A stretch of 37,675 bases of DNA from an uncultured Erysipelotrichaceae bacterium (lineage in GTDB: Bacteria > Bacillota_I > Bacilli_A > Erysipelotrichales > Erysipelotrichaceae): positions 1 to 37,675 of the forward strand of contig OMXA01000017.1 in the NCBI GenBank assembly GCA_900314905.1. Direction: 5' to 3'. Shown here in pieces: positions 1-37,675 of the stretch. Every line of letters starts with the position of its first letter. Position 1 is the stretch's first letter. The notes below the pieces were generated by a model that had not been told where the DNA came from, searched no databases, and saw only the letters and a list, made by a program, of their open reading frames with translations. A program made the position numbers and the translations under genes.

Positions 1-671
1 CACGCGGATATGCCCGTATGATGAAGCTTGTTCTGGAGAATTACGGTATTCCGGAAGCGCTGTATTCGGATAAATTCTCAGTGTTTCGCAGCGTTAAGGC
101 AGGTACACCGACACAGTTTGCCAGAATGATGGATAAGCTGGGAGTAACGATGATCTTTGCCAATTCTTCCCAGGCAAAGGGGCGTGTGGAACGCTATAAC
201 GGCACCGCGCAGATGAGGCTTCCGAATGATTTGATTCGATGGAAGATTCCTCATAACTACGACTTTCTGAATGACTGGTTCAACAGGAAATATCGGCTCT
301 ATCTGAATATGAAATTCTCATATCCGGTGAAGGATCCGAACGATCTGTTCCGCCCAGTACCTGCTGACTTCAACTATTCGAAAATCTTCAGAGCTGAGTA
401 TCCGAGGCAGATCAGGAACAACGTATTCTCAATGGGAAACAGTCTGTATACAGCAGTTACAAGCGATGGAGAGGTAGTCCGCTTCAATCAGAAGCAGAGT
501 ATTACAGTTTATGAAGATGCGATCACAGAAGAGATCTACATTGAAAGATACGGAAAGCATTACACATGCATGAAGGTTGGGGAGCGGAAGCGCGACAGAA
601 TCTATTCAGTAAATAACGAGAAAGAACTTCAGAAAGTTCTCAATGAGATGGCGGAGGAGAAAAACAAATGA
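1..671 (+). mobile_element. ISNCY (IS1202-group) transposase, 3' part
   Basis: This is the C-terminal part of a DDE integrase-core transposase. The open frame runs off the left edge: the codons before the first ATG (position 18) read RGYAR in frame, so the true start lies outside the window. The second catalytic Asp sits in the motif YSDK (about 69-71) and the catalytic Glu in GRVERYN (about 189-191), the normal spacing for the ISNCY/IS1202 group. After it comes the charged C-terminal domain typical of that group, ending in KVGERKR and a lysine-rich tail. The reading frame has no internal stop, so the element may be intact if its 5' half is present. A candidate outer end is TGGGACATTTTC at 701-712, just beyond the stop, but the other end is not available for comparison. 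Confidence 0.8.
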
Positions 672-855
672 TTGTGATATATAAAAGCTTTATAACAAGA
701 TGGGACATTTTCAAAAAATCTTAACATTAACACTATTTGGTAACTATATCTCAATAAGAATCAATTCATCATGCTTGCATGCAATATTATTAAGAATTTC
801 ATGCAGGGAAAGCTTTTGACAATTCAAAATGAAAGTCTCCAAAAAGTCACTCTGA

Positions 856-1035
856 GAAACAAGTGAAACGGAAGGATATGTTTCAGCATTGACCCTTGCA
901 GAACTTGTTTATGTTATGAGAAAAGAACAGAATCAAAAAGGTGTTCACGACATTCTGAGTTTTTACGATGCTTCTGACTGGATCAGTTCCTGCAATGATC
1001 CATTTACCCAGTCATTCCTTTTCTGCTACCATTAA
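856..1035 (+). pseudogene. Decayed PIN-domain protein relic
   Basis: In the frame of position 880, the sequence encodes GYVSALTLAELVYVMRKE followed by a run resembling helix 3 of VapC-like PIN ribonucleases (HDILSFYD). Family members carry this Ala-Glu-Leu-Val-Tyr core in the middle of a domain of about 130 residues. Here the frame meets a stop at 853-855 and diverges after about residue 40, ending at 1033-1035. The upstream bases could continue the domain only through a frameshift near 876. It lies between the transposase and the tetR gene and is probably what remains of a gene broken by mobile-element activity. No antitoxin partner is visible. Assignment rests on a short match. Confidence 0.45.
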
Positions 1036-1039
1036 ACCG

Positions 1040-1597
1040 ATGAGAAATGAAGCAACGAAGAATCAGTTAATTGAAGGACTCAAGGAATGCATGCGCCATA
1101 AGCAGCTGGAAGACATCACAGTCAGGGAAATCTCTGACGCTGCCGGGGTTTCCAGGCAGACCTTCTACCGCAGCTTCCTGGACAAGTATGATCTTGCCAA
1201 TCAGTACTTCGATCAGCTGCTTGCATTGTCCTTTGATCAGATGGGCAGCGGAAAGACCCTGCATGAAGGTCTCGTGAAGAAGTTCCGGTACATCCGCCAG
1301 GAACAGATCTTTTTCACCAATGCCTTCCGCACTGATACCCAGAACAACCTGAAGAATCATGACTTCGAGCGCATCACGGCATTCTACTGCAATCTGATCC
1401 GCGAAAAGACCGGACATGATCCGGATTCAGAAATCCGGGAACTGCTGGAAATGTACTGTCAGGCAAGTGTATACAAGACAAGTCAGTGGGTCCTGTCAGG
1501 TATGAAGACTTCTCCGGAAGAGCTGGCTGATCTGATGATCGATGCCATGCCGCCGAAACTGTACCGCCTGTTTACGAAACTCCATGTATTCGAATAA
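1040..1597 (+). CDS. TetR/AcrR-family transcriptional regulator
   Basis: A protein of about 185 residues with an N-terminal TetR helix-turn-helix: ITVREISDAAGVSRQTFYRSF is the recognition unit (about residues 25-45), followed by the DKYDLANQYF linker common in the TetR group with a DhaS-like C-terminal domain. The ATG at 1040 is preferred over the upstream in-frame ATG at 968 because the latter would add 24 residues before a normal TetR N-terminus and would lie in the PIN relic. No SD precedes 1040; a weak -35/-10 pair (TTTACC 1003, TACCAT 1027) ends 7 nt before it. The next gene downstream on the same strand is an iron alcohol dehydrogenase, and the intergenic region has inverted repeats, so this protein probably controls that gene in response to an aldehyde or alcohol. 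Confidence 0.85.
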   Translation: MRNEATKNQLIEGLKECMRHKQLEDITVREISDAAGVSRQTFYRSFLDKYDLANQYFDQLLALSFDQMGSGKTLHEGLVKKFRYIRQEQIFFTNAFRTDTQNNLKNHDFERITAFYCNLIREKTGHDPDSEIRELLEMYCQASVYKTSQWVLSGMKTSPEELADLMIDAMPPKLYRLFTKLHVFE

Positions 1598-1606
1598 ATT
1601 TGTGAA

Positions 1607-1650
1607 AGTGTTACACAAGTCATGAAGTGTAACGCTTTTCTTTTCTCTTT
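1607..1650 (+). terminator. Inverted repeat: tetR terminator and/or operator
   Basis: AGTGTTACAC (1607-1616) is mirrored by GTGTAACGCT (1627-1636) with 9 of 10 pairs and a 10-nt loop, then a pyrimidine run rich in T. It can act as a rho-independent terminator for tetR. Because it lies just upstream of the alcohol dehydrogenase gene, the same symmetric sequence could also be the TetR operator. Confidence 0.5.
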
Positions 1651-1672
1651 CGCTGCTACACTGATCATGTAA

Positions 1673-1688
1673 CGTGAATTCGTTCACG
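1673..1688 (+). promoter_or_regulatory. Stem-loop upstream of the adh start
   Basis: CGTGAA-TTCG-TTCACG is a perfect 6-bp stem with a TTCG loop ending just before the AAGGAG ribosome site of the alcohol dehydrogenase. A stable tetraloop hairpin here could be an operator half-site pair or a leader structure. A possible -10 (TACACT, 1657-1662) lies immediately upstream, which would put the hairpin at the 5' end of the transcript. Confidence 0.4.
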
Positions 1689-1702
1689 AGAAGGAGAAAA
1701 TA

Positions 1703-2848
1703 ATGGCAAATCGTATTTCACTGAATGGCACTTCTTACCATGGCTTCGGCGCGATCAAAGAGATTGTGACTGAAGTCAAAAGCAGAGGCTTCAAAAAAGC
1801 ATTCGTCGCTTCTGACCCGGATCTCGTCAAGTTCCATGTGACTGACAAAGTAACGAAACTCCTCGACGAAGCAGGTCTTCCGTATGAAGTCTATTCCGAT
1901 ATCAAACCGAACCCGACCATCGAGAATGTCCAGCATGGGGTTCAGGCATTCAAGGATTCCGGTGCAGATTACATTCTCGCAATCGGCGGCGGTTCTTCCA
2001 TGGATACTTCCAAGGCTATCGGCATCATCATCGCAAACCCGGAGTTCGCAGATGTCCGTTCTCTGGAAGGCGTTGCTCCGACGAAGAACCCGAGCGTTCC
2101 GATCATCGCCGTTCCGACCACTGCCGGCACTGCTGCCGAAGTCACGATCAACTACGTCATCACCGATGTCGAGAAGCAGCGCAAGTTTGTCTGCGTCGAT
2201 ACGCATGATATGCCGATCATCGCAGTCGTCGATCCGGATATGATGTCCTCGATGCCGAAGGGACTGACCGCTTCCACCGGCATGGATGCACTGACTCATG
2301 CCATCGAAGGCTACACTACGAAGGCTGCCTGGGAGATGACTGACATGTTCCTTCTTGAGGCAATCCGTCTGATCTCTGAAAATCTCAGAGCTGCGGTTGC
2401 CAATGATCCGAAGGGCCGTGAAGGCATGGCACTCGGCCAGTATATTGCCGGCATGGGCTTCTCTAATGTAGGACTCGGCATCGATCACTCCATGGCTCAC
2501 ACCCTCAGTGCTCATTACGATACGCCGCATGGAGTTGCATGCGCGATGTTCCTGCCGATCACCATGGAATTCAACCGTGACTATACCGGAGAAAAGTATC
2601 GTGAAATCGCCCGTGCCATGGGTGTCAAGGGTGTCGATGAAATGAGCCAGGAAGAATACAGAGACGCCGCGATCAATGCCGTGAAGCAGCTTTCCAAGGA
2701 CGTAGGCATCCCGGAGAAGAACGAGAAGATCCGTGAAGAAGATCTGAATCAGCTCGCTGAAGACGCCCTCAATGATGCATGCTATCCAGGCAACCCCAGG
2801 GAAGCGACCAAGGAACAGGTCATTGAAATGTTCCGCAAGCTGATGTAG
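1703..2848 (+). CDS. Iron-containing alcohol dehydrogenase (group III)
   Basis: A complete 381-residue Fe-ADH, the usual length for lactaldehyde reductase/1,3-propanediol dehydrogenase relatives. It interconverts a short alcohol or diol and the aldehyde with NAD(H) in the cytoplasm. The nucleotide-binding loop GGGSSMD is at about residues 95-101. The metal ligands fit the FucO pattern exactly: Asp195 and His199 in GMDALTHAIEGY, His262 in DHSMAH and His276 in TPHG. AAGGAG sits 6 nt before the ATG. It stands alone with its own terminator, downstream of a TetR gene that probably regulates it. The substrate cannot be told from sequence; fucose/rhamnose genes are absent here, so a general fermentative role in disposing of reducing power is as likely. 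Confidence 0.93.
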   Translation: MANRISLNGTSYHGFGAIKEIVTEVKSRGFKKAFVASDPDLVKFHVTDKVTKLLDEAGLPYEVYSDIKPNPTIENVQHGVQAFKDSGADYILAIGGGSSMDTSKAIGIIIANPEFADVRSLEGVAPTKNPSVPIIAVPTTAGTAAEVTINYVITDVEKQRKFVCVDTHDMPIIAVVDPDMMSSMPKGLTASTGMDALTHAIEGYTTKAAWEMTDMFLLEAIRLISENLRAAVANDPKGREGMALGQYIAGMGFSNVGLGIDHSMAHTLSAHYDTPHGVACAMFLPITMEFNRDYTGEKYREIARAMGVKGVDEMSQEEYRDAAINAVKQLSKDVGIPEKNEKIREEDLNQLAEDALNDACYPGNPREATKEQVIEMFRKLM

Positions 2849-2862
2849 CAATTCTGAAGTTC

Positions 2863-2888
2863 AGGCTCGTGATTCCACGAGCCTTTTT
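2863..2888 (+). terminator. Terminator of the alcohol dehydrogenase gene
   Basis: AGGCTCGTG / CACGAGCCT forms a perfect 9-bp stem with an ATTC loop, followed by TTTTATT on the plus strand. It begins 14 nt after the stop and abuts the end of the converging minus-strand gene. Confidence 0.85.
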
Positions 2889-3474
2889 ATTCTTCAATCA
2901 CCCGATCAATCTCCTGAATAGATCCCTGGAACCTGGCATCATTATTGAAATTCCCCTGCAGCACAAGGCCATTGCTCGCAACCCCGAAATAATCGCCAGC
3001 CCGGTCTTCATCAATCACGAATTCCAGTACGGATCCATTCAGTTCAACCCGGCATCCATCCGGTGCATCAGCCGGATCTTTTTCTTCCACCTTCACCAGC
3101 GGCAGGATGATTCCGGTATCCAGAACAAAGTAATATCTTGTCCCGATCGGCCCGAACGAATAGCCCAATGCAGCACCTATAAACCCATCTGCATCATAAA
3201 GAAGTCCGGACTTCCGATCGATCTTCATATACTCACGGAGATAGCGGTACTGGTCGGAGGTTTCATCGGTGATCGTCCGATAGTCCATATAGGTCTTCAG
3301 AGGGCTATCAGAGCATCGCGAAATTTCTTCATAGCTCAGCCTGCGCTGATAATGTCGGTATCTAGCCGGATCGGCAGACGAACTCTGCAGGAATACTGCA
3401 GTCAGGATCATCACGAGAATCGCAATCATCCAGAAAACCGGAGTCGGCCTTCTCAACCGTCTTCTTCTCTTCAT
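2887..3474 (-). CDS. Membrane-anchored protein of unknown function
   Basis: About 195 residues. The N-terminus has a strongly basic stretch (KRRRRLRR) followed by one hydrophobic segment (FWMIAILVMILTAVFL, about residues 14-29), so the rest should be outside the cell, either anchored or released. The exported part contains a conserved-looking core with DGFIGAALGYSFGPIGTRYYF and LDTGIILPLVKVEEKDP, which I recognise only as an uncharacterised Bacillota family. No enzymatic motif is visible. The start at 3474 is preferred to the in-frame ATG at 3486: neither has an SD, but TATGAT lies 7 nt upstream of 3474, which would give a leaderless message. It converges on the alcohol dehydrogenase gene. 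Confidence 0.6.
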   Translation of the reverse strand: MKRRRRLRRPTPVFWMIAILVMILTAVFLQSSSADPARYRHYQRRLSYEEISRCSDSPLKTYMDYRTITDETSDQYRYLREYMKIDRKSGLLYDADGFIGAALGYSFGPIGTRYYFVLDTGIILPLVKVEEKDPADAPDGCRVELNGSVLEFVIDEDRAGDYFGVASNGLVLQGNFNNDARFQGSIQEIDRVIEE

Positions 3475-3516
3475 GAAACTTATCATAGCAGAGAAAGATC
3501 TCTGAAGCTCAGTGAC

Positions 3517-3559
3517 AGAAAACTGCAGGTTCCGGAACGATTGTTCCTTTCCCTGCAGT
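3517..3559 (-). terminator. Terminator after dusB
   Basis: On the minus strand ACTGCAGG pairs with CCTGCAGT, with an inner GGAAC/GTTCC stem, followed by TTTTCTG. It closes the five-gene operon that ends with dusB. Confidence 0.8.
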
Positions 3560-3577
3560 CTCCATGCATTCAGAATT

Positions 3578-4555
3578 TCATTCCGCCTGATTCAGCCTCA
3601 GACGATAAGCCGAGATGATTTCTCTCATCTCAGCAAGCGAATTCATGCCGGACAGCTTTGCCTTGCACTCGGCGGAATAAGGCATGCCGGCGACATACCA
3701 GGCAGCCATGCCACGCATCATGCTGATGCCGGTATGCTCTCCTTCATACGCACATAGCTTCTGCGCATAATCCAGACAGAGATCCAGCCGTTCTTCGAAC
3801 GAAGGCTCTTCATATGGCTCACCTGCTAAGCCTTTATTCAGCTCTTCAATCAGATATGGTCTGCCAAGCAGGCCTCTGCCGACCATTACCGCATCGCAAT
3901 GCGTTTCTTCCAGCATATGCTTTGCATCGCTGACGGAGCGGATATCGCCATTGCCGATCACCGGAATCGATACTGCCTCTTTTACCATCCTGATATAAGA
4001 CAACTCTGCCGTCCCGGAATAATACTGGCTCTTGGTCCGGCCATGCACTGCAATTGCCGAAACTCCAGCTGCTTCCAGCCGCTTTGCAAGTTCAGCACAG
4101 TTAATATGATCTTTATCCCAGCCTGCCCGCATCTTCACCGTCACCGGCTTCTTCGTGTTCTGCACCACTGCTCTGGCTACCTCTGCAGCAATGTCCGGAT
4201 TTGCCATGAGCCAGCTGCCCGCATGAGCTTTCAGCACCTTCGTCACCGGACAGCCCATGTTGATATCAATCACATCACAGTCTGTATGCTCCTCCAGATA
4301 CCTGGCAGCTTCTGCCATCGTCTCCGGATCCCCGCCGAACAGCTGCAGACTCACCGGATGCTCGCCAGGCACTGTGCGGCACATGTCAAACGTCCGCTGA
4401 TTGCGGAAATGCAGCGCTTTATCGCTGATCATCTCACTGACGACCAGACCAGCCCCATAAGAATGGCAGAGCTGCCGGTAGACCGGATTTGAAATACCGG
4501 CAAGCGGTGCAGCAATCACCTGGCTTTCAATCTCTACGCTGCCGATTTTCCACAC
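3578..4555 (-). CDS. dusB: tRNA-dihydrouridine synthase DusB
   Basis: A flavin enzyme that reduces uridine to dihydrouridine in the D-loop of tRNA. About 325 residues from a GTG start at 4555; the GTG is chosen because GGAG lies 8 nt upstream and the protein then starts with WKIGSVEIESQVIAAPLAG, matching the family N-terminus. The longer in-frame extension to 4615 lies wholly inside hslO. The TIM barrel shows the FMN-binding PLAGISNPVYR segment, DVIDINMGCPVTKV with the catalytic cysteine at about 102, VTVKMRAGWD, AVHGRT and IGNGDI. It overlaps the end of hslO by 22 nt, so translation is probably coupled. In Bacillus dusB also lies a few genes after hslO. Confidence 0.95.
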   Translation of the reverse strand: MWKIGSVEIESQVIAAPLAGISNPVYRQLCHSYGAGLVVSEMISDKALHFRNQRTFDMCRTVPGEHPVSLQLFGGDPETMAEAARYLEEHTDCDVIDINMGCPVTKVLKAHAGSWLMANPDIAAEVARAVVQNTKKPVTVKMRAGWDKDHINCAELAKRLEAAGVSAIAVHGRTKSQYYSGTAELSYIRMVKEAVSIPVIGNGDIRSVSDAKHMLEETHCDAVMVGRGLLGRPYLIEELNKGLAGEPYEEPSFEERLDLCLDYAQKLCAYEGEHTGISMMRGMAAWYVAGMPYSAECKAKLSGMNSLAEMREIISAYRLRLNQAE

Positions 4556-5427
4556 TGCTTCTTCTCCAGAATCTGCTTCAGTTCCTCTTCGCTGTACTGA
4601 TACTGCTTCTCGCAATACGAACAGGTGATCTCAGCCCCATGATCCTCTTCGATCATATCTCTCAGATCCTTCTCATGAAGCGTCAGCAGAAGCTCCCCGT
4701 AATACTCCTTGGAACACCCGCAATGCCACTGCACCGGCTTATGCTCAAGAATCGAAGCATCCGGGAACAGAAGCCTGATCAGGCTTTCCACTTCGATGCC
4801 CTCATCCATGTATTCCGTCATCGGCTTCATGGTCTTCGCAACCTTCTCCACCGCTTCAATCGTCTCTTCCGACGCATCCGGAAGCAGCTGGATGATCATG
4901 CCTCCAGCCGTTTTCACCTTCGCATCCGTTCCGACCAGAACTCCGACTGCAACAACCGACGGAGTCTGCTCACTGCGGACCAGATAATATGCAAAATCGT
5001 CTCCGATCTCACCTGTCTGCAAGGCCACAACGCCAGTAAACGGCTCCTTGAGTCCCATATCCCTGGAAACAGACAGAGTCCCATCGACCCCGACTGCCTT
5101 GCCGACATCAAGATGACCATCTGCTCTGCTCAGATAAACTTCCGGATTTCCGATCATGCCGCGCACATTGCCAGCCCCATCTGCCTGAACGCTGATCCTG
5201 CCAGAAGGGCCCTTGCCGTCAATTGTCACGACCACATGTTCCTTCGGATCCTTGAGATCACTCGCCATCAGTGCCGTAACCGTCATCGTTCTGCCAAGTG
5301 CCGCCGCACTGGTCGGCCAGCAATGATGCAGCTGTGCCGCTTCTTTTACCAATGCAGTCGTTCTTGCCGCATGAATTCTCACCTGCCCGTTTTGAGCCTC
5401 GGCGATCACAATTTCATCCTTCATCAT
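4534..5427 (-). CDS. hslO: Hsp33 redox-regulated chaperonin HslO
   Basis: A cytoplasmic holdase activated by oxidative unfolding. About 297 residues, the normal size. The zinc switch is intact: CGC at 236-238 and CSYC at 269-272, the CxC and CxxC pairs that bind zinc in the reduced form. N-terminal family features include the RTTALV segment and LGRTMTVTALMAS. The ATG at 5427 follows a GGAG by 6 nt and overlaps the stop of the GH2 gene as ATGA; the longer frame to 5520 is inside that gene. It overlaps dusB at its 3' end. The start could also be the next codon, another ATG at 5424. Confidence 0.95.
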   Translation of the reverse strand: MMKDEIVIAEAQNGQVRIHAARTTALVKEAAQLHHCWPTSAAALGRTMTVTALMASDLKDPKEHVVVTIDGKGPSGRISVQADGAGNVRGMIGNPEVYLSRADGHLDVGKAVGVDGTLSVSRDMGLKEPFTGVVALQTGEIGDDFAYYLVRSEQTPSVVAVGVLVGTDAKVKTAGGMIIQLLPDASEETIEAVEKVAKTMKPMTEYMDEGIEVESLIRLLFPDASILEHKPVQWHCGCSKEYYGELLLTLHEKDLRDMIEEDHGAEITCSYCEKQYQYSEEELKQILEKKQCGKSAA

Positions 5428-7148
5428 TTCACACTCCTGATACACCGCTGATTCATCTTGCGCATTCTGCGGACATCGATCTTGATCACCCTGCGGTCTG
5501 CCGTGAACAAGCCATTGCATTCTTCTTCCACATCCGCCACCTGCGTGAAGACACAGCCGGATAATCCCTTCGGAATATTCTTCAGAACATTCTTCTCATA
5601 GAGGCGGAATACCGCCTCATTGAGCTTCAGCTTATTCCGGTATTTCCGATACAGCCCGTGCAGAGAATTCACCTCACTGTGCCCGTACTCCAGATACATC
5701 AAGCCTCCGAATTCGCTCAGAAGCGCGATTCTCCCATCTTCTTTCGGCTCATGGAACCGATAGAAATAGCAGTGTCTGCTATTGAAATCTCCGACTCCCT
5801 GATCATGCCAGCCGCTGGCACTGTCAATCAGCCTGGTCGAATCATAATCGCGGATATGCTCCGATACGGCGCTGCTGTCAAACTGGCCCCAGCCCTCGTT
5901 GAACGGAACCCACGCAAAGATGCAGGGGTAATTGTACAGCGTATCAAGCATCTGATCCAGTTCCAGGTAATATGCCTTCCGGCTCGCTTGGTCTGCGCGT
6001 CCGAACTTCGCATACTGATCATCCCGGATCCTGCGGATTCCAAGCGTAGGCAATACTCCGGTCAGGAAGAACGAATACGGACCGCCCCCGCTCGGCATGT
6101 CCTGCATGACCAGAAGCCCGAGCTGATCACAGAGAGAATACCATCTGCGGCATTCCACCTTGATATGCTTGCGCACCATATTGAAGCCCATCTCTTTCAG
6201 CTTCGCAATCTCATAGCGCATCATATCCTCACAAGGATACGTCATCCAGCCATCCGGGGTATATCCCTGATCGAGAACCCCGCTCAGAAACAGCGGCTTT
6301 CCATTCAGAAAGAACCGGATCCGGCCATGGGAATCTCTGCCGCTGCTGAACTTCCGCATTGCAAAATAGCTCTTGATCGTCTCATCTTCCGTCTGGATAT
6401 AAAGCTGATACAGAAACGGATCGTCGGGCGACCATGGATGGATTTCTGCTAACGGAATCGTGTAATCCTTGCCCGAAGTAATGCCGCGATGCACAAGCTC
6501 GCCATCCGCAAACACCGTGATCACCGCCTGCGTGAAAGATCCTGCCATTCTGAGATACACCCGCTCATGATCATAATCAGGCGTGATCTTCAGATCCTCC
6601 ACTGCATGCGCAGGCAGATCCTCCAGCCATACGGTCTGATAGATGCCGCTCATCGGCCGATACCAGATCCCGCCATGAACAAGCTTCTGCTTGCCATATG
6701 CATAGATTCCCTGATCACTGTCATCTGTCACCCGGACCAGAATCTCATTCTTTTCCTTGATCATGCCGCTGACATCAAATGAAAACGGCGCATACCCGCC
6801 CTCATGCCTGCCAGCCTCAACACCATTCACCCATACCTGGCAGCATTGATCCACGGCTTCGAAATTCAGAATCGTCCGATCCGTCGTCGGCTGATAGGCA
6901 AACGAATGCCGGTACCACAATACCTGCCCGGGCTGAAGGATTTCCTTCGTTCCGGATAATTCAGTCCCTGATGCAAACGGGACCAGAATCTTCTTCCAGC
7001 CCTGTTCTGAAAACGGCTCCTTCTCGGAAGTGATCTGATACTCCCACCAGCCATTCAGACACGTAAACGACCCCCGCTGCAGCATCATTCTCGGATACTC
7101 AGCAAGAGGCATCTCAGTATTCAGTTGTTCTCCCCAGGGCGTTTTCAT
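5424..7148 (-). CDS. Glycoside hydrolase family 2 protein
   Basis: A 574-residue retaining glycosidase of the beta-galactosidase/beta-glucuronidase clan. The jelly-roll sugar-binding domain covers about residues 20-180 (WYRHSF, FEAVDQCCQVWVNG, GGYAPFSFDV), followed by the immunoglobulin-like domain (to about 270) and the TIM barrel. The acid/base Glu is E418 in FNEGWG and the nucleophile is E479 in LLSEFGG. There is no signal peptide, so it acts on imported oligosaccharides. The ATG at 7148 has GGAG 9 nt upstream and overlaps the stop of the preceding gene; the ORF to 7385 is an extension within that gene. Smaller than LacZ (about 1,000), it resembles the short GH2 proteins of gut Bacillota. 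Sugar specificity is not evident. It sits in one operon with hslO and dusB, an unusual pairing. Confidence 0.9.
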   Translation of the reverse strand: MKTPWGEQLNTEMPLAEYPRMMLQRGSFTCLNGWWEYQITSEKEPFSEQGWKKILVPFASGTELSGTKEILQPGQVLWYRHSFAYQPTTDRTILNFEAVDQCCQVWVNGVEAGRHEGGYAPFSFDVSGMIKEKNEILVRVTDDSDQGIYAYGKQKLVHGGIWYRPMSGIYQTVWLEDLPAHAVEDLKITPDYDHERVYLRMAGSFTQAVITVFADGELVHRGITSGKDYTIPLAEIHPWSPDDPFLYQLYIQTEDETIKSYFAMRKFSSGRDSHGRIRFFLNGKPLFLSGVLDQGYTPDGWMTYPCEDMMRYEIAKLKEMGFNMVRKHIKVECRRWYSLCDQLGLLVMQDMPSGGGPYSFFLTGVLPTLGIRRIRDDQYAKFGRADQASRKAYYLELDQMLDTLYNYPCIFAWVPFNEGWGQFDSSAVSEHIRDYDSTRLIDSASGWHDQGVGDFNSRHCYFYRFHEPKEDGRIALLSEFGGLMYLEYGHSEVNSLHGLYRKYRNKLKLNEAVFRLYEKNVLKNIPKGLSGCVFTQVADVEEECNGLFTADRRVIKIDVRRMRKMNQRCIRSVK

Positions 7149-7540
7149 CGATAATCGCTCCGATCCCTTTCCCGGAGATACAGCCGGATCCCCGTCACTG
7201 CCGCCGACCCGATATGCAGAAACAGGCCGCACGAAAGAATCATCACCCTTGCCGGTCCGTTCGAAGCAACCATCAGTCCATAGACCATTGTCAGCACCAG
7301 AGACACGGAAATCATCAGATACTCCGCCACCCGCAGATGAAGACCCCGGATCCTCAGAAAATCCAGACACCACGGCAGCATGCACCCGGCAACCATCATC
7401 ACCCAGAACGAAAGCGTCCAGAGCTGGTATCCTTCGCTCTGCATCATTGCAATCAGAACGACTCCCATCAGAACTCCGCCGGAAAGCCCGGCAAGAATAC
7501 TGGAAATCATGCTGAAATCAACCGGCCGATCGTCATTCAT
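7145..7540 (-). CDS. Small four-helix membrane protein, unknown function
   Basis: A protein of 131 residues with four hydrophobic segments (around 12-32, 41-60, 70-90 and 98-118) and a charged C-terminus (RLYLRERDRSDYR). I do not recognise the family. The ATG at 7540 overlaps the TGA of the lipoprotein gene, with GGAG 8 nt upstream; a GTG one codon earlier is possible. Its stop overlaps the GH2 start. Position between a lipoprotein and a cytoplasmic glycosidase is the only functional hint. Confidence 0.7.
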   Translation of the reverse strand: MNDDRPVDFSMISSILAGLSGGVLMGVVLIAMMQSEGYQLWTLSFWVMMVAGCMLPWCLDFLRIRGLHLRVAEYLMISVSLVLTMVYGLMVASNGPARVMILSCGLFLHIGSAAVTGIRLYLRERDRSDYR

Positions 7541-7887
7541 CACTCTTTCTCCGCCTCATAAACCGCTGGATGATTCTCCAGATCCCCATCATAATAAACC
7601 TTCACCAGATCACCCGGTGACAGTTCTTCCGCACACGTATACGCATCTGCCTTGGTGAATATCACTTCCATATCCTGGATCGTGACTCTCAGGGTCCTCG
7701 GCAGGTCCTCTTCCACGACCCCTTCAATGATCTCCAGCTGATCCGGCATCTGTGCCGCTGCAGAAGCAGTGCTCATCGCAGATGCAGAAGGAGAAGCTGT
7801 CATCACTGAAGTCCTGCTTTCTTCTGCAGAACACCCTGTCAGGATCATGACCAGCATCCCGGCAGCTGCAATACTTCTCTTTTTCAT
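7540..7887 (-). CDS. Small surface lipoprotein, unknown function
   Basis: A 115-residue protein with a classical lipoprotein signal: basic MKKR, a hydrophobic stretch and the lipobox LTGC near residue 19. After the cysteine comes a Ser/Ala/Thr-rich linker and then a small beta-rich domain of about 65 residues ending in GDLVKVYYDGDLENHPAVYEAEKE. This resembles OB-like domains seen in uncharacterised Bacillota lipoproteins. AGGGGG precedes the ATG at 7887 by 4 nt, making it the better start than 7905. A TAAAAT box at 7904-7909 on the minus strand may be the promoter -10 of the whole five-gene operon ending at dusB. Confidence 0.75.
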   Translation of the reverse strand: MKKRSIAAAGMLVMILTGCSAEESRTSVMTASPSASAMSTASAAAQMPDQLEIIEGVVEEDLPRTLRVTIQDMEVIFTKADAYTCAEELSPGDLVKVYYDGDLENHPAVYEAEKE

Positions 7888-7903
7888 AGTTCCCCCTCTG
7901 CTC

Positions 7904-7909
7904 ATTTTA
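7904..7909 (-). promoter_or_regulatory. Candidate -10 box of the lipoprotein-dusB operon
   Basis: TAAAAT on the minus strand, 16 nt before the ATG at 7887. No good -35 is visible at 16-18 nt upstream, so support is limited to the -10 and position between the end of the CoA-transferase gene and the operon. Confidence 0.3.
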
Positions 7910-7929
7910 ACCTATCTGGCACAGGAACT

Positions 7930-9558
7930 TCAGCGTTCCGAAAAACCAGAACAGCCATCATGAAAGCACATATTCGCAATCCGGCGATCCACTCCGCTCA
8001 GCTCAGATACAGTCGCCGGGGAAGGAAAATAGACTGTCCCGGCTGAAGTTCTCTCTACCTTATGAAATACCTGATCCCAGATTCCTGCATGCACATCCTT
8101 CACGAGCAGACTTCTGCTCATGTTATGATCCCCAGAACCATTCTCCCAGAGATCCGTGCATTCATGAAGCCAGCATCCTCCTCGGGTCAGCGATCCGGTC
8201 ACCGTATAGCTTCCGCCTTCTGTTTTCTGCTTCAGCAGCGCCTTCATGACCCCGGCAAACAGAATCATGCCTGGAATATAGTCCAGCGGCACCCCATTCA
8301 GGTTCACGGGCTTTTCCCGGGACCCGTTCCGGATGCTGAGCCCGGTAATATCTTCTGCACACGGTGCCCAGCCAGGCCGCTCTCTCCAGACCGTATCCGA
8401 GAAACAGACCAGAGACCCATAAATCACCCCTGGATTCATCTGATGAATCTCCTCTGGAGAAAGACCGAACTGATCAAGCGAACCGCTCTGATAAGAAGAA
8501 ATGACCACATCAGCCTCTTTGATCAGCCTCTTCGCCTCTATCAGCTGATGGGGATCATTGAAATCCAGCTGAATGCTGTTCTTGCCAGCCCATCCATCCA
8601 GTTCCAGCATTGCCTGTTCCTGGTGAAGGTAGTCTTTTCTCCGGATCATCAGCACATCTGCTCCCGCCTCAGCAAGCAATCTGGTGCAAGCAGGACCGGC
8701 AATGATATGCGTCAGATCCAGCACCTTGATTCCGGAAAGAGGCCCTCGTTTCTGATCATATGCCCCGAATGACTTTGGCTGAGCCTCACCGGTTTTCAGC
8801 AGCCGGAACAGCGGCATGGAAGTCACTGCTTTTCCGACCTCTGTGTGCTCCCACTCCGTTCGATCCCTGAGCATGCACCCGCAAGCCCCATTCTGAAATG
8901 CCGCTTCCTCCAGATCAGGTGCATCCCATTTCCGGATCGCCTGGGCAGTCAGCTTCCGGTCAGAGAGAAGACTCCGGAACACAAAATCTTCCGGTTTCTT
9001 CGGAATCTTCAAGGTCTCCATCATGATCTTCTTCTGAGACTCATAATACACATGGGCAGAGAAATAGCGGTGATCCCTGGTCTCATACTTGTAGAAAGAC
9101 CCATTCAGTGCATTATCCACGCGGATTGCTGATTCATACCGGGAACGGATAAACTCCCGGTTTCCCTCATATGAACACATATAGAGTCGGATCACCTGCA
9201 GACCCGCAAAAGCCACATCGCAATAAACAGTCTTGTTAACTTCCTCAGGATCCCGCAGCCTCGCAAAGTCCTGTACCATCGCCTCATCCAGGGCAAGGAT
9301 CGCTGCCGCAGGTCCTGTCTGAAGAACCTTCTCAGGCTCAAACAGACGGGAAACTGCTTTCAGCCGCAATGAAAGCAGCACCGGCTTCAGCACTCCCGGA
9401 AATGGATTATGTGTCCAGACTGCCCGCTCAATTTCCCCTTTCCGTTTCTCATCAACCGCAAACTGAACTTCCGTCTGCGGCTCAATGCCTGTTCTCTTCT
9501 TCAGATCTTCATAGCACATCTGTGCCTGCAGGCCCTTTGTTTCCAGAACTGTACTCAT
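7930..9558 (-). CDS. CoA-transferase family III (CaiB/BaiF)-like protein
   Basis: A 542-residue two-part protein. The second half starts like a family III CoA-transferase (GIKVLDLTHIIAGPACTRLL at about 276-295, ADVLMI, LDFNDP, NPGVIYGSL), while the first half has features normally seen toward the C-terminus (HRYFSAHVYYESQK, WDAPDLEEAAF, EWEHTEVGKA). Such permuted two-domain members are known. At the position where the catalytic Asp usually follows the RPG[YFW] motif, this protein reads RPGWAPCAED (394-403), with Ala in place of Asp, so transferase activity is uncertain. The SD GAGGGG is 4 nt from the ATG. It is the last gene of the ene-reductase/aconitase X operon, 24 nt after the small subunit gene, and may activate or hold the pathway acid as a CoA ester. 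Confidence 0.75.
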   Translation of the reverse strand: MSTVLETKGLQAQMCYEDLKKRTGIEPQTEVQFAVDEKRKGEIERAVWTHNPFPGVLKPVLLSLRLKAVSRLFEPEKVLQTGPAAAILALDEAMVQDFARLRDPEEVNKTVYCDVAFAGLQVIRLYMCSYEGNREFIRSRYESAIRVDNALNGSFYKYETRDHRYFSAHVYYESQKKIMMETLKIPKKPEDFVFRSLLSDRKLTAQAIRKWDAPDLEEAAFQNGACGCMLRDRTEWEHTEVGKAVTSMPLFRLLKTGEAQPKSFGAYDQKRGPLSGIKVLDLTHIIAGPACTRLLAEAGADVLMIRRKDYLHQEQAMLELDGWAGKNSIQLDFNDPHQLIEAKRLIKEADVVISSYQSGSLDQFGLSPEEIHQMNPGVIYGSLVCFSDTVWRERPGWAPCAEDITGLSIRNGSREKPVNLNGVPLDYIPGMILFAGVMKALLKQKTEGGSYTVTGSLTRGGCWLHECTDLWENGSGDHNMSRSLLVKDVHAGIWDQVFHKVERTSAGTVYFPSPATVSELSGVDRRIANMCFHDGCSGFSER

Positions 9559-9582
9559 TTTCCCCTCACAGCACTTTTATGA

Positions 9583-10023
9583 TCACTCGGCAATCACTTC
9601 ACCGTTTTCCCGGATCGTGATCTTCATGCCCATCTTTACATAGTCCAGGAATTCGCTGCCCAGACTGTCAACGATCGGCATCTTCGCATCCGTCCAGATA
9701 TCTGACAGCAATGCCCCGGCGGCACCGATCGAGTCAATCGGATTGGCAAACAGCATGCATGCAGGATTCACGCCCCTGGAGCAGGCAGTGAACAGAATCA
9801 TTCCGCCCGTCGTGGAACCGATCGTCTGCGGAATGCATAATGCTGATCCAGCAAGATGTTTCTGATACAGCTCCCGGTTATTCTGATCCGAACAGGTTCC
9901 TTTCTTATCTCCCGTCAGCATGCTGGTCTGATAGCTCGCCAGCGTATTGAATCCCTCATGACTCACCAGTGCTGCTGCCTCTGCAGTACCTGGAACCACC
10001 ACTCTGCCATGGAATGTCTTCAT
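9583..10023 (-). CDS. Aconitase X small (swivel) subunit, DUF126
   Basis: A 146-residue protein matching the small subunit of two-part aconitase X enzymes (AcnX swivel domain, DUF126). It begins with GRVVVPGTAEA, as in the family, and contains GSTTGGMIL (69-77), NPACMLF, DSIGAAGALLSDI and GIPxVD-like MPIVDSL. Its ATG overlaps the stop of the large subunit by 4 nt (ATGA), as expected for two halves of one enzyme. Known aconitase X enzymes dehydrate mevalonate 5-phosphate (archaea) or 3-hydroxyproline (bacteria). Neither a mevalonate pathway gene nor a proline gene is beside it; the neighbours point to another hydroxy acid or a novel route. Confidence 0.88.
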   Translation of the reverse strand: MKTFHGRVVVPGTAEAAALVSHEGFNTLASYQTSMLTGDKKGTCSDQNNRELYQKHLAGSALCIPQTIGSTTGGMILFTACSRGVNPACMLFANPIDSIGAAGALLSDIWTDAKMPIVDSLGSEFLDYVKMGMKITIRENGEVIAE

Positions 10024-11297
10024 GCAAGTTTCCCTCCTGTCACAGCCTTCAGAATCTCTTCATCCTGTCCGAACCGGCAGGTCGTATACGTACGCAGCTT
10101 ATTGGAATTCGTAATCACCGGCTTATTATGGCAAAGCGGATTATCCATGTACATCAGCGGGCAGATGTAGCTTACCGTAATTCCCATAGCCTCTGCCATG
10201 CCCCATTCCGGCAGCGAATGGAATTCTTTCAGCACTCCTGGCGCCGTCGTGAACACAGTCGGAATCGCTACCTTCTTCCGGTTATTCTTCCGCAATCCAT
10301 CCGCGATGTCATGCGTCCACTGCTTCAGCTCTGTCAGGGTCAGATGCGGACAGCCGATGAAACAGAGCTTCGGTTTCGCATCCGGATTTTTCCAGACCAG
10401 CGGATAATTCTTCTCAACCCGCTCCAGTTCTGCATCATCAATCACATATACCTTCGCATCCGGCTTCAGCAGTCCTTCGCCCTGTTCTTTCGCTTCCGGT
10501 GTGAGATTGGCAATATGATACAGCCCCACTGCACCATTGGACGCACATGCTGCTCCGAAGTTCTTCAGATACGAACACACTTCCGGCGTCAATTCATTTC
10601 CGAGCCACTGATCCAGTCCTGTCACATACGGCACATCTTCCATGACCTTCATGCCGATGGCACTACCGAGCAGCTGAGCATTCGGCTTCCGGGAAGTCTT
10701 CACTTCCACCCGCCAGGAAGCTTTTCTGCCTTCCTCTGTCAGCAGTCCGAATTCCGGCACCCAGCCGAGAATGGATCCGAACAATTCCAGAATCCCGCTG
10801 TTGCGGTTGCACCGTGCTCCAAGCACGGAATTGGCATAGACTACTGCAGAACTTTCCGCCCAGCTCAGCACATCGCCTTCCTTAGGCTTATTGCCGACTT
10901 CATCAAAATAGCACGCACACGAGAACGAATCCTCACTCAGAAGTCCCAGCTTCTCCAGCTGGGCTTCATACTTCTTCTGCTCACTGTACATGAACTTATG
11001 GAATACCAGATTCTCAATCAGATTCGAAGGCACATTCGGATCCAGAGGCCGAGGATCCATCGTGAACTTCTGCTTTGATACGATGCCCGCATCAATCAGC
11101 TGATCCATGAGCCCGTAGACCGGCTTGATGACTCCGAGCCCGAAGCTCGTGACCAGATGTCCGTATTTTCCAGTTACCGGAACCATCCGCTCTGCCCCGA
11201 AAAGCTCTCCGTATCTGACCAGAGTCTCCATGACTTTTGCCATGGTTTCTCCGTTTTTCCCATCCAGTACCGCCTGCTGTTCTTCTGTCAGTTTCAT
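10020..11297 (-). CDS. Aconitase X catalytic (large) subunit, DUF521
   Basis: A 425-residue large subunit of aconitase X, an Fe-S hydro-lyase. The diagnostic stretch WAESSAVVYANSVLGAR is at 146-162, preceded by a cysteine pair in SCACYFDEVGNKP and followed by a Cys in ARCNRNSG. A second cysteine set occurs late (CFIGCPH, CPLMY, TTCRFG), as expected for cluster ligands in this family. The ATG at 11297 follows GGGAG by 6 nt; upstream frame to 11336 lies in the ene-reductase gene. It is 10 nt after that gene. By family it abstracts water from a hydroxy acid, giving an enoate or a tautomer of one. The enzyme pair with an enoate-reductase-like neighbour suggests sequential dehydration and reduction; substrate unknown. 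Confidence 0.9.
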   Translation of the reverse strand: MKLTEEQQAVLDGKNGETMAKVMETLVRYGELFGAERMVPVTGKYGHLVTSFGLGVIKPVYGLMDQLIDAGIVSKQKFTMDPRPLDPNVPSNLIENLVFHKFMYSEQKKYEAQLEKLGLLSEDSFSCACYFDEVGNKPKEGDVLSWAESSAVVYANSVLGARCNRNSGILELFGSILGWVPEFGLLTEEGRKASWRVEVKTSRKPNAQLLGSAIGMKVMEDVPYVTGLDQWLGNELTPEVCSYLKNFGAACASNGAVGLYHIANLTPEAKEQGEGLLKPDAKVYVIDDAELERVEKNYPLVWKNPDAKPKLCFIGCPHLTLTELKQWTHDIADGLRKNNRKKVAIPTVFTTAPGVLKEFHSLPEWGMAEAMGITVSYICPLMYMDNPLCHNKPVITNSNKLRTYTTCRFGQDEEILKAVTGGKLA

Positions 11298-11307
11298 AGC
11301 ATTCTCC

Positions 11308-13362
11308 CTAGATCTCCATCGCCACTTCATATGCACGCCAGATCACCGAACGCAGATTGCCGATCCCATTGCAGTCTCCGACCAGATGCACCTGCTTGCT
11401 TTCCTGTGCCAGCGGCGCAGGAATATAACCCGCACAGCTGATCACGGAGTCGCACGCAATCTCCTTTTCAGAACCATCTTTCTGCTTCACCAGAATCGAT
11501 CCATCCTTCACTTCTGCAAGCGCTGTCTCGAGATATACCGGAACCTTCTTCCAGGCAAAGTACTCACGGAGATAGGAACTATTCGCCAGACAGACTCCCT
11601 TCTGCGCAATCAGATCATCCTTCATCTCGACAATGACCGGATGCTTCCCCTGCAGGTACAGATCATAGGCAATCTCGCAGCCGGAAAGACCGCCGCCGAT
11701 GATCGCAACCGTATCTCCGACTTCTTTCCCATTCAGATAATCGCAGGCTTCGATCATTCTCTCATGACCCGGAACTGACTTCAGAACCCGCGGAACAGAG
11801 CCGGTTGCCACAATCACCGGATCCTCTCCGAACTCCCGGATCGAATGCACCTCCGTATTCAGACGCACTTCGATGTGCAGCTCTTCCATCTGCCTCCGGT
11901 ACCATGCAAGCAGATCTCTGAGCCTGCCCTTGTAGCTCTCACTGGAAGCAGCCACAAACGTTCCGCCCAGATGATCATTCTTCTCATAGATCACCGGCTC
12001 ATGTCCGCGCAGCTTCAGCACTCTTGCCGCTTCCATGCCGCCGATGCCGCCGCCGATGATCGCGACTTTCTTCGGATGCGAAGTTCTGGTGATATGGTGC
12101 TTGTCTTTCTGCATGGTCTCAGCATTCACCGCACACCTTGCAAGATGCAGCGAATCGCTGAGATCCTGATCATTCGGAACTCCTTTGTAGTGACACATGT
12201 TGAAGCAGCCGTTATGGCACAGGATGCACGGGCGGATCTCTTCCTCCTTGCCAGCCTTCATCTTCAGCACCCATTCCGGATCTGCCAGGAACTGTCTTGC
12301 AAACCCGGCTCCGTCAATCTTTCCTTCTCTGATTGCTTCCGCTGCCTTGCGCGGATTCAGCCGGCCGGCACAGACCACCGGAATATCCACAAACTTCCGG
12401 ATATGCTCCGTATCTGCAAGATTGCAGTTCTCCGGCATGTAGATCGGCGGATGCGCCCAGTACCATGCATCATACGTTCCATTATCGCAATTCAGCATGT
12501 CATAGCCCGCATCCTGCAGGAACTTCGCTGCCTTCTCGCTTTCTTCCATATCCCGGCCGGCTTCCGTGTAGTTTTCTCCAGGCAGTGCCCCCTGCCGGAA
12601 TCCCTTGGTCTTTGAGATCACGCTGTAGCGCAGGCTGACCGGGAAATCGTTTCCGCAGGCAGCCTTGATCGCCTTGACGATCTCTGCCGCAAACCGATAG
12701 CGATTCTCAAAGCTGCCGCCATATTCATCGTCACGATGATTGACATATTTCAGCGTGAACTGATCGAGCAGATAGCCCTCATGAACCGCATGGACTTCCA
12801 CCCCGTCAACCCCAGCCTGTTTCAGCAGTACTGCACACTTTGCAAAGGCTGAGATATATTCTTCAATTTCTTTCTTCGTCAGCGCTCTCGAAGGAACCTT
12901 ATCGCTCCACCGATTCGGTGCGGGCGAAGCCGTCGCGCAGATCTTATCAAAATCCATCACCGGCTTGCTGAGGGTGCGGAGAACCGGATTCACATACAGC
13001 TTCTCCATCGCCTCGCTGATCGTGAACGATCTCCCGAATCCTGCCGTCAGCTGCACGAATAGCTTCGCGCCGGTCTTATGAAATTCCGGCATCCACTTTG
13101 CAAGATCCTCATACATCTTCTTGTTGGAATACAGCCACTGTCCGAACATCGGATTATAAACCGGCTGACAGCCAGGCAATACCAGCCCGGCACCATTTCT
13201 CGCAGCCTCCAGAATGAAATCCGCTCCGGCTTTGTCAAAATGATTGACTTCCATCCATCCGAAAAGATCTGTTCCTCCCATCGACGTCATCACAATCCGG
13301 TTGCGGATCTCGCACTTGCCGATCGACCACGGAGTAAACAAGCTGTTCAGTTCTTCATCCAT
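11308..13362 (-). CDS. FMN/Fe-S/FAD ene-reductase (2-enoate / dienoyl-CoA reductase family)
   Basis: A 684-residue flavoprotein with three parts. The old-yellow-enzyme TIM barrel covers about 1-365 and includes HAVHEGYLLDQF (catalytic Tyr near 197) and NHRDDEYGGSFENR. A [4Fe-4S] site follows with Cys 379, 382, 386 and 410 (CILCHNGC and ARCAVN). Then come FAD-binding (GGGIGG, 437-442) and NAD(P)H-binding (GGGLSG, 556-561) folds. Members reduce activated C=C bonds: 2-enoate reductase, 2,4-dienoyl-CoA reductase and the bile-acid BaiCD/BaiH enzymes. The SD GGAAGGGG precedes the ATG at 13362. It is the first gene of the aconitase X operon, divergent from a TetR gene. I infer it reduces the enoate made by the aconitase X. 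The CoA-transferase-like last gene also recalls bai clusters, but no other bai gene is present. Confidence 0.92.
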   Translation of the reverse strand: MDEELNSLFTPWSIGKCEIRNRIVMTSMGGTDLFGWMEVNHFDKAGADFILEAARNGAGLVLPGCQPVYNPMFGQWLYSNKKMYEDLAKWMPEFHKTGAKLFVQLTAGFGRSFTISEAMEKLYVNPVLRTLSKPVMDFDKICATASPAPNRWSDKVPSRALTKKEIEEYISAFAKCAVLLKQAGVDGVEVHAVHEGYLLDQFTLKYVNHRDDEYGGSFENRYRFAAEIVKAIKAACGNDFPVSLRYSVISKTKGFRQGALPGENYTEAGRDMEESEKAAKFLQDAGYDMLNCDNGTYDAWYWAHPPIYMPENCNLADTEHIRKFVDIPVVCAGRLNPRKAAEAIREGKIDGAGFARQFLADPEWVLKMKAGKEEEIRPCILCHNGCFNMCHYKGVPNDQDLSDSLHLARCAVNAETMQKDKHHITRTSHPKKVAIIGGGIGGMEAARVLKLRGHEPVIYEKNDHLGGTFVAASSESYKGRLRDLLAWYRRQMEELHIEVRLNTEVHSIREFGEDPVIVATGSVPRVLKSVPGHERMIEACDYLNGKEVGDTVAIIGGGLSGCEIAYDLYLQGKHPVIVEMKDDLIAQKGVCLANSSYLREYFAWKKVPVYLETALAEVKDGSILVKQKDGSEKEIACDSVISCAGYIPAPLAQESKQVHLVGDCNGIGNLRSVIWRAYEVAMEI

Positions 13363-13517
13363 ATTTTCCCCTTCCTGATGAGCAGTAATTAGACATATGT
13401 TCATCTTTCTGCTTCTATTCTACCCTGCATGCAGGAAATCTTTCTGTACGAATTATGCAGAAATATCTGTTAATATTCAATGATGCATAGAATGTCTATC
13501 AGAAAAGAGGAAATCCC
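13363..13517. promoter_or_regulatory. Divergent regulatory region with two symmetric sites
   Basis: The 155-nt gap between the ene-reductase and the divergent TetR gene holds a perfect 12-bp palindrome CCTGCATGCAGG (13424-13435) and an imperfect inverted repeat TTTCTG-N11-CAGAAA (13441-13463). Minus-strand TAGAAT-like and plus-strand TAATAT (13471-13476) and TAGAAT (13488-13493) boxes lie around them. One or both sites are candidate operators for the TetR protein. Which one binds cannot be decided from sequence. Confidence 0.5.
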
Positions 13518-14087
13518 ATGGATCGAAGGCAGAGAAAAACAGAAGAATCCATCTTCCGAGCCCTGAACCAGCTCCTTGAACAGGGAAAAGACATCAATAC
13601 CATCTCCGTCCGCGAACTGACCGCAGCCGCCGATATCACAAGGAGCACATTCTACCTTCATTATCACGATATCCCCGACCTGATGAACAGCTATCTTTCT
13701 GAGTATCTCGCCAGCATTGCGGGCATCATTCAGAAAGACTACAGCAGGGAACCAGGAAAAGACCGCAACCTGTATCTTCAGCTTCTGAAATTCATGGAAG
13801 ACAACCGTCAGCGCACCACTCTGGTCTTCAGCACCAGAAACTATTCCTCTTATTCCCGGTTCATCGAAGAAGGCATCGTGCCATATCTCGAAGCCAAGTA
13901 TCGCGCCTATCTGCCCCAGGCGGACCAGAAGAAGCTGCATACGATCTCAATCTACACATCCCGTGGAACGGCAGGCATCATTCTGGAATGGATTGCTGGC
14001 GGATATCAGGAAAGCGGAACGCAGATCGCAGAAGAGATCATCGAAGCAATCGAGTTCTATACCAGTTACTTCCGGGACAATTTCTGA
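13518..14087 (+). CDS. TetR-family regulator of the aconitase X operon
   Basis: A 189-residue protein with the N-terminal TetR domain: ISVRELTAAADITRSTFYLHY (about 29-49) is the helix-turn-helix, followed by HDIPDLMNSYL. The C-terminal 120 residues are helical and should bind a ligand. GAGG lies 7 nt before the ATG. It is transcribed away from the ene-reductase operon across a 155-nt gap that contains palindromic sequences, the standard layout for a local repressor. The inducer is likely to be the substrate, or its CoA ester, of that pathway. It is not closely similar to the other TetR protein at 1040. Confidence 0.9.
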   Translation: MDRRQRKTEESIFRALNQLLEQGKDINTISVRELTAAADITRSTFYLHYHDIPDLMNSYLSEYLASIAGIIQKDYSREPGKDRNLYLQLLKFMEDNRQRTTLVFSTRNYSSYSRFIEEGIVPYLEAKYRAYLPQADQKKLHTISIYTSRGTAGIILEWIAGGYQESGTQIAEEIIEAIEFYTSYFRDNF

Positions 14088-14282
14088 GGCGATACGACCC
14101 TGCTTCTTTATGCTTTTCTTTGCAGACAGCCCGAATCAGCAAATGAGCTGCAACATCATTCAAAGAACAGAAGCCCTCAATCATGAACAGATCGATCTGT
14201 AATCATAAACAACTTCTTTGAGACTGAAGTCGGTATTATCTTTGTACAATTTCATATTTTGCTCAGATTACAGGATTTTCAG
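14088..14282. other. Intergenic region without a recognised feature
   Basis: Between the converging ends of the TetR gene and the blaR1-like gene. It is A+T-rich in its right half. CTGTAATC (14197-14204) and GATTACAG (14266-14273) form an inverted pair 61 nt apart, without a T-tract. I see no gene and no convincing terminator. Confidence 0.4.
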
Positions 14283-15458
14283 CTACTCTGAATCTTTCGC
14301 CCTTGCAAGAATCCTGTTGTATTCTGTCTGAACTTCTTCCAGATTCTGTTCTATCATGCGATCCTGTTCACTGAGTTCTGTCTTCTCTGCTGTGACCGTC
14401 ATGGTACCATCCTCCGCAATCCATGCATCGAAATCCTCATTCTCACTCAGGATCTTCCGCTGAAGAACCAGGAGCTCCTCCAATGTCTGCCGGTACTCTT
14501 TTTCAATCGAAGAACGCCGGATCATATCCTGAACCTTCGGCGAAGTGATCGGAATCAGCTCGGCATTTGCACTGCTTTGGGGACTCATGAAGCATCCGAT
14601 CATGCAGAGAAAGCAGAGAATTGCTGCAGGAATCGGCTTCAGCTTTCCGGAGTCATGCTTTAATGCATGTCTGATCCGATATTTTACAGGTTCCGCAGAG
14701 AAGCCTGAGGATTTCAGAGTTATGAACCTGGAAGAACGGCGGGCAAAGTGCAGCATCACTTCTGCATAGTCATCCGGAGAAATGACTCCTTCTGCCAGAG
14801 TCTGCTCATCTGCGCGGATCTCAAAGTCCTGACTCATCAGGCAGAAGGCAAGCCAGCAAAGCGGATTGAACCAGTGAGTGATCACGGCTATCCAGAACAG
14901 TAATTTCACCAGAGGATCTTTATTCCGGATATGAGCGGATTCATGACGGATGACTGCTGCTCTTTCATCTGTTTCCATATCTGCCGGAAGATAAATCACC
15001 GGGTGAAGGATCCCGCAGGTAAAGGGTTCCTGAATGGATCTGCTCTCGATGATTGCAGAACCAGACGCCTTTGGAAGTAATTTCCGGAATCTCTGATAGG
15101 ACCAGCATGACCGCACAGACAGCACTGCAATCCCGCATAGCCAGATAATTGTGAAAATGGAGCTAAGCGAATTCCGGGAAGACTCAGGCATCCATGCCGC
15201 ACGCAGAAACCCATCTGCATAAGCGCTTTCAGCAATCCCGGGTTCCGTCTGAGAATGATTCATCAAGAGCGACGCCCAGGGAACCGGAACCGCCACCGGG
15301 CATACCATCCGGAACAATACCGGAATCCAGAGCAGGCACGACCAGAAGCGCTTTGCATGAACAAGAGCACACCTGAACAGCATCACGATCATAATAGACA
15401 CCGATGCCTCGAGAGACATTCTCAGAATTGTGCGGAACAATGTCTCCATCATGATCAT
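14283..15458 (-). CDS. BlaR1/MecR1-like M56 membrane metalloprotease
   Basis: A 391-residue membrane protein. Hydrophobic segments occur around 17-31, 40-60, 101-115 and near 185-205, plus one near 272-290. The zinc site HESAH is at 172-176 and the downstream ligand region is QDFEIRADEQ (about 210-219), the M56 pattern. In the canonical systems the protease cleaves the BlaI repressor after sensing a beta-lactam. Here the extracellular C-terminal part is only about 100 residues, charged and probably coiled-coil (MIRRSSIEKEYRQTLEELL), not a penicillin-binding domain, so the signal must differ. The ATG overlaps the stop of blaI; ATG codons at 15458, 15452 and 15449 are all possible, with the GGAG spacing favouring 15452. 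Confidence 0.87.
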   Translation of the reverse strand: MIMMETLFRTILRMSLEASVSIMIVMLFRCALVHAKRFWSCLLWIPVLFRMVCPVAVPVPWASLLMNHSQTEPGIAESAYADGFLRAAWMPESSRNSLSSIFTIIWLCGIAVLSVRSCWSYQRFRKLLPKASGSAIIESRSIQEPFTCGILHPVIYLPADMETDERAAVIRHESAHIRNKDPLVKLLFWIAVITHWFNPLCWLAFCLMSQDFEIRADEQTLAEGVISPDDYAEVMLHFARRSSRFITLKSSGFSAEPVKYRIRHALKHDSGKLKPIPAAILCFLCMIGCFMSPQSSANAELIPITSPKVQDMIRRSSIEKEYRQTLEELLVLQRKILSENEDFDAWIAEDGTMTVTAEKTELSEQDRMIEQNLEEVQTEYNRILARAKDSE

Positions 15459-15817
15459 TTTCTCCTTTTCCGGTACGACCGGATCAGTTCCTCCAGTTCA
15501 TCTGCTTCCTGGTCTGACAGCACACGGTCTTTCATGAATGCCGTCAGGAACACCGGCAGAGATCCGGAATAATCTGTCTGAACAAAATCAGAAGCTTTCT
15601 GATGATAGTATTCGTCCCGGGAACAGCACATCCTGAGACGATGATCTTCTGACAAGAGTAGCTTCTTTTCCTCCATCCTATGGATCAGCGTGAATACGGT
15701 GGATTTCTTCCATCCATACTTTGCAGCGCAGGTTCTTACTGCATCCATGGAAGACATGTCTGGATCTGCCCAGATCAGCTCTGCAATCTTTTCTTCTGCC
15801 TCACTCAATGTATTCAT
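15455..15817 (-). CDS. BlaI/MecI-family transcriptional repressor
   Basis: About 120 residues: winged helix with LSEAEEKIAELIW at the start and GWKKSTVFTLIHRMEEKKLL as recognition helix and wing, then a dimerisation half with an acidic end (DQEADELEELIRSYRKRRK). The ATG at 15817 has GGAGG 8 nt upstream, better than the ATG at 15832. It precedes the M56 protease in an overlapping operon and has a strong promoter with a CTACA-N3-TGTAG operator just downstream of the start of transcription, so it should repress its own operon. No beta-lactamase or penicillin-binding protein gene lies nearby; other targets in the genome are likely. Confidence 0.92.
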   Translation of the reverse strand: MNTLSEAEEKIAELIWADPDMSSMDAVRTCAAKYGWKKSTVFTLIHRMEEKKLLLSEDHRLRMCCSRDEYYHQKASDFVQTDYSGSLPVFLTAFMKDRVLSDQEADELEELIRSYRKRRK

Positions 15818-15836
15818 TCTTGATTCCTCCAAAGGT

Positions 15837-15849
15837 CTACATGGTGTAG
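15837..15849 (-). promoter_or_regulatory. BlaI-type operator
   Basis: CTACA-TGG-TGTAG is a 13-bp palindrome with the TACA/TGTA half-sites used by BlaI, MecI and CopY regulators. It lies from about +3 to +15 relative to the predicted start site of the blaI-blaR1 promoter. Confidence 0.7.
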
Positions 15850-15858
15850 TTCAATTTC

Positions 15859-15887
15859 AATATAATGGATCTTCTTTCTCACTGCAA
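15859..15887 (-). promoter_or_regulatory. Promoter of the blaI-blaR1 operon
   Basis: On the minus strand TTGCAG (15882-15887) and TATATT (15859-15864) are separated by 17 nt. Transcription would start near 15852, directly before the operator. Confidence 0.75.
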
Positions 15888-15995
15888 GAGCTGGCGCGGG
15901 AAAATAACTGCAATTTCATGAAGAGTTCCATCGCTCCTGCACACGAGAAGACAGCACCCGGAAATCTGACGCTGTCTATGGAAAATCATCGCGAA

Positions 15996-16045
15996 ACAGA
16001 AAAACGATGCAGTTTCCAGAATCAGGAATCCGCATCGTTTTCTGT
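15996..16045 (-). terminator. Terminator after ftsH
   Basis: A long hairpin begins 10 nt after the ftsH stop. AAAACGATGC/GCATCGTTTT (plus-strand reading) and the flanking ACAGA/TCTGT and TTCC/GGAA pairs extend the stem. On the minus strand it ends in GTTTTTCTGTTT. The stem is also A/T-closed on the plus strand, but no plus-strand gene ends here. Confidence 0.85.
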
Positions 16046-16054
16046 ATCTATTGA

Positions 16055-17926
16055 TTATGCTGCTGCAGGTGCCGAAGGAGCAGCACCGTTGTCCTTGAAG
16101 TCATCTGCGATGGACTCGCCCTTCACGACCTTCTGGATTTCTTCCGAAGTCAGTGTCTCATACTCCATCAGATTCTCGGCAATCCGGATCAGCTCCGTCT
16201 TGTGCGCAGTGATGATTTCCTTTGCCTTCTCATGGCACGAATTGACAATCTTGCGCACTTCCTGGTCGATCTCAAATGCCACCTGACCGGAGACATTATT
16301 CGGACTGTTGTAATCTCTGCCGAGGAAGACATTCTCGCTGCCGGAGTTGTATTTGATCGGTCCGAGATCGCTCATGCCATACAGCGTGACCATATCCTTG
16401 GCAATGTTCGTTGCCCGTTCGATATCATTCACTGCTCCGGTCGTGACATCATCGAAGAACATCTCTTCTGCCGTACGCCCTCCCATATAAGAGGTGATCG
16501 TCGCCAGGAGATCATTCTTCGTATTCATCATCTTCTCTTCCTTCGGAGTCATCAGGTTATATCCCCCTGCCTGACCGCGCGGAATAATCGTGACCTTCTG
16601 AACGACCTGCGCATTATCCAGGAACAGGCCGATCACTGCATGTCCTGCCTCATGATACGCAACCAGCTTCTTCGTCGCCTCATCATAGGTGCGGCTCTTC
16701 TTCGCCGGTCCCATCATGACCCGGTCAATCGCTTCATCAATCTGAGTCATATGAATCTCATTGAGATTATCACGAACCGCCAGAATCGCAGCTTCATTCA
16801 GCACATTCTCAAGATCTGCACCGCTGAAGCCAGGTGTACGCTTGGCTAGCGCATCCAGATCCACATCCTGGGCAAAATGCTTGTTGCGCGCATGGACTCC
16901 GAGAATCGCCTTTCTGCCTTTGCGATCCGGCAGTGCTACTGTGATCTGACGATCGAAGCGTCCCGCTCTCAGCAGTGCCGGATCAAGAACATCCGGACGG
17001 TTGGTAGCCGCAATGACAACCACGCCGCTGTTATCTTCCATGCCATCCATCTCAACGAGCAGCTGATTCAGGGTCTGTTCCCGTTCATCATGGCCGCCGC
17101 CGAAGCCGGCACCTCTCTGTCTGCCGACCGCATCAATCTCATCAATGAAGATAATGCATGGTGCAGTCTGCTGTGCCTTCTTGAACATATCACGCACACG
17201 GCTCGCGCCGACACCGACAAACATCTCGACGAAGTCAGAACCGGAAATGCTGTAGAACGGCACGTTTGCTTCCCCGGCAACTGCTTTGGCAAGCAGAGTC
17301 TTGCCGGTTCCAGGATGGCCGCTCAGCAGCACGCCCTTCGGAATCCGTGCACCCATCTTCTTGAACTTGGCAGGATACTTGAGATAATCGATGATCTCCG
17401 CCATCTCCTGCTTTTCTTCATCACAGCCTGCAACATCCGCAAACCGCACCTTCGACTTCGTCTCGAGCTTTGCTCTGGACTTGCCGAACTCAAACGCTTT
17501 TGCATTTGCACTGTTCGAGCCGCCCATGCGATTCATCATCCAGACGCCCATGATGATGACCAGCACCAGCGGAACCACGGAATACATCACTTCCAGGAAC
17601 GCATCGCCGGCATCCGCATCCACAATGCTGATGCGGGAATCCTTCAGCTGATCCAGAAGATCATCAATCTCTTCCGAAGTAGCCGGAGCCGTCGCGCTGA
17701 AGCTGACCAGCTTGCCCTCCTCATTCTCATACGATCCGCGGACACTCACCACATTGGAGCCAATGGAGATCACGGACTCCTGGATGGTCTCATTTTTCAG
17801 CGTTTCCTGCAGCTGACTGTACGTATAGCTCTGACTGGACGAACCCGAGTTCAGCGAAAACAGACTCAGGATCGCAATCAGGACAATCACTACAGGAAGC
17901 GTGTTCAGAAACTTATTCTTCTGCAT
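16055..17926 (-). CDS. ftsH: ATP-dependent zinc metalloprotease FtsH
   Basis: A 623-residue AAA+ membrane protease that degrades misassembled membrane proteins and regulators. Two transmembrane segments (about 9-24 and 114-133) flank an external domain. The AAA module follows with Walker A at 203-210, Walker B IDEID (261-265) and the second region of homology [20 protein letters not shown]. The zinc site HEAGH is at 425-429. The Walker A reads GHPGTGKT, where GPPGTGKT is usual: a His replaces the second Pro, outside the core G-x4-GKT residues, so activity should be kept. It is 15 nt downstream of hpt, the Bacillus order tilS-hpt-ftsH. The C-terminal tail is short and ends in an Ala/Pro run. 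Confidence 0.98.
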
Positions 17927-17941
17927 GCCTGCCTGTTCTCC

Positions 17942-18481
17942 TCACTGATATAATTCATCCTTCAGTACGCCGATGTACGGAAGACAGCGATACTTCTGAT
18001 TGAAATCCATTCCGAAGCCGACCACAAACAGATTATCCACGAAGAATCCCACATAATCCGGCTCTTCCTGCTCGGTCCGGCGCGATGGCTTGTTCAGCAG
18101 CGTCACGATCTTCACCGAAGATGCACCTTTATGCATCAGCATCTCCCTTACCGCAGCAACTGTCTTTCCAGTATCTACAATATCCTCAACGACCAGGATG
18201 TCACGTCCTTTGACCGATGTATCCAGATCCTTCAGAATCTTGATATCCCCGGTAGAATTCGTTCCTTCATAGCTCGTCACATCCATGAAGTCATATTCGA
18301 TATCCAGATCGATATGCTTGATCAGTTCCGCCAGAAACGGCACAGAGCCCCTCAGAAGTGCAACCAGAAGCGGTGCCTGCGGACGATCTCTGTAGTCTTC
18401 ACCAATCTGCTTTCCAAGTTCCTCAGAACGTTTCCGGATCTGCTCTTCCGAATAAAGAATTGTTTTGATATCAGGATTCAT
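17942..18481 (-). CDS. hpt: Hypoxanthine phosphoribosyltransferase
   Basis: A 179-residue purine salvage enzyme making IMP/GMP from hypoxanthine/guanine and PRPP. The PRPP-binding loop reads VVEDIVDTGKT (about 98-108). LLRGSVPFLAEL is the N-terminal PP-binding loop and PDYVGFFV stacks on the base. The ATG at 18481 has GGGAGG 7 nt upstream, better than the one at 18499. It overlaps the end of tilS by 11 nt. In Bacillota, hpt and tilS products interact and the pair is conserved beside ftsH. Confidence 0.97.
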   Translation of the reverse strand: MNPDIKTILYSEEQIRKRSEELGKQIGEDYRDRPQAPLLVALLRGSVPFLAELIKHIDLDIEYDFMDVTSYEGTNSTGDIKILKDLDTSVKGRDILVVEDIVDTGKTVAAVREMLMHKGASSVKIVTLLNKPSRRTEQEEPDYVGFFVDNLFVVGFGMDFNQKYRCLPYIGVLKDELYQ

Positions 18482-19760
18482 CTGTAAGCCTCCCGTCAAT
18501 AATAAAATATTTTATCACATTCACCTGCGGTTCCGCAGTATAGTGTTCCGCATCGCATCCTAGCCCCGGCACGAGAATCACCCTGCCTTCCCGGTTTTCC
18601 AGAATTGGCCAGATCAGCCGCTCGCACTTTGAAATCCTGCGGTCGATGAAGAACCGATTCACCTTCTTCGTTCCGAACCTCATTCTGATCTCATCTCCAG
18701 GCTGCGCATTGCGGATCGTCACCGGAAAGTCACGCTCTGACAGGGTCACCGCATTCACTCCAGGCTCTCCCGGGACCACCCGGAACCATCTCCCGGACAG
18801 GCTTTTCAATTCCTGCAGATTCCCGGCAGTCTCTGCATAAGGCCTCGGCTTTTCCATGGCAAAGAATCTTCCATCCTTTTCGGCAAGCAGCCTGGTTCCT
18901 GCCTTCTGCAGGAAATCATCATGTTTTCTCATGATCTGATCCAGCTGCTTCAGATTCGCTAAGCTCAGCTTCTTTTCCGGGTCAATGGTCATTCTGAGCA
19001 GGGTCAGCCGATCCTCTTCCTCCATCTTCCGATAAGAAGACAGCGATACAGAATGATCATGAATCATCGTGCCAACCCGGCATCTTCTTTCCTGCAGTAC
19101 CGCATTCTTCGAACGGATCTCCTGCAGCACCATATTCCGTGCAAACGGATCCATCGGTGCCACTTCTTTCCGGATCCGGTTGCGGGCATATTCCTCTGAC
19201 TCATTCGTGGAATCCAGATAATACCGGATCCCATGTTCTTCACAGATTCTGCGCAGTTCTTCCTTGGTATAAGAAAGCAGCGGACGCTCCACCAGCATGC
19301 CCTGATACATCATCTCTTCTTTCAGGCCATAGAATTCCGGCACGAGATTCCGTTCTTCCTGCATCAGATACGTCTCGATCAGATCATCCTGCTGATGGGC
19401 AATCAGCACTCCCTGATACCCATGTTCCTTCACGATCCTGGCGAAGAACGAATACCGCCATTCCCTGGCAGCTGCTTCGAAGTTTCCCTGATAGACAAAT
19501 GGCTCCTCACGCACGTAGAAAGGAATCGCATGTTCATTGCAGAAGGAACGCAGATAAGCCTCTTCTTCGTCTGCTTCCGGACGATGATGATAATTCACAT
19601 GCGCACAGCCCACTTCAATTCCCTGCTGCAGGCACAGGAAAAGCAGGGCCATGGAATCAGGCCCTGCCGATACTGCCGCCAGCCATCTGCCTTGTCTCAG
19701 CTTCACGAACAGAATTCTACTCCGAAACCAGCAGAATCGTAAATCATTCCACCGCAGCAT
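18471..19760 (-). CDS. tilS: tRNA(Ile)-lysidine synthase TilS
   Basis: Modifies C34 of the minor tRNA(Ile) to lysidine so that it reads AUA. About 429 residues. The N-terminal PP-loop reads SAGPDSM (about 31-37), where SGGPDSM is standard; Ala replaces the second Gly. HVNYHHRPEADEEEAYL and AHQQDDLIETYLM are family hallmarks, followed by the TilS substrate-binding and C-terminal domains (GDEIRMRFGTKKVNRFFIDRRI). The start is uncertain: the ATG at 19760 lacks an SD and overlaps the end of the PemK-like gene by 17 nt, while a GTG at 19706 has GGAG 13 nt upstream but leaves a short N-terminus. Essential where AUA codons are read by this tRNA. Confidence 0.9.
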   Translation of the reverse strand: MLRWNDLRFCWFRSRILFVKLRQGRWLAAVSAGPDSMALLFLCLQQGIEVGCAHVNYHHRPEADEEEAYLRSFCNEHAIPFYVREEPFVYQGNFEAAAREWRYSFFARIVKEHGYQGVLIAHQQDDLIETYLMQEERNLVPEFYGLKEEMMYQGMLVERPLLSYTKEELRRICEEHGIRYYLDSTNESEEYARNRIRKEVAPMDPFARNMVLQEIRSKNAVLQERRCRVGTMIHDHSVSLSSYRKMEEEDRLTLLRMTIDPEKKLSLANLKQLDQIMRKHDDFLQKAGTRLLAEKDGRFFAMEKPRPYAETAGNLQELKSLSGRWFRVVPGEPGVNAVTLSERDFPVTIRNAQPGDEIRMRFGTKKVNRFFIDRRISKCERLIWPILENREGRVILVPGLGCDAEHYTAEPQVNVIKYFIIDGRLTDES

Positions 19761-20310
19761 TCTGGAAGAACAGATGAACGAACCTCGTCCGGATCTCCCG
19801 GAACAGCTCACTGCCAACCGGAATATGCGCTTTCACTTCAATCACCCTGGCAGTATTGATATATCTGGCATCATTCATATAAAGCACGGAGGGCTTATTC
19901 AGTCCCTTCGGCTGGCCGATCTGCATCAGGTGGATCTTCCCGCACGGATTGCGCACCTCATCATACGCCTCCGCATAATGCACCGGATTGCTGGTCATCG
20001 GAATGATAAAAGCCTTTCTCCGGCAGATATTCATGCATAAGCCGAAATGCTGATAGCCCATCTCATTGATATAAGCCTGGCCGAAATCCATGTAGCAGAT
20101 ATCCCCCGGATGAACACTCACGCCAATCTCTTCGCCGGACTGATATCCATTGCGCAGCACCCAGTTAGCTTCTGAGACCATGCTGGCATCACAGCAGTCA
20201 GGAAAGTAAGTCCCATAGACGAGAGAACGGCTCTGAATATAATTCTTCCAGGCCTGCGGGTTCGGGCGTCCTTCATCCAGAAGGTCCCTCACATCATGAT
20301 AATCAAGCAT
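19744..20310 (-). CDS. PemK/MazF-like fold protein
   Basis: A 188-residue protein. The part from about 67 onward (GVSVHPGDICYMDFGQAYINEMGYQHFGL, FIIPMTSNP) looks like the PemK/MazF SH3-like barrel: the 'GDI..vd.g' opening, a conserved Glu before the gly/tyr turn and the 'iiPmtS' strand. An extra N-terminal helical region of about 65 residues precedes it (HDVRDLLDEGRPNPQAWKNYI). There is no antitoxin gene upstream. It overlaps tilS, so it is co-translated with housekeeping genes. It may be a domesticated RNA-binding or endoribonuclease protein rather than a toxin. GGAG lies 11 nt before the ATG. Assignment is by fold-like pattern only. Confidence 0.55.
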   Translation of the reverse strand: MLDYHDVRDLLDEGRPNPQAWKNYIQSRSLVYGTYFPDCCDASMVSEANWVLRNGYQSGEEIGVSVHPGDICYMDFGQAYINEMGYQHFGLCMNICRRKAFIIPMTSNPVHYAEAYDEVRNPCGKIHLMQIGQPKGLNKPSVLYMNDARYINTARVIEVKAHIPVGSELFREIRTRFVHLFFQNAAVE

Positions 20311-20374
20311 TGTATTCTGAACTCCTTGTCTGGTTTTTTCTTACCCGCAGAGAAGCTCATTTCCCTGGAAATGT

Positions 20375-20731
20375 TCAGAATTTTTTCCGGATCCCCTCGG
20401 CCAGCCCCGCCATCAGGAATAGAATTCCGATCGCAAACACCGCTTTCGGGAAAATCGTCTGTCCCCTCAGCAGAATCCGGAAAATTGCTGAGGCAGTCAG
20501 AAAGCCTGATCCGGAACAGGTCAGCACCTTTCCCATCACCGGCAGTTCTTCCTTCATCATACCTAAAATCAGATACAGCGCCGCAAACAGCAGCAGACAC
20601 AGCCAGACCGCATTCACCAGTTCAGAGCCAGCATGAAGGCGCAGCACCATCCACCTGGAAAGAACGAAGCAGATTCCTCCCTGAATCAGACACTCTGACA
20701 CAATATCCCGGTTATGCATCGCACGTTCCAT
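20375..20731 (-). CDS. Small integral membrane protein, unknown function
   Basis: 118 residues with hydrophobic segments near 16-30, 38-57, 66-85 and 92-110, ending in a basic RKKF. Few charged residues occur between the segments except KEE in the middle. I recognise no family. GGAGG lies 6 nt before the ATG. It follows tagO by 74 nt and precedes the PemK-like gene by 64 nt on the same strand. Confidence 0.65.
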   Translation of the reverse strand: MERAMHNRDIVSECLIQGGICFVLSRWMVLRLHAGSELVNAVWLCLLLFAALYLILGMMKEELPVMGKVLTCSGSGFLTASAIFRILLRGQTIFPKAVFAIGILFLMAGLAEGIRKKF

Positions 20732-20744
20732 ATGCCGCCTCCAT

Positions 20745-20762
20745 CTATGCTCTCAAGCATAG
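20745..20762 (-). promoter_or_regulatory. Hairpin just upstream of the 20731 start
   Basis: CTATGCT-TGAG-AGCATAG, a perfect 7-bp stem with a 4-nt loop, ends next to the GGAGG of the small membrane protein gene. It has no T-tract, so it is not a normal terminator; it may shield the ribosome site or mark an RNA processing site after tagO. Confidence 0.35.
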
Positions 20763-20805
20763 AAGCAGAATCTGAACATTCCGTGAACATGATATGAAAA
20801 GATGC

Positions 20806-21954
20806 TCAGTTTCCTGAGTCATCTTTCTTCTCTTTCTCTTTTTCTTCTTCCAGAAGAATCACCGTATCCACCGGATCCTCTCCTTCCGCCATCTTCGGCC
20901 ATCCGAACAGCTTGTTCCATACCGACAGGATCGGATGCCACTTCGGATTGATCATGCCGGTATATTCGATGAAGATATCCGAAATCAGCAGCAGAATCAG
21001 AATCATGATCATGCCCGCCTTCGGATTGAAATACGTCAGGATTGCCGAACTTGCAAACAATGCCGTGACAATGTAGAGCACGATGACCGTCCGCTTATGC
21101 CCGAGCTTCATCTTGAACATCAGCACATGATGCAGATGGCCGCGATCCGCTTCCATGATCTTCTGCCCCTTCAGCTTTCTTCTGAGGATGGCAATCAGCG
21201 TATCGCTGATCGGAATGAACAGCACCAGAATCGGCAGGCCGAGCGTGATCAGAGCCGTTGTCTTGAACCCGAGCAATGACAATGCCGCAATCGTGAAGCC
21301 CATGAACTGTGCCCCGCAATCCCCCACGAAAATCGAAGCAGGATGGAAATTATAAGGCAGAAAGCCGAGAATGGAACCAGCCAGACACAGCGAGATCACA
21401 CAGATATCCCGTCTTCCCATGAAGAAACCGAGAAGACCGATCGTCGCCGTCACAATCGAGCAGATTCCCGAAGACAAGCCATCCAGACCATCAATCAGAT
21501 TGATCGCATTCGTGACTCCGATCAGCCACAGAAATGAAATTCCCTTCACGATGAGCGGATTATCGATCTCAAACCGGAAAATATGGATATTATCCAGCCC
21601 GAGATTTCCGACCAATAGAGCAATCACTGCTCCGGCAACCTGAAACAGAAGCTTGATCTTCGGCGGCAGATCATAGATATCATCCAGAAATCCCCCGAGA
21701 AACACAATCGCTCCTCCCAGCAGGATCCCGTTCAGCTTATCATCTGCTTTCCAGAGAATCGAAAGAGAAAGCAGAAACGCCATATAGATCGCCACCCCGC
21801 CCATCCGGACAATCCGTCCATGATGAACCGTGCGTTTATTTTCAACCGCATAGATTCCAAGCCTGAATCCCACCCGCTTGCATACAGGAACAAGCACCAG
21901 GGAGATCAGGAACGGAATCATGAAGTATGGAAGTGCACCTCTTACAAGATTCAT
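20806..21954 (-). CDS. tagO: Undecaprenyl-phosphate GlcNAc-1-phosphate transferase (TagO/WecA)
   Basis: A 382-residue polytopic enzyme of the MraY/WecA superfamily that starts wall teichoic acid or other wall polysaccharide by moving GlcNAc-1-P to undecaprenyl phosphate. About ten to eleven transmembrane segments. Motifs: DDIYDLPPK (DDxxD at 91-95), NAINLIDGLDGL (149-160), the Mg-binding FVGDCGAQFMGF, where Cys and Ala replace the usual Ser/Thr-Gly-Ser, and the soluble RGHLHH loop that separates the WecA/TagO group from MraY. The C-terminus is highly charged (EEEKEKEKKDD). It has its own extended -10 promoter upstream and no strong SD (GGGCTGA only). In Bacillus tagO also lies in this chromosomal region. 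Confidence 0.93.
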   Translation of the reverse strand: MNLVRGALPYFMIPFLISLVLVPVCKRVGFRLGIYAVENKRTVHHGRIVRMGGVAIYMAFLLSLSILWKADDKLNGILLGGAIVFLGGFLDDIYDLPPKIKLLFQVAGAVIALLVGNLGLDNIHIFRFEIDNPLIVKGISFLWLIGVTNAINLIDGLDGLSSGICSIVTATIGLLGFFMGRRDICVISLCLAGSILGFLPYNFHPASIFVGDCGAQFMGFTIAALSLLGFKTTALITLGLPILVLFIPISDTLIAILRRKLKGQKIMEADRGHLHHVLMFKMKLGHKRTVIVLYIVTALFASSAILTYFNPKAGMIMILILLLISDIFIEYTGMINPKWHPILSVWNKLFGWPKMAEGEDPVDTVILLEEEKEKEKKDDSGN

Positions 21955-22000
21955 AGTTCAGCCCGTCGCAATCAGATACCGGTTTTCTTTCAGCCCGTCT

Positions 22001-22009
22001 ATTATACCA
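22001..22009 (-). promoter_or_regulatory. Extended -10 promoter of tagO
   Basis: The minus strand reads TGGTATAAT, a TGn extended -10 with a perfect TATAAT. It lies between the ywzB terminator and tagO, giving a leader of about 40 nt. The -35 is poor, as usual for this type. Confidence 0.7.
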
Positions 22010-22019
22010 TGCACACCAG

Positions 22020-22060
22020 AAGAAAAAGAGCCCGGGAGGAATGATCTCCTCCAGAGCTCT
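22020..22060 (-). terminator. Terminator after upp-ywzB
   Basis: On the minus strand AGAGCTCTGGAGGA pairs with TCCTCCCGGGCTCT with one mismatch and one G-U, followed by TTTTTCTTCT. It separates upp-ywzB from tagO. Confidence 0.88.
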
Positions 22061-22069
22061 TCTCAGGTT

Positions 22070-22264
22070 TCAGAAATACAGGAACGCAAGCACGAACTGC
22101 GCCGCAAGCGCTGCGAATGCAAGCACCAGAAGCCAGTATAGAATCTGCGCTTCCCGGACATGACCTTTCTTCAGAAACCGTTCAAAGTCCACTGCACTCA
22201 TTCCGGCAAAACTCAGAATGAAGCAGATCAGATAGATCAGAACCCGGACAATGAACTCTGCCAT
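22070..22264 (-). CDS. ywzB: DUF1146 small membrane protein (YwzB-like)
   Basis: A 64-residue protein with two transmembrane helices (about 4-22 and 43-62) joined by a conserved basic loop (DFERFLKKGHVREAQILYWLL). This is the DUF1146 pattern. In Bacillus ywzB lies between the atp operon and murAA, not far from upp; here it directly follows upp. Function is not known. The SD is weak and the start lies 3 nt after the upp stop, so translation is probably coupled. Confidence 0.85.
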   Translation of the reverse strand: MAEFIVRVLIYLICFILSFAGMSAVDFERFLKKGHVREAQILYWLLVLAFAALAAQFVLAFLYF

Positions 22265-22267
22265 GCA

Positions 22268-22888
22268 TTACTTCGTGCCGAAGATACGATCGCCCGCATC
22301 TCCAAGACCCGGTACGATATAGCCATTCTCATTCAGCTTCTCATCCATCGCCGCCAGATAGATATCCACATCCGGATGAGCCTTCTGAACCGCCCGGACC
22401 CCTTCCGGAACCCCGACCAGGCATACAAGCTTGATATTATTCGCACCGCGCTTCTTGACCGCATCAATCGCCGCAACGGCGCTGCCGCCAGTTGCCAGCA
22501 TCGGGTCCACAATCATGACTACGGACTTATCGAGATCCTTCGGGAACTTGGCAAAATACTCATGCGGTTCCAGAGTCTTCTCATCCCGGTACATGCCGAT
22601 GAAGCCGACCTTTGCCGTCGGCACGAGTCTGCGGATGCCATCCAGCAATCCGATTCCTGCTCTCAGGATCGGCACAATCACGACTTCCTTGCTCAGTTCA
22701 TAGCCCACGCACGGACCGATCGGCGTTTCCACATCGACCGGCTGCGTCGGCAGATCGCGGCACACCTCATACGCCATGAGTTCTGCGATTTCATCAAGAT
22801 TCTCGCGGAAATCCTTGGTTCCGGTATCCTTGGAACGCATCTGTGTAAGCTTATGGGTAATCAGAGGATGATTCAGTACTTCCAGCAT
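22268..22888 (-). CDS. upp: Uracil phosphoribosyltransferase
   Basis: A 206-residue pyrimidine salvage enzyme (uracil + PRPP to UMP). The PRPP loop reads [12 protein letters not shown], and the uracil-binding end is [16 protein letters not shown], both intact. [12 protein letters not shown] is the second conserved block. AGGAGG lies about 8 nt before the ATG. A good promoter (TTGCAG-N17-TATTAT) precedes it, leaving a leader of about 25 nt, so there is no long leader for PyrR-type attenuation. Confidence 0.98.
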
Positions 22889-22920
22889 TGAGAAGCCCTC
22901 CTTCTTTTTTCCAATTCCAA

Positions 22921-22949
22921 ATAATAAAAGAAAGCAGCAATCTCTGCAA
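22921..22949 (-). promoter_or_regulatory. Promoter of upp
   Basis: Minus-strand TTGCAG (22944-22949) and TATTAT (22921-22926) separated by exactly 17 nt. Confidence 0.75.
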
Positions 22950-23028
22950 CCTGCAATTGCATGGTTCTCTCATTCCGATGATCGATCTCATGCCGATCCA
23001 TCCCTGTCAGAGAGCGATGGAAATGCGA

Positions 23029-23034
23029 TATACT
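23029..23034 (+). promoter_or_regulatory. -10 box positioned for a leaderless transcript
   Basis: TATACT ends 6 nt before the ATG at 23041, so the expected start of transcription is at or within one base of the start codon. No -35 of quality is present, and no SD exists. Confidence 0.5.
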
Positions 23035-23040
23035 TGACTC

Positions 23041-24129
23041 ATGAACATTCTGATCACACCCGCAGTTTTCACACACGGATACAGCTCCATGGCACTGCTT
23101 TCCAGGCAGCTGATTCCGGCATTGAGGCAGGCTGGCCACCAGGTCTCTGTCTGTGCGCCGATGCCGCTTCAGGAAGATGCTTCCTTTCTTCCTTCCCCAT
23201 TCTGCCGGGAACCATTTCACCTGTTCACGCTGGACTATGGCCGCAGCGCAGAAGAATACCTCTATGCAAAAGGCATGCTGCGGAAAGGATTTCTGCGTGA
23301 AGACCTGAAATCGCTCGAACAGGCGCTTCAGAAAACAGAACCGGACCTGGTGCTGAACCTCGGCAGGCCTGCCATGCAGATACTGGCAGAAAAAAACCAG
23401 ATTCCAGTCTGGTCTGCCGTGCATTCCTCGCTCTATCGCACGCGCCCGTTTCCGCGCGAATGCCTGGATGATCTGAATGCGATTCTGAAAGATCTGAAGC
23501 TGGATCAGGTACTGCATCTCTCTGATCTCTATGCTCATTCCGCAAAGCGGATTGCGTTCGGACCGCTTCCGGTTCAGCCATTCAGCGATGACCAAAATCT
23601 GATCCGCTGCGGTGCTGTCCTTCCTTCTTCAGAATCTGTTCCGCTATCAAAAAAGCTCTGCATCTATTTCACAGAGACCCATGCCTCTGCACATAAACTC
23701 CATCACATCATCCGCGAAGCATTTCTCGGTGCTCCCTACGAGGTTTATGTCTGGTATCCGGGATGCCGGCCTGCCAGAGAAGAAAACCTGCACACGCTCT
23801 CAGAATTGCGCCCTCAGAATCTTGCAGGCTCTTTCGTGCTGATTCATGATGGAACTTCCTTCCTGTTCAATACGGCAATGGCCCTTGGCATTCCGCAGGC
23901 AATCATCAGCGATGGCAGCTATGAGCGCAGCTGGAACGCAGCCGCCGGACACCGGTACGGCTTTGCCCAGGTGCTTCAGGAAGAAGAACTTGCCATCGGC
24001 ACACTCTATGAAACCTATCGCATTGTCTGCAGCGACGATCGCTATACAGAAAAAGCCGCTGATGCCGCAGAACCCATGCGTGCACTGAACGGCTTTGATC
24101 CGCTGCTTCAGGCAGTCAGTACGCTCTGA
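23041..24129 (+). CDS. GT1-like (GT-B fold) glycosyltransferase
   Basis: A 362-residue protein that begins like UDP-sugar glycosyltransferases (MNILITPAVFTHGYSSMALL, HQVSVCAP) and ends with the donor-side domain, including VLIHDGTSFLFNTAMALGIPQAIISDG, the counterpart of the 'HGG..s..eal..GvP' motif; the family His-Gly-Gly appears here as HDG. The protein likely moves a sugar to a lipid or small acceptor at the inner face of the membrane. It sits alone on the plus strand, opposite upp and converging on tsaC with a 22-nt overlap of coding ends. No SD precedes the ATG, but a -10 box does, and the N-terminal strand starts at once, so the start is believable. Confidence 0.75.
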   Translation: MNILITPAVFTHGYSSMALLSRQLIPALRQAGHQVSVCAPMPLQEDASFLPSPFCREPFHLFTLDYGRSAEEYLYAKGMLRKGFLREDLKSLEQALQKTEPDLVLNLGRPAMQILAEKNQIPVWSAVHSSLYRTRPFPRECLDDLNAILKDLKLDQVLHLSDLYAHSAKRIAFGPLPVQPFSDDQNLIRCGAVLPSSESVPLSKKLCIYFTETHASAHKLHHIIREAFLGAPYEVYVWYPGCRPAREENLHTLSELRPQNLAGSFVLIHDGTSFLFNTAMALGIPQAIISDGSYERSWNAAAGHRYGFAQVLQEEELAIGTLYETYRIVCSDDRYTEKAADAAEPMRALNGFDPLLQAVSTL

Positions 24130-24710
24130 ATCTCTTCCATCGAAACCGGTCCCTGACGAAGGATGACCGGTTTTTCCTTTGTGCAGTCGATGATCGTCGA
24201 AGCATTTCCGAAATGAGGCTCCCCTTCCATCATGCCATCAAGATCCGGACATGCTTTCTCAATCTCATCCAGGCTCGTGCATACCGGCTGGCCGGACTGA
24301 TTCGCAGAAGTCATGAACAGCGGACAGCCCGCTGCCTCAATCAGCTTCTTCACCGGTTCGCTCGTTGCCATGCGCACCGCCAGCGTCTCCATGCCCCCAT
24401 TCACATAAGCAGGAACCCCTGCCTTCTTCTTCAGAATCAGCGTCACCGGTCCTGGCATGAAGGCCCGGATCATCTTCTCGCCAAGCGGCGTCACTTCTGC
24501 CACCGTTCTGATCTGAGCTTCATCGCTGCACATGATCGGAAATGCCTTCGTCAATGGCCGATGCTTCACATCCCGCAGATGTTCCTGAGCCGCTTCGGAA
24601 TCCATGCGCGCACACACCCCGAATACCGTATCCGTCGGAACGGAAATCACGCCATCCTGGTTCAGGATCTCTGCCAGCTGAGCTATTTCATCTTCCCGAA
24701 ATCTTCTCAT
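24108..24710 (-). CDS. tsaC: L-threonylcarbamoyladenylate synthase (Sua5/YrdC)
   Basis: A 200-residue YrdC-domain protein that makes threonylcarbamoyl-AMP for t6A37 modification of ANN-reading tRNAs. Conserved parts: GVISVPTDTVFGVCAR, KHRPLTKAFPIM, MPGPVTLILKK, VAVRM-like LAVRMATS and MTSANQSGQP. It corresponds to the TsaC type; the C-terminal Sua5 domain is absent. The SD AGAGGA is upstream of the ATG. It sits 12 nt after a 29-residue membrane peptide gene. In Bacillus the homologue (ywlC) lies between prmC and upp, the same order as here. Confidence 0.95.
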   Translation of the reverse strand: MRRFREDEIAQLAEILNQDGVISVPTDTVFGVCARMDSEAAQEHLRDVKHRPLTKAFPIMCSDEAQIRTVAEVTPLGEKMIRAFMPGPVTLILKKKAGVPAYVNGGMETLAVRMATSEPVKKLIEAAGCPLFMTSANQSGQPVCTSLDEIEKACPDLDGMMEGEPHFGNASTIIDCTKEKPVILRQGPVSMEEIQSVLTA

Positions 24711-24722
24711 TCTTCTTTTCCT

Positions 24723-24812
24723 CTAGCGGAACATGGTCATAACCATGCTGAAAATGACAATGACCACCATCACCAGCATGAAGTTCCGCATCGCTTTCTT
24801 CTTTCTGTTCAT
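24723..24812 (-). CDS. 29-residue single-helix membrane peptide
   Basis: A short ORF that encodes a basic N-terminus (MNRKKKAMRN), one Met/Val-rich hydrophobic helix of about 17 residues and a C-terminal Arg. GGGAGG stands 6 nt before the ATG, a strong ribosome site. A TAGAAT box (24839-24844, minus) lies upstream, after the srtB terminator. The stop is 12 nt before the tsaC start, so the two are probably one operon. It resembles in layout the tiny DUF4044-type proteins of Bacillota, but the match is too short to name it. Confidence 0.6.
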   Translation of the reverse strand: MNRKKKAMRNFMLVMVVIVIFSMVMTMFR

Positions 24813-24838
24813 CGGGTTCCTCCCAGAGATGCGGTATT

Positions 24839-24844
24839 ATTCTA
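24839..24844 (-). promoter_or_regulatory. Candidate -10 of the small peptide-tsaC operon
   Basis: TAGAAT on the minus strand between the srtB terminator and the 24812 start. A weak -35 (TGGACG) occurs at about 16-17 nt upstream. Confidence 0.4.
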
Positions 24845-24875
24845 GCATCTTCCCGAAGAACGTCCATTCCCATAG

Positions 24876-24901
24876 AAAAAAGCAGACTTCTCATCTGCTT
24901 T
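24876..24901 (-). terminator. Terminator after srtB
   Basis: AAAGCAGA / TCTGCTTT form an 8-bp stem with a 7-nt loop, followed by T residues on the minus strand. It begins at the srtB stop codon. Confidence 0.85.
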
Positions 24902-25696
24902 TCAGGCAATCTTTGTCAGCTTGCAGAACAATGCATATCTGCCATTATAGGCATCATAGCGGCACGTAGAAAGCGTGACAATCTGATCGCTGTCAGAAAC
25001 CGTCACCTCTGAGGTGAAGGTGGACTGATCGATCTTGTCCTGCACATATGCATGGAATGCTTCCTCACTCTCGAAGCGGATCTGAACATAGCCAGCAGCC
25101 CCATCCGTGAGAATTCCCGCAAACGGCTCCAGCTGATAGATCGCATCCGGAGTCTGCAGGTACAGCAGGGGATGACTGTCATACCAGGCCTGATCCCGAT
25201 ACTTCTCGACATCCGCAAACATCGAGCCATTGCGCATGTGATGCGCATACATCACGGTATTGCGATCCTTGAAGCCAGGCGAATTCGCATAGTCGATGAA
25301 GATACATCCGGAATGATTCACCGTGCCATCGAACAGATGTTCCAGGTAATACTGATTATCCGTTCCCTGGACCACCGGATAATCAATCTCGGAACCCGGC
25401 AGCGTGAGCCATCCGGCAGTATCCGGATTGATTTCAGAGAGCTTTGCGAAATCAGCTCTCGTGACTCCGGAAGGAAGCGGATCCTCTGCTTCTGAGGAAG
25501 CTTCGGGAACTGCTTCGACTGCCGAAGCAAGTTCTGCATATGCATTCTGGCTGTCCCGGTATTCCTTGATGCCGCTAAACAGCTGATAGCCCGAATACCC
25601 AGCCACACACAATGCAGCAATCAGAACAACCTGAAAGAATCTCCTGCCTGCTTTCGTCAGTTTCTTCCTGCCGGATTTCTTCTCTTCTTTCTCCAT
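24902..25696 (-). CDS. srtB: Class B sortase
   Basis: A 264-residue transpeptidase that attaches surface proteins to the wall. After a lysine/arginine-rich cytoplasmic N-terminus there is one transmembrane helix (about 21-37), a Ser/Ala/Glu-rich linker (50-75) and the catalytic domain. The active site is complete: His in YAHHMRNGSMF (about 152), Cys245 in TLSTC and Arg253 in YNGRY. The 'SGCIFIDYAN' and 'LPGSEIDYPVVQG' segments are typical of class B. No LPXTG or NPQTN-type substrate gene is beside it. It follows prmC by 3 nt, so it is transcribed with rpoD/prfA/prmC, an unusual place for a sortase. Confidence 0.93.
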   Translation of the reverse strand: MEKEEKKSGRKKLTKAGRRFFQVVLIAALCVAGYSGYQLFSGIKEYRDSQNAYAELASAVEAVPEASSEAEDPLPSGVTRADFAKLSEINPDTAGWLTLPGSEIDYPVVQGTDNQYYLEHLFDGTVNHSGCIFIDYANSPGFKDRNTVMYAHHMRNGSMFADVEKYRDQAWYDSHPLLYLQTPDAIYQLEPFAGILTDGAAGYVQIRFESEEAFHAYVQDKIDQSTFTSEVTVSDSDQIVTLSTCRYDAYNGRYALFCKLTKIA

Positions 25697-25699
25697 GAA

Positions 25700-26557
25700 T
25701 CAATCCTCAAGCCCGAAATAGACCATTAACATCCGGTCTTTTCCATTCATATCCTTCAGAATCTCAAAACGGGCTTCCGGAAGGCTTTCCCTCAGCAGCG
25801 CACTCATATGTTCCCGCTGATCCCAGCCCATTTCAAATGCCATGAAGGAACGCGGCTTCAGCACCTTGCGGCAGTCATGGAAGATCTTCCGGTAGAAGAA
25901 CAGCCCATCCTCTCCGCCGAACAATGCCACATGCGGCTCAAAGTCAATGACTGACTTCTCCATCTTCTCATGAGCAGGAATATAAGGCGGATTCGAGATC
26001 AGCACATCCAGCTGCACGCCCTGATCGATCAGCGGCTTCAGCATATCTCCGGCTGTGAATTCAATGTCTGCTTCATTCAGCTCTGCATTCTTCCACGCCG
26101 TCTTCAATGCGTCTTCCGAGATATCCGTCGCCCGCATATGAACTCGCGGTTCTTCTTTTGATACCGCAATGGCAATGGCACCGCTGCCCGTTCCGACATC
26201 GGCACACTCGACGGTTCCTTCCGGAAAATACCGATCGATTCTGGATAGAATATGCGCGCAGAGCTCTTCCGTCTCCGGACGAGGAATCAGAACATCTTCG
26301 TTGACGATCATCTTGTAGCCATAGAACCAGGAATACCCGAGCACATGGCTCATCGGCTCCTGGTTCAGAATGCGCTCCATGCCTGCATCAAACGCCTTCT
26401 TCAGATCCTCCGGCATTTCTTCTTCATAATGCAGATACAGATTGTAGCGCTCTTTCTGGCTCAGCTCGACCAGAAAGGCCATCACCGTTTCTTCCGGAAC
26501 ATCATTCTGACTGCACAGTTTCTCATAATGGCGTACTGCTTCTGAAAAAGTCGTCAT
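25700..26557 (-). CDS. prmC: Release factor glutamine methyltransferase PrmC
   Basis: A 285-residue N5-glutamine methyltransferase for the GGQ motif of release factors. The AdoMet loop DVGTGSGAIAI (about 120-130) and the catalytic NPPY (189-192) are intact. It begins with the helical N-terminal domain (VLGYSWFYG, LIPRPETE). The ATG overlaps the prfA stop as ATGA and GGAAG lies 7 nt upstream, the usual prfA-prmC coupling. Confidence 0.97.
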   Translation of the reverse strand: MTTFSEAVRHYEKLCSQNDVPEETVMAFLVELSQKERYNLYLHYEEEMPEDLKKAFDAGMERILNQEPMSHVLGYSWFYGYKMIVNEDVLIPRPETEELCAHILSRIDRYFPEGTVECADVGTGSGAIAIAVSKEEPRVHMRATDISEDALKTAWKNAELNEADIEFTAGDMLKPLIDQGVQLDVLISNPPYIPAHEKMEKSVIDFEPHVALFGGEDGLFFYRKIFHDCRKVLKPRSFMAFEMGWDQREHMSALLRESLPEARFEILKDMNGKDRMLMVYFGLED

Positions 26558-27645
26558 GCGCTTTCTTCCTGCTCCAGTTTCTGCTTATCATCTGCCGCCT
26601 GCAATGCCGCAATGATATCATCCAGCTTTCCTTCCATGACCCGATCAAGCTGTGTGATCGTGAACCCGATCCGATGATCCGTAACCCGGTTCTGCGGGTA
26701 GTTGTAAGTTCTGATCTTCTCGGAACGATCGCCGGTACCGATCTTTGCCCGGCGGATCTTTCCCGCTTCTTCTTCTTTTTCTTTCTTCAGTTCTTCATAA
26801 ACCCTTGCCCGGATCAGCCGCATTGCCGTCTCCCGGTTTTCGATCTGCGATCTGCCCTCCTGGCAGTTCACGGTGATTCCGGTAGGCACATGCACGATTC
26901 TGACTGCAGAATCTGTTTTGTTGATATGCTGTCCGCCAGCCCCGGAAGCACGATGGGTCTCGATCGTCAGATCCTTCGGATCAATCTCGATATCTGCTTC
27001 TTCTGCCTCCGGCTGAGCAAGCACAGTGGCAGTACTCGTCTGGATTCTTCCCTGAGACTCCGTCTTCGGAACCCGCTGCACCCGATGCGCCCCGGACTCA
27101 TACTTCAGAAATTTATAGACATCCGTTCCCTTGATCTCGAAGATGATCTGGCTGAATCCGCCTGCCTCACTCGCAGAAGCCTCCATGACTTCCACCTTCC
27201 AGCCCCTGGATTCCGCATACTTCGTATACATGCGGTACAGATCACCGGCAAAGATATTGCCTTCATCTCCGCCTGCACCGCCGCGGATCTCCATGATCAC
27301 ATCATGATCATCATCCGGATCTTCCGGAATCAGGAGATGCCGGATATGTTCCAGCAGCGCATCCCGTTTCGGAATGCATTCCTCCAGCTCTTCGGCTGCC
27401 ATCGCTCCCAGCTCCGGATCCTCTTCTTTCCTCATCTCTTCTGCCTGTTCGATTCTGGCATCGAGATCCTGAAGCGTATGCCACGCTTCCACCCGGGACT
27501 CCAGTCTTGCCTGTTCCTTGGCGAGTCTGGTCATCTCTTTCGGATCCTGCAGTACTTCCTCTGAAACCAGAAGATCGCTGACCTCCTGGCTCCGCTTCTC
27601 AATCGCTGCTAGTTTCTTATGAATTGCTTCGATATTCATCGTCAT
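26554..27645 (-). CDS. prfA: Peptide chain release factor 1
   Basis: A 363-residue class I release factor reading UAA and UAG. The catalytic GGQ is at 237-239 (GAGGQHINKTDS) and the codon-recognition PxT motif reads PKT (193-195). EIRGGAGGDE and RTYNYPQNRVTDHRI are also present. Start codons at 27645 or 27639 are both possible; GGAG is 4 nt and 10 nt from them. It is 71 nt after rpoD with no clear terminator or promoter between, so it is probably read through from rpoD. In this window UAA, UAG and UGA are all used as stops. Confidence 0.97.
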   Translation of the reverse strand: MTMNIEAIHKKLAAIEKRSQEVSDLLVSEEVLQDPKEMTRLAKEQARLESRVEAWHTLQDLDARIEQAEEMRKEEDPELGAMAAEELEECIPKRDALLEHIRHLLIPEDPDDDHDVIMEIRGGAGGDEGNIFAGDLYRMYTKYAESRGWKVEVMEASASEAGGFSQIIFEIKGTDVYKFLKYESGAHRVQRVPKTESQGRIQTSTATVLAQPEAEEADIEIDPKDLTIETHRASGAGGQHINKTDSAVRIVHVPTGITVNCQEGRSQIENRETAMRLIRARVYEELKKEKEEEAGKIRRAKIGTGDRSEKIRTYNYPQNRVTDHRIGFTITQLDRVMEGKLDDIIAALQAADDKQKLEQEESA

Positions 27646-27716
27646 TTTTCTCCTTTGTACTCATTCTCTATGCAAGCAAGAAAAACGCTACCGATGAAAT
27701 GCCTCCTGAATCCGCA

Positions 27717-28886
27717 TCAGTTTCTCCAATCCCGGAAATCCGACTTCATTGCATAATTCCGGTTCAGCTTGCGCAGGGCCTTGGACTCAATCTGCCGGAT
27801 CCTTTCCCGCGTCACATCGCATTCCCTGCCGACTTCTTCCAGCGTCTTCGGCCGGCCGTCATCCAGACCGAACCGCATCCGGAGAATCTTCTGCTCCCGA
27901 TCGCTCAGCGTCGATAAGATCTTATCCATCGCTTCCTTCAGGAACTGATTATTCGCATATTCCTGCGGATTGATCGAAGACTTATCTTCAATGAAATCCG
28001 AAAGCGTTGAATTCTCCTCTTCTCCTGCCGGTGTCTCCAGAGAAACCGGATCCTGGGAAATCTTCATGACTTCTTCCACTTTCTTCGGGGTCATGTCTTC
28101 CAGCTTCGCAGCAATCTCTTCATAAGAAGGCTCACGTCCAAGTTCCTGCACGAGCTGCTTCTCAACCCTTCTCACTTTCATGATCTGTTCGCCCATATGC
28201 ACCGGCAGCCGGATATCCCTTGACTGATCCGCAATTGCCCGGATCATTGACTGCTGAATCCACCACGTCGCATACGTGCTGAACCGGAAGCCCTTCGTAT
28301 AGTCGAACTTATCTACAGCCCGCATCAGTCCCATATTGCCTTCCTGAATCAGATCCTGAAACGAAAGACCGCGCTTCACATAGCGCTTGGCAATCGATAC
28401 CACAAGCCGCAGATTGCTCGAAATCAGCTTCTGTCTCGCTTCTTCATCGCCCTCTTTTGCCCGCTTGGCAACCGCCACTTCTTCCTCTGGCGTCAGCAGC
28501 GGGATCGAGCCGATCTCCTGCAGATAAAGCTTTACCGAATCAGACGTATGAAAACGACGGGAAGTCTCAATATAAGGATCCGGGCTATCCGGCTCCTCTT
28601 CCTTCTCTTCCGCTTCTTCGTCTTCTGCCTCTTCCTCAGCTTCCTCTGACTCTTCTTCTGCTTCTTCGCTTTCTTCCTTCAGTTCTTCCGGAAGCTGCCC
28701 GACCAGAATATCATGCTCGCTGCACCAGTCAAACAGCTCATCCAGATCTTCTTCAGAAAGCTTCAGTTTCTGAGCCCTCTCCTGAATCTGCCCCTGGTCG
28801 ATCTCTTCGCCGGCCTCGCTCCTCAGGAGCAGTTCTTTTTTCAGCTCCTCCAGAGAAGCAATTTCATTTTTTTCTTTCCCTGCCAT
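27717..28886 (-). CDS. rpoD: Primary sigma factor RpoD (SigA)
   Basis: A 389-residue housekeeping sigma factor. Region 1.1 begins the protein; a run of mostly Glu (about 66-100) separates it from region 1.2 ([15 protein letters not shown]). Region 2 has [24 protein letters not shown] and the -10 reading [17 protein letters not shown]. Region 4 has the helix-turn-helix [22 protein letters not shown] is 7 nt from the ATG. In most Bacillota rpoD follows dnaG; dnaG is absent from the neighbourhood here. Recognition of TTGACA/TATAAT-like sequences fits the promoters seen in this window. Confidence 0.98.
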
Positions 28887-28931
28887 GCAAACTCCTCCAG
28901 CTCATGTATCACATCAGAAGCTCTTGTCATC

Positions 28932-28940
28932 ATTCTAACA
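28932..28940 (-). promoter_or_regulatory. Extended -10 promoter of rpoD
   Basis: The minus strand reads TGTTAGAAT, a TGn extended -10. The leader is about 40 nt, with the GGAGGAG site at its end. The -35 is weak. Confidence 0.55.
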
Positions 28941-28986
28941 TAAGAAACAGAAACACTGATTTCCCCCGGGAAGAGGGTACCAGTCC

Positions 28987-29610
28987 CTACTGCGGAAGCC
29001 GCTTTGAAAAAATCTTCAGATACCAGCCAGAACAGAGATACGCAATGAGCGCAGCTCCGATCACAAACCAGAACATTGTCGAACCGGAAAGACTGCCTCC
29101 GGAAACACTCACCAGAATCAGGGGAAGAACCCGAAGCACCACACAAAGCAGCGTGATCGGAAGCTCTGCCAGTGCCAGCCGCCAGGCATTATCCAGATGC
29201 CTGGCGAACGGATTCTCATACCTTGCAAACAGAACCACCAGCCACGAATACACGCTGACCGCAGCAACGTCAATCAGAAACAGCATCGATAATACGGAAT
29301 TCCCATAGCCATCCCGAACAGCGGAATACGCAATCACCTGAACCCCGGCAATCATTGCAAAAGCCAGCTCGACCGGCAGACTTTTCACGAAATTCTTCCC
29401 GAAGAACGAAAAGTACTCCGTGATCGTACGATCATCTTTTCCCTCATGAAGATGGAACATCATGTGATACATGCTCGCCGTCGCATCCGCAATCGTCACG
29501 ACTGGAATACACGTCAATAGAAACAGGATATTCACGAGAATCAGATCCGTGATCCTGGCAAGCACTCCATTCACCTTCCGATTGGTGAGAAGATTACTGT
29601 CCTTTTCCAT
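28987..29610 (-). CDS. DUF624 (YesL-like) membrane protein
   Basis: A 207-residue protein with four to five transmembrane segments. The start, NRKVNGVLARITDLILVNILFLLTCIPVVTIADATASMYHM, is the DUF624/YesL signature. These proteins usually lie beside ABC sugar importers or their regulators, but none is present here. The ATG at 29610 follows GGAGAGG by 2-6 nt and overlaps the end of the preceding gene by 17 nt; the longer frame to 29673 is within it. Function is unknown. Confidence 0.85.
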   Translation of the reverse strand: MEKDSNLLTNRKVNGVLARITDLILVNILFLLTCIPVVTIADATASMYHMMFHLHEGKDDRTITEYFSFFGKNFVKSLPVELAFAMIAGVQVIAYSAVRDGYGNSVLSMLFLIDVAAVSVYSWLVVLFARYENPFARHLDNAWRLALAELPITLLCVVLRVLPLILVSVSGGSLSGSTMFWFVIGAALIAYLCSGWYLKIFSKRLPQ

Positions 29611-30232
29611 ATTCCTCTCCTGCAAGCTGATCCAGAATCGCAGGAATCGCTTCTGCTTTTCCAGTCTCTGCAAAGAATCCGATCACCGGATCCTCCATTC
29701 CATTCTCTTCTGCAAATGCAGTATTGCAAAGCGAATACCCGCAGGGGGCAAGCTCTCCCTTTCCCGGATCCGTATCGCCATTGTCAAGAACCAGGGGACC
29801 CCGGTAAGACTGCAGCCGATCATCCTGAACAGCATTGCTGAGATCCATGAAATACCCATACCCCGCCAGCACTTCAAACGTTTCTTCCGGGGCAATCAGC
29901 GCGTCCAGGCTGCCAGCAGAACTCAGAGTGCTGAGGGCAAGCAGGTCCTGCTCGCTTTCTGCCTGATACCCGCTGGTCACCGATACCTTCGCGTCTGTTC
30001 CTAAGGCTTTCTGAAGTGCCTGTTCCAGCACCGCAGTCTCTTCCTCGTTCAGCGCTTCATTGCATACCGCAGCAGAATACGCATTTTCCGATGGATGACG
30101 GACGGAATAGACCGCATAGACCACAAAGAGAATACCGCAGAGAACCACCAGCACCTTCTCTGGATCATAGTCTTTAAACTGCTGCAGCTTCTGCCGCAGG
30201 TTCAGATTCTCATGATTCTCTGAAGAAGACAT
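29594..30232 (-). CDS. Membrane-anchored extracellular protein, unknown function
   Basis: 212 residues: a charged cytoplasmic N-terminus (MSSSENHENLNLRQKLQQF), one transmembrane helix (about 27-45) and an exported part of about 165 residues. The exported part contains acidic helices, then a domain with DALIAPEETFEVLAGYGYFMDLSN, which resembles the way extracellular solute-binding proteins handle 'residue x is a ligand-proof loop', although the similarity is not enough to name it. It overlaps the DUF624 gene, so the two are probably one functional unit. There is no SD, but an excellent promoter ends 6 nt before the ATG. Confidence 0.7.
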   Translation of the reverse strand: MSSSENHENLNLRQKLQQFKDYDPEKVLVVLCGILFVVYAVYSVRHPSENAYSAAVCNEALNEEETAVLEQALQKALGTDAKVSVTSGYQAESEQDLLALSTLSSAGSLDALIAPEETFEVLAGYGYFMDLSNAVQDDRLQSYRGPLVLDNGDTDPGKGELAPCGYSLCNTAFAEENGMEDPVIGFFAETGKAEAIPAILDQLAGEEYGKGQ

Positions 30233-30238
30233 ATCATC

Positions 30239-30267
30239 ATTTTATGACAGACCGCGCATGGATTCAA
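30239..30267 (-). promoter_or_regulatory. Promoter of the 30232 gene (leaderless geometry)
   Basis: On the minus strand TTGAAT (30262-30267) and TAAAAT (30239-30244) are separated by 17 nt; the -10 ends 6 nt before the ATG. The predicted start of transcription is the A of the start codon. Confidence 0.7.
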
Positions 30268-30282
30268 ACCTATGGCCATAAG

Positions 30283-30332
30283 AAAAGGCTGCAGCCATTC
30301 CCTTTGCAGGAAACATGCCGCAGCCGCTTTTC
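30283..30332 (-). terminator. Terminator after rpmE
   Basis: A large hairpin with AAAAGCGGCTGC on one arm and GCAGCCTTTTC on the other (minus strand), ending in a T-rich run. It begins 9 nt after the rpmE stop. Confidence 0.8.
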
Positions 30333-30340
30333 TTTCCTTG

Positions 30341-30547
30341 TTACTTTCCGAGTCCGTACTTCTTGTTGAACTTCTCAACACGGCCCTGAGCCTGTGCGAA
30401 TCTCTGACGTCCGGTGTAGAACGGATGGCAGTTGGAGCAGGTATCAACCTTGATTTCCTTCAGGGTGGATCCTGTTTCAAATTCAGAACCGCAGCTCGTG
30501 CAGACTACCTTGCACTTGTAGTACTTCGGATGGATATCCTTCTTCAT
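30341..30547 (-). CDS. rpmE: 50S ribosomal protein L31 (zinc form)
   Basis: A 68-residue large-subunit protein. Cysteines 16 and 19 (CTSC) and 37 and 40 (CSNC) form a zinc ribbon, marking the C+ type used when zinc is sufficient. It ends in [14 protein letters not shown] lies 9 nt before the ATG. It has its own strong promoter and terminator. In Bacillus rpmE also lies downstream of murAB and rho, and upstream of prfA. Confidence 0.98.
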
Positions 30548-30600
30548 GTTCTTCTTCTCCCTTCGTGCCTTAAGCCTCTATGCGTGCTTAAAGAAAGTGC
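30548..30600 (-). promoter_or_regulatory. rpmE leader with a hairpin (candidate L31 leader)
   Basis: The predicted 53-nt leader holds an imperfect hairpin: CTTTAAGC (30593-30586, minus) with GCTTAAGG (30575-30568) and a 10-nt loop, 7 of 8 paired. The ribosome site follows about 10 nt later. Autoregulatory L31 leaders are known in several phyla, so this may be one; the match to any published consensus could not be tested here. Confidence 0.45.
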
Positions 30601-30606
30601 CCTCAT

Positions 30607-30635
30607 AATATAACATACGCGGAATAACCAGGCAA
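30607..30635 (-). promoter_or_regulatory. Promoter of rpmE
   Basis: Minus-strand TTGCCT (30630-30635) and TATATT (30607-30612) at 17-nt spacing, with an extended TG one base before the -10. The -35 lies 12 nt from the end of murA. Confidence 0.8.
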
Positions 30636-30646
30636 GAATGATTTTC

Positions 30647-31906
30647 CTAGTCAATCTGTGCACGGCAGATGACGCCGCCAAGTGCCTCCAGCTTGCCATC
30701 GATATTATCGTAGCCCCGGTCGATGTGATACACATCATGAATCTCCGTGACCCCTTCTGCAAGCAGCCCGGCAATCACCAGCGATGCACCGCAGCGAAGA
30801 TCGGTTGCCGTGACCTTATCGCCATATAATTTCGAAGGCCCGTGAATCACCGCCATGCCGCTGCCGATTTCGATATCCGCTCCCATCCGCTGCAGCTCCA
30901 GGCAGTGCTTGAAGCGCTCCGTATAGATGGTATCCGTCACCTGGCTGACTCCTTCTGCCTGGGTCAGAAGCGGAGTCAGCGGCTGCTGCAGGTCCGTCGC
31001 AAAGCCCGGATACGGCTTCGTCGTCACATCAATGCCATGCATATGGTCCGCATGCCGCACGAGGATGCTGTCGACCCCGATCTCCATATCCACGCCCATT
31101 TCCTGAAGCTTCGAGGTCAGTGCCTCAATATGCTTCGGGATCACATTGCAGATCCGCATCTCATCCGCGCAGGCCGCCGCCATGATCACGAATGTTCCTG
31201 CCTCAATCCGATCCGGAATGATCTCATGGAAACAGCCTCCGAGATGCTTCACGCCATCAATCGTGATGACCCCGGTACCGGCACCGCGCACATTTGCCCC
31301 CATCTTGTTGAGCAATGTCGCCACATCGATGATCTCCGGCTCCTTAGCCGCATTCTCGATGATCGTTCTGCCTTCTGCATAGACTGCGGCCATCATGATG
31401 TTGATCGTTGCCCCGACTGAAGAGATATCAAGGAAGATCTTTGCCCCATGCAGATGATCTGCCTTGATCGTATAGCAGCCCCGATCATACTCCACAGAAG
31501 CTCCAAGCGCCTCAAATCCTTTGATATGCAGATCGATCGGCCGCGGCCCGAGATAGCAGCCGCCTGGCATCTTCATGCGCACATAGCCATACTTGCCAAG
31601 CAGAGCTCCCATGAAATAATAAGAAGCCCTGAGCCTGGTCACGACATCCGTGTCCAGATCTGTATTCTTCATATGCGAAGGATCAATGATCAGATGATCA
31701 TTCTTCTCAATCACATCAACATTCAGAATCCTGAGAATCTCAGAAAGAGATTCCACATCTGCAATTCCCGGAACCCCGACAATCGTTACCGGTCCCTCCG
31801 CAAGAACTGCGGCCGGAATCAGCGCCACCGTCGCATTCTTCGATCCCGATACGGTGACTTTCCCCTTCAGCCGTCTGCCGCCTTCTATTCTGATAACTTC
31901 CTGCAT
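30647..31906 (-). CDS. murA: UDP-N-acetylglucosamine 1-carboxyvinyltransferase MurA
   Basis: A 419-residue enzyme that adds enolpyruvate from PEP to UDP-GlcNAc, the first committed peptidoglycan step. The fosfomycin-target cysteine is Cys117 in MPGGCYLGPRPIDLH. KNATVALIPAAV at the start and RCGASLVIAGLLAEG near the end are family blocks. The synteny with fba upstream and rpmE downstream identifies it with the Bacillus murAB (murZ) locus rather than murAA. GGGAGG is 5 nt from the ATG and the start abuts the HAD phosphatase stop. Confidence 0.97.
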   Translation of the reverse strand: MQEVIRIEGGRRLKGKVTVSGSKNATVALIPAAVLAEGPVTIVGVPGIADVESLSEILRILNVDVIEKNDHLIIDPSHMKNTDLDTDVVTRLRASYYFMGALLGKYGYVRMKMPGGCYLGPRPIDLHIKGFEALGASVEYDRGCYTIKADHLHGAKIFLDISSVGATINIMMAAVYAEGRTIIENAAKEPEIIDVATLLNKMGANVRGAGTGVITIDGVKHLGGCFHEIIPDRIEAGTFVIMAAACADEMRICNVIPKHIEALTSKLQEMGVDMEIGVDSILVRHADHMHGIDVTTKPYPGFATDLQQPLTPLLTQAEGVSQVTDTIYTERFKHCLELQRMGADIEIGSGMAVIHGPSKLYGDKVTATDLRCGASLVIAGLLAEGVTEIHDVYHIDRGYDNIDGKLEALGGVICRAQID

Positions 31907-32554
31907 TCAATCCTCCCTGCGGACGATCTCCACCATTTTCCAGGCATCCTCAGCCAATTCATCTGCCTGGCTCTGATCAATCCGGAATCCTGTTTCCCGG
32001 CGTGCGATCACCAGCATTCCTGCCCTTTTTCCTGCTTCGATCCCGGCCGGACTGTCTTCATATACCGCACATTCCTCCGGTTTCATGCCCAGTGCCTCTG
32101 CCGCTTTCAGATACGTTTCCGGATCAGGCTTCTGATGAGCGACATCCTCGGCACTGATCACCTGATCGAAGAGATCCCGGATCTCCATCTCGCCTAAAGC
32201 CCGCTCTACCGATGCCTTCGGAGAAGACGAGCAGCAGGCAAGTCTGATGCCGGAGTGATGAAGCGCTTCGAACGCCTCTTTCACACCCGGAAACCGGATC
32301 GCCCGGTAATTCACCGGATGGGCCAGGTAATACGCATCCGCAGTCTGCCTGAGCTGTTCCTCAGACACTGCTCCCATCAAGAGACCGGTCATGATCCGAT
32401 ACGTTTCCTGCATCGAAGTACCGATCACCGCATGCAGTGCAGAGTCCGGTCCATGATACCCAAGCTGGCGCATGATTGCAATCGTCTGCCTCATATAAGC
32501 CCGCTCGCTATCGCATAAAACGCCATCCATATCCGAAAGAACCGCTCTGATCAT
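31907..32554 (-). CDS. HAD-superfamily phosphatase, beta-phosphoglucomutase-like
   Basis: A 215-residue HAD subfamily IA protein. Motif I is DMDGVLCDSE (Asp8 nucleophile, Asp10), motif II CSSSPKAS, motif III KPDPETY with the Lys, and motif IV YEDSPAGIEAGKRAGM. The cap domain has the four-helix form of beta-phosphoglucomutase/sugar-phosphate phosphatases. The substrate is not clear. There is no SD; a promoter TTGGAA-N17-TAGAAT gives a leader of about 10 nt. It is co-transcribed with murA. Confidence 0.87.
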   Translation of the reverse strand: MIRAVLSDMDGVLCDSERAYMRQTIAIMRQLGYHGPDSALHAVIGTSMQETYRIMTGLLMGAVSEEQLRQTADAYYLAHPVNYRAIRFPGVKEAFEALHHSGIRLACCSSSPKASVERALGEMEIRDLFDQVISAEDVAHQKPDPETYLKAAEALGMKPEECAVYEDSPAGIEAGKRAGMLVIARRETGFRIDQSQADELAEDAWKMVEIVRRED

Positions 32555-32571
32555 ACTATTGCCCGAGGCTT

Positions 32572-32600
32572 ATTCTACTTGATTTCCTCAGCTTTTCCAA
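32572..32600 (-). promoter_or_regulatory. Promoter of the HAD-murA operon
   Basis: Minus-strand TTGGAA (32595-32600) and TAGAAT (32572-32577) with a 17-nt spacer. The predicted leader before the ATG is only about 10 nt. Confidence 0.65.
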
Positions 32601-32604
32601 CAAA

Positions 32605-32637
32605 GCGAAGAGAACGCCCCGGCAGAACACCGGGGCG
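32605..32637 (-). terminator. Terminator after fba
   Basis: CGCCCCGG / CCGGGGCG, an 8-bp G-C stem with a 7-nt loop, followed on the minus strand by TTCTCTTC. The T-tract is weak, but the stem is strong. Confidence 0.75.
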
Positions 32638-32665
32638 CTCAGAAACATCATGATTTCAGAACTGA

Positions 32666-33535
32666 TTACTCAGCCTTGCCGTCAGAACCGTAAGCCTTGA
32701 TCAGTTCTTCAGCCTGCTTGACGATTGCTTCGCAGCCCGGCTTCAGCAGCTTGCGAGGATCATATCCCTTGCCCTCATGATCCTTGCCAGCCTCGATATA
32801 CTCGCGGGTAGCCTTAGCAAATACGAGCTGCAGCTCGGTGTTGATGTTGACCTTGGAAACACCAAGCGTAACTGCCTTGTGAACCTGATCAAACGGAATG
32901 CCGGAACCGCCATGGAGAACCAGCGGCTTGCCATTGACAGCCTTGTTGATCTCATCCAGACGCTCGAAGTTCAGACCAGCCCAGTTAGCCGGATAGACCC
33001 CATGGATATTGCCGATGCCAGCAGCCAGGAAGTCAACTCCCAGATCAGCAACCATCTTGCACTCAGCCGGATCAGCCAGCTCGCCGGAAGAAGTGACACC
33101 ATCTTCGGTTCCGCCGATGCCGCCGACTTCGCACTCAACGGAGATTCCCTTGGAATGAGCCAGCGCAATGATTTCCTTGGACTTCTCGATGTTCTCTTCG
33201 ATGCCATACTTGGAACCATCGAACATGACAGAAGTGAAGCCTACTTCGATGCACTTCTTGGCACCTTCATAAGTGCCATGATCCAGATGCAGCGCAACCG
33301 GAACCGTAATGCCCATTGCATCATGCAGATCTCTGACCAGATCTGCTACGACCTTGAAGCCGCCCATGTACTTGCCGGCACCTTCGGAGCACTGAATGAT
33401 AACCGGAGACTTCATCTCCTGTGCAGCAGTCAGAATGCACTTCGTCCATTCCAGATTGTTGGTGTTGAAAGCCGGGATCGCATAATGCCCTTCATGGGCC
33501 TTATTGATCATTTCTGTTGCCGATACCATTACCAT
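32666..33535 (-). CDS. fba: Class II fructose-bisphosphate aldolase
   Basis: A 289-residue zinc-dependent aldolase of glycolysis/gluconeogenesis. VALHLDHGTYEGAKKCIEVGFTSVMFDGS contains the zinc His and catalytic Asp; GIGNIHGVYP and LVLHGGSGIP hold further ligands and the phosphate loop. The ATG at 33535 gives an N-terminus (MVMVSATEMINKA) that aligns with other class II aldolases. AGGAGG is 13 nt upstream, a long spacing; the longer frame to 33568 includes the ribosome site itself and is unlikely. Bacillus has fba at the same place, after rpoE. Tagatose-bisphosphate use cannot be ruled out. Confidence 0.96.
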   Translation of the reverse strand: MVMVSATEMINKAHEGHYAIPAFNTNNLEWTKCILTAAQEMKSPVIIQCSEGAGKYMGGFKVVADLVRDLHDAMGITVPVALHLDHGTYEGAKKCIEVGFTSVMFDGSKYGIEENIEKSKEIIALAHSKGISVECEVGGIGGTEDGVTSSGELADPAECKMVADLGVDFLAAGIGNIHGVYPANWAGLNFERLDEINKAVNGKPLVLHGGSGIPFDQVHKAVTLGVSKVNINTELQLVFAKATREYIEAGKDHEGKGYDPRKLLKPGCEAIVKQAEELIKAYGSDGKAE

Positions 33536-33568
33536 ATTGCAATAAACTCCTCCTGTAATTGCATCCAT

Positions 33569-33597
33569 ATTCTAGTCTATTTTCGCATGCTTGAAAA
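33569..33597 (-). promoter_or_regulatory. Promoter of fba
   Basis: Minus-strand TTTTCA (33592-33597) and TAGAAT (33569-33574) with a 17-nt spacer. The leader is about 27 nt and carries AGGAGG. Confidence 0.6.
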
Positions 33598-33621
33598 GCA
33601 TTTCAATTCACCCTGGAAGGC

Positions 33622-33647
33622 AGAAAAGAGGCTGAATCATCAGCCCC
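33622..33647 (-). terminator. Terminator after rpoE
   Basis: GGGGCTGA / TCAGCCTC with a 4-nt loop and a TTTTCTG run (minus strand), starting immediately after the rpoE stop. Confidence 0.75.
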
Positions 33648-33965
33648 TCAGTACGACTCGAACCCGCTCGGAATATCAAGCGTGTCATCTTCTGCATTCT
33701 CTTCCGCTTCATCCTCGGAATCATCTTCCAGATCCGCCGTATCAGAATTGACTTCCTCGAACTTCCGCCGGCTTCTCAGATCCCATTTGTTTCCCTTCAA
33801 GGCAGCAAACCGATGATCCTCGATCAGCTCATTGTAGAACTGTCTCTTCTTCCTGCTCAGCTGCGCCTCAGGAATATGCATCACCTCAGCAACCTCTGCC
33901 CAAAGCCGCGCAAATTCCATTTCCTTCTTGCGCTGCGACATGCATCTGTATGCCGCATCAGTCAT
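33648..33965 (-). CDS. rpoE: RNA polymerase delta subunit
   Basis: About 105 residues. The N-terminal HARE-HTH-like helical domain contains FYNELIEDHRFAALKGNKWDLRSRRKFEEV, the counterpart of the 'DGRFl.lgd..WgLrsw' segment of delta. The C-terminal tail is acidic (about 30 residues with many Asp/Glu), as expected for delta, which speeds core recycling and lowers nonspecific binding. It is shorter than Bacillus delta (about 170), chiefly in the tail. Start at 33965 has GGAAAGGA upstream; 33989 is an alternative with GGAG 11 nt away. It is preceded by a near-consensus promoter. Confidence 0.88.
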   Translation of the reverse strand: MTDAAYRCMSQRKKEMEFARLWAEVAEVMHIPEAQLSRKKRQFYNELIEDHRFAALKGNKWDLRSRRKFEEVNSDTADLEDDSEDEAEENAEDDTLDIPSGFESY

Positions 33966-34019
33966 CGTTTCCTTTCCTGCTGTAGTCATACCTGAATTTT
34001 CTCCTGTATTTTTGAGTCA

Positions 34020-34035
34020 CTCCCGCTCGGGGAGC
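34020..34035 (-). promoter_or_regulatory. Small hairpin in the rpoE leader
   Basis: CTCCC-CGAGC-GGGAG on the minus strand, a short G-C stem about 10 nt after the predicted start of transcription. It has no T-tract. Function unknown. Confidence 0.3.
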
Positions 34036-34049
34036 TATGCTGAGACCTA

Positions 34050-34077
34050 TTTATAGCACGGTTTCCCGGCTTGTCAA
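34050..34077 (-). promoter_or_regulatory. Promoter of rpoE
   Basis: A consensus -35 TTGACA (34072-34077, minus) and TATAAA (34050-34055) with a 16-nt spacer, overlapping the end of the DUF1934 gene. It is the best promoter in the window. Confidence 0.85.
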
Positions 34078-34487
34078 TCTATGTTTTTCATTCCTGCATG
34101 CAAGTCATCTTCCAGAGGAGTAATCTCCCATACCAGCCGCTGATACACCACCGGCTCCCCATCGGAAAGAATCCGGTATACCGCTTCCCAGACGGATTCA
34201 CTCCGGCAAAACCGCTCCAGCATTGTCTCCAGGAACATCTCCCCATACGGGCTTGTCACCCTTGCCATTCCGGGCTTTCCTTTCAGCAGCTGAGTTTCGC
34301 TGGAAACATCTGCTGACCGCTTCAGCACGATTCTTTCCTCTTCAAACAGGATTTCATTCCTGCAGGATGGATTCTCCTTCTCCGGATACAGAAGCCGGTT
34401 TCCGGACAGAATCCCATTGCCATCTGCAATCACCGATGACCTATTCTCCAATAGATCATACTGCGTGAATTTCACATGCACTCTCAT
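34074..34487 (-). CDS. DUF1934 beta-barrel protein (YwiB-like)
   Basis: A 137-residue protein built of alternating hydrophobic strands (MRVHVKFTQYD, EILFEEERIVLKRS, ARVTSPYGEMFLETML, VWEAVYRILSDGEPVVYQRLVWEI), matching the DUF1934 calycin-like pattern with the characteristic 's.yG.m.l.t' block. In Bacillus ywiB lies close to argS and rpoE; here it is next to rpoE. The ATG at 34487 is chosen because the upstream frame to 34547 contains the preceding gene's terminator. TATAAT lies 9 nt before the ATG, leaving a leader of about 2-3 nt and no true SD. Function unknown. Confidence 0.55.
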   Translation of the reverse strand: MRVHVKFTQYDLLENRSSVIADGNGILSGNRLLYPEKENPSCRNEILFEEERIVLKRSADVSSETQLLKGKPGMARVTSPYGEMFLETMLERFCRSESVWEAVYRILSDGEPVVYQRLVWEITPLEDDLHAGMKNID

Positions 34488-34496
34488 CTCAGCCCT

Positions 34497-34502
34497 ATTA
34501 TA
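34497..34502 (-). promoter_or_regulatory. -10 box of the DUF1934 gene
   Basis: TATAAT on the minus strand, immediately after the HD-gene terminator and 9 nt before the ATG. The -35 position falls in the terminator stem and is poor. Confidence 0.55.
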
Positions 34503-34504
34503 GG

Positions 34505-34540
34505 CAGAAGAAAAGAACCCGGAACATACACTTCCGGGTT
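34505..34540 (-). terminator. Terminator after the HD phosphohydrolase gene
   Basis: AACCCGGAA / TTCCGGGTT, a perfect 9-bp stem with a 7-nt loop, followed by CTTTTCTTCT on the minus strand. Confidence 0.9.
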
Positions 34541-34559
34541 TGTGCATATCAGAACCACT

Positions 34560-35777
34560 TCAGAATCCAAGCTCTTTAGGAAAATAGATCCGGTCATCAC
34601 TTCTCTGCGGACCATGCACGAGACTGTAGACAATATTCGAAGCCCGGGAAAGCTCCAGGATCTCTCCGCCATGCATGCGCACCCAGATCGCATTTCCCGC
34701 ATCGCCGGTATACGGCACATAGGGGCGCTGTCCTACTTCATCCTTGCAGAGATAATAGCGCGGATCATAGCCAAGTGCCTTCTCCTTGGCCCGTACCTTG
34801 CGGATATTGGATGGAGAAGCCTCCATGAAATCAAACAGGCCGCGATTCAATAACCGTCTCGAAAGATCCGAAAGAATCGGATCCCTTGCCCTGGTCAGCT
34901 TCTCAAACGCATACGCGCACGAATATTCATCCAGTGAAAAATATTCTTCCAGAGAAAGCTTCTGCCCACTGATCAGCGTATCCAGCTGCGAAATCGTCTT
35001 CGGCATCTTCCCTTCCGCATGAAGATCTCTCATCCTTCGGAACAGGCTGTCCAGCATATTCTCATAGCTTCTTGCTGTCGGATGATAGTAGACCTGCCAG
35101 TACATGTGATAGCGGGCCATGATGTAATTCTCAACCGCATACGTGCCGCTTTCCTTCACGACAATGCGGTCATCTGCCACTCGCAGGATCCGCAGCAGCC
35201 GTTCCAGATCAAACTCCCCGTACTTTGTACCCGTGAAATACGCATCCCTCAGCAGATAATCCATGCGATCCGCATCCAGCTGCGCACTCACCATCTGCGG
35301 CAGCAGTTTATTTGCAGACCGATGGCGGATCACATCCGCAACATCCTTGGAAAGACCAGCCGCCGCATGTTCCAGAATTCCGGAGATCTCCGGATCTTCC
35401 TCGACGATCCGGCATGAATACAGTTCATGATTCTCTCCGGAAATCCGCTCAAAGGCATGCGAATACGGACCATGCCCGATATCATGCAGAAGTCCTGCAA
35501 GCATGACCGTGACCTTTTCTCGTTCATTCAGCGCTTTTGAGATATCCGGAACCTCTGTGACCATGCGCCGCACCAGCTCATACACGCCGAGCGAATGCCC
35601 GAAGCGGGTATGATCCGCAGTATGGTAGACCATGAACGCTCCGCCCAGCTGCCGGATCCGGCGCATCCTCTGAAACCAGGCCGAATTGATGCACTGCCAT
35701 ACTACTTCATAATCCACATGGATATAGCCATGAATCGGATCTCTCAGCACTTTGACTTCATCAGTTTTCTCAAACAT
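34560..35777 (-). CDS. HD-domain dNTP triphosphohydrolase (YwfO-like)
   Basis: A 405-residue phosphohydrolase. RDPIHGYIHV and RRIRQLGGAFMVYHTADHTRFGHSLGVYELV open the domain; the metal site has His in HTRFGHS, His-Asp in AGLLHDIGHGPYSHAFE and Asp in DADRMDYLLRD. This is the YwfO/EF1143 group, tetrameric enzymes that hydrolyse dNTPs to nucleosides and triphosphate. The ATG at 35777 is preferred to 35855 because the latter extends through ispF; GAGGA stands 6 nt before it and it overlaps the ispF stop by 8 nt. Confidence 0.9.
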   Translation of the reverse strand: MFEKTDEVKVLRDPIHGYIHVDYEVVWQCINSAWFQRMRRIRQLGGAFMVYHTADHTRFGHSLGVYELVRRMVTEVPDISKALNEREKVTVMLAGLLHDIGHGPYSHAFERISGENHELYSCRIVEEDPEISGILEHAAAGLSKDVADVIRHRSANKLLPQMVSAQLDADRMDYLLRDAYFTGTKYGEFDLERLLRILRVADDRIVVKESGTYAVENYIMARYHMYWQVYYHPTARSYENMLDSLFRRMRDLHAEGKMPKTISQLDTLISGQKLSLEEYFSLDEYSCAYAFEKLTRARDPILSDLSRRLLNRGLFDFMEASPSNIRKVRAKEKALGYDPRYYLCKDEVGQRPYVPYTGDAGNAIWVRMHGGEILELSRASNIVYSLVHGPQRSDDRIYFPKELGF

Positions 35778-36255
35778 GCATGTCCTCTTCCAGAAGCACG
35801 ACTGCCTGTGCAGCAGCGCCCTCTCCCCTGCCGACAAAGCCGAGTCCTTCGCCACGGGTTGCTTTCACACTGATCTGATCGATAGAGCAATCAAGAGCCA
35901 GTGCAAAATTCTCCCGCATCTTCTGAATATACGGAGCCATCTTCGGCTTCTCAATCAGAACCAGGCAATCCGCATTGCCGAGATGGTACCCTTTCTCTTT
36001 CATCATGCGTGCCACTTCTTTCAGAATAATCTGAGAATTCACGCCTTCCCATTCCGGAGCGGTGTCCGGAAACCATTTCCCGAGATCTCCTAACGCAAGT
36101 GCTCCGAGAATCGCTTCTGCTAATGCATGGGTCAGCGCATCCGCATCACTATGCCCGACCAGTCCTTTCTCATAAGGAATCTCCACCCCGCCGAGCACCA
36201 GCTTCCTGCCTTCTGCAAGCCGGTGAATATCCGTTGATTGTCCGATTCGCATCAT
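35770..36255 (-). CDS. ispF: 2-C-methyl-D-erythritol 2,4-cyclodiphosphate synthase
   Basis: A 161-residue trimeric zinc enzyme of the MEP isoprenoid pathway. Metal ligands are Asp9 and His11 in STDIHRL and the His in VGHSDADAL. GDLGKWFPDT and the C-terminal FVGRGEGAAA are family blocks; the usual 'KATTTE' reads KATRGE here. GGAG lies 7 nt before the first of two ATGs. The organism therefore makes isoprenoids by MEP, which argues against the aconitase X genes being part of a mevalonate pathway. Confidence 0.96.
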   Translation of the reverse strand: MMRIGQSTDIHRLAEGRKLVLGGVEIPYEKGLVGHSDADALTHALAEAILGALALGDLGKWFPDTAPEWEGVNSQIILKEVARMMKEKGYHLGNADCLVLIEKPKMAPYIQKMRENFALALDCSIDQISVKATRGEGLGFVGRGEGAAAQAVVLLEEDMHV

Positions 36256-36274
36256 ATGTTATCTCCTTGCTATC

Positions 36275-36280
36275 ATCATA
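36275..36280 (-). promoter_or_regulatory. Candidate -10 of the ispF operon
   Basis: TATGAT on the minus strand about 20 nt before the ispF ATG. No good -35 is seen at the normal spacing. Confidence 0.3.
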
Positions 36281-36314
36281 CCGCATCCTCGCCATCATCC
36301 CGAAAAAGAACTCA

Positions 36315-36342
36315 TGGAAACGTTTCCGAAGAATGGTAGAAT
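36315..36342 (+). promoter_or_regulatory. Promoter of cca, leaderless geometry
   Basis: TGGAAA (36315-36320) and TAGAAT (36337-36342) with a 16-nt spacer; TGG in front of TAGAAT makes an extended -10. The -10 ends 6 nt before the ATG, so the transcript should begin at the start codon. Confidence 0.65.
36316..36327. promoter_or_regulatory. Palindrome in the cca/ispF divergent region
   Basis: GGAAACGTTTCC is a perfect 12-bp palindrome that overlaps the cca -35. With its flanks it matches the CcpA cre consensus at 11 of 14 positions, but the two outer W/A positions differ, so it may be a site for another regulator or chance. Confidence 0.35.
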
Positions 36343-36348
36343 AAATGC

Positions 36349-37557
36349 ATGAAGAAAGCCTTTCCGCTGCCGTCCTATGTCCGCAAGGCACTGCGGGCCC
36401 TGAATGACGCAGGCTACGAAGCTTATGTCGTCGGCGGGGCTGTGCGTTCCTGGCTGCTCGGTACAGAAATTCATGACTATGACCTCACCACCTCTGCTCT
36501 GCCAGAAGAAATGGAGCAGGTCTTTCATGAGCAGAAAATCATTGAAACCGGAATCAGGCACGGAACCATCACCGTTCTCTTCGGCAGAAAGCCCGTGGAA
36601 ATCACGACCTACCGGACCGAGACGAGTTATGAAGATCACCGCCATCCCGATCAGGTCTCCTTCACCCGTTCTCTGAAAGAAGACTGCGCTCGCAGAGATT
36701 TCACGATCAATGCGCTGTGCTACGGCCTGAAAGACGGCCTCATCGACTTCTACGGCGGAAAAGAAGACCTGCAGAACTTCCTGATCAGAACCGTCGGCGA
36801 TCCGGAACAGCGGTTTGAAGAAGACGCGCTGCGCGTATTGAGGGCGCTCAGATTCGCCGCCCAGCTCGGCTTTGAAATCGAGCCCGAAACAAGAGAAGCA
36901 CTGAAGAAGCACTTTCCCGATATTCACTATGTTTCGATCGAACGCATCTCTTCTGAACTCGACAAGATCCTGGCAGCTCCATATGCACGCAGTGTCCTTC
37001 AGGATTACACTCCGCAGTTCCTGCAGCTCTTTCCGGAACTGGAAGAATATGATGAGTCCACCTGGAAGACCATCATGGAAGCGATCTCCCGCAGTCCTGC
37101 TGACAGCGTCATCCGCATGGCTCTTCTGATGGACCCGCTGAAGGATCCCGAACGTGCCGATTCCGTTCTCGTCCGCCTGAAATTCTCCAATGACTACCGC
37201 GATCAGATCCGCAGCCTGCTGCGCTGCAGCGACATGCCGGCAGCTACCCGCATCGATCTGCGCTGGCTGTTGAACAGGCTGACCGTCAGCTTCAATACAT
37301 ATCTCTCTTTCCGCTGTGCAAGAGATCCTGACCTTGATCGCAAAGCCCTCTCTGCCCTGCATGCCAGCATGGTTCATGATCATGACTGCTGCAGCATCAA
37401 GCAGCTCGAAGTAAACGGGCGTGACATGCAGGCCCTGGGCTTGCGAGGAGAAGCCATCTCCATCGGCCTGAACACACTGCTCAGGGAAGTCATTGAAGAT
37501 CAGATCCCGAACGAAAAAGCCGCTCTCATGAAGCGGCTGAAAGAACTGAAGGGCTGA
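36349..37557 (+). CDS. cca: CCA tRNA nucleotidyltransferase
   Basis: A 402-residue class II nucleotidyltransferase that builds or repairs the CCA end of tRNA. VVGGAVRSWLLG, the metal pair in HDYDLTTS (Asp43, Asp45), RRDFTINAL and EEDALRVLRALRFAAQLGF are intact. The rest is the helical neck/tail domain. No SD precedes the ATG; the -10 box lies 6 nt upstream. It is the only plus-strand gene in the right-hand 13 kb and ends before a strong terminator. Whether it adds CCA, A only or CC only cannot be decided. Confidence 0.95.
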   Translation: MKKAFPLPSYVRKALRALNDAGYEAYVVGGAVRSWLLGTEIHDYDLTTSALPEEMEQVFHEQKIIETGIRHGTITVLFGRKPVEITTYRTETSYEDHRHPDQVSFTRSLKEDCARRDFTINALCYGLKDGLIDFYGGKEDLQNFLIRTVGDPEQRFEEDALRVLRALRFAAQLGFEIEPETREALKKHFPDIHYVSIERISSELDKILAAPYARSVLQDYTPQFLQLFPELEEYDESTWKTIMEAISRSPADSVIRMALLMDPLKDPERADSVLVRLKFSNDYRDQIRSLLRCSDMPAATRIDLRWLLNRLTVSFNTYLSFRCARDPDLDRKALSALHASMVHDHDCCSIKQLEVNGRDMQALGLRGEAISIGLNTLLREVIEDQIPNEKAALMKRLKELKG

Positions 37558-37595
37558 AAGAAAAGGGGGATCACTTCCAACGTCATTAAGTTAAG

Positions 37596-37640
37596 AAAGA
37601 GGTCTACAGAGGAAATTGACAGTATTCTGTAGACCTTTTT
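37596..37640 (+). terminator. Strong terminator after cca
   Basis: AGGTCTACAGA (37600-37610) and TCTGTAGACCT (37626-37636) form a perfect 11-bp stem, extended by A-T pairs to 37596/37640, with a 15-nt loop and TTTTT. A possible new gene start (ATG at 37663) follows at the window edge; too little is present to judge. Confidence 0.85.
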
Positions 37641-37675
37641 CGAGATTGAATGGGCGGGCATTATGAAAAAACTAT

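What the first reader, a model, noticed from the sequence alone, without database searches (positions are those of the whole stretch)
7930..14087. Ene-reductase / aconitase X / CoA-transferase-like module with its own TetR regulator
Sequence shows one operon: a flavin/Fe-S/FAD C=C reductase, both aconitase X subunits (overlapping ATGA), and a family III CoA-transferase-like protein, with a divergent TetR gene. Known aconitase X enzymes act on 3-hydroxyproline or mevalonate 5-phosphate. ispF in this window implies the MEP route, and no proline gene is near. A dehydratase next to an enoate-type reductase suggests removal of water then reduction of the double bond, a fermentative route that would use a hydroxy acid as electron sink. 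The substrate is unknown; I know of no described pathway with this gene set.
Basis: partly seen in the sequence, partly recalled or inferred. Interest (0 to 1): 0.72.

Follow-up and report, generated by a model that had tools for sequence, protein, structure and literature searches.

The report
Gut hydroxy-acid dehydratase–ene-reductase pair
Many gut and rumen bacteria carry a two-part iron-sulfur dehydratase that is repeatedly paired with a flavin enzyme that reduces double bonds, so together they probably strip a hydroxyl group from an organic acid that has not been identified.

Summary
The four-gene unit is not conserved; a three-gene core is: OYE-type reductase plus both aconitase X (AcnX) subunits. 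At E<=1e-4 none of 88 related loci holds the CoA-transferase or this TetR. Of 139 AcnX loci, 102 have an OYE-family gene within 2 kb, 29 more lie in genomes with a close OYE elsewhere, and 8 have no close OYE seen. The neighbours come from three OYE lineages; one clade is rejected (AU p 3e-11). The AcnX clade stands apart from three type I hydroxyproline references. It keeps the family's catalytic residues but not the hydroxyproline-binding Asp or the phosphate-binding Asn residues. Papers of 2021 and 2023 give AcnX types IIc-f as of unknown function. Best reading: a CoA-free path, 3-hydroxycarboxylate to 2-enoate to saturated acid, spending NAD(P)H. Dehydration chemistry and functional coupling are well supported by sequence; the substrate is unknown and nothing was assayed. 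The CoA-transferase is a rare add-on that in one genome overlaps the OYE gene with no AcnX found.

The parts
11308..13404 (-). OYE-family ene-reductase (FMN barrel, 4Fe-4S, FAD/NAD domains; 698 aa from the first ATG, probably starting at Met15)
   Evidence: Pfam; nearest PDB kin 2,4-dienoyl-CoA reductase 1ps9 and 2-naphthoyl-CoA reductase 6qkg by sequence and fold (model pLDDT 79.3); Tyr211 and Cys393, 396, 400, 424 invariant in 13 sequences
10020..11297 (-). Aconitase X large subunit (type II), three cluster cysteines C127, C316, C379
   Evidence: Pfam AcnX 1.4e-90; residues mapped by eye on alignments with TkAcnX/AtAcnX; tree
9583..10023 (-). Aconitase X small (swivel) subunit with the catalytic Ser70 in IGSTTGG; overlaps the large-subunit gene by ATGA
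   Evidence: Pfam AcnX_swivel_put 2.2e-12
7930..9558 (-). CoA-transferase family III-like protein, 542 aa, candidate catalytic Asp426; accessory, not conserved with AcnX
   Evidence: Pfam; full-length orthologues only in G868 (overlapping OYE, no AcnX found) among 155 genomes of the family, and in Butyrivibrio sp. Su6 among 50 AcnX genomes
13518..14087 (+). TetR-type regulator, divergent from the operon
   Evidence: Pfam TetR_C_8; TetR-type genes are also divergent in L193 and L199
13405..13517 (.). 113-base divergent intergenic region, presumed operator/promoter
   Evidence: position only; not tested

Best explanation
OYE and AcnX form a two-enzyme reductive dehydroxylation path. AcnX (large plus small subunit, probably [4Fe-4S]) removes water from a free 3-hydroxycarboxylate: Ser70 of the small subunit takes the alpha proton, the cluster iron with Glu148 and Lys400 takes the hydroxyl, and Ser149, Lys400, Tyr404 and Thr71 hold the carboxylate. 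The resulting 2-enoate is reduced by the FMN/4Fe-4S/FAD reductase with NAD(P)H (proton from Tyr211) to the saturated acid, which makes the dehydration irreversible and disposes of two electrons. Local TetR or MarR genes would sense the acid. Shown: gene content, conservation of catalytic residues, co-occurrence, pairing with more than one OYE lineage. Inferred: residue roles (by homology), reaction direction, free acid rather than CoA ester, electron-sink role. The substrate is unknown; the pocket positions (Val49, Asp81, Arg83, small-subunit Thr72) argue against hydroxyproline and against a 5-phosphate.
For: Co-occurrence: in 392 genomes of the phylum 27 have AcnX over the cut-off, 24 the close OYE, 21 both (Fisher 2e-26); in 393 of the class of Butyrivibrio Su6 24, 24 and 14 (2e-13). 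In 10 of the 21 phylum pairs the genes are not neighbours, so linkage alone does not explain it. Adjacency: OYE-family gene within 2 kb in 102 of 139 loci; in the 99 measured the gap is at most 503 bases and 97 are on the same strand. Three OYE lineages next to AcnX, one clade rejected; in the AcnX tree the OYE3 label needs 6 changes, at least 4 forced, so partners changed while the pairing stayed. Counting all three lineages, 22 of 27 phylum and 22 of 24 class genomes with AcnX have an OYE partner. Residues: against the structures described in PMC8184944. OYE fold nearest to enoyl/dienoyl reductases.
Against: No substrate, assay or expression data. In 8 of 139 loci no close OYE was seen in the genome (G445, G220, G393, G397, G489, G332, G380, G475; the G475 contig ends inside the gene; distant OYEs elsewhere were not searched for in most), and the close OYE occurs without AcnX in 3 phylum and 10 class genomes, so each can serve another path. 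Genomes are related, so the Fisher values are inflated; the OYE threshold was set at a gap in the scores after seeing them. OYE's nearest solved kin act on CoA esters, which fits a CoA route as well. In Rhodococcus opacus a 48% identical AcnX has no OYE beside it.
Confidence: 0.6

Rival explanations
1. CoA route: the family III CoA-transferase (and unknown enzymes in other species) moves CoA from the reduced acyl-CoA to the hydroxy acid or enoate, and the OYE reduces an enoyl-CoA; AcnX acts on the free acid before activation.
For: CoA-transferase in the window operon; OYE (75%) and CoA-transferase (64-65%) overlap in G868; OYE's nearest solved kin are CoA-ester reductases; candidate catalytic Asp426 kept.
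Against: No such gene in 88 related loci at E<=1e-4 and no match at E<=1e-10 in 47 of 50 AcnX genomes (two of the three matches cover only the domain shared by the family); G868 has no AcnX hit (81% complete).
Confidence: 0.17
2. AcnX works in the hydration direction or the two enzymes compete for the same enoate: the unsaturated acid is the imported substrate, reduced by OYE or hydrated by AcnX, e.g. as detoxification.
For: The archaeal enzyme's reaction is reversible and was assayed by hydration (PMC10040528, passage); 13 genomes hold the close OYE without AcnX.
Against: Pairing in one operon favours one sequence of steps.
Confidence: 0.12
3. [quoted passage not shown]
For: Same family; small-subunit Thr72 as in AtAcnX.
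Against: The position of AtAcnX Asp203 is Val49 here; the NCBIfam model scores 133 bits against a cut-off of 700; separate clade, 100/99 support; no proline racemase/epimerase family gene in the window's genome, whereas two type I references sit beside 4-hydroxyproline epimerase genes.
Confidence: 0.05
4. Phosphomevalonate dehydratase-like enzyme in lipid or isoprenoid metabolism.
For: Best PDB match is TkAcnX; same three cluster cysteines.
Against: Phosphate-binding Asn53 and Asn79 of TkAcnX are not kept (Asp81 at the latter); the window carries ispF.
Confidence: 0.04

Closest known systems
Archaeal phosphomevalonate dehydratase, AcnX type IIb (TkAcnX 7cnr/7cns)
   Same: two subunits, three cluster cysteines, catalytic Ser, Glu, Lys, Tyr; 3-hydroxycarboxylate chemistry
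   Different: substrate-specific residues differ; paired with an ene-reductase; bacterial
[quoted passage not shown]
   Same: fold and carboxylate/hydroxyl-binding residues
   Different: no Asp at the ring-nitrogen position, third cysteine as in type IIb, no proline racemase family gene in the genome
AcnX types IIc-IIf (named in PMC8184944, PMC10040528)
   Same: two-subunit bacterial AcnX without either set of landmark residues; function unknown
   Different: which letter this clade has, if any, could not be told: the supplementary figure was not read
BaiCD / long bilirubin reductase / 2,4-dienoyl-CoA reductase class of OYE
   Same: FMN barrel, 4Fe-4S cluster, FAD/NAD domains
   Different: NCBIfam BaiCD 349 bits against a cut-off of 825, bilirubin reductase 336 against 750: another subfamily
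Reductive loops with family III CoA-transferase (phenyllactate Fld, carnitine Cai; recalled, from no call)
   Same: hydroxy acid to enoate to saturated acid in bacteria without oxygen
   Different: those dehydrate CoA esters with other dehydratases; here the dehydratase family acts on free acids

Membership tests
Aconitase X family | AcnX and swivel domains over the curated cut-off | tested here: met
   304 bits vs 31.5; 47 bits vs 27
Aconitase X family | catalytic Ser (S), Glu, Ser, Lys, Tyr and cluster Cys (L) | tested here: met
   S70 and T71 of S; C127 E148 S149 C316 C379 K400 Y404 of L, invariant or nearly so in 16 sequences; mapping read by eye
AcnX type I / IIa (cis-3-hydroxyproline dehydratase) | Asp203 (AtAcnX numbering) that binds the ring nitrogen | tested here: not met
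   Val49 (alignments; read by eye across a two-residue gap)
AcnX type I / IIa (cis-3-hydroxyproline dehydratase) | groups with hydroxyproline-cluster enzymes | tested here: not met
   85-row clade apart from 3 type I references, 100/99; no type IIa sequence was in the tree
AcnX type IIb (phosphomevalonate dehydratase) | Asn53, Asn79 for the 5-phosphate | tested here: not met
   no conserved Asn at the first, Asp81 in 15 of 16 rows at the second
BaiCD bile-acid reductase | NCBIfam equivalog cut-off | tested here: not met
   348.9 vs 825 bits
Bilirubin reductase | NCBIfam cut-off | tested here: not met
   335.5 vs 750 bits
OYE-type enoate/enoyl reductase (class with 4Fe-4S and FAD domain) | FMN barrel, four cluster Cys, FAD/NAD domain, Tyr proton donor | tested here: met
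   (role of Tyr by alignment with 1ps9)
CoA-transferase family III | CoA_transf_3 domain with catalytic Asp | tested here: inconclusive
   126.9 bits over residues 274-476 (profile 1-214 of 366), Asp426 aligned by eye to the D-x3-G site; the first 273 residues are not covered by Pfam
Free 3-hydroxycarboxylate reductive dehydroxylation | product and redox assay | not testable with these tools
   needs purified enzymes or mutants

The most novel reading that the evidence does not exclude
A CoA-independent reductive dehydroxylation of a free 3-hydroxycarboxylate, by an uncharacterised class of aconitase X coupled to recruited ene-reductases, is a widespread inducible electron sink in gut and rumen Firmicutes; its substrate could be a dietary or host acid (guesses: citrate via aconitate to tricarballylate, a 3-hydroxy-3-methyl acid, carnitine), giving enzymes to a gut metabolite that now has none.
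Probability: 0.4. Interest if true: 0.75.

Novelty: new variant of a known kind. Interest (0 to 1): 0.58.

Why it matters
The 2021 and 2023 aconitase X papers that I read in part give types IIc-IIf as of unknown function. This clade has a recurring partner, is common (584 relatives confirmed in one capped scan; the 80 listed are mostly from gut and rumen samples), and occurs in named isolates, so the open function becomes a defined experiment: one dehydratase, one reductase, a panel of 3-hydroxy acids. A new electron sink in gut fermenters would bear on hydrogen and short-chain acid balance.

Tried and rejected
Four-gene module: rejected; CoA-transferase and this TetR are not in 88 relatives at E<=1e-4; one search showed one weak TetR match (25%) several genes away in L018. 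Neighbourhood as substrate clue: beyond the core no family recurs in more than a few loci (one search counts; read by eye). One-off neighbours (fumarate-reductase-like genes after AcnX in Butyrivibrio Su6; 2-hydroxyglutaryl-CoA-dehydratase-like, BadF and CdhC-like genes beside separate OYE copies; DeoC and patatin genes beside others) were judged too scattered to name a substrate. Rhodococcus opacus plasmid: same pocket residues, beside a metabolite/H+ symporter-like gene (424 bits, cut-off 443), an alpha/beta hydrolase and an SDR; suggestive of an organic acid only. AcnX-L model: pLDDT 61.5, used only for the fold match to TkAcnX. Literature: full-text searches for aconitase X, DUF521, DUF126, AcnX/PF04412 and the two enzyme names and for enoate reductase, gut and CoA-transferase combinations listed nothing that by title or abstract start pairs AcnX with an OYE; some lists were capped (15 of 33, 20 of 470, 12 of 14, 15 of 81), subscription papers are mostly absent. 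Read: PMC8184944 sections 4, 9, 11-14; passages of PMC10040528, PMC5144071, PMC12238238. Tricarballylate: one listing, papers not read.
Full report
What is there. The window carries, on the minus strand, an OYE-type reductase (11308-13404), the aconitase X large (10020-11297) and small (9583-10023) subunits overlapping by ATGA, and a CoA-transferase family III-like protein (7930-9558), with a divergent TetR gene (13518-14087). AcnX and CoA_transf_3 have one match each in the genome. ispF lies at 35773-36255.

What is conserved. The small subunit is next door in 80 of 80; the OYE lies in the locus in 68 of 80, and in 8 of 8 congeneric loci; CoA-transferase and TetR in 0 of 88 at E<=1e-4. Within the window's genus 9 of 37 genomes have AcnX, and 0 of 24 of another family of the order, so the module is patchy.

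Less biased samples. Of 392 genomes of the phylum, 27 have AcnX over the cut-off, 24 the close OYE (56% identity or more), 21 both. Of 393 of the class of Butyrivibrio Su6 (G435), 24 have AcnX at E<=1e-60, 24 the close OYE (53% or more), 14 both. The OYE limits were set at gaps in the scores after seeing them. One-sided Fisher 2e-26 and 2e-13, and 2e-25 and 2e-12 without the two centre genomes; relatedness inflates these. In 10 of the 21 phylum pairs the genes are not neighbours. Close OYE without AcnX: 3 and 10 genomes.

Partner swaps. A profile search found an OYE-family gene within 2 kb in 99 of 129 loci (80 nearest + 8 genus + window + 20 phylum + 20 class; L155, a copy of L073, left out; the Rhodococcus plasmid counted apart, none), and in 3 of 10 further loci: 102 of 139. 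In the 99 the gap is at most 503 bases and 97 are on one strand; L092 and L093 are divergent. Of the 37 others, 29 have the close OYE elsewhere in the genome and 8 none seen. A few rows are identical between samples (L088/L195, L185/L187), and G552 gave two loci, so 139 is not 139 independent species. The neighbours fall in three lineages: OYE1 (55-81% identical to the window's), OYE2 (38-39%; L189, L190, each followed by a chemoreceptor-like gene) and OYE3 (29-30%; L073, L170, L184, L185, L187, L188, L193, L199, L200). With all three, 22 of 27 phylum and 22 of 24 class genomes with AcnX have a partner. Trees place OYE2 among OYEs from genomes or loci without AcnX beside them; holding all AcnX neighbours as one clade is rejected (p-AU 3e-11; OYE1+OYE2 1.6e-54; groups were named after a first tree, so these are optimistic). 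In the AcnX tree OYE3 needs 6 changes, at least 4 forced. The same pairing was thus made more than once, the strongest sign that the two enzymes act in sequence.

Chemistry. PMC8184944 (sections read) gives the residues of TkAcnX and AtAcnX. In the clade Ser70 and Thr71 (small subunit) and Cys127, Glu148, Ser149, Cys316, Cys379, Lys400, Tyr404 (large subunit) are kept. AtAcnX Asp203 corresponds to Val49, TkAcnX Asn53 has no conserved counterpart, Asn79 is Asp81 (15 of 16 rows), and a basic residue (Arg83 in 15, Lys in L024) is added; these specificity calls rest on alignments read by eye across a two-residue gap and on no reliable model (AcnX-L pLDDT 61.5). Both known AcnX reactions remove a 3-hydroxyl and a 2-proton from a free carboxylate; on a non-amino substrate this gives the 2-enoate that an OYE can reduce. 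The OYE model (pLDDT 79.3) matches 2,4-dienoyl-CoA reductase and 2-naphthoyl-CoA reductase best; the HEGYL and YDxW..HPP motifs are shared by OYE1, OYE2 and OYE3 and by nearer paralogues, and differ in classical ones.

CoA-transferase. Full-length orthologues (64-65%) were found in G868 (of 155 genomes of the family), where the gene overlaps the end of a 75% identical OYE and no AcnX was found (81% complete), and in Butyrivibrio sp. Su6 (of 50 AcnX genomes, out of the 80), beside an MFS gene and, by eye, ABC-transporter-like genes. It is thus next to an OYE in two genomes, in one of them without AcnX, and a CoA variant of the route in such species is possible.

Regulators. TetR-type genes are divergent in the window, L193 and L199; MarR-type genes lie within 1.5 kb of 7 loci (one weak, E 1e-5), of 130 examined with few seeds. 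This fits, but does not show, an inducible path.

Against the hydroxyproline reading. Beyond the residues and the tree (three type I references and two other type II sequences on the other side of a 100/99 branch; no archaeal or type IIa sequence in it), the genome has no proline racemase family match (control genomes rang), and two type I references lie beside 4-hydroxyproline epimerase genes.

Known or new. PMC10040528 (passages) says the functions of types IIc-IIf remain unknown, and PMC8184944 that they have no landmark residues. My searches listed no paper on this pairing. I file it as a new variant: known enzyme families, unassigned subclass, new and recurrent pairing, unknown substrate.

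Noticed in passing
L018:11717-14654 (Butyrivibrio sp. Su6): AcnX is followed by a putative membrane protein (no Pfam match), a fumarate-reductase-like flavoprotein and an Fe-S subunit; another enoate-type reductase beside AcnX, though this genome also has OYE elsewhere.
   Followed up: partly
L150, L151, L153, L149, L143: Separate OYE1 copies sit beside BadF-type activators and 2-hydroxyglutaryl-CoA dehydratase D-like proteins and, in four loci, a 237-242 aa protein that is CdhC-like by Pfam in L149 (not every member was scanned): a possible second dehydratase-reductase pairing.
   Followed up: partly
L236:109-3752: OYE and CoA-transferase-like genes overlap in a genome without detectable AcnX.
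   Followed up: partly
L180:10521-16730 (Rhodococcus opacus PD630 plasmid): 48% identical AcnX pair in an actinomycete beside symporter-like, HsaD-like hydrolase, SDR and LysR genes.
   Followed up: partly
window 14283-15832: BlaI/BlaR1-like pair (Penicillinase_R and M56 peptidase).
   Followed up: no
L174:7978-9650, L175:7109-8727: Very divergent AcnX pairs (28-33%) between a GH2-like gene and a HAD-like gene (by eye) in two genomes; several catalytic motifs look lost.
   Followed up: no
L071:11833-12867, L090:11709-12731: PanE/ApbA-like reductase gene (family by eye) shortly after AcnX-S.
   Followed up: no
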